Source of the DNA: Branchiostoma floridae | Lineage: Eukaryota > Chordata > Leptocardii > Amphioxiformes > Branchiostomatidae | Length of the DNA stretch: 64,000 bases | Direction of reading: 5' to 3' | NCBI RefSeq assembly: GCF_000003815.2 | Contig: NC_049984.1 | Coordinates: forward strand, 9,516,398-9,580,397 | Shown: positions 1 through 64,000 of the stretch, in pieces | How the letters are laid out: every line of letters begins with the position of its first letter | Numbering within the stretch: position 1 is the first letter of the stretch | Translations under genes and position numbers: made by a program | The notes under the pieces: model-generated | The model's input: the letters and a program-made list of their open reading frames with translations, nothing else | Database searches by the model: none | Told to the model about the DNA's origin: nothing

Positions 1-3000
1 CTCAGTTGGCCGTTCCCTCCTGAAGAAGCGGACTACATCCATACCCCTGATGGGACATACGATGCACTGATGCACCATTTTGTGTACAACAAAACATGGC
101 TCCTAACAAAGTTTCCACCTGAAACACCTTACATATGTAAGTGACAATGTGCAACCTTTTCCCCCAATTCTGTAAGTACTAGTATTCTGCATTAATTTTA
201 CAGACACAAGTACAGGCTTTAAGGTAGTATCTCAGGGTGGCTGAGCAAAATTTCAAAATGATATTTTCCAAAAAATTTACTATCAATGTTATTTTCTATG
301 TAATTCTATTTTCATAATCTAACATACTTTCCCATCAAATGTTCCTTTTTGTCTGTCAAAATTCAAGGTCAAAGTAGCTGTCTAAAATTACGCAAAAATT
401 TCAAACTCATCATAACTTTTAAAACTTGATATCATTGGATAGGTCTTAGTAAAACAAATAGAATGGTTTTATTTCAACAAAATCGGACATACCGTTAGAG
501 AGTTATGGCCATTGAAAGGCCTGAAAATTATGCATAATTTCTCTTGATCAGCTAATTAAATATGCAAGATTACAATATCTCCGTACTCATACAAGATACA
601 AGGAAAAAAATTGGTGGACAGGGGTTTTATAATATGTTCATTTGAATTATTGTCCTGAAATTTATACATCTAGTTCAGAAATGATGAATAATCCTGAATA
701 ATTGAGTTCCAGGGGTAATAAAATCAGAGTCCACTAATTAAATATGCAAAATCACCATATTTTCCCTATCCTTGAAGATACAAGAAAAAAAATTAGTATA
801 CAGGGGTTTTAGCACATGCTGAATTCAAATTTGACCTCAAACACTCAACATCACTTTGGTCTTTTTACAACCTGTAAAAGTGGATTACGTCACTACTACC
901 ACAACAACTTGATTTTTACGGCCTAATTTTTGAAAAACTGTTCATCGAAAATGTGTAAAATTAGTTTTATTATGAAATTTACCCTGTAAGGAAAAACTTC
1001 GTGCGCTCCCGACGCAAAACAATGTTATTTAGTGCTCCCAAATGCTGTTAGCATAAGGGGTAATTAAGATTTCAGGAAAAAAATTAATAAAAAATCAGCA
1101 TGACAAGGTATGATAAAATCCACGCCCAGATCTATTCAAATCACTATTATGCACATTTCTGAAAAGTTTCAATAATAACAGACAAAATACAAGTCAAAAT
1201 TTAGGCTTTTTAGGCTTTTTTTTCTAAAAATGGGCGTGGCCTAAAAGTAGTTGATGACGTCATTGTGACATCATAGCAATTTGCATAAATTATCTTTATG
1301 CGTTAGGGTACTACCTTAGAAAAAATCAAGGTCCATACATTATCTAAGATGGTAATTTTAGAAGACCAAAAACACCCCCAAAACTCCTCAGCCACCCTGA
1401 AATCCTACCTTAAGGAGAGACTTGTGCTTGCCTAAGAAAGCAGGGGCTATTACCCATGAAATAACATTACATACTACTACTACAGACAGATTTGTTAATG
1501 AGGAAAGTTCCTTTGAAAATGATACTGTTTTATTTACCTATGTTATTTGCTTTATCCTTCAGCTATCATTAGAGACCCTTTCCATCATCTGAAGTCCCAG
1601 ATGAATTACTACCACCTTCCCATGATCCTAGGCATTGAGGATTCTAAAGATGCTGTAAAAACCTTCCTGAAAGACCCCTGGAGGTATAGGAACAAGTCTG
1701 AAGTTTTTTTCGACCACGTAAATGTGACTTGGGACGGTACCAGAAACCCCTTGAGCTTTGACCTGGGGTGGCCAGCTGAAAAGGCAGACAAAGAGGTAAG
1801 GAATGATCACTAATTTTTGTTTTAAAATTAACAGTATTATCTATATTTCATCAAATGTCCTTGACATTTCAAGAATAGATGGTACATGTAGTTAATTAAC
1901 ATACATTAATACATTGGATCTGATCATTTATGATTGTTGATGGTAAAATTTGAGCAGGTACTTTTCAGCTTCTGCTTTTAGCAACTGTTTATTTCTTTTC
2001 TTGAACAACATTCAGGAAGAAGCTAGCATCTACATCACTCAACTGGACAAAGAGTTTACCCTTGTGATGATATTAGAGCACTTGGATGAATCAGTTGTTA
2101 TGCTGAGGCGTTTGATGTGCTGGGAGATTAGGGACGTTGTCTATTTCTTGAGAATTGAAAATAAGCGCTACTACGCTTTCAAGAGGTATGAAGCAACACC
2201 AGAAGAACTGGATAATCACCGTCGTTGGAGTGCAGTGGATTACATGTTGTATGACACTTTCAACAAGTCGCTTTGGAGAAAGATTGCTGCTCAGGTAATG
2301 GTAATTTTCGTGCCGTTGTGCTGACATGCATCAAACTTCAAAGGTTCTCCATCTTCATAAGCCAATTCTTTATGATATAGAAGAGCCAGACTGTGAATTT
2401 TGAACAGATTTCAGACATCACACAAGATATGACTTTTGACTTGACTTAAACCAACTACACACAAAACACCAACAGCTGTGATTCAAGTCTGGGACTCATC
2501 AGCAATACTACAGAATGCTTGAACTGTTAGTTACACCAGCCTGAAGAAGTATTTGCCTAATATTAAAACCAAAATTTCCCCTCTATTATCATTTATAGGG
2601 TCCAGACTTTTTTGATGAGCTCCAATACTTTAGACGCATCAGGGTGGAAGTGAGTCATCATTGCACGGAAATGATGAATACACACAAAAATGAAACACTG
2701 ACTGTCAAAGAATCCAGATGGAGTCCTGAGTTTGACGTGGACTACACATACTGTTCATACATATACTCAAAAAGGGTGAGTATAAAAAAATGCAATTATA
2801 TATCATCCATATCAGAATATTGCAATTCCATGCCAATTTACACTTTTCTTTCGCTTCATATATAAATTTGCTTTCTAGGTTCGCAGACTTGATGAAGTGA
2901 TGCGGGGGTACAGAATTACCAGAAAGGAATTAGACCACAGTGTCATGGACACGGTTATCAACGTATTGCTCAAACACAAAGGATTTCCCACGTTCAAAAA

Positions 3001-3082
3001 CATACAAGATGCCCATGCAGCTGGTATTGTAGGTATGCATACTCATAAGATACGTGCTGTGGGTAAGTACCAGTACAGATGA
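1..3082 (+). CDS. Galactose-3-O-sulfotransferase-like (Gal3ST family), 5' truncated by window edge
   Basis: Exons seen: 1-136, 1563-1795, 2016-2294, 2599-2775 and 2879 onward, in continuous frame. Family members are Golgi type II membrane enzymes that transfer sulfate from PAPS to the 3-OH of galactose on glycolipids or glycans. Support is the PAPS 3'-phosphate-binding type motif SIIRDPFHHLKSQMNYY at the start of exon 2, the block FDLGW, and LVMILEHLDESVVMLRR..CWEIRDVVYF, which resembles the conserved central part of galactosylceramide sulfotransferase. The N-terminal anchor and the 5'-phosphosulfate site lie upstream of the window. The 3' end is uncertain. Frame runs to a stop at 3080-3082, but a GT donor at 3033 could lead to a further exon that I do not find. 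Which paralogue it is cannot be decided. Confidence 0.8.
219..1413. mobile_element. Non-autonomous TIR element with TTAA target duplication (piggyBac/Kolobok type)
   Basis: It lies in the first visible intron of the sulfotransferase gene. Both ends are flanked by TTAA (219-222 and 1410-1413). The inner termini are imperfect inverted repeats: left GGTAGTATCTCAGGGTGG.. and right the complement of ..CCACCCTGAAATCCTACC, 21 of 23 bases matching. No coding capacity was seen. Inside, a block of about 100 bp beginning CTAATTAAATATGCAA occurs twice (from about 552 and about 735). TTAA duplications are typical of the piggyBac and Kolobok groups; which one is not resolved. Confidence 0.75.
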
Positions 3083-3468
3083 TTCGGGTACAGGTCCGGA
3101 TCAGGTCAAGAGGATTAGGTCCAGCCCTGGATCTGCACCTGATTGTTTGTTACAACTTGCGTCCTCAACTCTGGATCTTTGACATGTGTCTATGAAAACT
3201 GAAAATTTCGAGGTGGACTAAAAATGTGGTCATCTTGAGACCAAGTTTAAGCTCTTGTTATTTAATTGGACCGGTAAGACACTGAACATGTGAACGCCTG
3301 CCAATCTGTTCATTTTCTAATCGGTCAAAAATCTGGTCCACTGAATTTTCCAGGTCCAGTGTTTGCAGACTGGTTCAACAAGAAAAAAATGGTTTGGTAC
3401 CGGTACCCACCCCTAATACGCACTATTCAAAAACTGAATAAAGACATGGGCAAGTGTATTTCATGTAC

Positions 3469-5268
3469 CTCAAATCTGTATGGCTTGGTGGGCATGTCCA
3501 CACATGCAATGTCAGCCAGGGACTTGAACTGGGCATTGTGGTGGTCCTTCAGGAAGGACAGGACAGGAACCACTCCCTCTGGTGAGATCAACACCTGGCA
3601 AGACACAAGTTGGATAGGTTAGAACACATGCTAACTATGCTTTAATGCAGAGAGAAATCAAGAATTTTCCTTTATCAAAGTTTATGTGTTATACATGTAA
3701 GCTGGAGGTACATCCTTTCTCTAATGGTTACTAAGATACATGTAAATGTATATTTACTTCTAGAGATATTGCATAATATCTGGATCATCATTGTTAAGTC
3801 CATTTCAATGATATGTTAAGTTTGCATTGTGCTACTCTACGACATACACACTGTATCAGTGTTAATGAATACAATAGAAATACAAAATGTAAAAGTATCC
3901 AAAGTAACATTTAAAGATTTTGTAACCACTTTTCAATTGCCCTTGGCTTACTTGTGTGTTAAAATATTGAGCTGATATTAGACTTCTGTAGGTTAGGTAT
4001 GACATTTAAGATAAGCAAATATGATACATTTGTACCTCGAGTTCATTTTGGCTGGTAACCTGGACTGTCTGCACGTACTTGGGGAGACATTCGGCCACAT
4101 ACTCCCCAAACACTGTCAGCTGGTTTCTCATCACTTCATCCTGGGGCCGTATGGTAGCTGGGATACATGCAATGAAGAAAATCCTTTACAAACTCTCAAC
4201 AATGGTAAAAGAAGACCAGAGAACTTTCCTAACTTTCAACTTTTCACATTTGTATTCATGTACACATTAATTGCATTAACTATGATTTTAGAATACCTAT
4301 ATAGAAAAAGATGGTTAAATTGTATGAATGATAATTTTCAAATATCCTTTGATTTGTGAAAAGTATGTTATTCAGCCTGTGGCTGTGATAAACATGTGCC
4401 TTCCTGAGCTGATCACAATGATCATGTGTGTAATAAACCATTTTTTCATTCATATTGAATCATGATCATAATAAACTGATCATTAAGATCATAATAAACA
4501 ATTCATACATTGTACATTTTAAAATAAGCCGGTCTTAATATTGATGATAATAAACCATTCATTAATTCATTTATACATTGTACAGTCAATAGGACTTGTA
4601 ACAAAGGAGCTTTAGAAAAGCTCCTTGTTGTAACGTGCACTTTACAAAATGTATAATATTCTTAACTTTAGAAAAAGTACTTTCGTTACCAAAACAACAC
4701 TGGTACTTAGTACCTTTCTGAGAACATGCCATTCCCTAAATAACAACGCACACATTAGTAGTGTATCTCATGGTATGCAGCTGGCTACTAGTATGTATTA
4801 AAGCTCCCATTCCACAAAATTTTGAAACGTGCAAAATTTTGCCTTGCAACACCTGCTTGGTTGAGATACTTATGTAACATGACTTACTCAGTCCACCTGA
4901 CGCATTGGAACAAAGCACTCTCGCACTAGTATGGAGAGCCTGACGCTTTAAATGAGCTGGAGAAGAAAAAACAGCATGTCATTTTCCACAAGAGCAGGTA
5001 CGATTTGCTGAAGATAAAATTATGTTACGACGGATGGCGTTCAAGAACTTTGTATACTATAACATGTTCTGTGCCGGTGACCTCACCCCATTCAAAGCTA
5101 ACACAACAGACTAACAAAGACAATGCGTTCCCAATTTAGTACGCTAGCAATCCATAGAGTTTCTTAGATTTATCAAATGCTTAATAAAACACACTACAGC
5201 GAATCCTCACCCCCATTTCGTAGCAAATTTCCAGACGAGTGCAGTAACCTTCCCAAACAGGCCGCCAT
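3469..5268 (-). CDS. NDUFS3: NADH dehydrogenase iron-sulfur protein 3 (complex I 30 kDa subunit), 5' four exons only
   Basis: Minus-strand exons: 5268-5211 (ATG), 4956-4888, 4157-4036 and 3594-3469, all in phase, giving about 125 residues. The N-terminus is arginine-rich and acid-poor ([31 protein letters not shown]), as expected for a mitochondrial targeting peptide. It is followed by [27 protein letters not shown] and [35 protein letters not shown], characteristic of the complex I 30 kDa subunit. That subunit forms part of the hydrophilic arm next to the quinone site. The usual length is about 260 residues. The second half, including the family signature around ERE-W-D-F-G, is not found below 3469, where the convergent sulfotransferase gene begins. 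The last donor, at 3468, is normal, so the gene is cut off rather than visibly decayed. Confidence 0.88.
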
Positions 5269-5628
5269 TTTGGTTAGCACTGGTGAACAAGACGGCTGCG
5301 ATTGGTTGATATCTATCACGTGATAACAAAATTGTGATGATTTATTTCGCATTTTAGAAAATAACATAGATTCGTGGCAAAATTATAACAGGAAATACTG
5401 TAAAATGAATCTTAAAACTTTCGTTCAAGGTGGACTAGTCAAGGTGAATATAATTTTGATTCGCACCAGATCAAGAGGTCAAAGGTTGTCTTCGGCAAAA
5501 AACAAAGTGGTCGTCTGCTAGCAGCTCCCCACTAAAACCGATGTCGTATGGCTGATCACTGGTTTTATCTGCTTATATCTTCCCCTTAAGTGCATTTTGG
5601 CAGAGGAAGAAATTTGTTACTGAAGACC
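5269..5628. promoter_or_regulatory. Bidirectional promoter region NDUFS3 / CDK10
   Basis: These 360 bp separate two divergent start codons. Visible elements near the NDUFS3 start are an inverted CCAAT box (ATTGG, 5301-5305) and a palindromic E-box TCACGTGA (5316-5323), a USF/TFE-type site. The NDUFS3 start codon itself sits in CAAAATGGCGGCC (minus strand), which matches the YY1 motif. No TATA box is evident on either side. Assignment of factors is inference from motif only. Confidence 0.5.
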
Positions 5629-8600
5629 ATGTCTGAAAAAGACAGACGGTTGTCTTCTGCGAGCTCGACGTCGACTGCAACGGAGAGGGGAGGGGGGCAG
5701 GAGAGAGAGAAGCTACAGTTGCTGTCCCTTTCCACTGGCAAGTTTATGGACATTCCAGAGAAAGACAGGGTTGGTTTCAACATTTGCAGAAGGTTTAGCA
5801 TGATCGTTACTTAGTGAACTGTTAGTTTTAGCCACTATTGCACTATGGTATAAACTTTGTATGATAAAAGTTACAGATACTAATGCCATAGTTTTAAAAC
5901 TAATTTTGATTAAATTGGTTAACTATGTTATTTGCATCCCCCTCATCAGATTGGTAAATGTCGGAGTGTTCAAGAGTTTGAGAAACTCAACAGACTCGGC
6001 GAGGGCACCTATGGCATAGTTTGTAAGTATGATACATCTTTGCTATGTTATTTGTGTTTCTTTCCCTTTGAATGTCTAGATTGTATCAAAAATATAATCT
6101 GAAATGTCAGTCTACAGTCACATGTTTGCTTTTTCAAATTTACATTTACGATACATCAGATTGATTAAAGAGTAATGTTAATCTTCCAATGTTCCAGATC
6201 GAGCCAGGGACACACGGTCCGGAGAGATTGTTGCTCTTAAGAAGATGAGGATGGATCGGGAGAAGGATGGTAAATCTGCATCCGTCTACCTCAACTGTAT
6301 AAACCTGGACACGTATTTGTGAAACTAATTTATGTATTGCAACATTACTATTCTTTGCACATGTCCATATCCATCCCTGTTTGTTTGTACATTGATCATT
6401 ATGCAATTGCTAGTACTAGTTATCTAATGCATTGTGGGCTAAGCAGATGAGATGGACAATGTGAAGAGACTACACACATGTATATGCATCCATCCCCATT
6501 CTAGACCCTTTGTTTTGTTTGTACTTACTAGCATTGATCATTATGTAGCTGACAGTACTAAGTAATCCAATGTATTGTGAGCTAAACAGTAAATAAGATG
6601 ATGAGATGGACCATGTGCAGAGACTATACAGGCTTTACATTGACGTCATACTAATCATAATTTGAATCCTGTGACGGCCATGTTGGCGGGTAATTGAATA
6701 AAGCATTAGCATCTTTGTATGCTTAACAGAAGTATGCTGACAAACATGGCGCAGATGATGTCAAATGAAGGAGGTTTGGACCTCCTTGGTCAAATGAAAG
6801 GCCTGAATATGCAAATTCTGTACTTTCCACTATCAAATGAAATGTATCGTTTACATCCCCCTCTTCCCCAGGACTGCCCATCAGTGGGCTACGTGAGATC
6901 ACACTGCTGCTGAATGTGACCCACAGGAACATTGTTGACCTGAAGGAAGTAGTGGTGGGGACCAAGAGTCTAGAAAGCATCTTCCTGGTCATGGAGTACT
7001 GTGAACAGGACCTGGCCAGCCTGTTAGATAATATGGACACCCCATTCTCAGAGGCACAGGTCTGTGTGGACCAATCTGATCAGAGCACTACTCATAGTTT
7101 CTTGCAATGGAAGTAGTCTAGTATCCAAACCTATAAGTATTACTGCCACTGAGTCTCTTTGTCTTATTTGTGGAAAACAACAAAAGACTTGGCAGCTATG
7201 GATACCAGGTTTGTATACCAGGCTATAACTAATATAATGGAAAGTCTTGTGATTTGAAGTTCAATGGAAGCTGCCATAGGATTAATTCTAGTTCACCTTT
7301 ATCTGCAGGGTAACCTAAATCCATTGTATTTACAAACATGATACTTATATATGGTGGTTTCAACTGCAAGAAATATATGAAAATATTTGCAATTTAAAAC
7401 CACCGTCCATTAATTTGATGTTTAAAAAGAAGGGTGTTCTGTCCTTGGTACTTCAGGTGAAGTGCATCATGCTGCAGGTGTTCAATGGGCTGGAATATCT
7501 CCATGACAACTTCATCATCCACAGGGACCTGAAGGTTTCCAACCTCCTCATGACAGACAAGGGCTGCATCAAGATTGGTGAGTCAGGTGGTGGGAATCAA
7601 AGGATACAAGCTACTGCTAAATGAGTGTAATACAATGTATTTTATTCTCTTAGGATATGATCCATCATACTAGGAAATCTTCACACTGATGCATGGATAG
7701 ATTCTACGCTGTCGGTAGTATACAATTTTGTTTTTAAGGTAAGGATTAGGTGTTATATATATTTGAGTTAAATATGTAAGTTCAGAGGACCTTGCATTGT
7801 GTTGAAATGTGAGTGCTATAAATATAGATGAGCTATAACTGTCATAGAATTATCTTACCCATAATTGATAAATGTAGGACCATGTTTTCAGTCTTCTCAG
7901 GTATACTTAAACATTGCTATGAAATTAATAGTTTTCACCAGCATACTAAAATGGATGAGATGTAAAATGGAAGTAACACGTTCTGTTGTTCTTGTATTCC
8001 ATTGTCTATAGCTGACTTTGGTCTTGCCAGAACATTTGGACTGCCACCCAAGCCTATGACCCCCAGAGTTGTGACCCTCTGGTACAGGTCACCTGAGCTA
8101 CTGCTGGGGGCCAAGACACAAACTACAGCTGTAGACATGTGGTAGGTTTCACTCTGCACCATAGATTGTTCATGCCNNNNNNNNNNNNNNNNNNNNNNNN
8201 NNNNNNNNNNNNNNNNNNNNNNNNNNNNNNNNNNNNNNNNNNNNNNNNNNNNNNNNNNNNNNNNNNNNNNNNNNNNNNNNNNNNNNNNNNNNNNNNNNNN
8301 NNNNNNNNNNNNNNNNNNNNNNNNNNNNNNNNNNNNNNNNNNNNNNNNNNNNNNNNNNNNNNNNNNNNNNNNNNNNNNNNNNNNNNNNNNNNNNNNNNNN
8401 NNNNNNNNNNNNNNNNNNNNNNNNNNNNNNNNNNNNNNNNNNNNNNNNNTTTTCCCCCATGCATATGCAATATATCAAACGGGAGAGCTATAACTCAAAT
8501 GTGGTGACTTGAATATCCTTTGTTACCTTTCAGGGCTGCTGGTTGTATATTTGGGGAGCTTCTGGCCCATAAGCCTTTGCTTCCAGGCAGATCAGAAATC

Positions 8601-10355
8601 CACCAACTGGAACTTATTGTGGAATTGCTAGGTATATCACTTTTTAAGGACATATGTCATAGTTAGCTGTACTTAATTCTCATAAAGGTAGTTGACTGGC
8701 ACAATGTAGCACATCTTCAGCTGAAACCCATCATTGCACTAATTTTTTTAAGCAACAACAGATTAAGCAGCAGATTTAAGTACAGCCTTTCATATTTATT
8801 GTCCTTCACATTTTCATAATGTTAGTCAAATACTTGAATACAAATAGTTGTGAACAGTCTTACCGCCCCTACGGCCACCTGAGCTGAGTGAGTGAAGTGT
8901 CAGATCAAAATATCAGAGCTCAGAAAAGTACATGTATGTCACCAACAATCTAAAATTTACAAACTCTTTACCACCTATTCCAACACAATGCACCTTTCTA
9001 CCTAAGGTACCCCAAGTGAGGCCATCTGGCCTGGTTTCTCACAGCTGCCAGCATTAGAACAGATCAGCCTGAAGAAGCAGCCCTACAACAACCTAAAACA
9101 TCGCTTCCCTTGGCTGTCTGAAGCTGGACTCAGACTCCTCAACTTCCTCTTCATGTATGATCCTAAGAAAAGGTAAGTGCAGTGACAAGTTCCTTGATTT
9201 CACAAGTTCTGGTTGTATGTCTTCCTTTGTCCTGGCCTTTGGGACAGTAAACTTCAGATTACTTTGTAGAGTTCTTCCTGTTGCTTGATGCTGTTGCAGA
9301 CGTACTAGATCATGCGGTGGATGACTAGGGTCCAACATTAACTTAAATAGAGACATTGCAGCCTTGCTCCTCTCCTTAAAAGTTGGCAGATCTGGCACAG
9401 AACACCTACCGCCAAATTGGAGAAAACGCCCACATTAACTTAAAATTCAAATTTGTACAAGGTTGCTATCTCAACGTGCAGGACAAAGGTCTTTGTAGTG
9501 TTTTTCTTTTTAACTTTTATATCTAAGATGATATAGGCATTGTATCACAGATACAGAAGTGTTGAATCGTCATTGCTGAAATGTTTGGTCTTTTTCAGGG
9601 GCAGTGCAGAAGAGTGCATGAAAAGTTCCTACTTCAAAGAGAAGCCCCTCCCCACAGAGCCTGAGCTGATGCCCACCTTCCCTCACCACAGGAACAGGAG
9701 AAGAAGTGTGCAGAGACCTGAGGCCAGGTCAGGAATGGTTGCACTAGAAACATACTTCTCTGACAAGTGGTCAAAAATTGTACTTAAATTGATAATGAAC
9801 CTAATCAGGTATATATGGCTAGAAAGTTATTAAATGATACATAGTAAAATCATTATATACTTAATGACTTGAAGTATTCAGCTGGACAGTGCTTCTAAAG
9901 ATCATCCAAAGTTTATTTGTGATAACCTGAATTTCACAGCTTTTCCATCTGATAAAGCTTGTCTTTCAACATTTTGGTCATAATTTTCAACTTAACTTAT
10001 TTAAAGTATTTAACAAAAAGCAGTTCCATTGATCAATATCTACACTACATGGTAATCAATATACTTAATTTTCAGACCAAAGGATCAGGATACAGCCTAC
10101 AAAAGACCAGATTTTGGACAAGCTTTCTCCTCTCCAGTAAGTATAGTCTTAAAATTTACTGTGATTCTTTCTTTCTCATCACAGAGTTAAAATATTCAGC
10201 CTTTAATTTCATACCAATATCAATACCATAAGCTATTTGTTTTTTGTTACTGCTTTTTTTGAAAACAGAATGCTTTATGCACAGTATTATTAAACATCTG
10301 TAAATTAAGCAAACTTTTTTGTTGCTGTCCACAGGCAAAGAAGATGAAGCTATGA
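5629..10355 (+). CDS. CDK10: Cyclin-dependent kinase 10
   Basis: Eleven exons: 5629-5769, 5950-6022, 6198-6269, 6872-7059, 7457-7577, 8012-8141, 8534-8631, 9007-9172, 9599-9727, 10076-10136, 10335-10355. Together they give 399 residues (human about 360). Kinase landmarks: glycine loop GEGTYGIVY (64-72), catalytic Lys about 86 in VALKK, the alpha-C helix PISGLRE (98-104; PISSLRE in human, the old name of the gene), HRDLK (180-184), DFG (200-202) and T-loop [14 protein letters not shown]. The blocks [31 protein letters not shown] and [23 protein letters not shown] are CDK10-specific. CDK10 pairs with cyclin M and acts in ETS2 turnover and ciliogenesis. The C-terminus ends KKMKL after a lysine-rich tail. 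The first donor (GTTGGT) is weak. A 273-base N run lies in intron 6 and does not touch coding sequence. Confidence 0.95.
8177..8449. other. Assembly gap (N run)
   Basis: A run of 273 N lies inside the CDK10 intron between exons 8012-8141 and 8534-8631. The frame is continuous across it, so no exon appears to be lost. Confidence 0.99.
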
Positions 10356-11298
10356 CCATTGACCATCAACAAAATGTACAGACACAGTGGCTGCAGATCA
10401 CCCATGTTAGGCAATACACATCACAGCTCAGGCTGCCATGCCCTGGAACAATTTGTGAGCTGTTAGGTGATAAATCAGTGAGTTATGCTTTATGATGGAG
10501 TTATATGACAACCTTATTAGGTCAAGCAGCATCCTTAGAACAATCTGGAGGAAGTGTACAGAAGACAAATGGTGGCATTACCATGAATAAAGAAGGAACA
10601 TATTTATGCACAATATGTGGCACACTAAATCTGAACCTAAGAATCTATAAAGAATTATACTCCTATCCTATGTTGTTAGCACTGGAGTGTTGTATACAAA
10701 ACAATTTGTGTCATAACATGTTTGTAATGTCTTTAGAATTGTGCAACACAGGCATGCTGTCACGACTTAAATGTTTTTGTAAGGCTCTGATTGCCCTTGC
10801 TCTTTGCACAAAAAGCTTTACTGTTTTTTTTTACTGTTTGTTCACCAGTGACTGATGTTTGGTAACGCGTGATTGGTTAAAGTTGGAATATACCATCTTA
10901 CAGATTTCCAAATTGTACTAGGTAACTGCATATCATCATTTAGTATTTTTTTAAACTTAATGTCGAACTTTTGTGATCATTTTAGTCTATATTACATAAT
11001 TAAACAGAATTACTTTATAAATGTGTGTTGCTCCTATTTTGTTATCTTCCAACTCAAGTGGTATGCTTTGCATCTAATTCACTTCACCTGTGGAAACCTT
11101 AGTCCCCTGGAGACTCTATTGTTTGTAAGTTGCCTAGTTGTTAAGCAAACATATTATTTACAAAGTGTAAAGACATCTGATATGGCCTATTGTCTGCCAG
11201 TACTATTTGACTTGAGAACAAATATGTTGCTATGTATCTAGCTATGGGCCTTTATTCACGGTAGAGTACTACAACACACAACAGCAGGAACCCAAATC
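10356..11298. other. CDK10 3' flank and NHL-gene upstream region
   Basis: There is no recognisable gene. AATAAA-type hexamers near 10585 could end CDK10 mRNA. Reading frames here are AT-rich and resemble no family. The start of the NHL gene transcript is not evident. Confidence 0.5.
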
Positions 11299-12171
11299 AT
11301 GGCTGTACCATCAAGTTTGGGGAAGCAAAAGTATGAATCTCGGAGGGTCACCTTTGGTGGACAGGGACAAGGAGAAGGAGAGTTTGATGGTCTGAGGGGT
11401 GTTACAGTATCACACAAGGGAGACATCTATGTTGCAGACAGCGGGAACCAAAGAATCCAAGTCTTCACCCTGAAGGGAAGATTTGTCAGGCAGTTTCCAA
11501 CGTTCGTGTCATTTGAACAGAACATGTACCCACTTGATGTGGCCATCGACAAGGAGGAAAACCTGTGGGTGGTGGGGGAGACAAGGCCTGGTGATTTTGC
11601 CATGCAGTACTCCAAAAAGGGCAGGGTGTTGAGGAAGATCGACCTAAGGTATACGGGGGATAGAACGTCTTCTGGAGTTGCAGTGAACACCAGGAAGAAC
11701 CACATCCTTGTTGCACAAACCATAAGAAGCTATAAAATGCATGGTGAGGTGCAGGTGCTGAGGCCAGATGGAACGTGTGTGAGAACTGTGGGTCGTTACC
11801 AGGGGATGCAGGACCCACAGTATATAACTGTTGATGGACAAGGCAACATCATTGTGTCAGACCTCTGTACCCACTCTGTCTATGTGTACGATGAAGACGG
11901 CCAGTTTGTGCATAAGTTTGGAGATGAAAGTCTGTGGAAGCATCTCATCTACGGCATCTGTACAGACAAGTCAGGTAATATCATTGTCGCAGTGTCCACC
12001 GGTGGGGTTGTGGACATGTTCGATAACACAGGCAGGTTTCTCAAACACATCATGACAGACGTAGGGCCTCCGTGGACTGTTGCCATGGCAACAAAGGGGC
12101 GGCTTGTGGTGACTGATTATGACAGCAACACAGTCAACATTGTTCCAATTACTGAACCTGATGATGAGTGA
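11299..12171 (+). CDS. Single-exon NHL-repeat beta-propeller protein (TRIM2/3/71-like C-terminal type)
   Basis: An uninterrupted 290-residue frame begins at an ATG. It consists almost wholly of NHL repeats, six by eye. Repeat 1 (about 17-66) reads FGGQGQGEGEFDGLRGVTV..GDIYVADSGNQRIQVF, followed by blades near YPLDVAIDKEENLWV, SSGVAVNTRKNHILVA, DPQYITVDGQGNIIVSD, LIYGICTDKSGNIIVAV and WTVAMATKGRLVVTDYDSN. Such six-bladed propellers bind RNA or protein, most often at the C-terminus of RING/B-box TRIM proteins. No RING, B-box or coiled coil is seen upstream, and no splice acceptor is needed to open the frame. It may be a free NHL protein, an intronless retrocopy, or the last exon of a larger TRIM gene. 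The function is not assigned. Confidence 0.8.
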   Translation: MAVPSSLGKQKYESRRVTFGGQGQGEGEFDGLRGVTVSHKGDIYVADSGNQRIQVFTLKGRFVRQFPTFVSFEQNMYPLDVAIDKEENLWVVGETRPGDFAMQYSKKGRVLRKIDLRYTGDRTSSGVAVNTRKNHILVAQTIRSYKMHGEVQVLRPDGTCVRTVGRYQGMQDPQYITVDGQGNIIVSDLCTHSVYVYDEDGQFVHKFGDESLWKHLIYGICTDKSGNIIVAVSTGGVVDMFDNTGRFLKHIMTDVGPPWTVAMATKGRLVVTDYDSNTVNIVPITEPDDE

Positions 12172-12941
12172 ATAGATCAGTGAACTTGTGTAAACACACA
12201 CAATGAGCAAGTGTACAAGTGTTTTTAATGTCTGTTCTTTGTTTAGCTTGAAAATATTCAGAGAAAAAATTCTACATCAAATCTCTTTTATACTGTCCAC
12301 AAAAAAAATTCTATATCAAATCTCTTTTAATACTGTCCAAATACAATGTACATGTAGGCGCTTTAACGACCTGGACCTCTTGACAAAAATGGTCCTCCTG
12401 ATAAAAGGATTGCACTTATTGTTTGTAAAAGAAGTATCAAAGTTATAGACTGACATCTCTTTTACATTATACCTGATTTGTGTGTGACTTTAAAAACATG
12501 ATTTTTTTTTACACAATGTATGTGAATGCAATGAATATTTACTAGAATACTAGTATTTCAGGTTTCACTTTTTGTGTATGATCAAATGCTGCATGCTGCT
12601 ATATGACTTCTTTCACTACATCACTGTATTGTTTGCAAAAAAAGTATCAAAGTTATAGACTGATTTAAGCTAAGTTACATGTCTTCTATGTCGTTCCTGA
12701 TTTGTGTTTGACTATAAAAACATGAATTCCTTGCACAATGTATGTCAACTCATTGAATATCTGATTACAAGACTATTTCATGATTTCACTTATTGTTCAT
12801 TATTGAATGCTGCTATATGACTCCTTACGATAAATGGTCTGCTCTACAATTATGATGTTGTTTTTTGACATTATAGAGCCACAATGAGTTGTCATTAATT
12901 TAGAACATTCATATTTTCATTTTCATGGCACAAAATAGAAA
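12172..12941. repeat. Gene-free interval with a tandem duplication of about 210 bp
   Basis: This lies between two converging genes. A block beginning near GTATCAAAGTTATAGACTGA at about 12434 and running through CACAATGTATGTgaa to ATGCTGCTATATGACT recurs from about 12644, diverged but in the same order. A shorter 38-bp duplication (ATCAAATCTCTTTTATACTG type) is at about 12270-12345. No gene is seen. Confidence 0.65.
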
Positions 12942-15900
12942 TCACTGAGCATGAGTTTTATCCTCCCGTTGACTGATGATGGCCGTCCCAGTCAGGAAGC
13001 GAGCCACACCAAAGAGCAGCATGATGGCGATGGTCGTGGACATCACTGTTACGTAGTGGCTGATGCTGCGGAGAAACAGAGAGTTAATCAACAAGGTAGT
13101 CTCACATGTGCAACTGATGACAGTGGTGGAAGTATCATTCTGTGTATTCATTATCCATGAAATTTGGATGGAGGACTTTTTAATCATACCAAAGCAATAA
13201 GTAATACCTTGTGCCAATCTCCAGTCAACTGCCTGTGTCCTGCACCAGGAAGAAAAAGTGCTGGAGGAAACACACAAAAAAGATGCATTATGGTAAACCA
13301 TAATTTTAGTATTCTATAAAGTCATGTTTTTTATTTGCAAAAATCGGGTAATGTACTTAGATAAAAAAACTACTCCCATTACCATGTACTGTTAAACCTG
13401 CCCAAGACGACCACTCGGGGGACCGGGAAAAAGCGGTCGATTTGGACAGGTGGTCGCTGAGAAGAGTATCGACTCAAAACATGCCCGATGCAAAGTATAA
13501 ATAGTTTCCGTGGTGTTTAATGGCAAATAGCAATCCGCTGCCATCCTTATTCTAGCAATCCGCCGCCATCCTTATTCTAAACATAACATCGTAATGGAAG
13601 TCAAAATCCGACGCAAAATGGCCAATTTCGGCACAAAACCGCGATAGTTATCATCAAAAATCGATGAAAACCTCAATTTTGAAAATGACGCGGTCGTTAT
13701 GGGTCCCAATTTGGGCCGGTCGCGGTCGCGTTGGCCAGGTGGTCGTTGAGAAAAGGTCGCTTAATGCTTACGTCAATGGGAAAAAAATCGGGACCGAGAA
13801 AAAGCGGTCGAAATGGCCAGGTGGTCGCTGAGAAGAGGTGGTCGCTCGGGCAGGTTTGACTGTACTACTTTTGTAGTGTTCTATCATGTTACATGTTACC
13901 TACAAGCATGTTACTATCATTAAGAAAACAGGACTATCATAATATTGATCACTTAATAATCAATTGAATGGAAAATGTAATACAAACTGTATCTTCTTAC
14001 CAGTCCCATAAGATCAGACATCAACAGGACTGTCAGGAAAAGGCTGTTGAATGACAAGAAAAGAGATATTGATAGAAACATACACTGCTGGATGTTTGAA
14101 AAGTAGTTTTTTTTTTTTTTTACTCAATGGTCACCTCATAACAAGGCCTGAAGGCCACTCAATGTTACGGGTTACATGATTGGAACTGTAACAGCAACTC
14201 TTCGCCCTAGGTCAGAAACATCATGATTGAGACCAGCCCAATTGCTCACTATATAATAACTGACCCAATAGGCGAAGCAGGGGTTACGAGGGCTGCTCGG
14301 GAGATTCCCTACCCCTATTTTGGCCGGAATGGTTTGATCCGCTCGGGTGGATGTTCGCACATGTGGCGGGTTCTTTAACGTGCATAGGGTATGACTCTCC
14401 CCATACACGGGACCTCCATTTAACGTCCTATTCAAGGGACGACTCATTTTTCACTTGAGTAAAGTGAGGAAAGTCGTGTAAAGTGCCTTTCCCAAGGGCA
14501 CAAGACCGGCAACACGGCATGCGGATTCGAACCAGCGACCTCTCGGTCACGGGCCGAATACACTACCACTGTGCTACGCGGCCCCACAAACCTATGCAAA
14601 CATTGCTACCTGGGTGACAATCCACATCAAAAGTAAAAGCCCAAAAATATACATAATAATATATAGGCATGAAACTCTTGCATAAAATTTGGTCCAAACC
14701 TTACCACAAAGTAGACTTGACTTATCTACAGTGACATTTGATTACTGCATGTGTGTGGTGTACTAAAAGATAACATTTATAATCAAGAACTACAGTCATA
14801 GGATTGATAGAGACAAGAGATTAATGCCATATATCAGCTCATTCATGCTTATCTTTCACACCAAGTATGTACATTGATCATAATCACCTTCTTGTTGGCA
14901 CCTGTACTACCACATCTACTGCCCTGAACGCACAGGTCACCATCAGGAATGGAACCATGATCTACAAAAAAACAACAATTGAAAAGAAAAATAATTGAGA
15001 TATGTACATGTAAGCACATCAGTCCATAGAAACAACAAAGTTCATTACAGGGGAAAATCCTTGATAGAAGGACCAAAGAAGCCATTTATATTCAGAGCTT
15101 TACAACCTTTCCCTAAACAGACAAGGTGGGCACATAGACTTCCTGCAACTTATGATCCACTGCTCACTGAGTCATGTGTGCTCTCTACATAACATGACAT
15201 CACAGAATCAGTACACTGTTAATTCCTTGACAAAGGCTGGAGTTATTCAGTAAAAAAATTTTAGTGTTGGAAATTACAGTTCAACTTGTTCCAGAATGAT
15301 GTCTACCAACATAGATGAACTTTCATGTTAAAATTCATTACAATGAAAAATGAATAACAGTGAGTCCCCACCTTCAACAGCAGCAGTGAGCCCATAACGA
15401 ATGGGTTGAAGACTGTGAGAAAGCAGTATATGGACTGAGGGTCAAAACTGTAAGGAAAGAAAAATTATGTACCAAATGTTGATATAGGAGGTTTGAACGA
15501 TTTCCCATTTTTTTCTTTAGGACAGCCTATTTATAGGACAATAATCCTACAGCAATTAACATTATGTAGCCTTCCTAACTCTGTCAGTGAATCATGACAG
15601 TCAAATAGCGCTAGCGGAGTACAGCTCACCACCTTGGAGATGTAGATTTCCATACAGATTAACATTGTATACATGTAACAGTGTGACAGGTAATACCACT
15701 TCAACATATAACTTTAATGGAGGTGAAATGACATTGAGATTTCTAAAAATCTGCCTCACCTGTTAATACTTGCTATATTCCCTGTGCCAAAGAATGCTGT
15801 GATTATGAAAAATACCTGAGAGGATGGTTAAGGATCAACGTGACAAGGCAATACAATATAAGCCGCCATAAAACAGTCAAGGACGACGACTACACATTAT

Positions 15901-18900
15901 GATTCTGAACCATAATGTCATTACAATACAATGGATGATATCAAACAAACTACTAGTAACATGTACCAATACGAATCAAATTGACCAATGACATTAACAT
16001 GCTGGTTTAGCCTGTTTATAAAAGAAACTACTGATCAACAAATTACCAAATATTTGTAAGTGATCTACTTATAAAGGATAAAGATCTAGTAAGGATACAA
16101 AGAAATAGGCATGGCGAATGTTGTCTGTTGTCATCTGCTTTCTGTTGCTGTCTGGCAGCACTACTGTGAATGAAATGTCTTCCAGCTGGAAGAAATAAAC
16201 CGATTGACTTATTCAACACCAGAACAGAAGACAAGGTTTTCAATATACAACAAAAGCAATGGACAAAGCAAAATCTTAAGATGAAACAATCAGTACAGTA
16301 TGTTTACTAATCACTAAGGGATATGATGTTATTTGGAGCACAATGCCATGGACAAGTATAAGAAATACGTAAATGCAGTGTTACCTTTCTGTGACTATAG
16401 TTTGACAGTCCATGTTCCATTTGTAGCCAGAAGAACATGGTGAAACCCAAGGTCAGACAGAACAGGGCCTCATGAGTGGGGGGAGTCAAGGTCATAATTT
16501 GAATTACTGAGAAGCCCTTTTGACTTATCAATGTATCATTACATATGCTCTTAATAAGGTATATGCATTATATACAAAATATGTCCCAATGCATTGAAGC
16601 AGGTTTTTCTTAAATGCCACCAGCATTGCATTTGATCTTAATGACACATCATGGTACATGATTGTATAAGACCTTCCACATGTTATACATCAGGTAAGAC
16701 ACAAAATGTAGCTGCTACAAAAGGATATGCTGTGGACAGCAGCAGGTACAGGGTCATGAGGGCCAGGCTGATGCTGAGGAGTCTGGGATACAGCAGGCGC
16801 AGACTCAACAGGGGAAGCAGGAAGGTGCAACCTGCATGGGGGCCAGTACACACAAATAGATAAAAGTTATGACCCCCTCCTACAAAAGTAGTGTGTTCCT
16901 GATGTCACTGCTGGAAATAGATGGGTCATTCTGTGAACAAGGTTGAGATTGACCAAAAATTCAAAGGGGTATGTCCCTATCATTTAATTCAGTGTTGAAA
17001 GTAAAGTAAAGCATTTTCTATAACATATTCTACCAACACAGATAACCTTTCATGCTAAAATAGATAAAAGTGTTGAAGTTATTGACATTTCTGTAAATAT
17101 CCATAGGTAGTGCTGCAAATAAGTCTTTAGACAACCCTGTTCTCTTGAGACAAACAATTTCATAGGACATTCAAATTACTCTAAGATTTGCAATTGCTTA
17201 CTTATCATTTCGTAAACTGTCATGGTTTATCAAAAGAACAGTAAGATTTATTACTGACCTAACATGGTCCAACTAAACACTTGGTTGAAGACAGGGTTGC
17301 CCTCCTTGTTCAGCAGACTGGCAGCTGTACTGTGTCTCACATATATAGACATGACCATCAACAGTATCTGAAGGGGTGACAGATATGAAGATTAACACAA
17401 ATAAGATCTTGCTACACAAACTTTCAAGCACATTATCTGAGTCTGACTCAAAAAGCAGTTTTCATCAAACAGAAAAGGAAGAAACAGAGACAAACACTGG
17501 ATGTATTACATCACAATCATGTATTTTATGTGGACCACTGGATGAATAGCAGGCAACATAATATTGTTAGCTAAATGTGGATCTAAATAAAGTCAAAGTC
17601 AACTCAACACTGACCTGTGTTATGATCAATACAAGGGATGATTTGGAGTTACTTGACAGAAGTTTGGTCTCTTTTCTGTTCAGAAACAAATTTGATTATT
17701 ACAGCAAAACCCATGATACATTCTGCAATCAGAAGAATGAAAAAATATCATTGTGAAATAGAGAGAGGCAGGAGAATAGCAACCAGACCTCTCCATATCT
17801 GACATTACCTTGAGGCACACCAAAAGGCAGCAACAGCCCCAAGGATTCCTGCCCAAATCCTAAAATCAGAAGAAATTTTGGTATTTTGTAAGATTTTGGA
17901 AAGTGGGAGTGATGATGAATGATAATCACACAAAAAACAATATCTTTAATCATAAATGGCATGTCTTCCTAGAAATGTTAAGACACTTTCAGAATAATGA
18001 TTCAGTGCTTACACCAATGAGTAATTTGGCTCTCTTCCAACGACTGGCAGCGTGGGGAAAACAGCCAGAAGTAGGGAGGATACAGTCCAGCCCACCAAAG
18101 CCATCTGCAGAAAGTGAAGTACCATAGATAAAATAAAGAATTGGTCACTCTTCCTGTAGTAGTTGCGATCACTCAAAATTTAGTATTGGGAGATGTTACA
18201 TCAGAATTTTTTCCAAACATTTTATACTGTTAACATCAATGCAAACGTCTCTGGTAATTGGCTTGTGAGAGGTAATTGGCTTGGAACAATGCATTCCCAC
18301 CTGTCCACAGTGGATATTGGGAGCCAGCCAAGGCCACAGGGCCATGGCCACTAGTCCTAATGTCAGCAGCTGTCGCCAGAAGAAACTCAAAACCTGCACG
18401 GGTCGTACAACAGGACTAATCTTTAGTACTGTGACATAAGACATCACAGGACGAATAGCTGCTATAAATAAGATACAAAGTACCAAAGATAGGCACAATG
18501 TGTGGAACTGATAAATGATTCTGTTCCAATAAGAGACACAGCATGGAGAACTGATACATGATTTAGCACCAAGGACAGGCACAATGTGCACAACAGATAC
18601 ATGATTCAGCACCAAGGAAAGGCACAATGTGCACAACTGATACATGATTCAGCACCAAGGAAAGGCACAATGTGCACAACTGATGCATGATTCAGCACCA
18701 AGGAAAGGCACTATGTGTGGAACTGATAAATGATTCTGTTACAATGAGAGACACAGCATGTGGAACAGCTACTTCAGCACACCTACCAACAGCTCTAAGC
18801 TGAGAACTGCAAGTACACAGGACCCAAGCAGTGAGAGAGCCAGGTTGTTGGTCTTTATGTATTCCGCCAGCCTGTAAATGTCAGATCCTCTGCAAAGGGA

Positions 18901-21538
18901 AAGTTTATGCATTAAAATTACAAATACATCCAAAATATCTAGTACAACAGTCAACTTGATGTAACATTATCCTATACACATAATTTGTGCTCTCTATAGC
19001 AAATTGTTATTATAATAGAATATTCTTTATGCTATTCTCATAATGGTAGTAGAACACATCTCAAGTTATGCCACAGGAAGTTGATTAGTACATGAAGACA
19101 TCAAAACTGCATAGAAACAACTAAAACTGCACCTCTGCAGAACACAGTAGAGAATCCAGGCAGGCGGAAGACAGTACACGTAGTATGTCCATGGAGCCTT
19201 TATCACTACAGCAAAATAGAATATGACAGCATTAACATTTCATCATAAACATGATCCTGTGAATATCAGTGACAGTGAAGTAGACATCCAGTAAACAATA
19301 TTATTGACATTGTTCCTTGGCTGTCTTAGCCTGGAATCCAGCCGTATTGTGCTTTGGTCGCTCCCCTGAGGTACACTTCCTGCCAATACGACTGGCATTC
19401 GTTAGCAATCGAACGATCGGCATTTAAATATTCGCAGATTTTATCTGCGAGATTTCTGATTGGCTGTTAGCTCCAAGTTTACAGTTTGTAATCGAACGGA
19501 ACACTACTTCTATCTTTCCCGCGAACTTTTCAGTATCACAACAACAGATCACGTGAGAAATAGCGCCTCGCGATTGGTGTTCTTCTCTCAGGGGTCATCC
19601 AATCAGCAAAGAGAAACAAATATGAATATTCATGAGTCTCCTCATTAGTGACGTAAGGGCAAATCGTTCCAATCGTAACGAATGCCAGACGTGTTCGCAC
19701 AGGAAGCAGAGCGACCAAAGCACAACACGGCTGGATTCCAGGCTATGGCTGTCTCCAGCTTTGATTTTTTTTCTGTCCCTCTCATTGTTTGGGAGCCCAT
19801 GTTGTTGATTTTCCTTGTAAAATCTGTTATTTTAAGCTTATGAAAAGACATTTTCATCAATCTTGTGGAGTGAATCTCAGATTTTTGGGACAGAGGGGTG
19901 AAACATTTGTCCTTCCCAACAAGCAAATTTCCATCCCAGGACGGAGGAATGGGTCCTGGTAATCGCCATGTATTGGACATAACAGAACACTTGACATAAT
20001 CAGATGTATGTGTGCATGTGGAAGCGGTATCACATAATGTAAGAAACAGATGAAGAACAATTCTTGTTTACCCAGAAGGAAGAGCAGGATTGCAGCTGCC
20101 AGTGTTCCACACACAAGTTCTGAGACATGGTCCTGTACCCTGGTCCATATACCCACTGAATTCTCTACCTACATGGTGGAAAAAAATAGTTGCACTTAGT
20201 GCACAGTGTGGCACTATTTTAAATACTCATTGACAACGACTGTTTTAAGCATCAAAAGGACACCCTCACACTCAGGGTTGACAATCGCAGCAAAGCCTAA
20301 CGATATCACCCCTGACAACTCAGCCACAGAATACGGTTATTAGGGGCGCCTTGCTTATGAATATTAATGAGCTTGCCTGATTTGTCGCAGGCCAATCAGC
20401 GACGGATTGCAAGTTTGGAACAAACAGCGTACGCATGGTACGGTGCGGCGTGCACAAAGATCTGTTTATCTTTGCGTGACGATAATGTTCATCTTTTTCA
20501 TATGCTAGGTAGGTATATGTGTAATAGAGTGCAGTATGTGCATGTACACTCATGTCTAGGAGATACCAAACTTGAAAGTCACTCTCACTTAGTTCTGAGA
20601 TGGCACAAGGACACTGTGAGCAATGACCCCAGGAGAGGCTTAATCACCGTTCCTCCGGTGGGGAACAGGGCTCTTTGGTCAGTGAGCACGGACTCTGTGG
20701 TCAATGTACAAGGACATCACCATATTTGGGACACAGTCCTGTGGCTTCCCATCAACTGCCCAGGATATAAGTCATCATGATTAAGACACAGAAAAATGTA
20801 ACTTTCACTAATAGATAAGGAAACATATAAATAGTAGAGGAGCACTTCTGTATGGAGTGAGAGTAAGAAGAGAGGAGAATGAGACGTTGAGAAAGAGAGA
20901 GTGAACAAAGAAGTACCGACGTAGCACCGACTCCTCGTGTTTTTCTTGGGTTTTGCGTGTACAACTAACATCGGCAGCTAATCGCACGAACTCTATGTAA
21001 GGGACGCCATCGATACCAGCTACCACACTACCACTACCCTTACATATGTTGATGCCGTGGTTACCTATACCCACAGAACTAACAACTGTTAAATTTGGTA
21101 CCTAAATAAAGACGTCTGGACGCTGAAAGTACTGTGAAACGTTATGCCGGTACTGTTATCTTGCTCTTGAATATCAATGAGTCGCCTTATATGGCGCCTT
21201 TCCGAGCTTTCGACAACAAAAAGCCATCTCTCCGATGGGCTGACAGTTGGTTAGGAGCCACGCCCCTAATAACTGAATTCTGTGGCTGAGTTGACAGGGC
21301 TGATATCGTTAGGCTTTGCCGCGATTGTCAACCCTGAGTGTGAGGGTGTAAAAGGGTTGAGATTCATAACACACAAGATGAAATAATACAGACGTCTTAC
21401 CTTGTACAGTTTTTGCTGTTGTATGATAGTGGTGTGGTCTCTTAGCAATACTAAGACAACATATGACATCCAGCCTATAAACCCTAGGGTCACACTTGTA
21501 CTGAAACAAAATGAAAACACTTGTATGACTAACATCTT

Positions 21539-21572
<34 letters not shown>

Positions 21573-24500
21573 TATGGATATTCATCTTCTTTAACAAATG
21601 ACAGAAAGCAAAATATTTTACAAGTGTCTTAAAATAGAATCTAACCATTAATTCAAGATATAATGGTTTATGAGTTAAGTCAAAATAGATTGTCCTACCA
21701 TAGAAAGAGCCTGTCATAGGTGTGATAATAATGTAGTCCTTTCAGAGCAAGGTCTATCAGCTCTCTGCACTCTAGTATCTGAAAGCAGTTAATTGAAAAA
21801 GCAAGTCAATTGGGAATAGATCAGTTATATAAACATGACTAAACAAAGGGCAGATACAGCATACAGTACTGGCATATTATTCAGTACAAATGATGTGCAC
21901 AATGTGTGGAACTGACACATGATGCAGCACCAAGGATAGGCACAATGTGTGGAACCTTGATTCAGCACCAAGGACAGGCACAATGTGTGGAACTGATGCA
22001 CGATTCAGTACCAAGGACAGGCACAATATATAGTAGTTATATGATTCAGTAGGAAGGACAGACACAATGTGCAGAACTTATATATGATTCAGTACCAAGG
22101 GCAGGCACAATGTGTGGAACTGATGCATGACTCAGCAACAAGGATAGGTACAATGTGTGGAACTGGTATATGATACTGTTCCAAGGATTTGCTCCACAGT
22201 ATGAGGAATTGATACATGGCTCAACACCAGGGACAGACATGATACACAGTACAGATAAATGATTCAGCACCAAGGACAGGCACAGTGTGAGGAACTTATA
22301 CACGATTGAGCACCCAGAGGAGACACAGTGTGTGTTAAAGATACATGAAAAGTAAAGCAAAAAATAACTTACTGCCTTTTGATACTGCTGTGTCTGCATC
22401 AAACTGATAATGTTTCTAAGCATGTTTTGTTGCTTGCTGGGTGTCAGGTCACTACGAGGGTAAAATATGAGATGAAATATTAACAAAATGTTTCCTTTCA
22501 AGGCCTTTGAAAATCTTTCAAAATGGTGCTATTTGTCAATATCAGCAAAGTAAAGCATAAAAATGAAAAGTAAAGCTCTACCTGTATGGAATGAAGAACA
22601 TTGATAATGTTGTTTCCCTCTTCTGCTTCATTTTCACCTGGGACAAACCAAAAATACAACACCATTTCTTATCACTTAGAAATGGCATTAAGCCCAGACA
22701 GAAATAATAACAAAAATATAAAGACAACAGCATTTGCACAGAATTTAGAAGGACATGGATCAGAGCTCACCTCAAATTGATCCACCACCTGTCTGGCATT
22801 AGTAAACAGACTCTCTGCCTTAAACCCATCCGTGTTGTCTAAATAGTCCAAAGGAAGGGTGCCCTAAACATATCAAACCAAAATGTTGAAGTTACAGTCA
22901 ATCACCAAATAACTATCAGGGTTCAAAATCAACCAAATGTACCTGTTTCAAAATTGATTACACTTGATGATCACATCAACAAAGCTAAATACTGTAAATG
23001 CAGAAATGTTCGCGGTGGCTTTATGTTTGAGGTTTTTGCGGTAGCCACTTCACCGCAAACTTAAAACCACCACAAACATTTTTCCATTATAGGTTTTTAC
23101 TACAGTCAATGGTGCTACCACGAACTTAAAACCACCGCGAACACTCCATTTTTTCGCTTCCACAAAAGTAAATCCCTGTAAACTTACATGTATTTACAGT
23201 AGAAAACAACGCTTACCACAGAGTTGAGTGGGAAAGGGACTCCAATGAGAGATGACATGAGAGGAGCGATATCTGCCTGTAAAACAAATGTTGTTAGAGC
23301 TATGTGAAAAGCTGTACTCCTTTATTTGATACATATCCAGACAATATTTTCTTGCATTTCAAATGGAGTACACATGAATAACCAGAAAGATATTGTCATG
23401 AAAATAAGCAGCTTGAGATAAATCTAAAACATTTCTGCTGTACCTGGTTCACATCACATCTTCTGATGTTCTCCAGCTTCCATTCTGTAAAAAAGAGAAA
23501 TTGTGGATAAACCTGAACTGCTGTTTTTTGTTCTCAGCTTGACAGCTTTATATGGAATCAGTTAAATACATACTCCTTAAATAAACTTGGGTATCAACGT
23601 AACATTAGGAAGAATTTTAGCTCAGCTTTTCACCATACCAATCTAGTTCAATTAGTTCTAGAGCAGAGTAACTATAACATAACTGACCCTGACCAAACCC
23701 ATCCATGTAGTCCTGGGTGTTTCCAGACTGAGGTCCTGCTACTCCTGCTCCCCAGGCCAGCAGGGGGGTCAGGGTTTCCGAGGGGTGGCCCGCACCATGG
23801 GAGCCTACAGGGGTGGGAAGTACAGTATTTATCTGTACATGCTTGACTATACAAAACCATGAGCATATGGAATGTGGCATCAAATAGCCAAGTGGGTAGG
23901 CTAGTGGACATGGGAGTTTGTGAGTTTGATCCCTGGCATTTCTTGCGAGACATTGTCTCATCAGAAAAGGCACTTTACATGACTTACTTCACTCCATCCA
24001 GGTATAATAACAGGTACATGACTTGGTTAGGGAGGTAAAGGTGGTGGAACCTAATGCTCCTATGGACTGATGTGCACCAACTGTTGACAATCAAGCTAAT
24101 AAACGGATGTATCATAAATGTACCTCTCATGCATCTTACATAATATGAAATTACTGATTTGGAATTTGTGCTTTTGAATTATTGCAAAATTTCACTCGGC
24201 GTACCCAAAAGCTCTGTCAACGCCGCGGTCAGGGGTGAGCTAGGAGTTTTCCCACTTTATATTGATTCACAGACACAGATGATAAAATACTGGCTTAGGT
24301 TACATAATCTCCCAAATGACAGACTTGTAAAGAAAGCATATAATACTTCTGTTGAGCTACAACAAGACTGGGCTGTGCATGTGCAAGATATGTTAAGTAG
24401 ACATGGTTTCCAAAATGTTTGGCTTAATCCTGCTGTTAATGCCAACCGTTTGGAAATATATTTAAGAACCGTCTGCAAGACACGTTTCTCTCTGGTTGGA

Positions 24501-26894
24501 GACAAGAATTAAGAAGTTTTAACAAACTCAGTACTTATTGTAAAATCAAAAAAGAATTCTGTTTTGAAAAATATCTTTCATCTGTTCAAAACAAATTGTT
24601 TAGAAATGACCGAACGAGACTAAGGATTAGTGCACACACCTTACAAATTGAAAAGGGCCGACACTACAACATACCAGCCAATGAGAGACTTTGTCCCACA
24701 TGCCATAATGACATAGAAAATGAATTTCATTTTGTAATGGATTGTCCGACTTATGAAGAAGAACGTCAAAAGTTATTTCAAAATATTGTATGTAAGTCCG
24801 AAATTGTACTGCCACATGCTAGGTCAGAGGTATTCCATTTGATATTATCATGTCCTGTTCATATATCTGCCTATGTTGGCCAATTTATTTACAACTCATT
24901 GCAAAAACGAGATAATGCTTTATGATACTCACTAGATTGTTTATACTGTTATATTATATTACATTAGTTGTTAGTTATTTGTATTAGTATATAGTTGTTC
25001 ACATTGCCATACATTGTAACTGTTACAATTGTTGCGCAATAAAGTTCTTCTTCATAAAAACTCACTGTAACAGTGAGTCTGTTTCTCTCTGCTATCTGTT
25101 GTGTGATCATGATGTAAAGATAGTTGTGAATTGAAAAGGACTGATACACACCCCAGTCAGTCATGCCATGGTCTGATGTGAACACATAGGCTGTCTGACC
25201 ATCATGTTGGAAAAACTCTTCCAACAGTCCAACTGTCTTCTGTATCCCAGCATCCACCATACGGATGTTCTCTAGATATTCACTGAAATACAGAAATACA
25301 AGTTTGACAGAATCACAAAAATGCACGTTAAAAGCGCCATTTTCTGCTGCAAATTGAGATGATCTCTACTTCAACAAAGCATGTTCTTACTTTGACATGG
25401 GTCTGTAGGCATGACCACTGGTGTCAATCCCCAACAGGTGTAAGAACAGTACCACTCTGCTCTGCTGCAGGGATCCTCCAAGAGTCTCATTATTATGGGC
25501 TTCCTGCAGGAATGCCTATGGTGGAAAATTGCATGTGTAAATCAAAGTACTCTGCAATGTTCCTAGTCCAGAGTACAATGGTATGTACTAATTGTCATAA
25601 CAAGAAAGTAGATGCAATTACAGACTGATCTCACCTCCACCCTCTCAAACACCCAGTTGTCCAGTTTTCCTGGGTCAGAGTCTGCAAAGTCCTCCTCCTC
25701 AGAACTGTACATGTAGGTGTGCACATGGTCACCTGTTGCACCTGTTTGAACAAGGGTGGAATGTCAAAAAGCAAGACAATGTCAACAGTAAGGATGCAAA
25801 TCTTAAGCATTATTCCCTGGCAAAGCTACTTACCTTTGATCCACTATTGTGATCATGATAAGATACAACAGCCTTAAGACCTTGTCTGTCTTTTTCAGGC
25901 ACTTACCTTTGGCAAACATAGGCAGGATGTCAGGGCTTCCCCAGGCCCATGTCTCTTGGCTCTGATTAAATACTGAGTCAAACTCCACTGGATTCTCCTT
26001 CCAACCTGAAAACACATTCATAGTTATGTTATATACAGAGCAGGAATGCGAAACTACAAGTAAGATATACAGGATTACTAAAACAACTGGTGATGAACAA
26101 GAATAACTTGCATAACATAGAGGCAACTGCTCTGTAAACAATATACACTGTCGACGAGCATATATTTTAAGCATGCAAGTAAACGTCTGTAAAGTGAGGT
26201 TTCCGCACTAGTACAGTTATTTTGATCATCTGTATTGTCATTCTCGTATAGGACTGTTTAGCCACAGTTGACGCTGTAGGGCTGATATATTAGGATTTTA
26301 CCAAGGTCAATATTGACCAAAGGAGGCCATATATATTTTGATCATTGAAAATGTCCTTGCAACCATAACCAACCTTTAGCCACTGCACTGACATCTTCGT
26401 AGAAGCCAGCTATGAGAGCCACATGGCCTGGCCTCGACTCTGTCGGTACTCGAGTATGGGACACTCCCCAGGTGCCTCTGGTCTGAATGATATCCCTACG
26501 AAAGGTTCATGTACAGTGAAGTGATGAATATTAATAAAGGTAAAGACAAAATCCTGGACAGAATATGTGGGCATACATCTCCACAAGTTGTAACAGGTTG
26601 TGCAACTAGATGTACATTAATGAAAGTCTAATTTAACGTACTGTCAGAGACTGTTTCATTGATGTAACTTTACCTGAGATATGGTGCCCTTGTCTGTCCA
26701 TGTTTGTCCAGCTCGAAGAATCGGTCAGCACGAAGTCCGTCTCCTACAAACAGCACCAGCCTCTTGGCAGGGGGTGGGGCGGGGGTGGAGTGTGGGGTCA
26801 TACCATGCACCAGGGGGGAGGTGAAGTAGATGTCAAAGATGGAGGCAAAATAGATGACGTGGACAGAAAGAGCACCCAGAAAAAACAGCAACAT
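12942..26894 (-). CDS. PIGN: GPI ethanolamine phosphate transferase 1 (PIG-N), 31 coding exons
   Basis: Minus-strand exons start at 26894 (ATG), 26495, 26005, 25741, 25515, 25282, 23804, 23484, 23276, 22863, 22637, 22451, 21778, 21500, 20168, 19205, 18889, 18393, 18104, 17859, 17675, 17367, 16831, 16475, 16185, 15815, 15447, 14961, 14043, 13260 and 13065-12942. All phases agree, giving 938 codons (human about 931). The enzyme adds ethanolamine phosphate to the first mannose of the GPI anchor in the ER. The N-terminal membrane anchor is followed by [39 protein letters not shown] and [19 protein letters not shown], the metal and phosphate site of this alkaline-phosphatase-type fold. A multi-span C-terminal membrane region follows. 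Oddities: an AT-AC U12 intron (16728-16476), and an in-frame TGA at 13227-13225 (codon 892) where the family has Trp in GSWLDIGTSISHYV. Taken at face value, the last 46 residues are lost. Confidence 0.93.
13225..13227 (-). other. PIGN: In-frame TGA in the penultimate PIGN exon
   Basis: Exon 13260-13208 reads [11 protein letters not shown]-stop-LEIGT. The preceding exon ends in phase 0, and the following exon completes the split Ser codon to give [11 protein letters not shown], so the frame is fixed on both sides. TGG to TGA is a single-base change. It could be a sequencing error, a null or hypomorphic allele, or a leaky stop (TGA followed by C). Confidence 0.85.
13389..13862. mobile_element. 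MITE with TA target duplication in a PIGN intron
   Basis: Inverted ends: CTGTTAAACCTGCCC.. at the left and ..GGGCAGGTTTGACTG at the right, flanked by TA (13387-13388 and 13863-13864). The interior is rich in GGTCG/CGACC motifs. No coding capacity was seen. It sits between the penultimate PIGN exon and the exon ending at 14001. Confidence 0.7.
14106..14586 (-). mobile_element. tRNA-derived SINE
   Basis: On the minus strand the element starts with a tRNA-like head. A-box-like TAGCACAGTGG is at 14577-14567, and a perfect B-box GGTTCGAATCC at 14533-14523. It runs through about 390 bp of body and ends in an A15 tail (T run at 14107-14121 on the + strand). The head cannot fold as a complete functional tRNA gene and is followed by unrelated body sequence, so this is a SINE copy in a PIGN intron. 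Confidence 0.8.
18480..18775. repeat. Minisatellite array 1, 43-bp period, RE1-like core
   Basis: About six units in a PIGN intron. The clean part repeats with a 43-bp period (18601 to 18644). Each unit contains ATTCAGCACCAAGGA(A/C)AGG followed by CACAATGTG. One copy (18562-18578) fits the REST/NRSF consensus NTYAGMRCCNNRGMSAG without mismatch. Three copies differ by one base (GGAAAG for GGACAG). Confidence 0.85.
19329..19743. mobile_element. 415-bp foldback MITE with TA target duplication
   Basis: The ends are inverted: GCCTGGAATCCAGCCGTA.. and ..ACGGCTGGATTCCAGGC, flanked by TA (19327-19328, 19744-19745). Pairing continues inward through GTGCTTTGGTCGCT and the CTTCCTG..TGGCATTCGTTA block, giving arms of about 75 bp. 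There is no coding capacity. It lies in a PIGN intron. Confidence 0.8.
20260..21349. mobile_element. 1.09-kb TIR element with 6-bp target duplication (AAAAGG)
   Basis: Direct repeats AAAAGG at 20254-20259 and 21350-21355 flank inverted ends about 90 bp long (left ACACCCTCACACTCAGGG.., right ..CCCTGAGTGTGAGGGTGT). The arms share the block CCTAACGATATCA and the CAACTCAGCCACAGAAT stretch. The interior has frames of up to 137 residues (20367-20780) that resemble nothing I know. Superfamily is not assigned; a 6-bp duplication is not typical of the common groups. Confidence 0.85.
21890..22345. repeat. Minisatellite array 2, RE1-like core
   Basis: About nine diverged units of roughly 40-45 bp in a PIGN intron, of the form GATTCAGCACCAAGGACAGG plus CACAATGTGTGGAACTGAT. 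They are the same sequence family as the array at 18.5 kb. Copies at 21961-21977 and 22263-22279 fit the REST/NRSF consensus exactly. Others carry one or two changes. Confidence 0.85.
22992..23199. mobile_element. Short MITE (CTGTAAATGCAG family), copy 1
   Basis: Ends CTGTAAATGCAGAAATG.. and ..ACATGTATTTACAG, flanked by TA on both sides. The inside carries GCGGTGG and CCACCGCGAAC blocks that pair. The same family recurs at 43779-43965. Confidence 0.75.
23885..24115 (+). mobile_element. Degenerate SINE copy
   Basis: Contains a B-box-like GAGTTTGATCC (about 23918) followed by GGCACTTTACATGACTTACTTCACT. That block is shared with the SINE at 14.1-14.6 kb and in part with 60.1 kb. No poly-A tail is seen; it abuts the LINE fragment. 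Confidence 0.5.
24140..25050 (+). mobile_element. 5'-truncated LINE (non-LTR retrotransposon) 3' end
   Basis: Frames 24159-24512 and 24596-24925 are two pieces of one C-terminal reverse-transcriptase region, broken by a frame change between them. The first holds [29 protein letters not shown], typical of the post-RT region of CR1/L2-like LINEs. The second holds [16 protein letters not shown] and the zinc-knuckle [20 protein letters not shown]. The element ends near an AATAAAG. It is inserted opposite to PIGN in its intron between exons 23804 and 25152. Confidence 0.8.
24159..24925 (+). pseudogene. LINE ORF2 C-terminal remnant, frameshifted
   Basis: This is the coding part of the LINE fragment described for 24140-25050. 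It keeps the CxxC..H..C zinc-binding knuckle but lacks the endonuclease and RT catalytic core. A stop after GDKN and a shift to another frame show that it is dead. Confidence 0.75.
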
Positions 26895-28001
26895 GTTGTC
26901 GTTGCTACTTCCTGGTTCTGTGGAATTAGATGAAAATTGCTTTGTTTACAGCTGACCTCCATGCAAAACTTATCAGATGAGTCATCATTATCAGCGTGTC
27001 TCAATCAAGTATGTCTGAAAAAAGTTAGGTTGACTTTCAGCTGAAAGTAAAATTTATCTACGATATAACAATAAATGATGTTTAACAAACAAAACAAACG
27101 ATATTTGTTCTATGCCAGTGGACAAATATTACATGAACTGCATTATTTTTTATAATCCCTTTGTTTTGGTATTGTACAACTGAATAATTTCTGAACTATT
27201 GTGAGACCTTAGACCCTGTCGGAGAATGGAGGCCTCCAATGAGGTTTTAACAAGCCTTTTGTTGCTTACTAACTCGATATATGAAGCTAGACAAGTAACG
27301 TTATGACTGGTGTCATAGTTGTTTCAGACTGTTCATACTACACGTAACAAAATTAGCCTAATCAGTTCATACTTCATCGCCTACAACGTTGGAAGAGTGA
27401 CAAGTACATCAGATGCAACGCACCACATATATGAAAGCTTCCCCTGATGATAGAAGAGGTGTAAAGGTCTGATAACAGGTGGACAGGTGTTTCCAGGTGC
27501 AGTCTTCACATTCAAGATGGCCGCTTCTCGTTGGGCATGAAATCTCGCGGGCGCTGCCGAGACTAGACCACAAACACACGCACACGACACCTGAGTCACA
27601 GTACAAAATAAAAATCCACCATTAATAGAGGCATATAGATTAATAAATCATAAAAACAATATTTTTGTATGGCAGTTGACGAAATAAAAGATGCAATAAT
27701 CATTTATTCATCCCTTACACACTGGACGAAGTAATACCAAATGTGCTTGGTTGTGGTCTTCTGGGAATACTTACTTGAGGGTGTGGTGGAGTATACAGAG
27801 ATATGTGTTTTCCACCATGTACCTATGTATCATTTCATCTTAGCTCCAGTAACTAGAGTATCGTATGAGATAGGAAGTGAATATTAAGAGACTTTTGCAA
27901 CTGTCCATACTTGAATGCAAGCCGGATCTACTCCAGTCATTGTACCGTTACTAGAAACTCCATACATAGCCTTTAAAATCAGCTGACTTCCCAAGTTCAA
28001 A
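26895..28001. promoter_or_regulatory. Divergent promoter region PIGN / RELCH
   Basis: This 1.1 kb separates the two start codons. A GC-richer segment at about 27480-27600 holds CAAGATGGCCGC (27513-27524, YY1-like) and ATCTCGCGGGCGC (close to the TCTCGCGAGA promoter motif). The likely PIGN 5' UTR exon may lie here but cannot be fixed. RELCH starts in CAAAATGGCGACC, again YY1-like. Confidence 0.5.
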
Positions 28002-31000
28002 ATGGCGACCAATCCGTTCATGGAATCGGACACGGAAGACCAAGATTTACCGGGTCCTTTCGACGACACATCGGACAGTATAGACGACAAAAATTCAGAG
28101 ACGATAGACGAGAGTCCAAAGGAGATAACGCTCGACCTCGTGGCTCATAAACTGCTAAAGGAGAAGTTTATTTTGACGGCGCTAGAGCTTCACACGGAGC
28201 TGCTGGAAAGTGGTTGCGAACTGCCGCGACTGAGAGATTTCTTCTCCAACCCAGGAAACTTCGAGACGCAGACGGTCCACACACAGCCATCCTCCAACCT
28301 ACGTGAGTAACCGCTGGTGTCATACACATGTTATGTTTAGCAGGTCGTAAACATCAACAATAACGTCCCACTATACCCCCCGCTGGTTGTGGGAGGGGCA
28401 CACTGTTACATGTCCTGGTGAGGGGTGGAGATGTTTACTTTTATCACGAAAGCGTAAACCGTATCAAGAGTCACTCGAAAATGTACACATCTACACTCTA
28501 CATTCATCATAGGTATTTGTGGATGTATTTGGGTCAAGTTTGTTTTACTAGTGTACATTATTGCTACATTCGGGGCTTTGTCATAATCCAATAATTTTGG
28601 TCAATGTAGAGCGAAATATTGGCAGTGAGTGAGGTCTACAATTTGTTACAGAAGATGATTAACATTCTTATGATTATATCGCTTTTATATAGCTTAAGTT
28701 AACTATATTTCTACAGTTACTATCAACATCATTAGATGATTAACCTATATATTAAAAAAAATAACACATTAGTGACTAACCAAACCAAACATAGTGAGGC
28801 CAAAGTTTATTAGTTTAGTCTACATATAATTTGCTTTACCTGCATTCTTATCCAGATCATTCCCATTGACCTACTTCTGAAGATTAGTACAAAACTCGAG
28901 GAATGAAAGCTTGAAATTAATATTAACTAATATTAACCAATTTGTAACTCCAAAATATGATACATGCACATGATAGAATGATGTCTTCTGATTGCTGTAT
29001 ACAGGTAGTTTGTTTTATTCTTCAATAAACTATAATTCAGTAACTGAGAATGCTATTTGGCGATGGTTTGTTGCCAATGCAATTTAGTATTAAGCAATAA
29101 CATGAGAAGACTAAAATGTAATTAATCTTTGCCAACTTTTGGAGCGTGGTTAGCCAATATGTAATTGGCATAACCTTGCATTGGATTCTGGCATAACAGA
29201 GGGGAGTCGAGATTGGCAAGCCCAGTCTGTAGCTTGTTAGCAACCAGAGAAGACATAATGGTTTGCAGAATAGCCTCCAATTCCAAAGTCCCTCTACAAA
29301 TGTGTGGTGGCTAAGCAGATTAAAATGATTGAGAATTCCAAATTCAACATCAATGGGTTTTAGGTCTAGACAAATTTCATCCTTCCTTGAGATCTGTACA
29401 TCATAAAAGCTACAATGTATTATTGGGATTGGATTTTGTCAATAGTGTCTAAGGTACCCCAGGAAGAAATTGAAACTAGTATGGATTATGTGTCAGACTC
29501 CAGAGAAGTAAGGATCACTAACATGCCCTGGAGAGCAGTATCTGTAACCCTCCCGACCTAGAAATGTCCAATAGATATATTGGAAAAACTATCTTTGTGA
29601 AATCTATTCCAATGGGACTTGTGTTGTGGAATGGAAATGGAAAACCACAGGATGCAATAACGAGATTTTCTGCTCTTCTCTGGATCTGCAAAATTACTCC
29701 TTGCTTTCTAAAACTGATAGATCAATATGGACATTGGAGCTGTAGGAAGGCTGTAATGAATTGATTTCCAAATCTGCTCTTCTTTAATCTTGTTCCTAGG
29801 AGGCTGGAAGATTGGATTTCCCCTGTGGGTACCCACCTGTGTTAGATTAACCTTGAATAGAATATAACTCAGGACAGGAACAAACGTTACAAAGTGAATG
29901 TGATTCCCTGTTTGGGACTGTTGCCCAGACTATAACTCATGTAGCAGACAAGATTCAATTGTTATTCCTTGGCTCTTGTTAGCTGGTAAATGATTATTTT
30001 GTAAAATTCTGAAAACCAGCTCAAACTTTTAAGTCAAATATACTTAAGTTGATTTTGAAAATTACCATCTGTTTGATATAAAATGTAGCATATTTCATAT
30101 GAATAAATGTGTTCATTGTCTCCCCACAGACCGCACATCCAGTGAACAAACATTTGACTCTTTGGACTTTGCACGTTACTCAGATGATGGAGCCAATCAG
30201 ACAGATGAGAGAGTGGCAGGTAATGTACTTCAGAAGTTTATTTCTTAATATATATCTCCTATAGGTCATTCTTCAAATACTGTGAAGCCTGTAACTTAAT
30301 ATGTTTTGAAATTGCTGCGTGGATTGGAAAATAAGTAAAAAAATACATTCACCTAAAAAAAATCCATAAGGGTAATTTGGTTTTCAAGACTTCAATTTCC
30401 TGGTCATTTGTTATGTTTTAAAAATTGTCCTTGACCTTCCTGCAATTTCAATATCACAAAAGCCCTGATCAGAATACTTAAACCAGTTGTTCAGCTTTGG
30501 TTCAACAGAAGTTCCTCTGGTATGTAGTAAAAATAAAGGATTATTCTCCTCATTACTTCCCAAAGCTCGTAACTGCTTTGAGCCTGCTGCTTTCCTTTCT
30601 GTGTAATTGATTGACCAGTGACTCCCTGCAGACTCTGAAACTACCTCTCTGCATACGACCTTCCAACTAACCTCCAAGCAGCATTATGGTAGCCTTGAAA
30701 GTCTCTACAGCAGAGATGTCAGATTCTGTTGGCAGGTCCATTATGTGTCTAAGACCTTACAGACCTCTCTGTTAGTGCTCATGTCAAAGTCAGCTTGTAT
30801 ATGGAATAAATGTGATAACTTCTCCAGACGCAATGCTATAAAATAAAACACTTGGGATGACATAAAACATTTTCCCACCTTCATTCTTCTAAATGCCTTT
30901 CTAACATCATAAATCGCAATGAGTCCCTTTCTAGATTAGTGCATAACTGATTGGCCAATGAGTCATTGATGCTGTGTTTAGAATCTTGGGTCAATATTTT

Positions 31001-34000
31001 TATCACCACCAATGAGTGGTGGGCCTGGCCATAAAAGTTTTACCCGAATATCTTCGAGATTTGTTTGCATATTTTGATTTATTAGCCACTTTCCAGTAAT
31101 GAACTTATCAGAGAGAACAGGACATTTTTTGAACTTGGCATGCTATATCTTCCCTCCCAGATACATATGTACTAGTATATCATATGTTGTGCTGTGAGCC
31201 TACCTATGCCTAGTTCAACTCTTATGGCTAATATATATGTACAGTATGATTTGAACTGTGCCTTTGATGTTGTCAGTAAATGATGTGCTGTATCAGGTCT
31301 GTAACCTCCAGGGTAACCAGCCTATCTCCCTGATGTCACCCTGTAGACATGTTGATTAGTTGGCAGCTGTGCACGAGATACCTTCAGAATTACTTATGAA
31401 TAAGTTCACATAAAGGCAATGAGAATGCATTGAGAAAGGAATTGCTTTTCAGAATGATTTTGGGGTAAAAGATGGCCCCTAAGAGAAATATGAGTTGGAG
31501 CCTTTCTGGATGTTTCCAATCAATAACCTTTGGATACTTTTGATTAAATATTCCCATTAGATTTGGTCCAGTTATTTCATTCCAGAGTAATCAATTGAAT
31601 AAATGTCCGAATTTTGATAGTCAAACACACAATATACAGTTATGCTTGTATTTTCCATCTCTAAATGTATGTCCATAAAGTTGGCAATTCCTATCTTTAT
31701 ACCCTCTCATATGATTGCATGACTCCAGTCAATGTCAATTTTTTTCCTATTTGCAGTACGTTGTACTCAAAGTTTTCATCCCCCTCTGATTTCAGTGTTG
31801 GAGTTTGAGCTACGAAAGGCCAAGGAGACAATCAAGGGACTACGGGCCAACCTGACAGAGGCAGCAGGTTTATATACTTATATGGCATTGAAAATAGAAT
31901 TAATTTTTTCTGTGAGATATTTCCTATGAAGTTGTAATGAAAAACAAGTATGAATTTAAAAGTACAAATTGTGGGAAATATTCTGCTTTTAGAAGTAGTG
32001 AATGGCATGGCAGCATTTAGTTTATCCTTGCCTTAAGTGGTATAGAACCTTAAGAATAAAAGTCTCTATGCCATTACAGAAACAGACATCCCATCCCCCA
32101 TGGCCACTGATGGGCAGAAGACAGAGACTCAGCAGGCATCTTCTAAGGAGGTAGTTTTGTATAATTGCTACCGGTAAAAGATTGATTGGTGAACATAATA
32201 GTGGAAACAGATTGCCAAATCAGATTGAGAAAACAAATTAAGTTTGACTGGAAGTTCAATTCAGAAAATCTAAATCAGAAAGTATAGAATGAATTTTGCA
32301 TGTTACAATGTATGAATAACTCTTCTTGCCTTGATGCTTCTAGCAATATATTTTATTGGTAGTGTTGTTTTATGAGCAATATCAATAAGGTAGCCACACG
32401 AATCATCTACATTCCTTATTATATTCACCCTGTGCTATGTAGTCCTTTCTGCCTTATCCATAACATACAAGTTATCTGCCTGTAGGAGCCAGTGAAGCCA
32501 CATGAGAAGCGAGCGCTGAATTTCCTGGTGAATGAGTACCTCCTGAAGCAGGACTTCAAGCTCACCTCCATAACCTTCTCTGATGAGTGTGAGGACCAGG
32601 TGAGTGCTGTCTTCAACAGGGCTATCTCCAGATTTACAGTTATTTTCTGTTCCATGCAGTATTTCCATAATTTTTATGTGAAGTTCAGATTTTTGTCTTT
32701 CCACAGGGATGAACCGGGTGAAAATTTATCTGTTCTTTAAAGCGCGTTTCCTGAATGTCCTTATGGATGGTTGGAATTTAGTCTTGTACCCTTAAGCTTT
32801 ATATAGTCATCGCTAAGTCTAGGTTTAGTCATAATTTAAAAAAATAAGTGATCCGGCGTACCATGATACGCCGTGCCGTGCCATGCCGTGATCCTAGCCA
32901 TAGTTGTTCAAAGTTAGATCGAGATGTGGCAAACTCTTCATGTATGCATCTTAACTGTCACAGGACTTTGAAGACTGGGACGACGTAGGGCTCAACATGC
33001 CGCAGCCACCAGATGTCCTGCATTTGTACCGGGACTACGGGAGCCACGTGGCGCCGACGCTGGACGTACGGGACTTCGGGTGTGGGGAGGACGTTGTGGA
33101 GGTGGAAGAGCCGGAGGATGACCAGGATCTGGAGAAAATCCAGGAACTAGAAGAGGAAAAGGAAAGACTGGTAATGGACATCTCTCTGACATTTCTGTTC
33201 GTGAGACTTGAAAGAAACTTAGTTTGGAAAGCCGTATTTCCATTGTATCCTAATTCAAGGATTTTTTTGTTTGTTCTCATATTAGAGTTGAAGACAAGAA
33301 GATTTTTTGAATGTTATGATTATGGCCAAGGCAATGTCGTCATCACTCAGGATTTTAAAGATATTAATTTACAAAAAAATAAGATAAAAAAGAAAGTATG
33401 GATAATGTTGTTGAGAAAATTTACCTTTGTTTTTCAGGATGCTGAGATTATAGCATTAGGGGATCAAATAGCATCACTTAAGGAGGAAAACGATTCACTT
33501 TTAGGACATGTTGCAACATTAGAACGGTGAGTTCTTATACCTATTTATTGTAGGATGATGTGTAAATCAGAGCAAAGCAAAGATTTGTGTTAGTCTACTG
33601 TTTTTGCATTTTATTGGATGCTAGGACTTATACATGTACTCTGCCAAGGTAGAACCATTCCACTTAAGCTGTGGAGACAAAATGGCGCGTGGCCAGCGGA
33701 TGGCCAATTCCTATGTACTGGTCAGGGGGTAGCAGCTGCATTTCTGAGACCCATATTGTTCTGCTATTATCAGTAACTCAATATCAATAGCCATGCATTG
33801 TCAATCACAGAAGCATCAAACACACTCTTGTATGGACTCAAGCGTGTCTTTGCATGGCCTGATTTAAAAGCATCCACAGTTATATGTACATTATTTACAT
33901 GCCACATCTGTTTACTCGGCTATAAACCAAGCCAAATGTGTTAATTACATAATGTCTTAGGCAAGAAGCTTTGTTCTAGCAAGGAAGTTATATAGGCCCC

Positions 34001-37000
34001 TTGGTTCTAGCAAGCGCCATGATGGCTTTATTAAATGTCCTGAAAATGATTGATGGAAGTAGATATACAAAGTTGCAAGTGTATATATATATCTAAAAAA
34101 AGAACACATATTTTGATAATGATTATAGTTTGGTAGATACTCTGAGATTGAACAATTTTCTTCATTTTACCTTACAGAGATATAGAAGCTTTGCAGACTC
34201 CAAAATTCTCCACACCAGTGTCAACACCGAACAAGCAACTTCAAAGACCAGCAGCAGCTTTCGACTTGGACCCAAATGTAGATATTAGGACTCCTCCCAT
34301 TGGCCAGTCTAGCACAAATGAAGACAATCAAGGATCTAGATTAACCAATGGTAGATCAGAAGACAGAACTGAAGCAGATCAGGCTGGTCCTGATGAGTTG
34401 GAGGAGTCGTTACAGGTCACTGTGGGGTCAGAGGGCGTGAGAGACATAACCCTGGATGTTACAGCATCGGAGGGGGAGAGCATGTTACAGGGAGAACTCA
34501 AGAAATGGGACATCCCCAATAGGTCAGTATTGTGTCAGACACCTTCATTCTGTACATTTATTAACTCAATAGTGCCTCGAAGGATGGAATGGTACTAGTA
34601 TTTTGCCTCATCAGAAATTGGAAACAACACACAAACTTTGTAATGGCACGTTTCTATTATTTTCAGAACCTTGTTATTTTCGAAGTGGCTAGTGTTTTAT
34701 TAGCCGTTTCAAAATGTAACTTGTATGCTTGTATAGTACTCTTGTATTTCACAATGTTTTTTTAACATCTTGAAACTGAAAATTAAGATGGATTCGTAAA
34801 CACTGAATCAGATTCATTGAAGTTGATTGTGCAAGTAAGTGTATCTCTAAGACTTTGTCTTTTTTATGTTCCTTTCAGAAAAATGTCAGAAGCATTCCGT
34901 AGGACGTTGATAAGTATGACACAAACTGTAGTGGACAACAGGTTAGGTAGTGAGGTGAGTTTCATATTGTTTTTGGTTCTAATGATTTATAAGGGCTGAT
35001 CCTAGAATTTAAAGGCATTGTTAAGTACATTTTTGTATATGACTAATACTGTCTAGATATTAGCACAGGACATGTCAACCTTATTATAAAAGAAATTTTT
35101 CTTTAAAAGCCATAACTGACATCTATTTTCAACATCTTTGTTTTTGCTCCATACAGGTGTCTAAGATAGCAGGTTCAGGTGAAGGTGTGGTGATGATGCT
35201 GGCCAGGTGTCTCCCACACATCGTACCCAATGTGTTACTTGCCAAGAGAGAGGTATGCTCATCTTAAACCTTGACCTGGTGTTAACCTACACATATACAT
35301 GAAGAGTCATGGTGGTGTTTGGATGGGCCCTGTCTCGTTCAGGAATTGTTTGTAGTAGGGGCTAAGATTAAAGAGACTCTTAACACAACAGTTCTATTTC
35401 CTCCAACCTTGCTTACACATCATTTTACACGCTTTATGTTCGGAACTGCATCTGTAAGCAGTGACATCTGTAGCTGCTGTTCAATGTGAATCAGTCAGAG
35501 TTGCACTGAGAAAGGTGACAGACGATCACTGAAACATTCATGTAAATAAAGGAATGGTTGTTTAAAGAAGAGTCTCAATGACTTACCAACCTGATGAAAC
35601 TGTTCACATTGTCAGGGTTGGATTATACATTGATTTATGGTCTATAATTTTTTTTAAATGACCTCGTAGTTGTTTTAGAATTGGTATTGATTACTCTAAA
35701 CTGTGTTACTACAGGAACTGATCCCACTGATCCTGTGTACAGTAGCACTTCACCCTGATGCAAAGGAGAGAGACAAACTCCTGCACATCCTCTTCAACCT
35801 CATCAAGAGACCTGATGAGGAGCAGAGGTAGGAATAGGCTCTCAGATATGTAATAAGAAAGATGAAGGACCACAATGCTTGACAGGACAATAACTCAAAG
35901 GTAGAAAGTATAACTATAGAAATGGAAACCAGGAATATGGTGCTTCACTCAAGCTGATTGTCCACTATTATTTTTTGGCGTGAAACATGTTTGTGGTTGT
36001 TTTATTACAGGCAGATGATCCTGAATGGATGTGTGACGTTTGCTGAGCATGTGGGTCAGGAGCGGGTGGAGACAGAACTGCTGCCACAGTGTTGGGAACA
36101 GGTCAGGGGCAGAAACTGTCTAACATAAAACACATCATTCTGCTCATCTATCCCCACTACATGTATCACTGAATTTGAATTCATCAGATGATAATTAGTC
36201 TTATTTTCCCTTATGTTCCCTTAACATTTACACTGTGGAATATTACAGATCAATCATAAATATGAAGAGAGAAGACTACTAGTGGCTGAGGCCTGTGGAA
36301 CTTTGGCTCCATTCTTACCGGTAAGTTCTTCATCTTTAATGTGGTTGAACTTTGATACATTAACAGTATATCATTACCTTGTAATGTATGACTGAAAGTT
36401 CTGGAAAAGCTGTGGTGCAACATTGTTGCTGCTCTTGTATGTACAGTTAACTCAAGGCCAGATTGCTTTTTGCTGTTTGTGTGTGCGTGTCGCATGTGAG
36501 AGTCTTGATTTTGGAAGCATTACTCTGCTATAATACTTGTGAGTGATCTGTCAGTTTGATGATCTTGAGTAAGAAGCGTTTGTCCTGTCTCCCACCAGAG
36601 TGAGATCCGCAGCTCCCTGGTGCTGTCCATGCTGCAGCAGATGCTGTCAGACGACAAGTCTGATCTGGTGCGAGAGTCGGTGGCAAAGAGCCTGGGGCTC
36701 ATCACTGCCTATATAGATGATGTAGACAAGTACTCACAGGTAGGAAGGATTGGACAGGCCTTACTAGTATCTGAAACTCACACTAAACAAAGCACATATC
36801 TGTTTGAAGGTCAAACACATTTACTAATGAACTTAACACACAGGAAACCCAGAGAAAAGAGTCATTTCCCAAAACAAGTTGTTAGTACCTATACCCAAGG
36901 GGCTCTGATACACGAATAATTTTCAAGTATCTTTGTCGTAAGACTCGTGTAATTATTCAAAGCATGTTTTTTTGTTTTATACAATTCATGTATACCTTCT

Positions 37001-40000
37001 AAGCTTTTAAAATTCTTTCTATCAGTGAAAATGGCATAGGCTGAAATTGGGCATGTACATGGTCAGTGAAGAATGACAATTAATGTTTCTAATGATGATT
37101 TTTTTTCCCCCAGGGTTCAGAACTGCTGCACCTGGCGATGTGTGATGCCTCGGAGAGAGTGGTGGGTGCAGCTCAGCAGGTGTTCCTGCCTGCCCTGGCC
37201 GCCTGGGCTGATGAGCTGGACAGGCTACACACTGACCTCATACATGGCATGATGACCAGGCTGGAACATCTAGTCAAGGTCAGGGTTCTAAGATATCAGG
37301 ATTAACTTTACTGTACTTAAGTATGACAAATAGACCTGTACAGATTTGCTTCTTGTTTTTTTTTTAAATTAATGAAATTCTAGCTACAAATGAAGGTATA
37401 GGTTTTATTTAGTAGTTTAACTGTTTGACAGCACACACAGCCAGGGCTGCCAACTAGCCTGTGGCTATTACAAAGGGCTAGCCCTCCTGATGTTTAAGAA
37501 TTTCAAAATAGCCAGTAGTCATACAGATTCTACAAGAGTTAGAAATCAGGTTACCTATTACTAACATTGTGTTAAACCAGGACATGTTTCCTTTGTCTCT
37601 AGGCTGCAGTAAGAGTAAAGCCCATGAACCAGTTGTTAGCTGGTTCTGCTGTAAGTCTTTTGTGTCCATCTGGGTTGGCAAGGTGTGCTTATAACATGAC
37701 AAATAAGTACATTGTACATTTTATTGTCACAGCAATCTGCAACATTTCTTGGTGGGAGCACTGTACCTGCGCTGAGTCAAATTGTCTGTCTCCAGGATAG
37801 TGTATATATTCCTGATCAAGCTTGTGTGCTGTGGTGGTGTGGTGTTCTTACTTTCGCTTCAAAAGGATGCTTGAGAAGTTGCAGTTTCTATAATGTATAT
37901 ATAGATGGACTTAGTTAAGTTGGCATGTGGTTTGTGGGGCAGTTAATGAAGCAATTTGTCCAATGTTACAAAAAGGAGAAGTTGATTAGAAAAGTTCAAC
38001 TGAAAATGCCTACTGCAGATATTTGGTTCATCTGACCTTTTTCTGTTTCAGGCATCTGTGAACCAAACCGGTGGTGAGACAACAATAGGGCTGGATGAGA
38101 CCAGGTTTAACCTGTATGTGTCCACCCTGGATGCCATGGTCCCCGCCCTGTTTGCTGCCGTGCTGCAGTCTGCACCTTTCGCACAGGAGGAAAACCTGAC
38201 GTGTAGAGATGTCGAGGGTAACTTCATTATGCTACTGTCATTTGTTTGCTATGTTGGGTATCTTGCAGCTCTACAAGTTGTTCTAAAAATATTCCACATG
38301 CTGACTGCTATAACTGTAAACCATTTTAGAGCAAATTTCTGTAAGAGCCATACTATTCATCAAGATAGGTCCAGTCTCATTTTAGTGAAAAGGGTCACAT
38401 GGCTTGATAATCACATGGCACTGCTATGGCATGAAATCAAATCACTTGCAGATCAAGATATGAACTGGTGTGAAGATACATGGATGTATATTGTGCAAAT
38501 ATTTGCATATTTTTCCACCATTCTTTTCCAAAAATATTTATGCAACATAATGAAGTTAACAGTTTAGGAAAGGTTGTTTCAGTTCTGAGTAACTTGTAAC
38601 ATTGAAGTGTCAGTGGGTCTTGTTACATGGTGACAAAAAAAAAAACTTAATATACATCCAGTTGCTGATATCATAAGAACAGCCCAGTAATGTATGTCTG
38701 ACCTGTATGTCTCCAGTGTCCAGGTTCCCTATGGGCTCCTCCCCACTCCATGACATCGCGACCATCATCGGCGACCACACCCAGCTGGCAGCTCTTGTTA
38801 CTGCGTACGATGACATGGTGGAGCAGGAGGACTTCCCTGCATGGGAAACACTACAGTGGGTGTCTGAGGAATTGTGAGTATTGATGGAAATCTTGGCCTG
38901 CTTGGTCATCTCTCTGGGAATCTTGAAAAAAAAAAAGATAAAATGCCAGAACCAGAACATAGCACCTTAAACAGGGACAGGGGACATCAGGATATGTGGC
39001 AAGCTGGTACATAACTGTTATTTGATAGTCAACATTGCCAGTCACATGACATGAGAAGTGAGACCTGACCTACAGGGTTGAGGAAAGACAGTGCAGTTCG
39101 AAAGCTCCTCAAAATTAGCAAAATTTTGTTCTGCATAATGGTTGAATATTTTATAAAAAAGACTATCACAGTAATTCTGACTAGTAGGGACCATCACGGT
39201 ATTACACATTATATTTACAAGATTATTGAATAATAATACCATTACTGACCTACTTATTTATTATTTCTTCTATTTCTCTTTAGTGGCATATCCACAGGGC
39301 ATATATCTGTATCACTGACATGTACCTACAATCAACTGTAATGAACCACTGTATGACCATTGCTTGTAAAATGCCTGACACAGAATGTGTACATGATTGT
39401 TGTTGTTGTTTCCAGTGTGCCCAGACTAGTACAGCTGACAGGCAGCCTGGACGTGACCCTGACCTCCTGTATCCACAACCTGGCCAGGCTATTCCACAAA
39501 ATCTGCAGAACATTCGGAAGAATATTCACTGAGAAAAAGGTATAGAAGATTTTCCCTACCTAAATTGCTGCTCTATTACAATCAATCCCATACTTGCAGC
39601 CGTTACCTAATGATTCTTATTTCTTTAAGCCCTGGTAAATTTTGTAACAGGTACAGAATTTGCTAAGTGTTTTGCTAAACTATTCATCTTTGTATTGCAG
39701 TTGAAGCCACAATTCCAGACAATTTTAAAGATTCCAGAGGAACAAATAGGTAAGTGTATATTATAATGTGAGAAATCAGCCTAGCTCCTTTATTTTTCAT
39801 ATATGTAGTCCTTCCTTAGATCAGATACACATACTGTCTGTAGTCTTTCATGCTGTAGTATGTTGGTTTCATGTCATCCTGACTAATTGTTTGCTTGCCT
39901 GCATCTCTCCACATAATAGATCGAGAGATCCTGTCAGGCCGAACGGCGCTCACACGTGCCACAGTACCATTGTACGCAGCCGGGGTGCTGGCAGTCTTCC

Positions 40001-43000
40001 ATCAGGTTGGGTACAACCATGTGACTTTGAACAAAGCCATATTCATCATATTTGTGTATATAAAGAGAAAAGATAAAGGGTATCTTATCAATATCCATCT
40101 TTAATTCCAGCAGTGATTTAGTTGCTTTTGTCATGATAGATTTCTTGGTCGCCGGAAACATAGTCACTGTGTTGAAGAAATGTTGTCTGATCTTTCGTAC
40201 AGGAGTCAGACAGAAAACAACTGATCAAGTTCATGCAAGACATCCTGACAACCCTGTCCCTCTCCCATGCACCCCTGGACAGCATTCAAGCAGCATTCCT
40301 GGAACTAGGGTAAGTTATAGTCTCAAGTAATCTCTGTTAATGGATTAATAACTGACTGGCTGTTTTTTTTTCTGTTCTGCACTAATTTGTTGCTGATGCT
40401 GACTGACTTCCACACTAATAGTATTTCTCTATATCCTGAAGACTACTGGAGTGCAGATATCTATGGTCCTGTCCTTGGTGCTGAATAATGTCCCCCTAAA
40501 GACTACCTGTGCAGATATCTGTGGTCCTGTCCTTGGTGCTGAATAATGTCCCCCTAAAGACTACCTGTGCAGATATCTGTGGTCCTGTCCTTGGTGCTGA
40601 ATAATGTTCCCTAAAGACTACCTGTGCAGATATCTGTGGTCCTGTCCTTGGTGCTGAATAATGTCCCCCTAAAGACCACCTGTGCAGATATCTGTGGTCC
40701 TGTCCTTGGTGCTGAATAATGTCCCCCTAAAGACTACCTGTGCAGATATCTGTGGTCCTGTCCTTGGTGCTGAATAATGTCCCCCTAAAGACTACCTGTG
40801 CAGATATCTGTGGTCCTGTCCTTGGTGCTGAATAATGTTTCCACCAATGCTGAATGACAGTCGTCACAATATAACAGTTCCCCAGTCCTACTTGCTCTGT
40901 GTATCCAGCTGATATCTGTCCTTGGTGCTGAATGGTCTTCACACTAATACTGCTTGTCACTTTCCCAGTTGCTGAGCAATAAATACACCAACAACTTTCC
41001 ATCTGCTGAGGGACATTCACAATCAAATATTCCTGCTCTCCCTACCAGTCTAAGGATCATTCATACTTCCAGTCCACACTCCTGTCCTTGGTACTGAATG
41101 GTACTCACCCTGATTTTGAAGCATCTCATTTGGATGCCTCATAGCATTTACACCCACATTTATACCTATCTTCAAACCTTTATGAGCTTGATATTGCTGA
41201 CCTAGATCAAAATGTAATTTACCCTGATTCTTGATATTTTTCTCTTACATGTAATGATGTTTGTGTAAACTTATTTACACTCCTTGTACAACTCTAGCCT
41301 CTAGCACAGAATGACATTAACACTGATGAATCTGAATAACATCTGAAGTTTCTGTGATTCTGCCTGTTGATTGTGCTGACCTCCTCCCTTACACCTGGTG
41401 ATGTGCGTTAGTCACACAGGCAGTCTTTCCCTCAGGTCGGACGCCGTGTACCACGAGTCCCTGCTGACCGTACTGTGGGACGGCGTCGTCCACACCTCCG
41501 CTTTAGTACGGGCATCGGCGGCCAGAATGTTTGAGGTACCATTTATATAGTACATCATTTACGTACCATTGTACATGTATCTTATTAGTAGGAAGCATCC
41601 GTCCTTCCTTCCTTACAGGTTCTGGCTAGAACTCTGGTAGGAAGAATAAGGAAAAAAGTTGTGTTATCTTGAAATCCATTCAACTGAATGCAACATGTTG
41701 CATGATCACAATCTGACCAGGCAACCTTCACCATTAATTGCTAGCCTTACACAAATGTAATGTTACATGGTTGAATTAAAAGGGCAATATTCTTATCATT
41801 GCCCTCCAACATTAAGCTATATGGGTACATTTCAACTGCAGTTTCCCTCAGTGTCACCAGGTGGCATACACTTAGCTTTAACTACTTTATTTAGGGCAGA
41901 ACTACATTGTATGTATTTTACTGCATGTGTTTCTCCCCTAGATGCTGATTAAGGGTGTACAGGAGACCCTGGTGTCCATGCGAGTGGTGCCTGCTCTTAT
42001 CACTCTGTCTACAGACCCAGAAATGTAAGTCAGCATTCATCCGTTTACTGTGGGAAACTATGAAGATACCCTAATTCTTGTAATCTTTAAATGTGCTAGT
42101 AATAGTATTTTATCTACCATTTGCTATTATTTTCATAACTTTCAGAGTTAGACCATGTTAACTGCCTATTTGGCTTGGCTTGTACCATCTCTCTCAATTT
42201 GTTCATGTTTGAACGTACCATCTATTTAAGGTAAGGGAGATGTACAAAGCAGTGTAGGATAGAGTCTTGATTTCTGTAATGTCCATAGTCATCAGTTGGT
42301 TAGAGTAACCAGTTGTTCTCCTCAGGTCTGTCCGTATAGCGACCATCCCAGCCTTCGGCACCATCATGGAGAGTATCACCCAGAAGGAGACTCTGGACCG
42401 TGTGCACATGCAGTTCCAGCAGTTCCTGGATGACCCACAGTACCGTGAGCAGCACACGCTTCACGTGGAGATCATCAGGACCTTCGCACGCATCGGCCCC
42501 AACGCTGAACCAAAGTTTCGGGATGAATGTAAGAAGAATGGTCTCAGTAGGCAATAGTAAACAACCAGTGCAGAAGTATGAAGGATTCTTTGTTGGAAAA
42601 AAAATTGTGCAGTAAAGTACCCATTGGTTGGGGCCCTTCCGCACTGGTGTGTATATTCAAGTCCATATGAGTTGCATATTGACATTTTGTTTTATTTGGG
42701 TTAGGTTTGTTGGAAGAAGTATTTTTATTTTGACCCACCGTTTTGCAGCCTAGTTATCAAACTGAAAAACAACTTCATTGGGCACAAACTTATCTTAAGC
42801 AAAAATATGTCAATATAGAAGTCATATGAACTTGAACATACACACAAGTGTTCCGGAGACCCTGTATCTTGAAATCCAATGTTTATGATGGGACTTTCTC
42901 TTTTAGATTATATATACATGTATACAACAAGAATCAAGCTGACTATGCATTGTGACACCTTGTACAAAATTAGTAGGTCTCTATGTACTTGTGGGAATTG

Positions 43001-44366
43001 TTGTGTGCATTGTTCCCTTGAGTAATTTAGTTGTTGTCTCCGCACAGTTGTGTTACCACGTCTGGCCATCATGGCTGGGAACAACAACCTGATGATTAAC
43101 GAGACCAAGAGAACAGACATCGCCATGCAGCTGTTCGAGGCCTTCACGGCCATGTCATGTTGCTGTATCCTTCTTATGATATGCGGGAGGATGTTGAGAA
43201 TGATGATCCTTAGAAGTATGCTGGTGATTGGACTATTCTATCTAGACTATTCTATCATGACATTGATGCAGTATTTGTGCAAAACTTTTCCCTCTCTGCT
43301 GTACTTGTTATCTACATTAAGCCTAATTTTCTGAAATTTGGTAGATTATTACATGTAGCTGTTGTCAGACCCATGAGGATTGAAGGTGCTTACATTTATT
43401 TTAAGATTTCAACAGAAATAGTCACTGTCATGTGTTTGTTTGTTTGTTTGTTTGATGATAAAACATAAAGATGACGTCTTGCAAATGCAGCACAAAGAAC
43501 TTCTGTCATCAACTAGCTTATCACCGTCAGCTGAAGTTCTTAAGACTTTTTATATTGCCTGAGAGTGGCTTCCTTGACCTGACCCCCAGTTATCTCTGAT
43601 GACCTGATTAACCAGTGCATGTTGCCCGGCCTGAGGTGTCTGAGACAGGACATGGAGCACATCGCTCCCCAGCACCAAGTAGGACACTTCTTCTGTGTGG
43701 GCAGGGTGAAGACAAACACTTCTGGGATGTCAATTAGTCAGATTACTTGTATTTCAGTGATTTGTTTATTTTCAAATACTGTAAATGCAGAAACTTTGTG
43801 GTGGTTTGATGTTAGCAGTTTCACAGCGAACTTAAAACCATTGCTAGCATTTTTCCATGGCAGTAAGAGAGCATGGTGCTACTGGGAACTTAAAACCACC
43901 GCGAAAAGTTGGTTTTTTTCCGCTACTGTGAAATTCAATCCTCACGATCTTAGATGCATTTACAGTTCAAAGGCTAATGGTAGTAAGTTCAGTTACTGTG
44001 ATATTAGTTTATATGATGTTTGTATTTCTGTTAAAACTTTGCTAGATCATAGTTGTGACATAATGCCCAGCTTCATAAGTTATACCTGTTAATTGTAGAC
44101 TATCCTTTCCTTCCCCAGCTAACCTGGTTGTTCTGTCCCCTCTCCAGGAGGTGGTTGCATCAATGATTAAGGAGTATGAGATGAAGGTAGACAGCAGGGT
44201 TCCCTACGACAGCAGCGTCCCGGTGGGCGCCAGTCTCGGAAACCTGGCGGCCGCCATGTCCAGCGAAGACGCCAAGACAAAACTGCTCAGCAAGCTGGGA
44301 CAACTTAAGGACAAGTCGTCAGTACAGGGTACCAAGATAGCCAGCATGTTCCACAGGAAGAAGTGA
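28002..44366 (+). CDS. RELCH: RAB11-binding LisH, coiled-coil and HEAT-repeat protein
   Basis: 27 exons: 28002-28302, 30130-30219, 31796-31867, 32080-32150, 32486-32599, 32964-33170, 33438-33526, 34178-34522, 34879-34954, 35157-35252, 35715-35827, 36011-36101, 36249-36320, 36599-36739, 37114-37278, 38052-38217, 38717-38873, 39416-39539, 39701-39749, 39920-40005, 40203-40309, 41436-41535, 41942-42024, 42326-42528, 43048-43164, 43590-43678, 44148-44366. They total 1180 residues (human 1216). LisH: ALELHTELLESGCELPRLRDFFSNPGNF (about 62-90). A second LisH-like block RALNFLVNEYLL begins about 187. A coiled coil spans about 255-315 (LEKIQELEEEKERL..LKEENDSLLGHVATLERD). HEAT repeats fill about 430 to the end, with SRCLPHIVPNVLLAKRE-like and SVRIATIPAFGTIME blocks. 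In human cells RELCH links Rab11 recycling endosomes to the trans-Golgi for OSBP-dependent cholesterol transfer. The C-terminus FHRKK matches the family. Confidence 0.95.
40431..40950. repeat. Minisatellite array 3, 58-bp period, RE1-like core in reverse orientation
   Basis: About seven near-identical units of 57-58 bp in the RELCH intron between 40309 and 41436, plus a diverged tail. Each carries CCTGTCCTTGGTGCTGAAT, the reverse complement of the core of the two PIGN-intron arrays. Minus-strand matches to NTYAGMRCCNNRGMSAG lie at 40469-40485, 40527-40543, 40585-40601, 40642-40658, 40700-40716, 40758-40774, 40816-40832 and 40916-40932. Confidence 0.92.
43779..43965. mobile_element. Short MITE (CTGTAAATGCAG family), copy 2
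   Basis: Left end CTGTAAATGCAGAAAC after TA, right end ATGCATTTACAG. It shares the ACTTAAAACCACCGCGAA block with the copy at 22992-23199. It sits in the last RELCH intron. Confidence 0.7.
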
Positions 44367-47300
44367 GATGGAATTTTCTTCTTCAGTTTCATACAGCTTT
44401 CAAGGCTTCAAATGCACAATAGTTATTACTTTGACCATTTAGTACTTAATCTACGATTGTAGTTTAAATGTCAGACATACTCACCAAGAACACGTAGCAA
44501 TTTTGAAGTTGCCTTCAAAGAGCTTACAAGTTATCACATACATAATGTAACTATGCCTTTTGTAAACTAAAGTTGACACTCCCACCCCACCTATACTGGT
44601 AATGCAAATAAAAACAACTAACATTCCTTGAATGATACTGTATAGAGTTCTTAATTATGTGAATCTAGTTATGCATAACACTGTCATGTTTCAGAATTGC
44701 TTTGCTTTGAGATTACTTTTGTCTTGTATAGGAGGCAGTTAAAACATTATCTAGATGTTGTCAAATGTAAACAATGGTCATGAATTGTGTCAGAGATGGT
44801 CTTACTGAGATATATACAAAACATGTTGATTAATGAAATGCACTCTAATACTGTAATATACTGCAAGCCTGTAGAGTTAGCCAGAACTGATGTCCTAACT
44901 TCTTACTGTGTACATTGTTAGCATGTAAGTAGAGATTACAGAGAAACATTCATAGAGTAGTGATGGTATACCACCTCTTGTGATTATTTTAGGTGCTAGT
45001 CAGTGTTTAGAGAGCTTTTTGAGCAGAACAGTTGTGATGCCATTCCAATGTTTGTATCACAAAGGAAAAATATCAGGGAAAATTAATGTGTCCAAGAAGT
45101 AGGGCTGTCTATGTAGAACACATATAAGACAACACAGCAAGATACTCACAATCTAATGTCATAGTATAGAACGTCTCACATAGTCCAGTCTGTTGTATCG
45201 CAAGGTTTTGTATTATGTTGGATAGATATTTAACTAAAGGGCATGTTCTTCTTACTCGAATGAAAAAAAATTGTAATTGTTATATTCTTCTTGTTGTTGC
45301 TTTTGTCATCATATTTTTTTCCATTTGTAAATGATATTGGTGAGCCTCCTTGAAACATTTTGTTTGAAACCTATGTTCAGAAAGTCAAAACAACAACAAC
45401 AAGTGCAATGCAAGCAATAAAAACACAGCATTGTGATATCTATCCCTCAATTTGTACATTAAATAATGTAATGCAATGTAGTTGAGAATATTGAGGAAAG
45501 ATACTCTTAAGAAGTTAAGTATAGGTTAGCTAAATATCAATTCTTTGTATGTCTTCACCAGGAAAAAAGTCAGCCATATGTATATAAATGTGTTGTATTG
45601 TGAATGATATGTATTCAGCCTGGAAAAAAATAGTTATGATCCAAAAACATATCCACAAACAGTCAAAACCAGCATGTTTAAGTTACCTCTATTGTTTGTA
45701 TAGTACTCTGCAAACAAACGAGGTAACTATTGGTTTGCGTTAAGTGAATGTTGACAGTGATTTATATTTTCAAAAGTTATTACATGTATTCATGCAATAG
45801 TGTTCCTTCTCTGCAGTTTATCTACTCTTTTAGTTTAAAAATGATTCTGTAGTCATTGATCCCACAAAACTAACAGAAGTCAAAGGTCATTGATGGTTTT
45901 ATATGTTTGTACATATATGAGTAAGTCTCTTTATTTTGTGTACAACAATAGTAAGTGTCATGCGAAGGAAAATGAAAGCCGTTGAGTGTTGTTGGTAATG
46001 TGATGAACTTCAGATGTGTGGAAGATTAGTGTGGTGAATTTGCAATGAACTGTGCACATGTACCAAAGCGTTCTCGTGATAGATTCTATTCTATTGTTAG
46101 TGAGAAGTATGGTGTCAAAGGCAGATCCATTGCCTTGTTACAAACTAACAAGTTCAACAGAAGGTCTGGTAACATGAACGACTAAAGCATATAGGAAGGA
46201 AATGATGCTGCAAAAACTTCCCTTTGCTCCTGTAGACTTACGTTTCAGCTTTTCACTGTGATGGATTTTTTTACAACATTGTAGAATGTTTAACTGAATG
46301 GATTTTGGAAAGAGTGATTTGTATTGGTCACAACAATGTTGTATTGGAAAAAAGTTAACTTAATGTAGACATGAATAGCATTCCTCTTGATGTGGTTGCA
46401 ATAATCGAAATTGTCAAATCAACAAATTTAGGAAAACTCAAAAGTATATTAGATGTTATTTAAGTTAAGAAAGAAGCATTTTTGTTCCAATGATTTCCAG
46501 AACTGGAGTGTTAAAGATATGTCATATGTTACAATGATTGTCAATGTGCAATTTAATTGAAAAGCTTATTTTATTCCAGCCACCTTACACATACATTTGT
46601 ATGTATTCAATTTTGTGTTAAGTATAAATATAATGTATACAATCAAGAATTTTGTAAATTGGTTAAACAAAGAAATTGTAATTAATTTTATTCAACATTG
46701 TATTCTGATATCAAATGACAATGAATCATTAAACTAGACTTTCCTAAAGGATAAAAAAATGTTTTTCTTGTTCAACGTCTTACGCTCAACGACTTAACGT
46801 CTTACGTCGTTTTCAACGTTCAGCGATATAAATGTTACCGTTGTGCTCACTCCGAATATGCAGTATTACAATTATGAGCAATGGTGAGCCTATAGTCATG
46901 ACATGAATGTTGTTATTTATTTATTTATTTATTTCATAAGATTCTCGAAGTACAGTGTAAGGTATGGCGGAACAGGTGATTTTTGTTAGAAGACGCCTTT
47001 TCAAAATCGCCATACCGAATGTTAGGCCCTTGACATCTCATATGATGATGACAAGGTACATGGACCCATGCGTTTGCACACTATGTCCTTTTGCCGAGAC
47101 ATTAGGTAAACTCAGATAACCCATGTCTGAAAGTGTTCGTATTAAGGTGACTAACTTGACTCAGTACCACGTGAGTTGGTATCCACGAAGTCTAATAACT
47201 GAGAATTGTTAGCATCTCCGAGGATCGTCTATGGAGGGGAAAAACAGATAAAGCTTCTACTCTGTGCAGCAGAACAACACAGTTTCTATAGAATTTAACG

Positions 47301-47855
47301 ATTGATTGTGTGAAGAAAGGGACGTATACAACATGCCATGTATTATGACTGTTACGGCTGTACACGGTGAACTCTGGTGACCTGGCCAGGGCTTGATCAT
47401 GGGCACATGAGCTGTCACGATATTTGTTTTATTGCGTCACACGTCCGCTCGGTCGTGTTTACGTCAGATCCGTTCACGCTCACACTATTTAAGGATCACA
47501 CAGAAACGTACAAAGATGCCCCCCTTAAAACGTTTCTAGTTGTTATAGTATCATGTCACACACACAGTCTCTCCATCTGGACTTTTCCATTTGTTGTGGG
47601 AATATCGTCTGACCATGTAATCCTTACAGCTTGCATTCTCATTGGCTTTTGCCGTGTCACGAGTCACTTTTATGTTTGCCGACTTAAGATTGTCAAAGCA
47701 AGGTCCTTGGTCAAGGTCCTAACCTCCTTGGTGAAAGTGTTTGCGTGGTATATAAACGCCTCTGTAAAATCGTGACGCTCATAACTAGCAGCTAGCTAGG
47801 CCACTGGTTAAGTATAAGAACATTGCAGTACAGCGATAAAAAAGTAACGCAAGCC
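44367..47855. other. RELCH 3' UTR and intergenic DNA
   Basis: There is no gene. Polyadenylation hexamers AATAAA are at 44607-44612 and 45416-45421; the low-GC stretch to about 46750 could be a long 3' UTR. A short (TTTA)n run is at about 46915-46935. From about 47340 the sequence is the 5' flank of the MOXD1-like gene. Confidence 0.5.
47749..47756 (+). promoter_or_regulatory. TATA box of the MOXD1-like gene
   Basis: TATATAAA lies about 100 bp before the start codon. Just upstream are two TCAAGGTCC/GGTCCTTGG-type half sites (about 47700-47720) that resemble nuclear-receptor (NR5A/ERR) extended half sites. Factor assignment is inference. Confidence 0.5.
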
Positions 47856-50800
47856 ATGGCAAAGCTCTGCAGCAGCTCCAACCTTTTAACTTTTACCATT
47901 GTTTTCGCCATTTTGGCGCGTCTTGGGAACGCCAACGGTTTTACCCACCACGAGACGCTGGACGAGGCTGGAAAGTACAACCTGTTCTGGAAGTTTGATG
48001 AGGAGAAGATCGAGTTCGAAGCGCAGGTGCAGACGACAGGATGGGTCGGGTTGGGTCTGTCCCCGAACGGAGGCATGCCGGGGTCCGATATCGTCATTGG
48101 CTGGGTCAAGGACGGGAAGGCGCACCTGACGGTGAGAGTGCTTTCGTATAACTGGAAGTGTTGTACTTTACATGCAAGCACGATTCTTTTCCCTTAACCT
48201 GAAAAAGATGCCGTCACAGAACAAGCTGTTTTGCCGATCTTTTGTCCAACAATTGTTGCTGTTTCATTCCCTTTTGCTTAAACATTTGCAAGTTGTTTTT
48301 TTTTTTACAGGGATTTAAACATTTCATTTTCATTGCACTCACAGGACAGGTATGCAGAGGCGAACGCGCAGCCCGCTGTGGACGAGAGTCAAGACTGGGA
48401 GCTGGTGTCTGGGAACGAGAACGGAACCCACACAGTCCTGAGGTTCAACAGGAAACTCACGACCTGCGACAGCAAGGACCGCGTCATCAACGTTAGTAGT
48501 ATAGAATGGAATGTTTCGTTTCTAGAGCAAACAAATCATTCATGCCACATTTCTGTTAGTAAATATTGTTTCTAAGACATTTCTTATTTATGACACACAG
48601 GTCGTTAAAGTCATTAAGACCATACAATACCCTTTACCATTGAGAAGGGAATGCCTCTAGCAGGCTTCACAGGTCGATGGAAAAATAGTAGACGTTAGCC
48701 GAGTAAGACAGAAAACACACCAGAGGAGTTAGATGACTGAGGCCTGAGGACGCAAAACTGTACTCCTCGGCCATCCCCAGTGACCTGTGGAGCCTGGTAA
48801 AAAGGCTAAGATTGAAACACTTCTGAGTGCTCGAGCGAAATACTTTTTCGTACCACGCTAGCTGAGTGTTGGCCACTAGTTGGCCAAAAAACTAATCCTG
48901 CGTAACAAATGCATGTTGTGTCATTTCTTCCCACAGAAGGATACAATGCGCGTGATATGGGCGTGGCATGACGAGGATCCCGAGGAAGCTTCTGGCGGTG
49001 CCGGCCCCGGGTACCACTCCTCCAACCGGGGAGCCAGGAGCTCCATCCTCATCACCCAGGCCGTCCCGGAGACCAGCCTCCCGGACAATACTTACACCTT
49101 CAATCTCACCATGAGAAATGTAACCAAACACTCTTTCTCTGTGTATTTTAGAACTATTGTTTTTCATCTTCACTACGGCGGTTTCGATACACCCGTATTC
49201 TGCTGAAGTGATCTGACATGCATTATCTTACCTGTCCAGGTATCCATCCCCAGCAATTTGCATACGGTGTACTGGTGCAGGCTCTTCAAACTGCCTACTT
49301 TGGACAGAAAACACCACATTGTCAAGGCAAGTATCCCGGCGATACAATGTTTTCACTTTCCACACCCCTTTGACTAGTCAGTCAAATGACGCCAGTTTCA
49401 ATCCTAGTAACAGGCGTCAAGCTTTTTCCATGGTCAATACACCTTTCTCACGCGGCGTCCATGATAGACAAGGTCAATGAGGCAAACAGATAAAAACAGC
49501 TCCCTCTTAGTTTCCCCCAAACCACATAAATTTTCACAATACAAGGTCAAATAATAAATGTTATAACTAGTGTTATGCACCGACAGATGCAATAGCATAG
49601 CATAGACTGATATGGAATAGCATAGGCTGACCCCATAGTCCCTTAAGAGATGCAAAATAAAAACATAATAATGCAAATATTTGGCGGACATGCAGCCATT
49701 CTCTTATTTGGTCGATTTTCTAATTTCCATGCTACCATTGGTTGAACTGCTAATTATGATGGACAGTCTTTTGTTTGCCTCATTGAACTCGTTTTCGATC
49801 TATCATGGCCGCCCCGTAAGAAAGGTGTATGATATACAATGTTTGATGGTATGATAAATGTTTGATCAGAATGTACATGTGATAACCATTTTTATACAGT
49901 CACCCGAATGACTGAGGTTGTTTATCGCCTGTTGATGTAGATGGAGCCGGTGATCACGTCAGGGAATGATGGACTAGTTCACCACCTTCTGGCTTACAAG
50001 TGCAAGAGGAACCCTGACACCATCGTACCAGAAGATCACCAGGGACATAACTGTTATACACCCAACATGCCGATGGACTGGCGAGAATGTTATGAAGGGT
50101 CTCTCATTGCCGCATGGGCCATCGGATCAGGGGTACGGCATTTCGTACTTTTTGTCGTGGACCATTAAAGATGTCAATGAGGATTATATAGGCTAAACGG
50201 TTTGGTTGGCCTAAGTATAGCTGTTGGCAAGGCTAAACATGATTAGAATAATGATACATCAACCATATTTAGCTTGAAGCAACATTGCTGAGGACTTCGA
50301 ATTGACAAGCCGCATAGAGTAGCAAATAAGTGACCTTACACTTTTGACGGAGACTTAAGTTCATAAAACGATTCCGTTCAAATTCAGTAACGTAACAAAG
50401 TGTCATCCTGGCTGTGCTAACCGTGTTTACGTCTGTTTTCAGGATATCACGTACCCAGAGCACTTGGGTTACCCTATCGGGGACGATGACGACAGCGGGT
50501 ACGTGCTGATTGAAATGCACTACGATAACCCGCAGGTGCTACCAGGTCAGTCATTCATTGGTTGCTCACGATACTTTTTGCCCAACCCTTCTTTATTAGC
50601 CCACCAGATATAAGCCTTTTTACAGTGCTCTTCTGTTGCGATATACATTCCCCTCCATTTCAGAGAGGCGCTTCTCGTTGACATCCAAAGGTAAGATTTA
50701 CTAGACTATTAAAGTATTATATCATCATCACAGGCTTGTACGACAGCTCGGGACTACGGTTCATCTACACACCAGAGCTGAGGGACAATGACATAGGCAT

Positions 50801-51498
50801 CATGGAGGTGGGCATGAGAGTGGGGAAACATCATGTCATCCCACCTGGTCAAGACAGCTTCATAACATCGGCTTTCTGTGATCCACGTTGTCTCAGCCAG
50901 GTGTGTACATGTCACGTTCAGAGTGAATTCTATGCGGTGATCCTAGCCACGATCACCAAGTCCTTGCCGTATAATTAGGTACACAGCATTGGTTCTTTAA
51001 AAACACAGTTTAAAAACTATGTAGGTGTTGGCCTTTATGTGAAGGGGACACAACGTTATAAAAATAACGCTGGTAGTCTTCCGTCTTCAAATGTATCATT
51101 CTATCATTTTTGTTATGTTTTTTGGGGGGCTGCGTTTTAAACGACTCACTAGTGGATGGATGTCTCGCCCCTAGTACATTGAAGACCTCGGACAACCTAT
51201 CAAGATATTCGCCAACGTCCTTCACTCCCATCTTCTGGGTGTTCAACTCAGCCTGAGGCTGATCCGTGATGGTGTGGAGACGGACATCTCGCGAGATGAC
51301 AACTACGACTTCAACCTGCAGTTCGTCAGGACCCTGGGAGAGGAGGTTACCATCTACCCGGTAAGTGGCGCTTGCTCTCGTGTAAACCTCCCACTCTCCC
51401 CCTTGCATCTTTCTCTGTCTCTGTCTCTCTGTCTCTCTCTTTCTCTCTCTCTCTATTTCTCACTCTTTCTCTTTCGCTCTCTCTCTTTCTCCCTCTCC

Positions 51499-51536
<38 letters not shown>

Positions 51537-53093
51537 TCTCTATCTCTTCGGTTGATCTCGAAGCGTTATTGAAACAGAGCTAAGGCTTCTTCCTTGATGC
51601 CTGGCAGTGCAATGCAGCTTCGCTACATCGAATCACAAATAGTTGTCGTTCTAAGCTGAAGGCGAAGACAAATAAGACATTACGTCACTGTATATTACAA
51701 TTGTGTCTTGCCTTTGTCAGACCGATATAACTCACAGTTTACAATGTCAACAGGTTTTAGTGACTCTTTTACGCAAACGTTTACTCGTTGACTGTTACAG
51801 GGAGACACTCTGGTGATGGAATGCAACTATCGTACCGCTCACAAAGACAACGTTGTTTATGTAAGTGTACACCCATGCCGTTTTGTACTCCGTACTCCGT
51901 ACTTCGTCGTAGTCGTCCCTGTTCGGTAGCCTCTACCACGCTCCGCGGATCGTTGGTTCAATAGTACAAATTGGACAAATAGAGGAAATCTTGAGCTAGG
52001 AAACCTTGTACTGACTCCACTGGCTGGTCGACTCCCCTAGCACACTATTCCCTCTTTTTGTCCAATTTCTAATACAGTATTTGACCACCGATCCGCGGAG
52101 CCTGGTTACCTGTTAGGGACCGTTAATGCTGATTAAAATACGTTTTAGCCCTTAAAGCTTAGATTCCTACAACTATTAATACTGTTATGTAGAGTTCATT
52201 TCAGTCAATCGGTTCTAATTTAAGGAGACCTTGCGTGCCAGCACACTCATGCCTTTTCTACGTCACAAATGACAGGGCGGTCTCGGCACTCCTGAAGAGA
52301 TGTGTATGGACTTCCTGTTTTACTACCCGAAATTCAACCTACACAACTGCGACAGCTCGCCGCAACTCAGCAGAACTCTCAGCTTCGTCGGTGTGGAAGA
52401 TTATAACCTGTAAGCATCGGCATCTCCTGACGTTACGTGCTGACAAAGTACATTTTATATAACTCCCCAATGAATTTTTAAGCAAAGTTATCATATACTA
52501 GCTTTGTAGGCTTTAACCACTCTGTTGTACCCTTGTAGTGACCCTTTCCAGGTCCTGGCGCCGCCAAGTATGGTGAACAAGTCCTATGAAGAAGTGATGG
52601 AGGGTTTCCAATGGACAGATGAAAGGGCACAGCAATTCTCCTCACACCTCATGGATGGAAACTTCACCACCTACTGTTTCGGCAAGGGCAACAGCTCAAC
52701 AGTAAGACTTTACTTTAGGCAAACGCCTTTTTTGTCAAATATCTTGTGCATGACATATTTTTCTCTATGCCCTCAAGGGTCTTACCGCGGTGGTGGCTGT
52801 GAAAAGAATACGTCATCAAAAAGTGCCATTCTTTTTGTAATCTATTCATGAGCCAACAACATCAAAAGTAACTCTACACTGTCCTTCTATTTCTTTCTGT
52901 GGAACTACAGCTGCCGTCGACAGGAGAGATGCCCTTCCCCCGCGGGACAAGGGCACCTCCCCCGGACCCCTGCAGCCGGACTGCCTCCAGCGCTTGCCGC
53001 CCGGCGCTCGCTGCACTTCACGTCTGGGCCGCTGCCTTCATGGCGCTGTCGTGTAAAGTTTTGCACAGCTATTACATACAGATTCTTGATTGA
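47856..53093 (+). CDS. MOXD1: DBH-like monooxygenase (MOXD1-type), copper type II ascorbate-dependent family
   Basis: Twelve exons: 47856-48131, 48345-48491, 48937-49119, 49240-49326, 49941-50132, 50443-50545, 50734-50900, 51175-51360, 51801-51860, 52276-52409, 52539-52701, 52911-53093. They total 626 residues (human 613). A signal peptide (about 1-27) is followed by a DOMON domain (about 35-160, YNLFWKFDEEKIEFEAQVQ..GWVGLGLSPNGGMPGSD). The two-lobe copper monooxygenase core follows. All copper ligands expected from the DBH/PHM family can be placed: His245-His246 (LVHHLLAYKC), His321 (EMHYDNP), His402 and His404 (LHSHLLG), and Met476 (GTPEEMCMD). MOXD1 is an ER/secretory protein whose substrate is unknown. 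Intron 4 has a GC donor (AAG|GCAAGT). The C-terminus ends in a hydrophobic stretch, as in MOXD1. The ATG was chosen because it opens the signal peptide. Confidence 0.92.
51410..51545. repeat. CT-rich microsatellite
   Basis: A (TC)n/(CTTT) simple repeat of about 135 bp in the MOXD1 intron just after exon 51175-51360. The long serine/leucine frames here are artefacts of low complexity. Confidence 0.95.
51915..52120. mobile_element. Small MITE in a MOXD1 intron
   Basis: The arms pair: left GTCCCTGTTCGGTAGCC..GCTCCGCGGATCG with right CGATCCGCGGAGC..GGTTACCTGTTAGGGAC. Inner pairing continues through CAAATTGGACAAA. About 206 bp, no coding capacity. Confidence 0.7.
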
Positions 53094-53566
53094 GAGACTT
53101 ACAGACACATGCTATTTACTTCTTTTGAGTGGCATTTATAGCAATATACAGGAGAGTACAAAAAAGTAGTGTCCATTCATCAAACGCTTTATAAAACACT
53201 GCACTGATGTACACGTTGATTATGGGAAAACAATGTAGACATCTTGCAAGTTGTACACATATTTGATAGCACACCGATAGCAGTATAAAATGAGAGCAAA
53301 CTATGACAATGTCAACGATTCTGTCAATTAGACGCTTTCGAGTTCATACTTTCATTAGTCTCCACAAGAAACAAGAATTTGACTTAAATGAGACGTGTTT
53401 TGAATAAATGATCTTTGGCTGTAAATTTGGCCCACTCTATTTGTGTGTGTGAACTGTCAATAGATGAACGCCTGCAACTGGAAGATGCATGTAGAATGTA
53501 CCTTGCATGGTTTATTGGTTATCTTAACAGCCATGTGCCTTAGATAAGTATCATATGGTTTGGTCG

Positions 53567-53900
53567 CAGGGCTCGAAATACAACCTGCATATGCAGGTTA
53601 GTGCAGGTAAAATTGGAGCTGTGCAGGTATTTCTGGTGTCTACCTGCACCTAACCTGCACTGGTCCATGTACATTGTACTGGGTTTTATACATAAATGTC
53701 CTATGATGTAGGTGTATGTAGATTTTCATTGACTGTAACCACCTATAAAGTATAAAAAGTAGCAATTGTTCCTGACTAATTTTATTACGATCCATACTTC
53801 CTAGATTCAGAGTGGTGCAGGTAAAATTTGTCTGGTGCAGGTAATTTTCAATATTACCTGCACCAGTGCAGGTATGCAGAAAAAAGTCTTTCAAGCCTTG
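53567..53900. mobile_element. hAT-like MITE with TGCAGGT subrepeats
   Basis: The left end CAGGGCTCGAAATAC and right end GTCTTTCAAGCCTTG are hAT-style termini. The interior is built from inverted and direct copies of CTGCACCTAACCTGCA-like and GTGCAGGTA motifs. The 8-bp duplication is not clean (TTTGGTCG against TTGGGTCG, one mismatch, depending on where the right end is placed). Confidence 0.6.
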
Positions 53901-54308
53901 GGTCGAAAGACAGACACCTTGTAATAACAGATCGTCCATTGCTTTTCTTTTGCATGCGGAATTCTCTCTTGATTCAAAAGGCCACGACGAAACGTGGGGT
54001 TGTTAAAGCGTTACAACTTATGATTGACTAACCACCAAATATCTCTGACACCGTCCGAGAAGACAGCACATTTCAATCCATCATTTTTATAGCGTCGATC
54101 GGCGCCATGTTAGGCAACTCTAAATATCTACTCAAGCCATTTGCGCTAAAATAAACACAAAATTAGAGTGGGTGCTACAACTGACCAAACACATTAAGGT
54201 AATTTGTGCTAAAAATACACAGAAAAATACGTGGATACTGGGACTTATTAACAACACAACAAAGAGAAGAGATTGTCTCAATTGTACTGTGACAGTTATG
54301 ATGTACGA

Positions 54309-54609
54309 CCACCTTAAGCCTGAATCACACCTTTTCTCATACCTTCCCAGGCAATTTTCACACTTAACGCCATAATGTACTTTTACATGACAGGTAACAT
54401 TATCCAAGGCAAACAACCCGAGCTTAAACCGTAAATGACACTGTCAGTAGGTATGATATATATGACCGTCGTTGTCAGGCAGATGGCCTAGATGTGTCAT
54501 GCTGAGAAGTTATCACTCTTAGACAATTTGGTACGTAAACATCGCAGCCACTGGTGTCAAAACTGCCTGAGGAGATATGACAGAAGGTGTGAATCAGCCT
54601 TACGGCGGT
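54309..54609. mobile_element. Inverted-repeat element, about 300 bp
   Basis: The two arms of about 55 bp are imperfect reverse complements. The left arm begins ACCACCTTAAGCCTGAATC; the right arm ends GAATCAGCCTTACGGCGGT. The arms share CACACCTT, CATA and CAGGCA(A/G)TTTT blocks. No target duplication is evident. Confidence 0.5.
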
Positions 54610-56584
54610 TTATACATCATGAATGTCTCTTCTCTTACGGCTACAGCTCAGAGTATCCAGAGAAACATCGACAACTAATGGTGTGAACAAGCCTCCTTCA
54701 CAGCCCCCCCCCCCCCCCAATTCGACAGATGATGATGATGATTAGTAAACCAACTTCGATCGAATGAATTATTCCCTAAGATTTGTTTGTTTGAGCCATA
54801 TTTATTCATGAAAAGCTCAAATCGGCCTGCAGGCCGCTTTTCATTGAGGTCATGAGGGAGGTAAGGGTCAGATGAAAATATAACAGGGGTACAGACTACA
54901 TCGAGTCCTAATAAATCTATCAACATTTGTCACTACACATATATTATACATATACATGGCACAAAACATTGGTAAAGCTAAAGCTAATCTCAGTCTTCCT
55001 GCCAATTATCCCTAATTGGGTCTATGTCAATAAAAAGATTCAATTCAACTAGAAGAGAAGACTAGCTTAACCTTAGTCTAGCTTCCTTGATAGAGGGAGG
55101 TGTTTCAGCTGCGTTGGTGGCAGCAGAAGTGAGTATTGGAAAGGGCACAAAAGTTGGAGCACACTTCCTTCTTCAAGGCAACATCTCAAAGCGCGCCATT
55201 CAGATAGCGCTGTACATTCTAGGGTTGTTTAATGGTGAACTTTTCCTAGATCCGATAGACTTGGCGCAGAATAGGTCTTGTATTAGTATACTATAAAGTG
55301 ATATGCATTTTTCACTTCCTGAAAGTAATATTTGTCAGAACATAGCACACCGGTCCCCTTCCCTGCTTTAGGACTCCTTTAAGGTGTTTGACCAGAGCCA
55401 CAGGAAGAAGATTGGGGTAGGTCAACGTCCCTTACGAACAGAACATGTCTATGTCACAACAACGGCTTTTAAACATTCATTCATTCCCCACACATTGAGC
55501 GGAAATATTCTATGACGTGTATTTCCTAAGGATGTCAAACTGCTGCGTTTTAGTACCCCTTGATAAAGTTATTCAGATCATTTTAGATGTTCACATATTA
55601 AAGTTTTATTTGATAATATAGACCAGTTGAAAATGATCACAGCAATCAGAAAGAAGCAGCATACAGCAAGTGATCGTGTATCATCGTATGAGTAGTTTTT
55701 CTTTACACTATCAATTTAAACATAAAACAACACTTTATATTAGCCAACAAGAACAACATTTGTGTGGTGACCAGTATTATAACAAGTGCTAGAGCAGACC
55801 AGCTACTAAAAGACAATATCGCACAGCGAGTATCTACATGTGTAACATCAAACGCGTTCGCGTTGTGTTTTTTCAGGAGTAGGGGCAAATCATACAAGGC
55901 ATTTGCATTTAATGTTGTAGTTTCAACAGCTTTACCAAGAACGTGGTGAAAATAGGCATAAATACGAATAATTATATTACTATAGCCTATAGGCCATAAG
56001 TTAATAAAACAACGATCATAGGTAACGTTGTCACCAAATTATCTATTGTCAAGATAAATACCGCTCAACTTATCATTTCCTGAGCCCTAAAGAACTACTT
56101 ACGTATAAACATACCTAGTATGTACCGCATTATCATTTCCTGCTCAACAAGAACATTACAAGGGTTACATTACGTCAACATAATATATGCTGCGCAATGG
56201 TTGTCTTTACATTTGAACTATTGCAGTGTACGTATTGTCAATCATTGCAGATTAAGCAAGATTTGTCGCCAGGCACTAACAAGAACGACATAAATAAAAT
56301 TTTGACAGCATTGCCAGAATGCATTAATTGATAGTAGCTGAAAGTTCATTGAAGATCATCTCTTCACTTCCAGCCTCACCTTGGCTAATGTCACATTTCC
56401 AAACCGGGGCCCGGCCGGGCTGTTTGTAGAAACGAAACATAGAAAAGTATAAAAATTTACACAAATAATGCCCACGACTATTACGTCTTGTGTTGTTTGG
56501 TGCCTTTTATATCATACTTTTTCGTTCCCAAAAGTTGCCCGGTCGAGCCCCGGTTTGGAAATGTGACGTAGGCCTTTGTCGTGC

Positions 56585-58228
56585 TCATGCAGTCCTGGAC
56601 CGGGCGCATGTGTACCCCACCGTGACGTACTCCGGGTCCGGCGAAATCTGCCAGACCTCCTCGCTGTCCTTGCGGAGGACGTTGAGCTTGTACTCCACCG
56701 GCAGGCAGCGCAGGTCGCGCCGAGGAGCCCCCGTGGCAGGGTCGATACAGCGGGACCCCGTGTGCGTCTTCACCGCTACCCGGAGGGTGTGCGGGAACCG
56801 GTTGGCCTCAAAGTCGTCCTCATACCTGTAGGAAGTCAGTAGAATGATTTTGAGTTGTTAGTCTTTAATTTATTTTGAGTTAATTATGTAAGTTATTACT
56901 CCTATGTGCGATTATGTATGTCTTATGTTTATGCGATTGTTAAGTTGAAGGGCTCCCTTGGAAAACAGTTTCTCGTAAACTAAAGGGACGACCCTACAAT
57001 ATCAATAAATAAAAATAGGTCGAGCAAGACAGACTGGCACTTAGCAGAGAAAACTGGTTAGACTGGCTGTAGGGGAAGTCGAAAGAAAATGTTCTCCGGG
57101 GAAGAACCCTTCAGCACTCATTCGTTACTATTTCAGCAATCATAGGGAACTTTTATTTTGCTTGGAGGTAAATCCAGAGATATTTCCTGACACAGAGAGC
57201 AAAAAGAATAAAAGTACTAAAAGTAAGAAGGCGTCTGTAGATAGCTTCATGAAGTTAACATAGGATGTGCTAGTGGACTGTGTTGAAGTTTTACTCACCG
57301 CCATGGGCAGACAGAACGGCCTTGGATGTTAGCACCGTCGTCGAAAGGGATCGGGGGCTGGGAGAGGTGCCTTCGGTAGTGCTCAGGTAGAGCGTCCGAG
57401 TCTGAATCTGAACCTGAGTCTGTCACATCTCTTGGCCGGCGGGAGTGGACGGCGGCGTCCCCACGGCCGTACACGGGGTACCGGAGCTGGTGGTGAGCTA
57501 GCCTCGCCAACAGGCCGTCCGAGCTCGCTTCTCCCTCCAAACGATCAAAGTTGTTAAATTGAAGAAACTTCTCACGAAGATTTTCTGTCGTCGAGACAGT
57601 GGGGTTTCTCCTGGTCTCGTCTTCTTCTGAGGCTTGTTGTAGAGCTGTCACACTTTTTGGGTGCGTGACAGATAGTGGGATGTCTTCTGTACGTGACTGT
57701 TGGTCCAGGTCTGAAGACGACGACCCATCTACGTCAATCGGATGATCAGTCGGACGAGCAGACGTCATGAGGGGCGACGTCATCACAGCGATCACGAGAG
57801 CGACAATCTGGTGTGAAATGTGAAAGAAAATTATCTACCTGAGCGCACAGGTACAAGGCCACGATATTACCGGTCTACGACATGACATCGCTGTACACAG
57901 CAATAAAGAACACTGGATCTGAAGAAATTCTGTCTAATGGAACTATATCAAGACTCCATGTTACGAGGCAGAAAAGCACTATGCTCACGTGCCTTGGTGC
58001 GTCTAAAAATCTCGGAGACAAATAATATTGATTGTGTCCACCACAACGCGTTATACACGTCTGTCATTGAACATGGACGGGCTTGGTTGTCAGAAAAACG
58101 AGAAGAAGGGGTCTTATACAGAAGAAGCGTTAAAGCACAAGCGTATCTTGTCTGATATGCCATTGAATATTAGAATCAGAAGGCTAAGCTTCCATATCAA
58201 GTTAAGTACTCACCATCGGATGTTCCAT
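56585..58228 (-). CDS. Interleukin-17-like cytokine precursor A
   Basis: Minus-strand exons 58228-58214 (ATG, 5 codons), 57807-57299 and 56825-56585 give 254 residues. The N-terminus MEHPMIVALVIAVMTSPLM is a signal peptide split by the first intron. A long serine/acid-rich pro-region runs to RRPR (128-131), a furin-type site. The mature part has CPWR (172-175), YEDDFEANRFP, GSRCIDPATGAP, CLPVEYKLNVLRK and YVTVGYTC. These fit the IL-17 pattern (CPW..RYP..C.C/ID..G..PI..VLR..VGCTC). IL-17 dimers signal through IL-17 receptors in mucosal defence. Here the first cysteine of the VGCTC motif is Tyr, and its usual upstream partner is also absent. The last exon is GC-rich. Identification rests on motif pattern only; the family is called with good but not full certainty. 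Confidence 0.8.
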
Positions 58229-59337
58229 GTCTACTGGAGTCTTTTCGGCTGCTCACGTAGGTAGCAATGCGTGCAAAGTGTTCGCCGTTGTCTCTGAAGC
58301 AAGTACGATCGTGCCGTACCTTTAAACCACCTGTTCATCACCTGAGGGCAGACAAATCTTCTCACTCAAACCTCGCGCCATTTCTGCGGGACTGTCCCTA
58401 TCCGGGCAGTAACTATGGTGACGCTTGTCGTCACACAAGTTATCTATTGTTCTCTGGGTCAAATGCTGCGCAGGTACTTCCGATACCCGGTAAATGGGGC
58501 TCACATTCGCAGTACAACTGACAGCATCGAGTAAAAAATAGAACAATCTCACCAGTCACATGGCGCGATTTATGCAGAACCTAATTATCATCACGAGAAA
58601 GCTCGGGATGAGAGATTTCCTGTTCTATGTTTAAGACCTGACGTCGATTCTTACAATTACGTTACATTTTGCACGTGCTGCCTGCATGAGGATAATGAAT
58701 TCATGGCCTCATGTGCCTTTAAACACTTAGATATGTTTGCCCGTAGGTAATGATAGTTGCAGAATACAACTGATATTTCAAATGTGAGCTCATCAGAAAG
58801 TGCCTAAATTCTCATTTCTTGCTAACAGCTACTAGATTATGTAATATATTTGGGCAATGTCACAGTATCATGGCGTTGTCAGTAGCATTTGCTTAGTTTT
58901 AAGCACCAAGTACTTTTCTATATCATCACGACACATCAAAAGATATGCAGCTTATCTACTTATGACGTGATGTCGATTGGCGTGGGAGTTTTCTTTCCTG
59001 GCAAAAATGAATCATTATTCTTATCATGATTAAAATTATGCGTTAATGCAATGCCCAGGTGATCCCAACAACGTCATCACTATGATTCAGATAAAACTGA
59101 ATCATTTGGTTGACGTGCGTCCTGACCTGGTGCTGCATGATGACCTCATGCTAAGAATATCTGTCTTACATGACTTGTTCTTTTAGACACTTTCTTATGC
59201 AACATTAGTCTTAGATATCATCATCCTTCATAGCTCTTATCCGATATTGTGCAGGACATGCTGTTTGTAAAGATTCAATGTAACTCTTGGAGCTCCAGGT
59301 CAATCTTAGGTCATGGGTGACGAAAATTTTCCACGTC

Positions 59338-59835
59338 TTGGGAAAATCCCTTGATTAGAATGGTGGAAAATTCCATGTGCGTGTTCTTACGTCAGTTCAA
59401 CATTGTATTTTTACAACAGGCAAGTATCATAGCAAAACGTCCTCATATGTACAGTGGTAATGCGGTGGTATTTCTTTTGACATGATCTATCAAGAATGTA
59501 TATCGTAGGACCGGACGTCAGAACTTGATAAAGGTGTTTCCACCCTACAGATAGAGCACCTCAATGTTAGTCGAGATTGGCAAAGTATTTCGGCAAAAAT
59601 CAACATTATTTTTCTCTCCGTACTTGAACTTCCAATACACCGGCTATTTGTGTGGGAGCATCTTTGCATTTCACATATATATATAGTTTGGCGATTCTTT
59701 ATTTTTTTTTCATCTAAATAAAAATGAAAACCCAACCATTTTACCTATCTGTGGGGTAGTTTTGCAGTGTTGGACTGATGTAAGAACACGTGTGTGGAAC
59801 TTTCCACCATTCTAATAAAGGGATTTACCCCAAAA
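59338..59835. mobile_element. MITE with long inverted termini
   Basis: Left TTGGGAAAATCCCTTGATTA.. pairs with right ..TAATAAAGGGATTTACCCCAA. The arms continue through GAATGGTGGAAA, CGTGTTCTTAC and GTCAG/GTCCAACA blocks for about 75 bp. No coding capacity. Confidence 0.75.
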
Positions 59836-60129
59836 GAGCCCCTCTGAACACGAATGAATGGCCTTGCAGACTCCGCGGGCAACATTGATAGAAATGCCAA
59901 GGTCATAAGTCACATCCTACGTCAATCCTCCCAAGGTTAACGTTGCGTCTGATCGTCACGAAGCCTGACATGGTAACCAAACGTCGTTTCCTAGGTCTGT
60001 GTGTAGACAAAGAGAACATTATGAAAATGAAGGTCAGGCAATTATGTTGTTTGTGTTACCGCCGTATATAGTGCACCAGCTGAAGTAAAGAGATGACCAC
60101 AGATAAAAATGAGCTGTCACAACATTCCG

Positions 60130-60260
60130 TGATTACGCGACCCTCCTCACTCCACCCAGGTGTAAAATGGGTACCTGACTTCGGTCAGGGAGGTAAAAGA
60201 CTACCTTTACCTTCCGTCTGTACTTTGTCTGTACTTTGTACACTGTTAAGATTACATTAC
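60130..60260 (+). mobile_element. SINE 3' remnant
   Basis: CTCCTCACTCCACCCAGGTG, then ACCTGACTTCGGTCAGGGAGGTAAAAG. It matches the corresponding part of the degenerate SINE at 23.9-24.1 kb. No tRNA head is present. Confidence 0.45.
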
Positions 60261-60344
60261 TAACTTGAGTGCAGTGCTACATGGATTGAATTAATTGTTC
60301 CCGTCTGTTCAAAAGCAAATAAAAACACTCCGTGATGGGTAACA

Positions 60345-60730
60345 TTTTTATAACCTTCGCCAAGAAGGTTATTTTTTAAGACCAAATGGATTATGTTGAT
60401 ATTTTGTTTTTGATGAGAACTTGCTCGTGATGTGGGGTTGCAGGCCGAGGATTTAAAGAACTCTATTGGGGGCAGAGATGTCTGGATGGAGAGAGTGTAC
60501 CTGGTCCGGGAAACTTGCCCGTGACGATGATGATGATGAGGCATCGAAATTATCAGATTTGGGCCCAATAACGGCTTGTTACGGTACTGTAGCAGTACTT
60601 TGGTTTTGATATCTGGAGTTCTGGCTATGCTATATTGTATGGTCGTGCTTTGTGGGTGGTAGATAGCTACTGAGGCCGAGAGTATGTGGTGTAGGTTTGG
60701 GTCCCCTGGTTGAAGAATGTTACAACAGTA
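60345..60730. repeat. Hairpin-ended repeat, truncated copy
   Basis: Begins with the palindrome AACCTTCGCCAAGAAGGTT. Its interior (TGGTCGTGC..GGTAGATAGCTACTGAGGC..AGGTTTGGGTCCCC) is homologous to the middle of the larger element at 60957-62042. Confidence 0.5.
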
Positions 60731-60956
60731 CAACAGAATATGCGATGTTTAAGAAATGTTTTCCTTCAGGCGGGTCTGGGCTGACCTTCGCAACTTTTTT
60801 TTGACGTCACAACTCCAGTCACTATCACAGCCACAATTGTTTGTGTTAACTCATGTGTGTGTTCTCTTGTATCCATAGTAATCTTATCCTAAAATATCCC
60901 TCCTGTCTACCTCTTAGTCAGGTCAGGTCTGACAAAACAAGTTATTTCCAGATATT

Positions 60957-62042
60957 TACCTCCATGAAAAAATGGAGGTATAGTTTTGAGTGTGTCTGTC
61001 TGTGTGTCTGTCTGTGTGTGTGTCTGTGTGTCTGTCTGTGTGTCTGTGTGTCCGCATATTTGTGGTCAGCATAACTTGAGAACCTCTTGATGGACTACGA
61101 TGATATTTGGTATGTAAGTAGGGGTTGGGAAGACGAAGGTCAAGGTCAATTTTGGGCCCCATGGTGTGTGACCTTGGTACTGCAGCGCAACTTCCGGTTT
61201 TGCTATCTCTGTGTTCTGAACATGCTATGGTCAAGATTTTTAAGTATTAGATAGCTCTTGTGCTCAGGAAAAAATGACATAAGTTTGGGCCCCCTAGCGT
61301 CTAGTTTTGGGATAGCAGGGGCATTTTTGTCAAAAGCTTCTGACGAGGATAACTCAAGAAGGGAACAACGGATTTTCATGATTTTTGGTATGTAGGTACC
61401 TTAGACAATGTTGTACAAGATAAAATACTAATTATGCAAAATAGGAGTACATTTGCATAATTAATGAGAATATTCTATCATAGCAGTTTTTTCAATGTAT
61501 CTCTTGTCCCGTACGTGATATGGTCGTGACATTTGGCTGGCAGATAGCTGTCAGTGTCATGACAAAGTGGGGCAAGTTTCAGTCCCCTAACATTCAATTG
61601 TGGAACTGCAGGGGCGTTTTTGTCAAGACATTCCAAAGAGGATAACTGCAGAAAGGATTGACGGATTGCCTACATTTTAGGTATGCAGGTAGCTTAGGCA
61701 AAGATGTTCATAATGATATGCATGTTATGCAAACGAGGAGTTAATTTGCATAATTAATGAGGAAATTGTATAATTCCATTGTTTTCAATAACTGGACTTC
61801 AATAAATGTAATACATGTTAATATGATAGGTGGAATGTAAGCAGATACCAAATATGATAATGAGGAACTTATTTGCATAATTTATGTAAAAATTGCAAAA
61901 TCGCTTTATGATTTATAATGGGAATTTTATAATTGTGACATGTGTACGTTTGTCAATGATGAACAACACCATGCATAAATTATGTTAATGTCTTAGTCAA
62001 TTGCATGAAATTTACAAAAGCTCTGAATTTTCATGGAGGTAT
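60957..62042. mobile_element. 1.09-kb hairpin-ended non-autonomous element with internal duplication
   Basis: Starts TACCTCCATGAAAAAATGG, itself a hairpin, and ends TTTTCATGGAGGTA, the inverse of the start. A (TGTC/TGTG)n run follows the left end. Inside, a unit of about 290 bp occurs twice: GGCCCCCTAG..GCAGGGGCATTTTTGTCAA at about 61285, and CAGTCCCCTAAC..GCAGGGGCGTTTTTGTCAA at about 61577. Both copies include TTTGCATAATTAATGAG. No coding capacity. Confidence 0.7.
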
Positions 62043-62636
62043 GAGGTCGCCGAACTCTAGTTTATTCTGCTTTATATTTCTAATTTCAACAGTGAGATTA
62101 AACAATACTGTTCCATGTACATAGAGAAAGCAGTTTCCCCGATTTATACCGAATGTATAACATTGCTGATCAAAATCATGCCCACCGGTGGTATCACAAA
62201 ATACCATGAGCACGTCTCCAAACAAGATGACTAAAGTCCTAAGGAAATATTACTAGTAATTGCGCTGTTGTCAATAATTGTCAGTAAGCTGGCAGTGTGA
62301 ACATCATTATTTTCAAAGTCTTCATTCCACAGTAGAAATCGTTCGGACAGAATATTACCTTTTCAAGTTATAATTGTATCAACTTCTGTATACATTCATC
62401 ACCTTGAGCAACAACAACAACAACAGCATTAACGTTACACCAGGAGCAATACGAGCAGATACAAATGAAGTTAAGAGTCCGATTAAAACATTGCAACACA
62501 ACTACCTCACACTGGGGCTGTCCCCATGGAGTCTCGGTCAACTTGACCAAAAGGTTTCAATTCCAGCGAATCTTGTATACAGATTGGTCGCTAGGTTATC
62601 GCTTGTGGAGACCTGCCATTGCTGTATGGTACGGCA

Positions 62637-63876
62637 CTAGCGAGGTTCCGATCCGGCACACGTGAAGCCGATAGTCACGAACTCATACGACTCTTGCCAC
62701 TCGCCCTCGCTGTTTTTCCGCAGGACGTTCAGCTCGTAGTCTATCGGGAGGCAGGCGAGGTCGGCCCGAGGCGCCCCCGTGGCGGGGTCGCGGCACCGGG
62801 AACCCGTGTACTCCTTCACGGCCACCTTCAGCGTCGACGGGAAACGGTTCGGCTCAACGTTGTCTTCATACCTAGATAAATGAAGAAACACAGTCCATGG
62901 TCAAGTCCTTTTTCATCGAGTATATGCTATAATTTGCTTACGTCTAGAGTTAGTCGTGTTCGTGTTCCTATATTGTCATTTTTTTCAAACATGAATCGCG
63001 TCATGATCTATACTGATGATAGAGCTGTTGTCTCTGACTTGATACACCTACAACAAAATGACTGTTACCTCCACTGGCACATAGACCGCTCGTTGTAACC
63101 GTCATCTACAGGTACGGGTGGTTGGGAGAGGTACCGGCCGTGGTGGCGGGGAAGCTCGGCGGGGCTGGCGGTGGGGGTCGGGGCTGTGACATCACGGCGT
63201 CTGCGCGACAAGACCGGTCTATCTTCTCGCTGTGTCAGCTCGTGACGTCTCAAAGCAAGGTCTGTGAAGCCGTCTAAATCTGTACCGGGGGAAGAGAGGG
63301 GCATCCCCTCCGTGGGCCGCAAGGTCTGAAGCAAAGCGACCAAGAAAACGATAACGACTGTCACCTGAAAATAGTTCAAAGTACAGTCAAAATAATAACA
63401 GTAATCCCTATTTCAAGAAATCTGGTGATGTGTATCAAGTGGTCAAGAAAATGTCACACGTCTGCACAAAAGAAATGGCTTAGTAGAGACATTGTTTGAC
63501 AGGTTGCAAGCTACGCCACTGCAATAGGTTACTGTCTCGATTTTCTTACCAAAATGATTCGACACCGACCATGTCATAGGTGTCAATACCATATTGCCAA
63601 CCGACAGGTTAACAGCCGACTTAGCATCCGCTTGTGGATACACATGTGAGAAACAGTTGGAATGACAAATAGAAAAGTACACATGTAAGGAAAGTTGCAT
63701 CATAGAAATATCCCCACTTATAGAAAGATCAACACATGACGAATAAATGATGATGCAGATTTTACATTAAGTCTCATGCCCCGTCATATCTTATTTCATC
63801 ATCATAAACAGGTATTAAATCTACAGAAACCCCAGCAAAATCCCAGAGAAGCAGAAGCTGTACTTACAGAGCTCAT
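62637..63876 (-). CDS. Interleukin-17-like cytokine precursor B
   Basis: Minus-strand exons 63876-63868 (ATG AGC TCT), 63364-63069 and 62871-62637 give 179 residues. It is a paralogue of the gene at 56585-58228 with the same intron phases. The signal peptide MSSVTVVIVFLVALLQT is split by intron 1. A shorter pro-region ends in RRRR (57-60), followed by DVT as in the paralogue. Then come YLSQPPVPVDDG, MCQWR (Pro of CPW replaced), YEDNVEPNRFP, GSRCRDPATGAP, CLPIDYELNVLRK and FVTIGFTC. As in paralogue A, the first Cys of the VGCTC motif is replaced (Phe). Predicted to be secreted and cleaved by a furin-type protease. The nine-base first exon is inferred from frame and splice sites. Confidence 0.8.
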
Positions 63877-64000
63877 GTCGTTGCCGTGTCTTCGCCAAAG
63901 GGAAGAAGTGAATCATTGGACGGAGAAGCAGAACTTTATGGCAAGAATGACTAAGCTCATGCCCGGAAGAATTTTGGGCTTGGTAATTCCAGTATGAGGA
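63877..64000. other. 5' flank of IL-17-like B
   Basis: The remaining 124 bases up to the window edge probably hold 5' UTR or promoter of the minus-strand cytokine gene. No motif is clear. Confidence 0.4.

What the first reader, a model, noticed from the sequence alone, without database searches (positions are those of the whole stretch)
40431..40950. RELCH intron minisatellite built from REST/NRSF (RE1)-type sites
Eight copies on the minus strand of TTCAGCACCAAGGACAG fit the published RE1 core consensus NTYAGMRCCNNRGMSAG with no mismatch, inside 465 bp at a 57-58 bp spacing. Under equal base use one such match is expected per 4.2 Mb of strand, so 0.03 in both strands of this window. An array of this kind could be a strong REST docking platform, a decoy, or a seeding source for new RE1 sites. 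It may also be pure minisatellite drift that happened on this core.
Basis: partly seen in the sequence, partly recalled or inferred. Interest (0 to 1): 0.8.

Follow-up and report, generated by a model that had tools for sequence, protein, structure and literature searches.

The report
Thousands of RE1-like sites, some tandem
A small intronic repeat in what looks like an amphioxus genome is one of thousands of copies of a DNA word that matches the vertebrate binding site of the neuronal repressor REST, which suggests that a protein reading that word acts in this animal.

Summary
The array is real. Eight exact minus-strand copies of TTCAGCACCAAGGACAG lie in 40469-40932; seven form a 57-58 bp minisatellite, the eighth is 100 bp on, and a one-mismatch ninth follows. 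Two other arrays in the window, with a different 43-bp unit, carry the same core. The genome (513 Mb, unnamed; amphioxus by inference) holds 4,344 exact copies of the 17-mer, against about 0.06 expected. Isolated copies that were read share only these 17 bp. Freeing the two bases that are the published REST spacer (10-11) raises the count to 7,427 (+71%); freeing positions 4-5 raises it only to 4,517 (+4%). Among listed singletons, 17 of 33 vary in the spacer and 2 of 44 at positions 4-5 (Fisher p 2e-6). Drift of a repeat hardly explains this; a site read by a bipartite, RE1-type DNA-binding protein does. The RE1 idea is thus supported far beyond this intron, but a docking or decoy role for this array is not shown, and no REST orthologue was found (search incomplete). 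The core also lies inside a published amphioxus small RNA, bbe-miR-2060c-3p. Copies look more uniform than human RE1s, which leaves room for a copying process.

The parts
40451..40838 (-). 58-bp minisatellite, 6.7 copies, seven exact RE1-type cores
   Evidence: (TRF)
40469..40485 (-). RE1-type core TTCAGCACCAAGGACAG, copy 1
   Evidence: 0 mismatches
40527..40543 (-). RE1-type core, copy 2
   Evidence: 0 mismatches
40585..40601 (-). RE1-type core, copy 3
   Evidence: 0 mismatches
40642..40658 (-). RE1-type core, copy 4
   Evidence: 0 mismatches
40700..40716 (-). RE1-type core, copy 5
   Evidence: 0 mismatches
40758..40774 (-). RE1-type core, copy 6
   Evidence: 0 mismatches
40816..40832 (-). 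RE1-type core, copy 7
   Evidence: 0 mismatches
40916..40932 (-). RE1-type core outside the tandem array, different flanks
   Evidence: mismatches
41082..41098 (-). RE1-type core with one mismatch (TTCAGTACCAAGGACAG)
18482..18736 (+).
21874..22314 (+). more diverged 43-bp array with the same core, two exact copies
40310..41435 (+). apparent intron that holds the array (after ...GGAACTAGG|gtaagt, before ctcag|GTCGGACG); limits read by eye

Best explanation
The array is an ordinary minisatellite that amplified one member of a very large set of dispersed 17-bp sites, TTCAGCACC-NN-GGACAG. The set is the recognition sequence of a sequence-specific DNA-binding protein that reads two half-sites around a free 2-bp spacer, as vertebrate REST reads RE1. 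Shown here: copy number, dispersal with unrelated flanks in the copies read, sharp limits of the block, degeneracy at the spacer, same-strand tandem clusters. Inferred: that constraint by a protein causes this; that the protein is a REST homologue or works like REST (recruiting repressors); and that an array is a homotypic cluster with several sites for it in an intron. The effect on the host gene is unknown; several adjacent sites most simply predict local repression or sequestration of the factor.
For: Exact 17-mer 1970+2374 = 4,344 copies in 513 Mb, reversed-pattern control 0+0, expectation 0.057. With N at 10-11: 3462+3965 = 7,427, control 1+0. With N at 4-5: 2028+2489 = 4,517, control 1+0. 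Among singletons of the two 100-place lists 17 of 33 have a non-AA spacer (10 spacer kinds, AA included) and 2 of 44 vary at 4-5, Fisher p 2.3e-6. 24 isolated exact copies: strong information only at positions 1-17, 20+20 nt flank identity mean 0.263, maximum 0.5. The 17 non-AA singletons, all fetched, share by eye only the half-sites; one of them (L079) stands among degenerate copies. Published human NRSE: core positions 2-9 and 12-17 much less variable than the rest (PMC1794552, passages); non-conserved 2-bp spacer (PMC3529185, passage). Units score 25.8 on a 21-mer matrix from 14 human sites, best null 18.4. C or T at +21 in 35 of 43 AA copies.
Against: No REST orthologue shown: the finger 2-8 query's best match is 153 bits, 45% (150 of 4,254 candidates scored), in repeated fingers that look unlike REST; the C-terminal-finger query gave one weak hit in a gene whose other fingers differ by eye. 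The vertebrate 3' tail CGCC (18-21) is absent from the units. Copies look too uniform: 2 of 14 human sites match all 15 fixed bases, whereas here few copies depart at 4-5; ordinary site turnover should leave many near-matches (their genome-wide number was not obtained; unanswered). 19 of 43 exact copies read have a degenerate copy within 400 bp, so some singletons may be remnants of arrays. In the two 43-bp window arrays the core is hardly or not more conserved than the flanks (0.725 against 0.749; 0.707 against 0.645); it is in two others (0.907 against 0.766; 0.865 against 0.724), whose units were placed by the core itself. Nearness to neuronal genes was not tested.
Confidence: 0.66

Rival explanations
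1. The 17-bp word is copied around the genome by a mutational process (short templated insertion, conversion, or a recombination signal such as a PRDM9-type motif that seeds minisatellites), and its likeness to RE1 is coincidence.
For: Copies look more uniform than human RE1s. Neighbouring copies are in same-strand clusters (101 of 102 pairs in the window and 40 loci) with recurring 43-44 bp periods. Human minisatellites at different loci also share a short core (recalled).
Against: A copying process gives no reason for the two free bases to fall exactly at the REST spacer, in singletons too, unless several spacer subfamilies were copied. All 15 fixed bases equal the RE1 consensus.
Confidence: 0.16
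2. The repeats matter as RNA: the intron transcript (+ strand) carries complements of the published small RNA bbe-miR-2060c-3p, so the array is a target or sponge, or the small RNA itself comes from such repeats.
For: PMC5650284 (table passage) lists bbe-miR-2060c-3p gttcagcaccaaggacaggc, which contains the 17-nt core; by eye 19 of 20 nt equal the 43-bp units and 18 of 20 the 58-bp units. The apparent exons beside the array read on the + strand.
Against: No hairpin excess: 7 of 106 folds (53 exact copies, two frames each) against 10% of 400 random stretches. Inverted core pairs (up to 4 mismatches, within 250 nt) occur in none of the window and 48 loci read except two degenerate ones in L034. 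A genome-wide search for inverted pairs did not complete. Spacer degeneracy is not expected of a small-RNA target set.
Confidence: 0.08
3. Ordinary minisatellite or other repeat without function; the RE1 match is chance.
For: Tandem growth is plain; two of four arrays tested show little or no extra core conservation.
Against: 4,344 exact copies, unrelated flanks in those read, degeneracy at the spacer and not at the control pair.
Confidence: 0.1

Closest known systems
RE1/NRSE, the binding site of vertebrate REST/NRSF
   Same: 15 of 15 fixed bases of the 17-bp core; two half-sites with a free 2-bp spacer; 21-mer score within the range of human sites
   Different: No CGCC tail; far more copies that match all fixed bases; tandem arrays; no proven REST orthologue
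Minisatellites with a shared core at many loci (Jeffreys type, recalled)
   Same: Unlike units at different loci share one short core; tandem growth
   Different: Here the core also occurs alone at many loci and has a two-part degeneracy pattern
Amphioxus 'mirage' minisatellites (PMC3087553, PMC3902484, passages)
   Same: Tandem repeats inside amphioxus genes
   Different: Mirages duplicate exon-intron boundaries; this array lies wholly inside an apparent intron
bbe-miR-2060c-3p (PMC5650284, passage)
   Same: Contains the 17-nt core
   Different: No hairpin excess at the copies tested
NRSE small modulatory dsRNA (Kuwabara 2004, seen only as cited in PMC10605157, passage)
   Same: A small RNA that carries an RE1 sequence
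   Different: Double-stranded RNA function not tested here; parallel only

Membership tests
RE1/NRSE | 17-bp consensus match | tested here: met
RE1/NRSE | 21-bp matrix score like known sites | tested here: met
   25.8; 14 human sites 18.3-33.8; best null 18.4 (null scan skipped windows with neither A at 4 nor G at 5)
RE1/NRSE | Half-sites conserved, 2-bp spacer free | tested here: met
   only one control pair (positions 4-5) was run
RE1/NRSE | 3' tail CGCC at 18-21 | tested here: not met
   units end GACC or GCAC; only a weak C/T at +21 in other copies
RE1/NRSE | Expanded half-site spacing also used (recalled for vertebrate REST) | tested here: inconclusive
   171 in all, control 1+2; 100 of 171 examined; gaps 7 and 8 keep 4 and 7 after dropping canonical-like sites, the other gaps from 3 to 14 keep 0-5 each
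RE1/NRSE | REST orthologue in the genome | tested here: inconclusive
   finger 6-8 query did not complete
RE1/NRSE | Bound by REST in cells | not testable with these tools
   needs ChIP or gel shift
RE1/NRSE | Sites near neuronal genes | not tested
   synapsin and SNAP-25 family searches unanswered
Mirage minisatellite | Repeat spans an exon-intron boundary | tested here: not met
   array 40451-40838 lies inside the apparent intron 40310-41435
MicroRNA gene | Hairpin with the mature arm paired | tested here: not met
   7 of 106 folds against 10% of 400 random ones
Transposable element | Copies share sequence beyond the core | tested here: not met
   24 isolated copies, 17 singletons by eye; all on contig C1

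The most novel reading that the evidence does not exclude
An invertebrate chordate carries several thousand perfect RE1 cores, more uniform than human ones, many turned into minisatellites. Either a REST-like repressor older than vertebrates is spread over thousands of sites, or the site multiplies by a copying process coupled to its binder or to an RE1-bearing small RNA.
Probability: 0.4. Interest if true: 0.9.

Novelty: new variant of a known kind. Interest (0 to 1): 0.77.

Why it matters
As far as recalled, REST and RE1 are described mainly from vertebrates; a 2023 review says NRSE motifs have been characterised in vertebrates, naming humans, mice, rats and fugu (PMC10605157, passage). Thousands of perfect cores with the REST spacer rule in an invertebrate chordate would date the site, and perhaps its reader, before vertebrates, and make the origin of neuronal gene silencing testable. 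It also gives a clear case of a probable binding site turned into tandem clusters, and suggests a fresh look at an annotated amphioxus microRNA.

Tried and rejected
Transposon or interspersed repeat: rejected for the copies read, because flanks are unrelated. Pre-miRNA: rejected for the copies tested; Rfam found only a tRNA in the window. Mirage type: rejected (array inside the intron). REST orthologue: PF24540 gave 21 matches (150 of 4,003 candidates scored); eight of their loci, compared with the recalled human fingers, match at about 31-41% in the 30 rows shown, which is not diagnostic. The recalled finger 2-8 region matched repeated fingers (alignments seen for L057, L062 and L064, and the start of L061). 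The recalled C-terminal finger had one hit, C4:20253612-20253704, E 2.4e-4, 48%, directly before a stop codon; neighbouring fingers differ from REST in the helix residues, read by eye, so it is kept only as a weak candidate. Expanded half-site spacing: suggestive, not decisive. Near-copies in the window, L002 and the 40 loci (98 with 1-3 mismatches): positions 3 and 11 have the most locus-variant events, 12 each, others 1-9, but tandem copies are not independent. Copy number of a unit flank as a control was asked for twice and not answered.

Print searches, all in the open PubMed Central library. Among the papers they listed (one search listed 5 of 6, one search listed 12 of 148, the others all that they found) I saw none whose title, abstract start or inspected passages report RE1 or REST sites dispersed in amphioxus; most subscription papers are not held. 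Passages were read in PMC3087553, PMC3902484, PMC5650284, PMC2728532, PMC3145563, PMC1794552, PMC3529185, PMC3485006 and PMC10605157, none in full. A 2006 NAR paper on REST sites and transposable elements, asked for by DOI, was not held.

Full report
Observation. The eight exact copies are there. Seven form a 58-bp minisatellite; the eighth lies 100 bp on and a one-mismatch ninth 166 bp beyond that. The units are nearly identical (97% matches), so the tandem copies are one amplification and should not be counted as eight chance events. Two more arrays, with a 43-bp unit of different sequence and the core on the other strand, are at 18482-18736 and 21874-22314. That the same core sits in unlike units moved the question from one array to the genome.

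Genome. The window lies in a 513,431,437-base assembly of 431 contigs. The exact 17-mer occurs 1,970 + 2,374 = 4,344 times, the reversed control 0 + 0, against 0.057 expected from base composition. Only the first 100 places, all on C1, are listed. They fall into 58 clusters at a 2-kb gap, 48 of them singletons.

Flanks. I fetched 40 four-kilobase loci, chosen from the 100 listed places to favour copies outside visible arrays. They hold 43 exact copies; 24 have no copy with up to 4 mismatches within 400 bp and 19 do. In the 24, strong conservation starts at position 1 and stops at 17; 20+20 nt flanks agree at 26.3% on average, at most 50%. After position 17 there is only a weak lean to G or A at +18 and to C or T at +21. 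So these copies are not a transposon.

Spacer test. RE1 is two half-sites around a free 2-bp spacer: core positions 2-9 and 12-17 (PMC1794552, passages; PMC3529185, passage). Freeing 10-11 gives 7,427 copies, control 1 + 0; freeing 4-5 gives 4,517, control 1 + 0. So 41.5% of the first set have a non-AA spacer and 3.8% of the second a non-AG pair. Arrays could inflate this, so I counted singletons in the two lists of 100: 17 of 33 against 2 of 44, p 2.3e-6. The 17 non-AA singletons were fetched and share, by eye, only the two half-sites; one of them (L079) stands among degenerate copies. Limits: one control pair only; the two lists cover different stretches of C1 (to 8.73 and 14.91 Mb); all listed places are on C1; 'singleton' here means no other listed copy within 2 kb, so degenerate neighbours are not excluded.

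Matrix. A matrix from the 14 distinct human sites in Table 1 of PMC1794552 (16 rows) gives the units 25.8, the exact copies in 43-bp units 22.6, and the spaced copy 22.8; the training sites span 18.3-33.8; 30 Markov sequences of 64 kb reach at most 18.4. The null scan skipped windows with neither A at 4 nor G at 5, which can only lower its maximum a little.

Arrays. Neighbouring copies (up to 4 mismatches, within 400 bp, window and the 40 loci) are on the same strand in 101 of 102 pairs, with spacings of 43 (25), 44 (9) and 58 (6) most common. Core against flank identity inside arrays is mixed: 0.725/0.749 and 0.707/0.645 in the window, 0.907/0.766 in L018 and 0.865/0.724 in L044. The window units were placed by register; those of L018 and L044 were placed by the core, which favours it. 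Array growth itself therefore looks ordinary.

Too uniform. Of 14 human sites two match all 15 fixed bases. In this genome departures at 4-5 are rare. Either constraint is stronger than on vertebrate RE1s, or copies are young or made by copying. This is the main result against plain binding-site turnover. The genome-wide number of near-matches was not obtained.

A REST orthologue was sought with Pfam PF24540, the recalled human fingers 2-8 and the recalled C-terminal finger. The only diagnostic lead is a single C-terminal-finger hit on C4 in a multi-exon zinc-finger gene; its other fingers differ from REST by eye. The finger 6-8 search did not complete. Absence is not shown; presence is not shown.

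Small RNA. A search of held papers for the 17-mer or its complement found four papers; one is amphioxus small-RNA sequencing that lists bbe-miR-2060c-3p containing it; the other three are mouse studies in which, by their titles, a primer match is likely (not read). Copies do not fold as precursors more than random DNA: 7 of 106 folds against 10% of 400. The + strand intron would carry complements. An RE1-bearing small dsRNA that activates REST targets is described in the literature cited by PMC10605157 (passage); the parallel is only noted.

Verdict. The array is one tandem cluster of a genome-wide RE1-type site. The site is probably read by a bipartite DNA-binding protein (0.66); that it is REST itself is about even on this evidence (inference). 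The function of the intron array is unknown, and nothing here sets it apart from the other arrays seen.

Noticed in passing
window 14512-14583 (-): tRNA-like match just over the Rfam cut-off (29.5 against 29 bits), possibly a tRNA-derived repeat.
   Followed up: no
window 56588-56857 (-) and 62640-62900 (-): IL-17-like peptide in the first (Pfam PF06083, E 7.8e-10); a similar-looking frame in the second was not scanned.
   Followed up: partly
window 24440-24922 (+): Open frame that looks by eye like the C-terminal part of a non-LTR reverse transcriptase.
   Followed up: no
window 7439-7455 (-): A three-mismatch copy of the core at an apparent 3' splice site of a kinase gene (kinase by Pfam; CDK10 by recall).
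   Followed up: no
G000 genome-wide, e.g. C2:21693345-21693753: In 43 of 100 listed hits (gaps 7 and 8) a canonical site is followed 5-6 bp on by a second GGACAG, a double right half-site.
   Followed up: partly
G000:C1 arrays (L002, L018, L044, L046): The 43-44 bp period recurs in arrays whose flanks differ in part, about four helical turns.
   Followed up: partly
G000:C4:20253612-20253704 (L065, L066): Multi-exon zinc-finger gene ending in a finger like the REST C-terminal finger.
   Followed up: partly
G000 contigs C158, C200, C323, C16, C10: Many close-set matches to C2H2 zinc fingers, as if large clusters of such genes.
   Followed up: no
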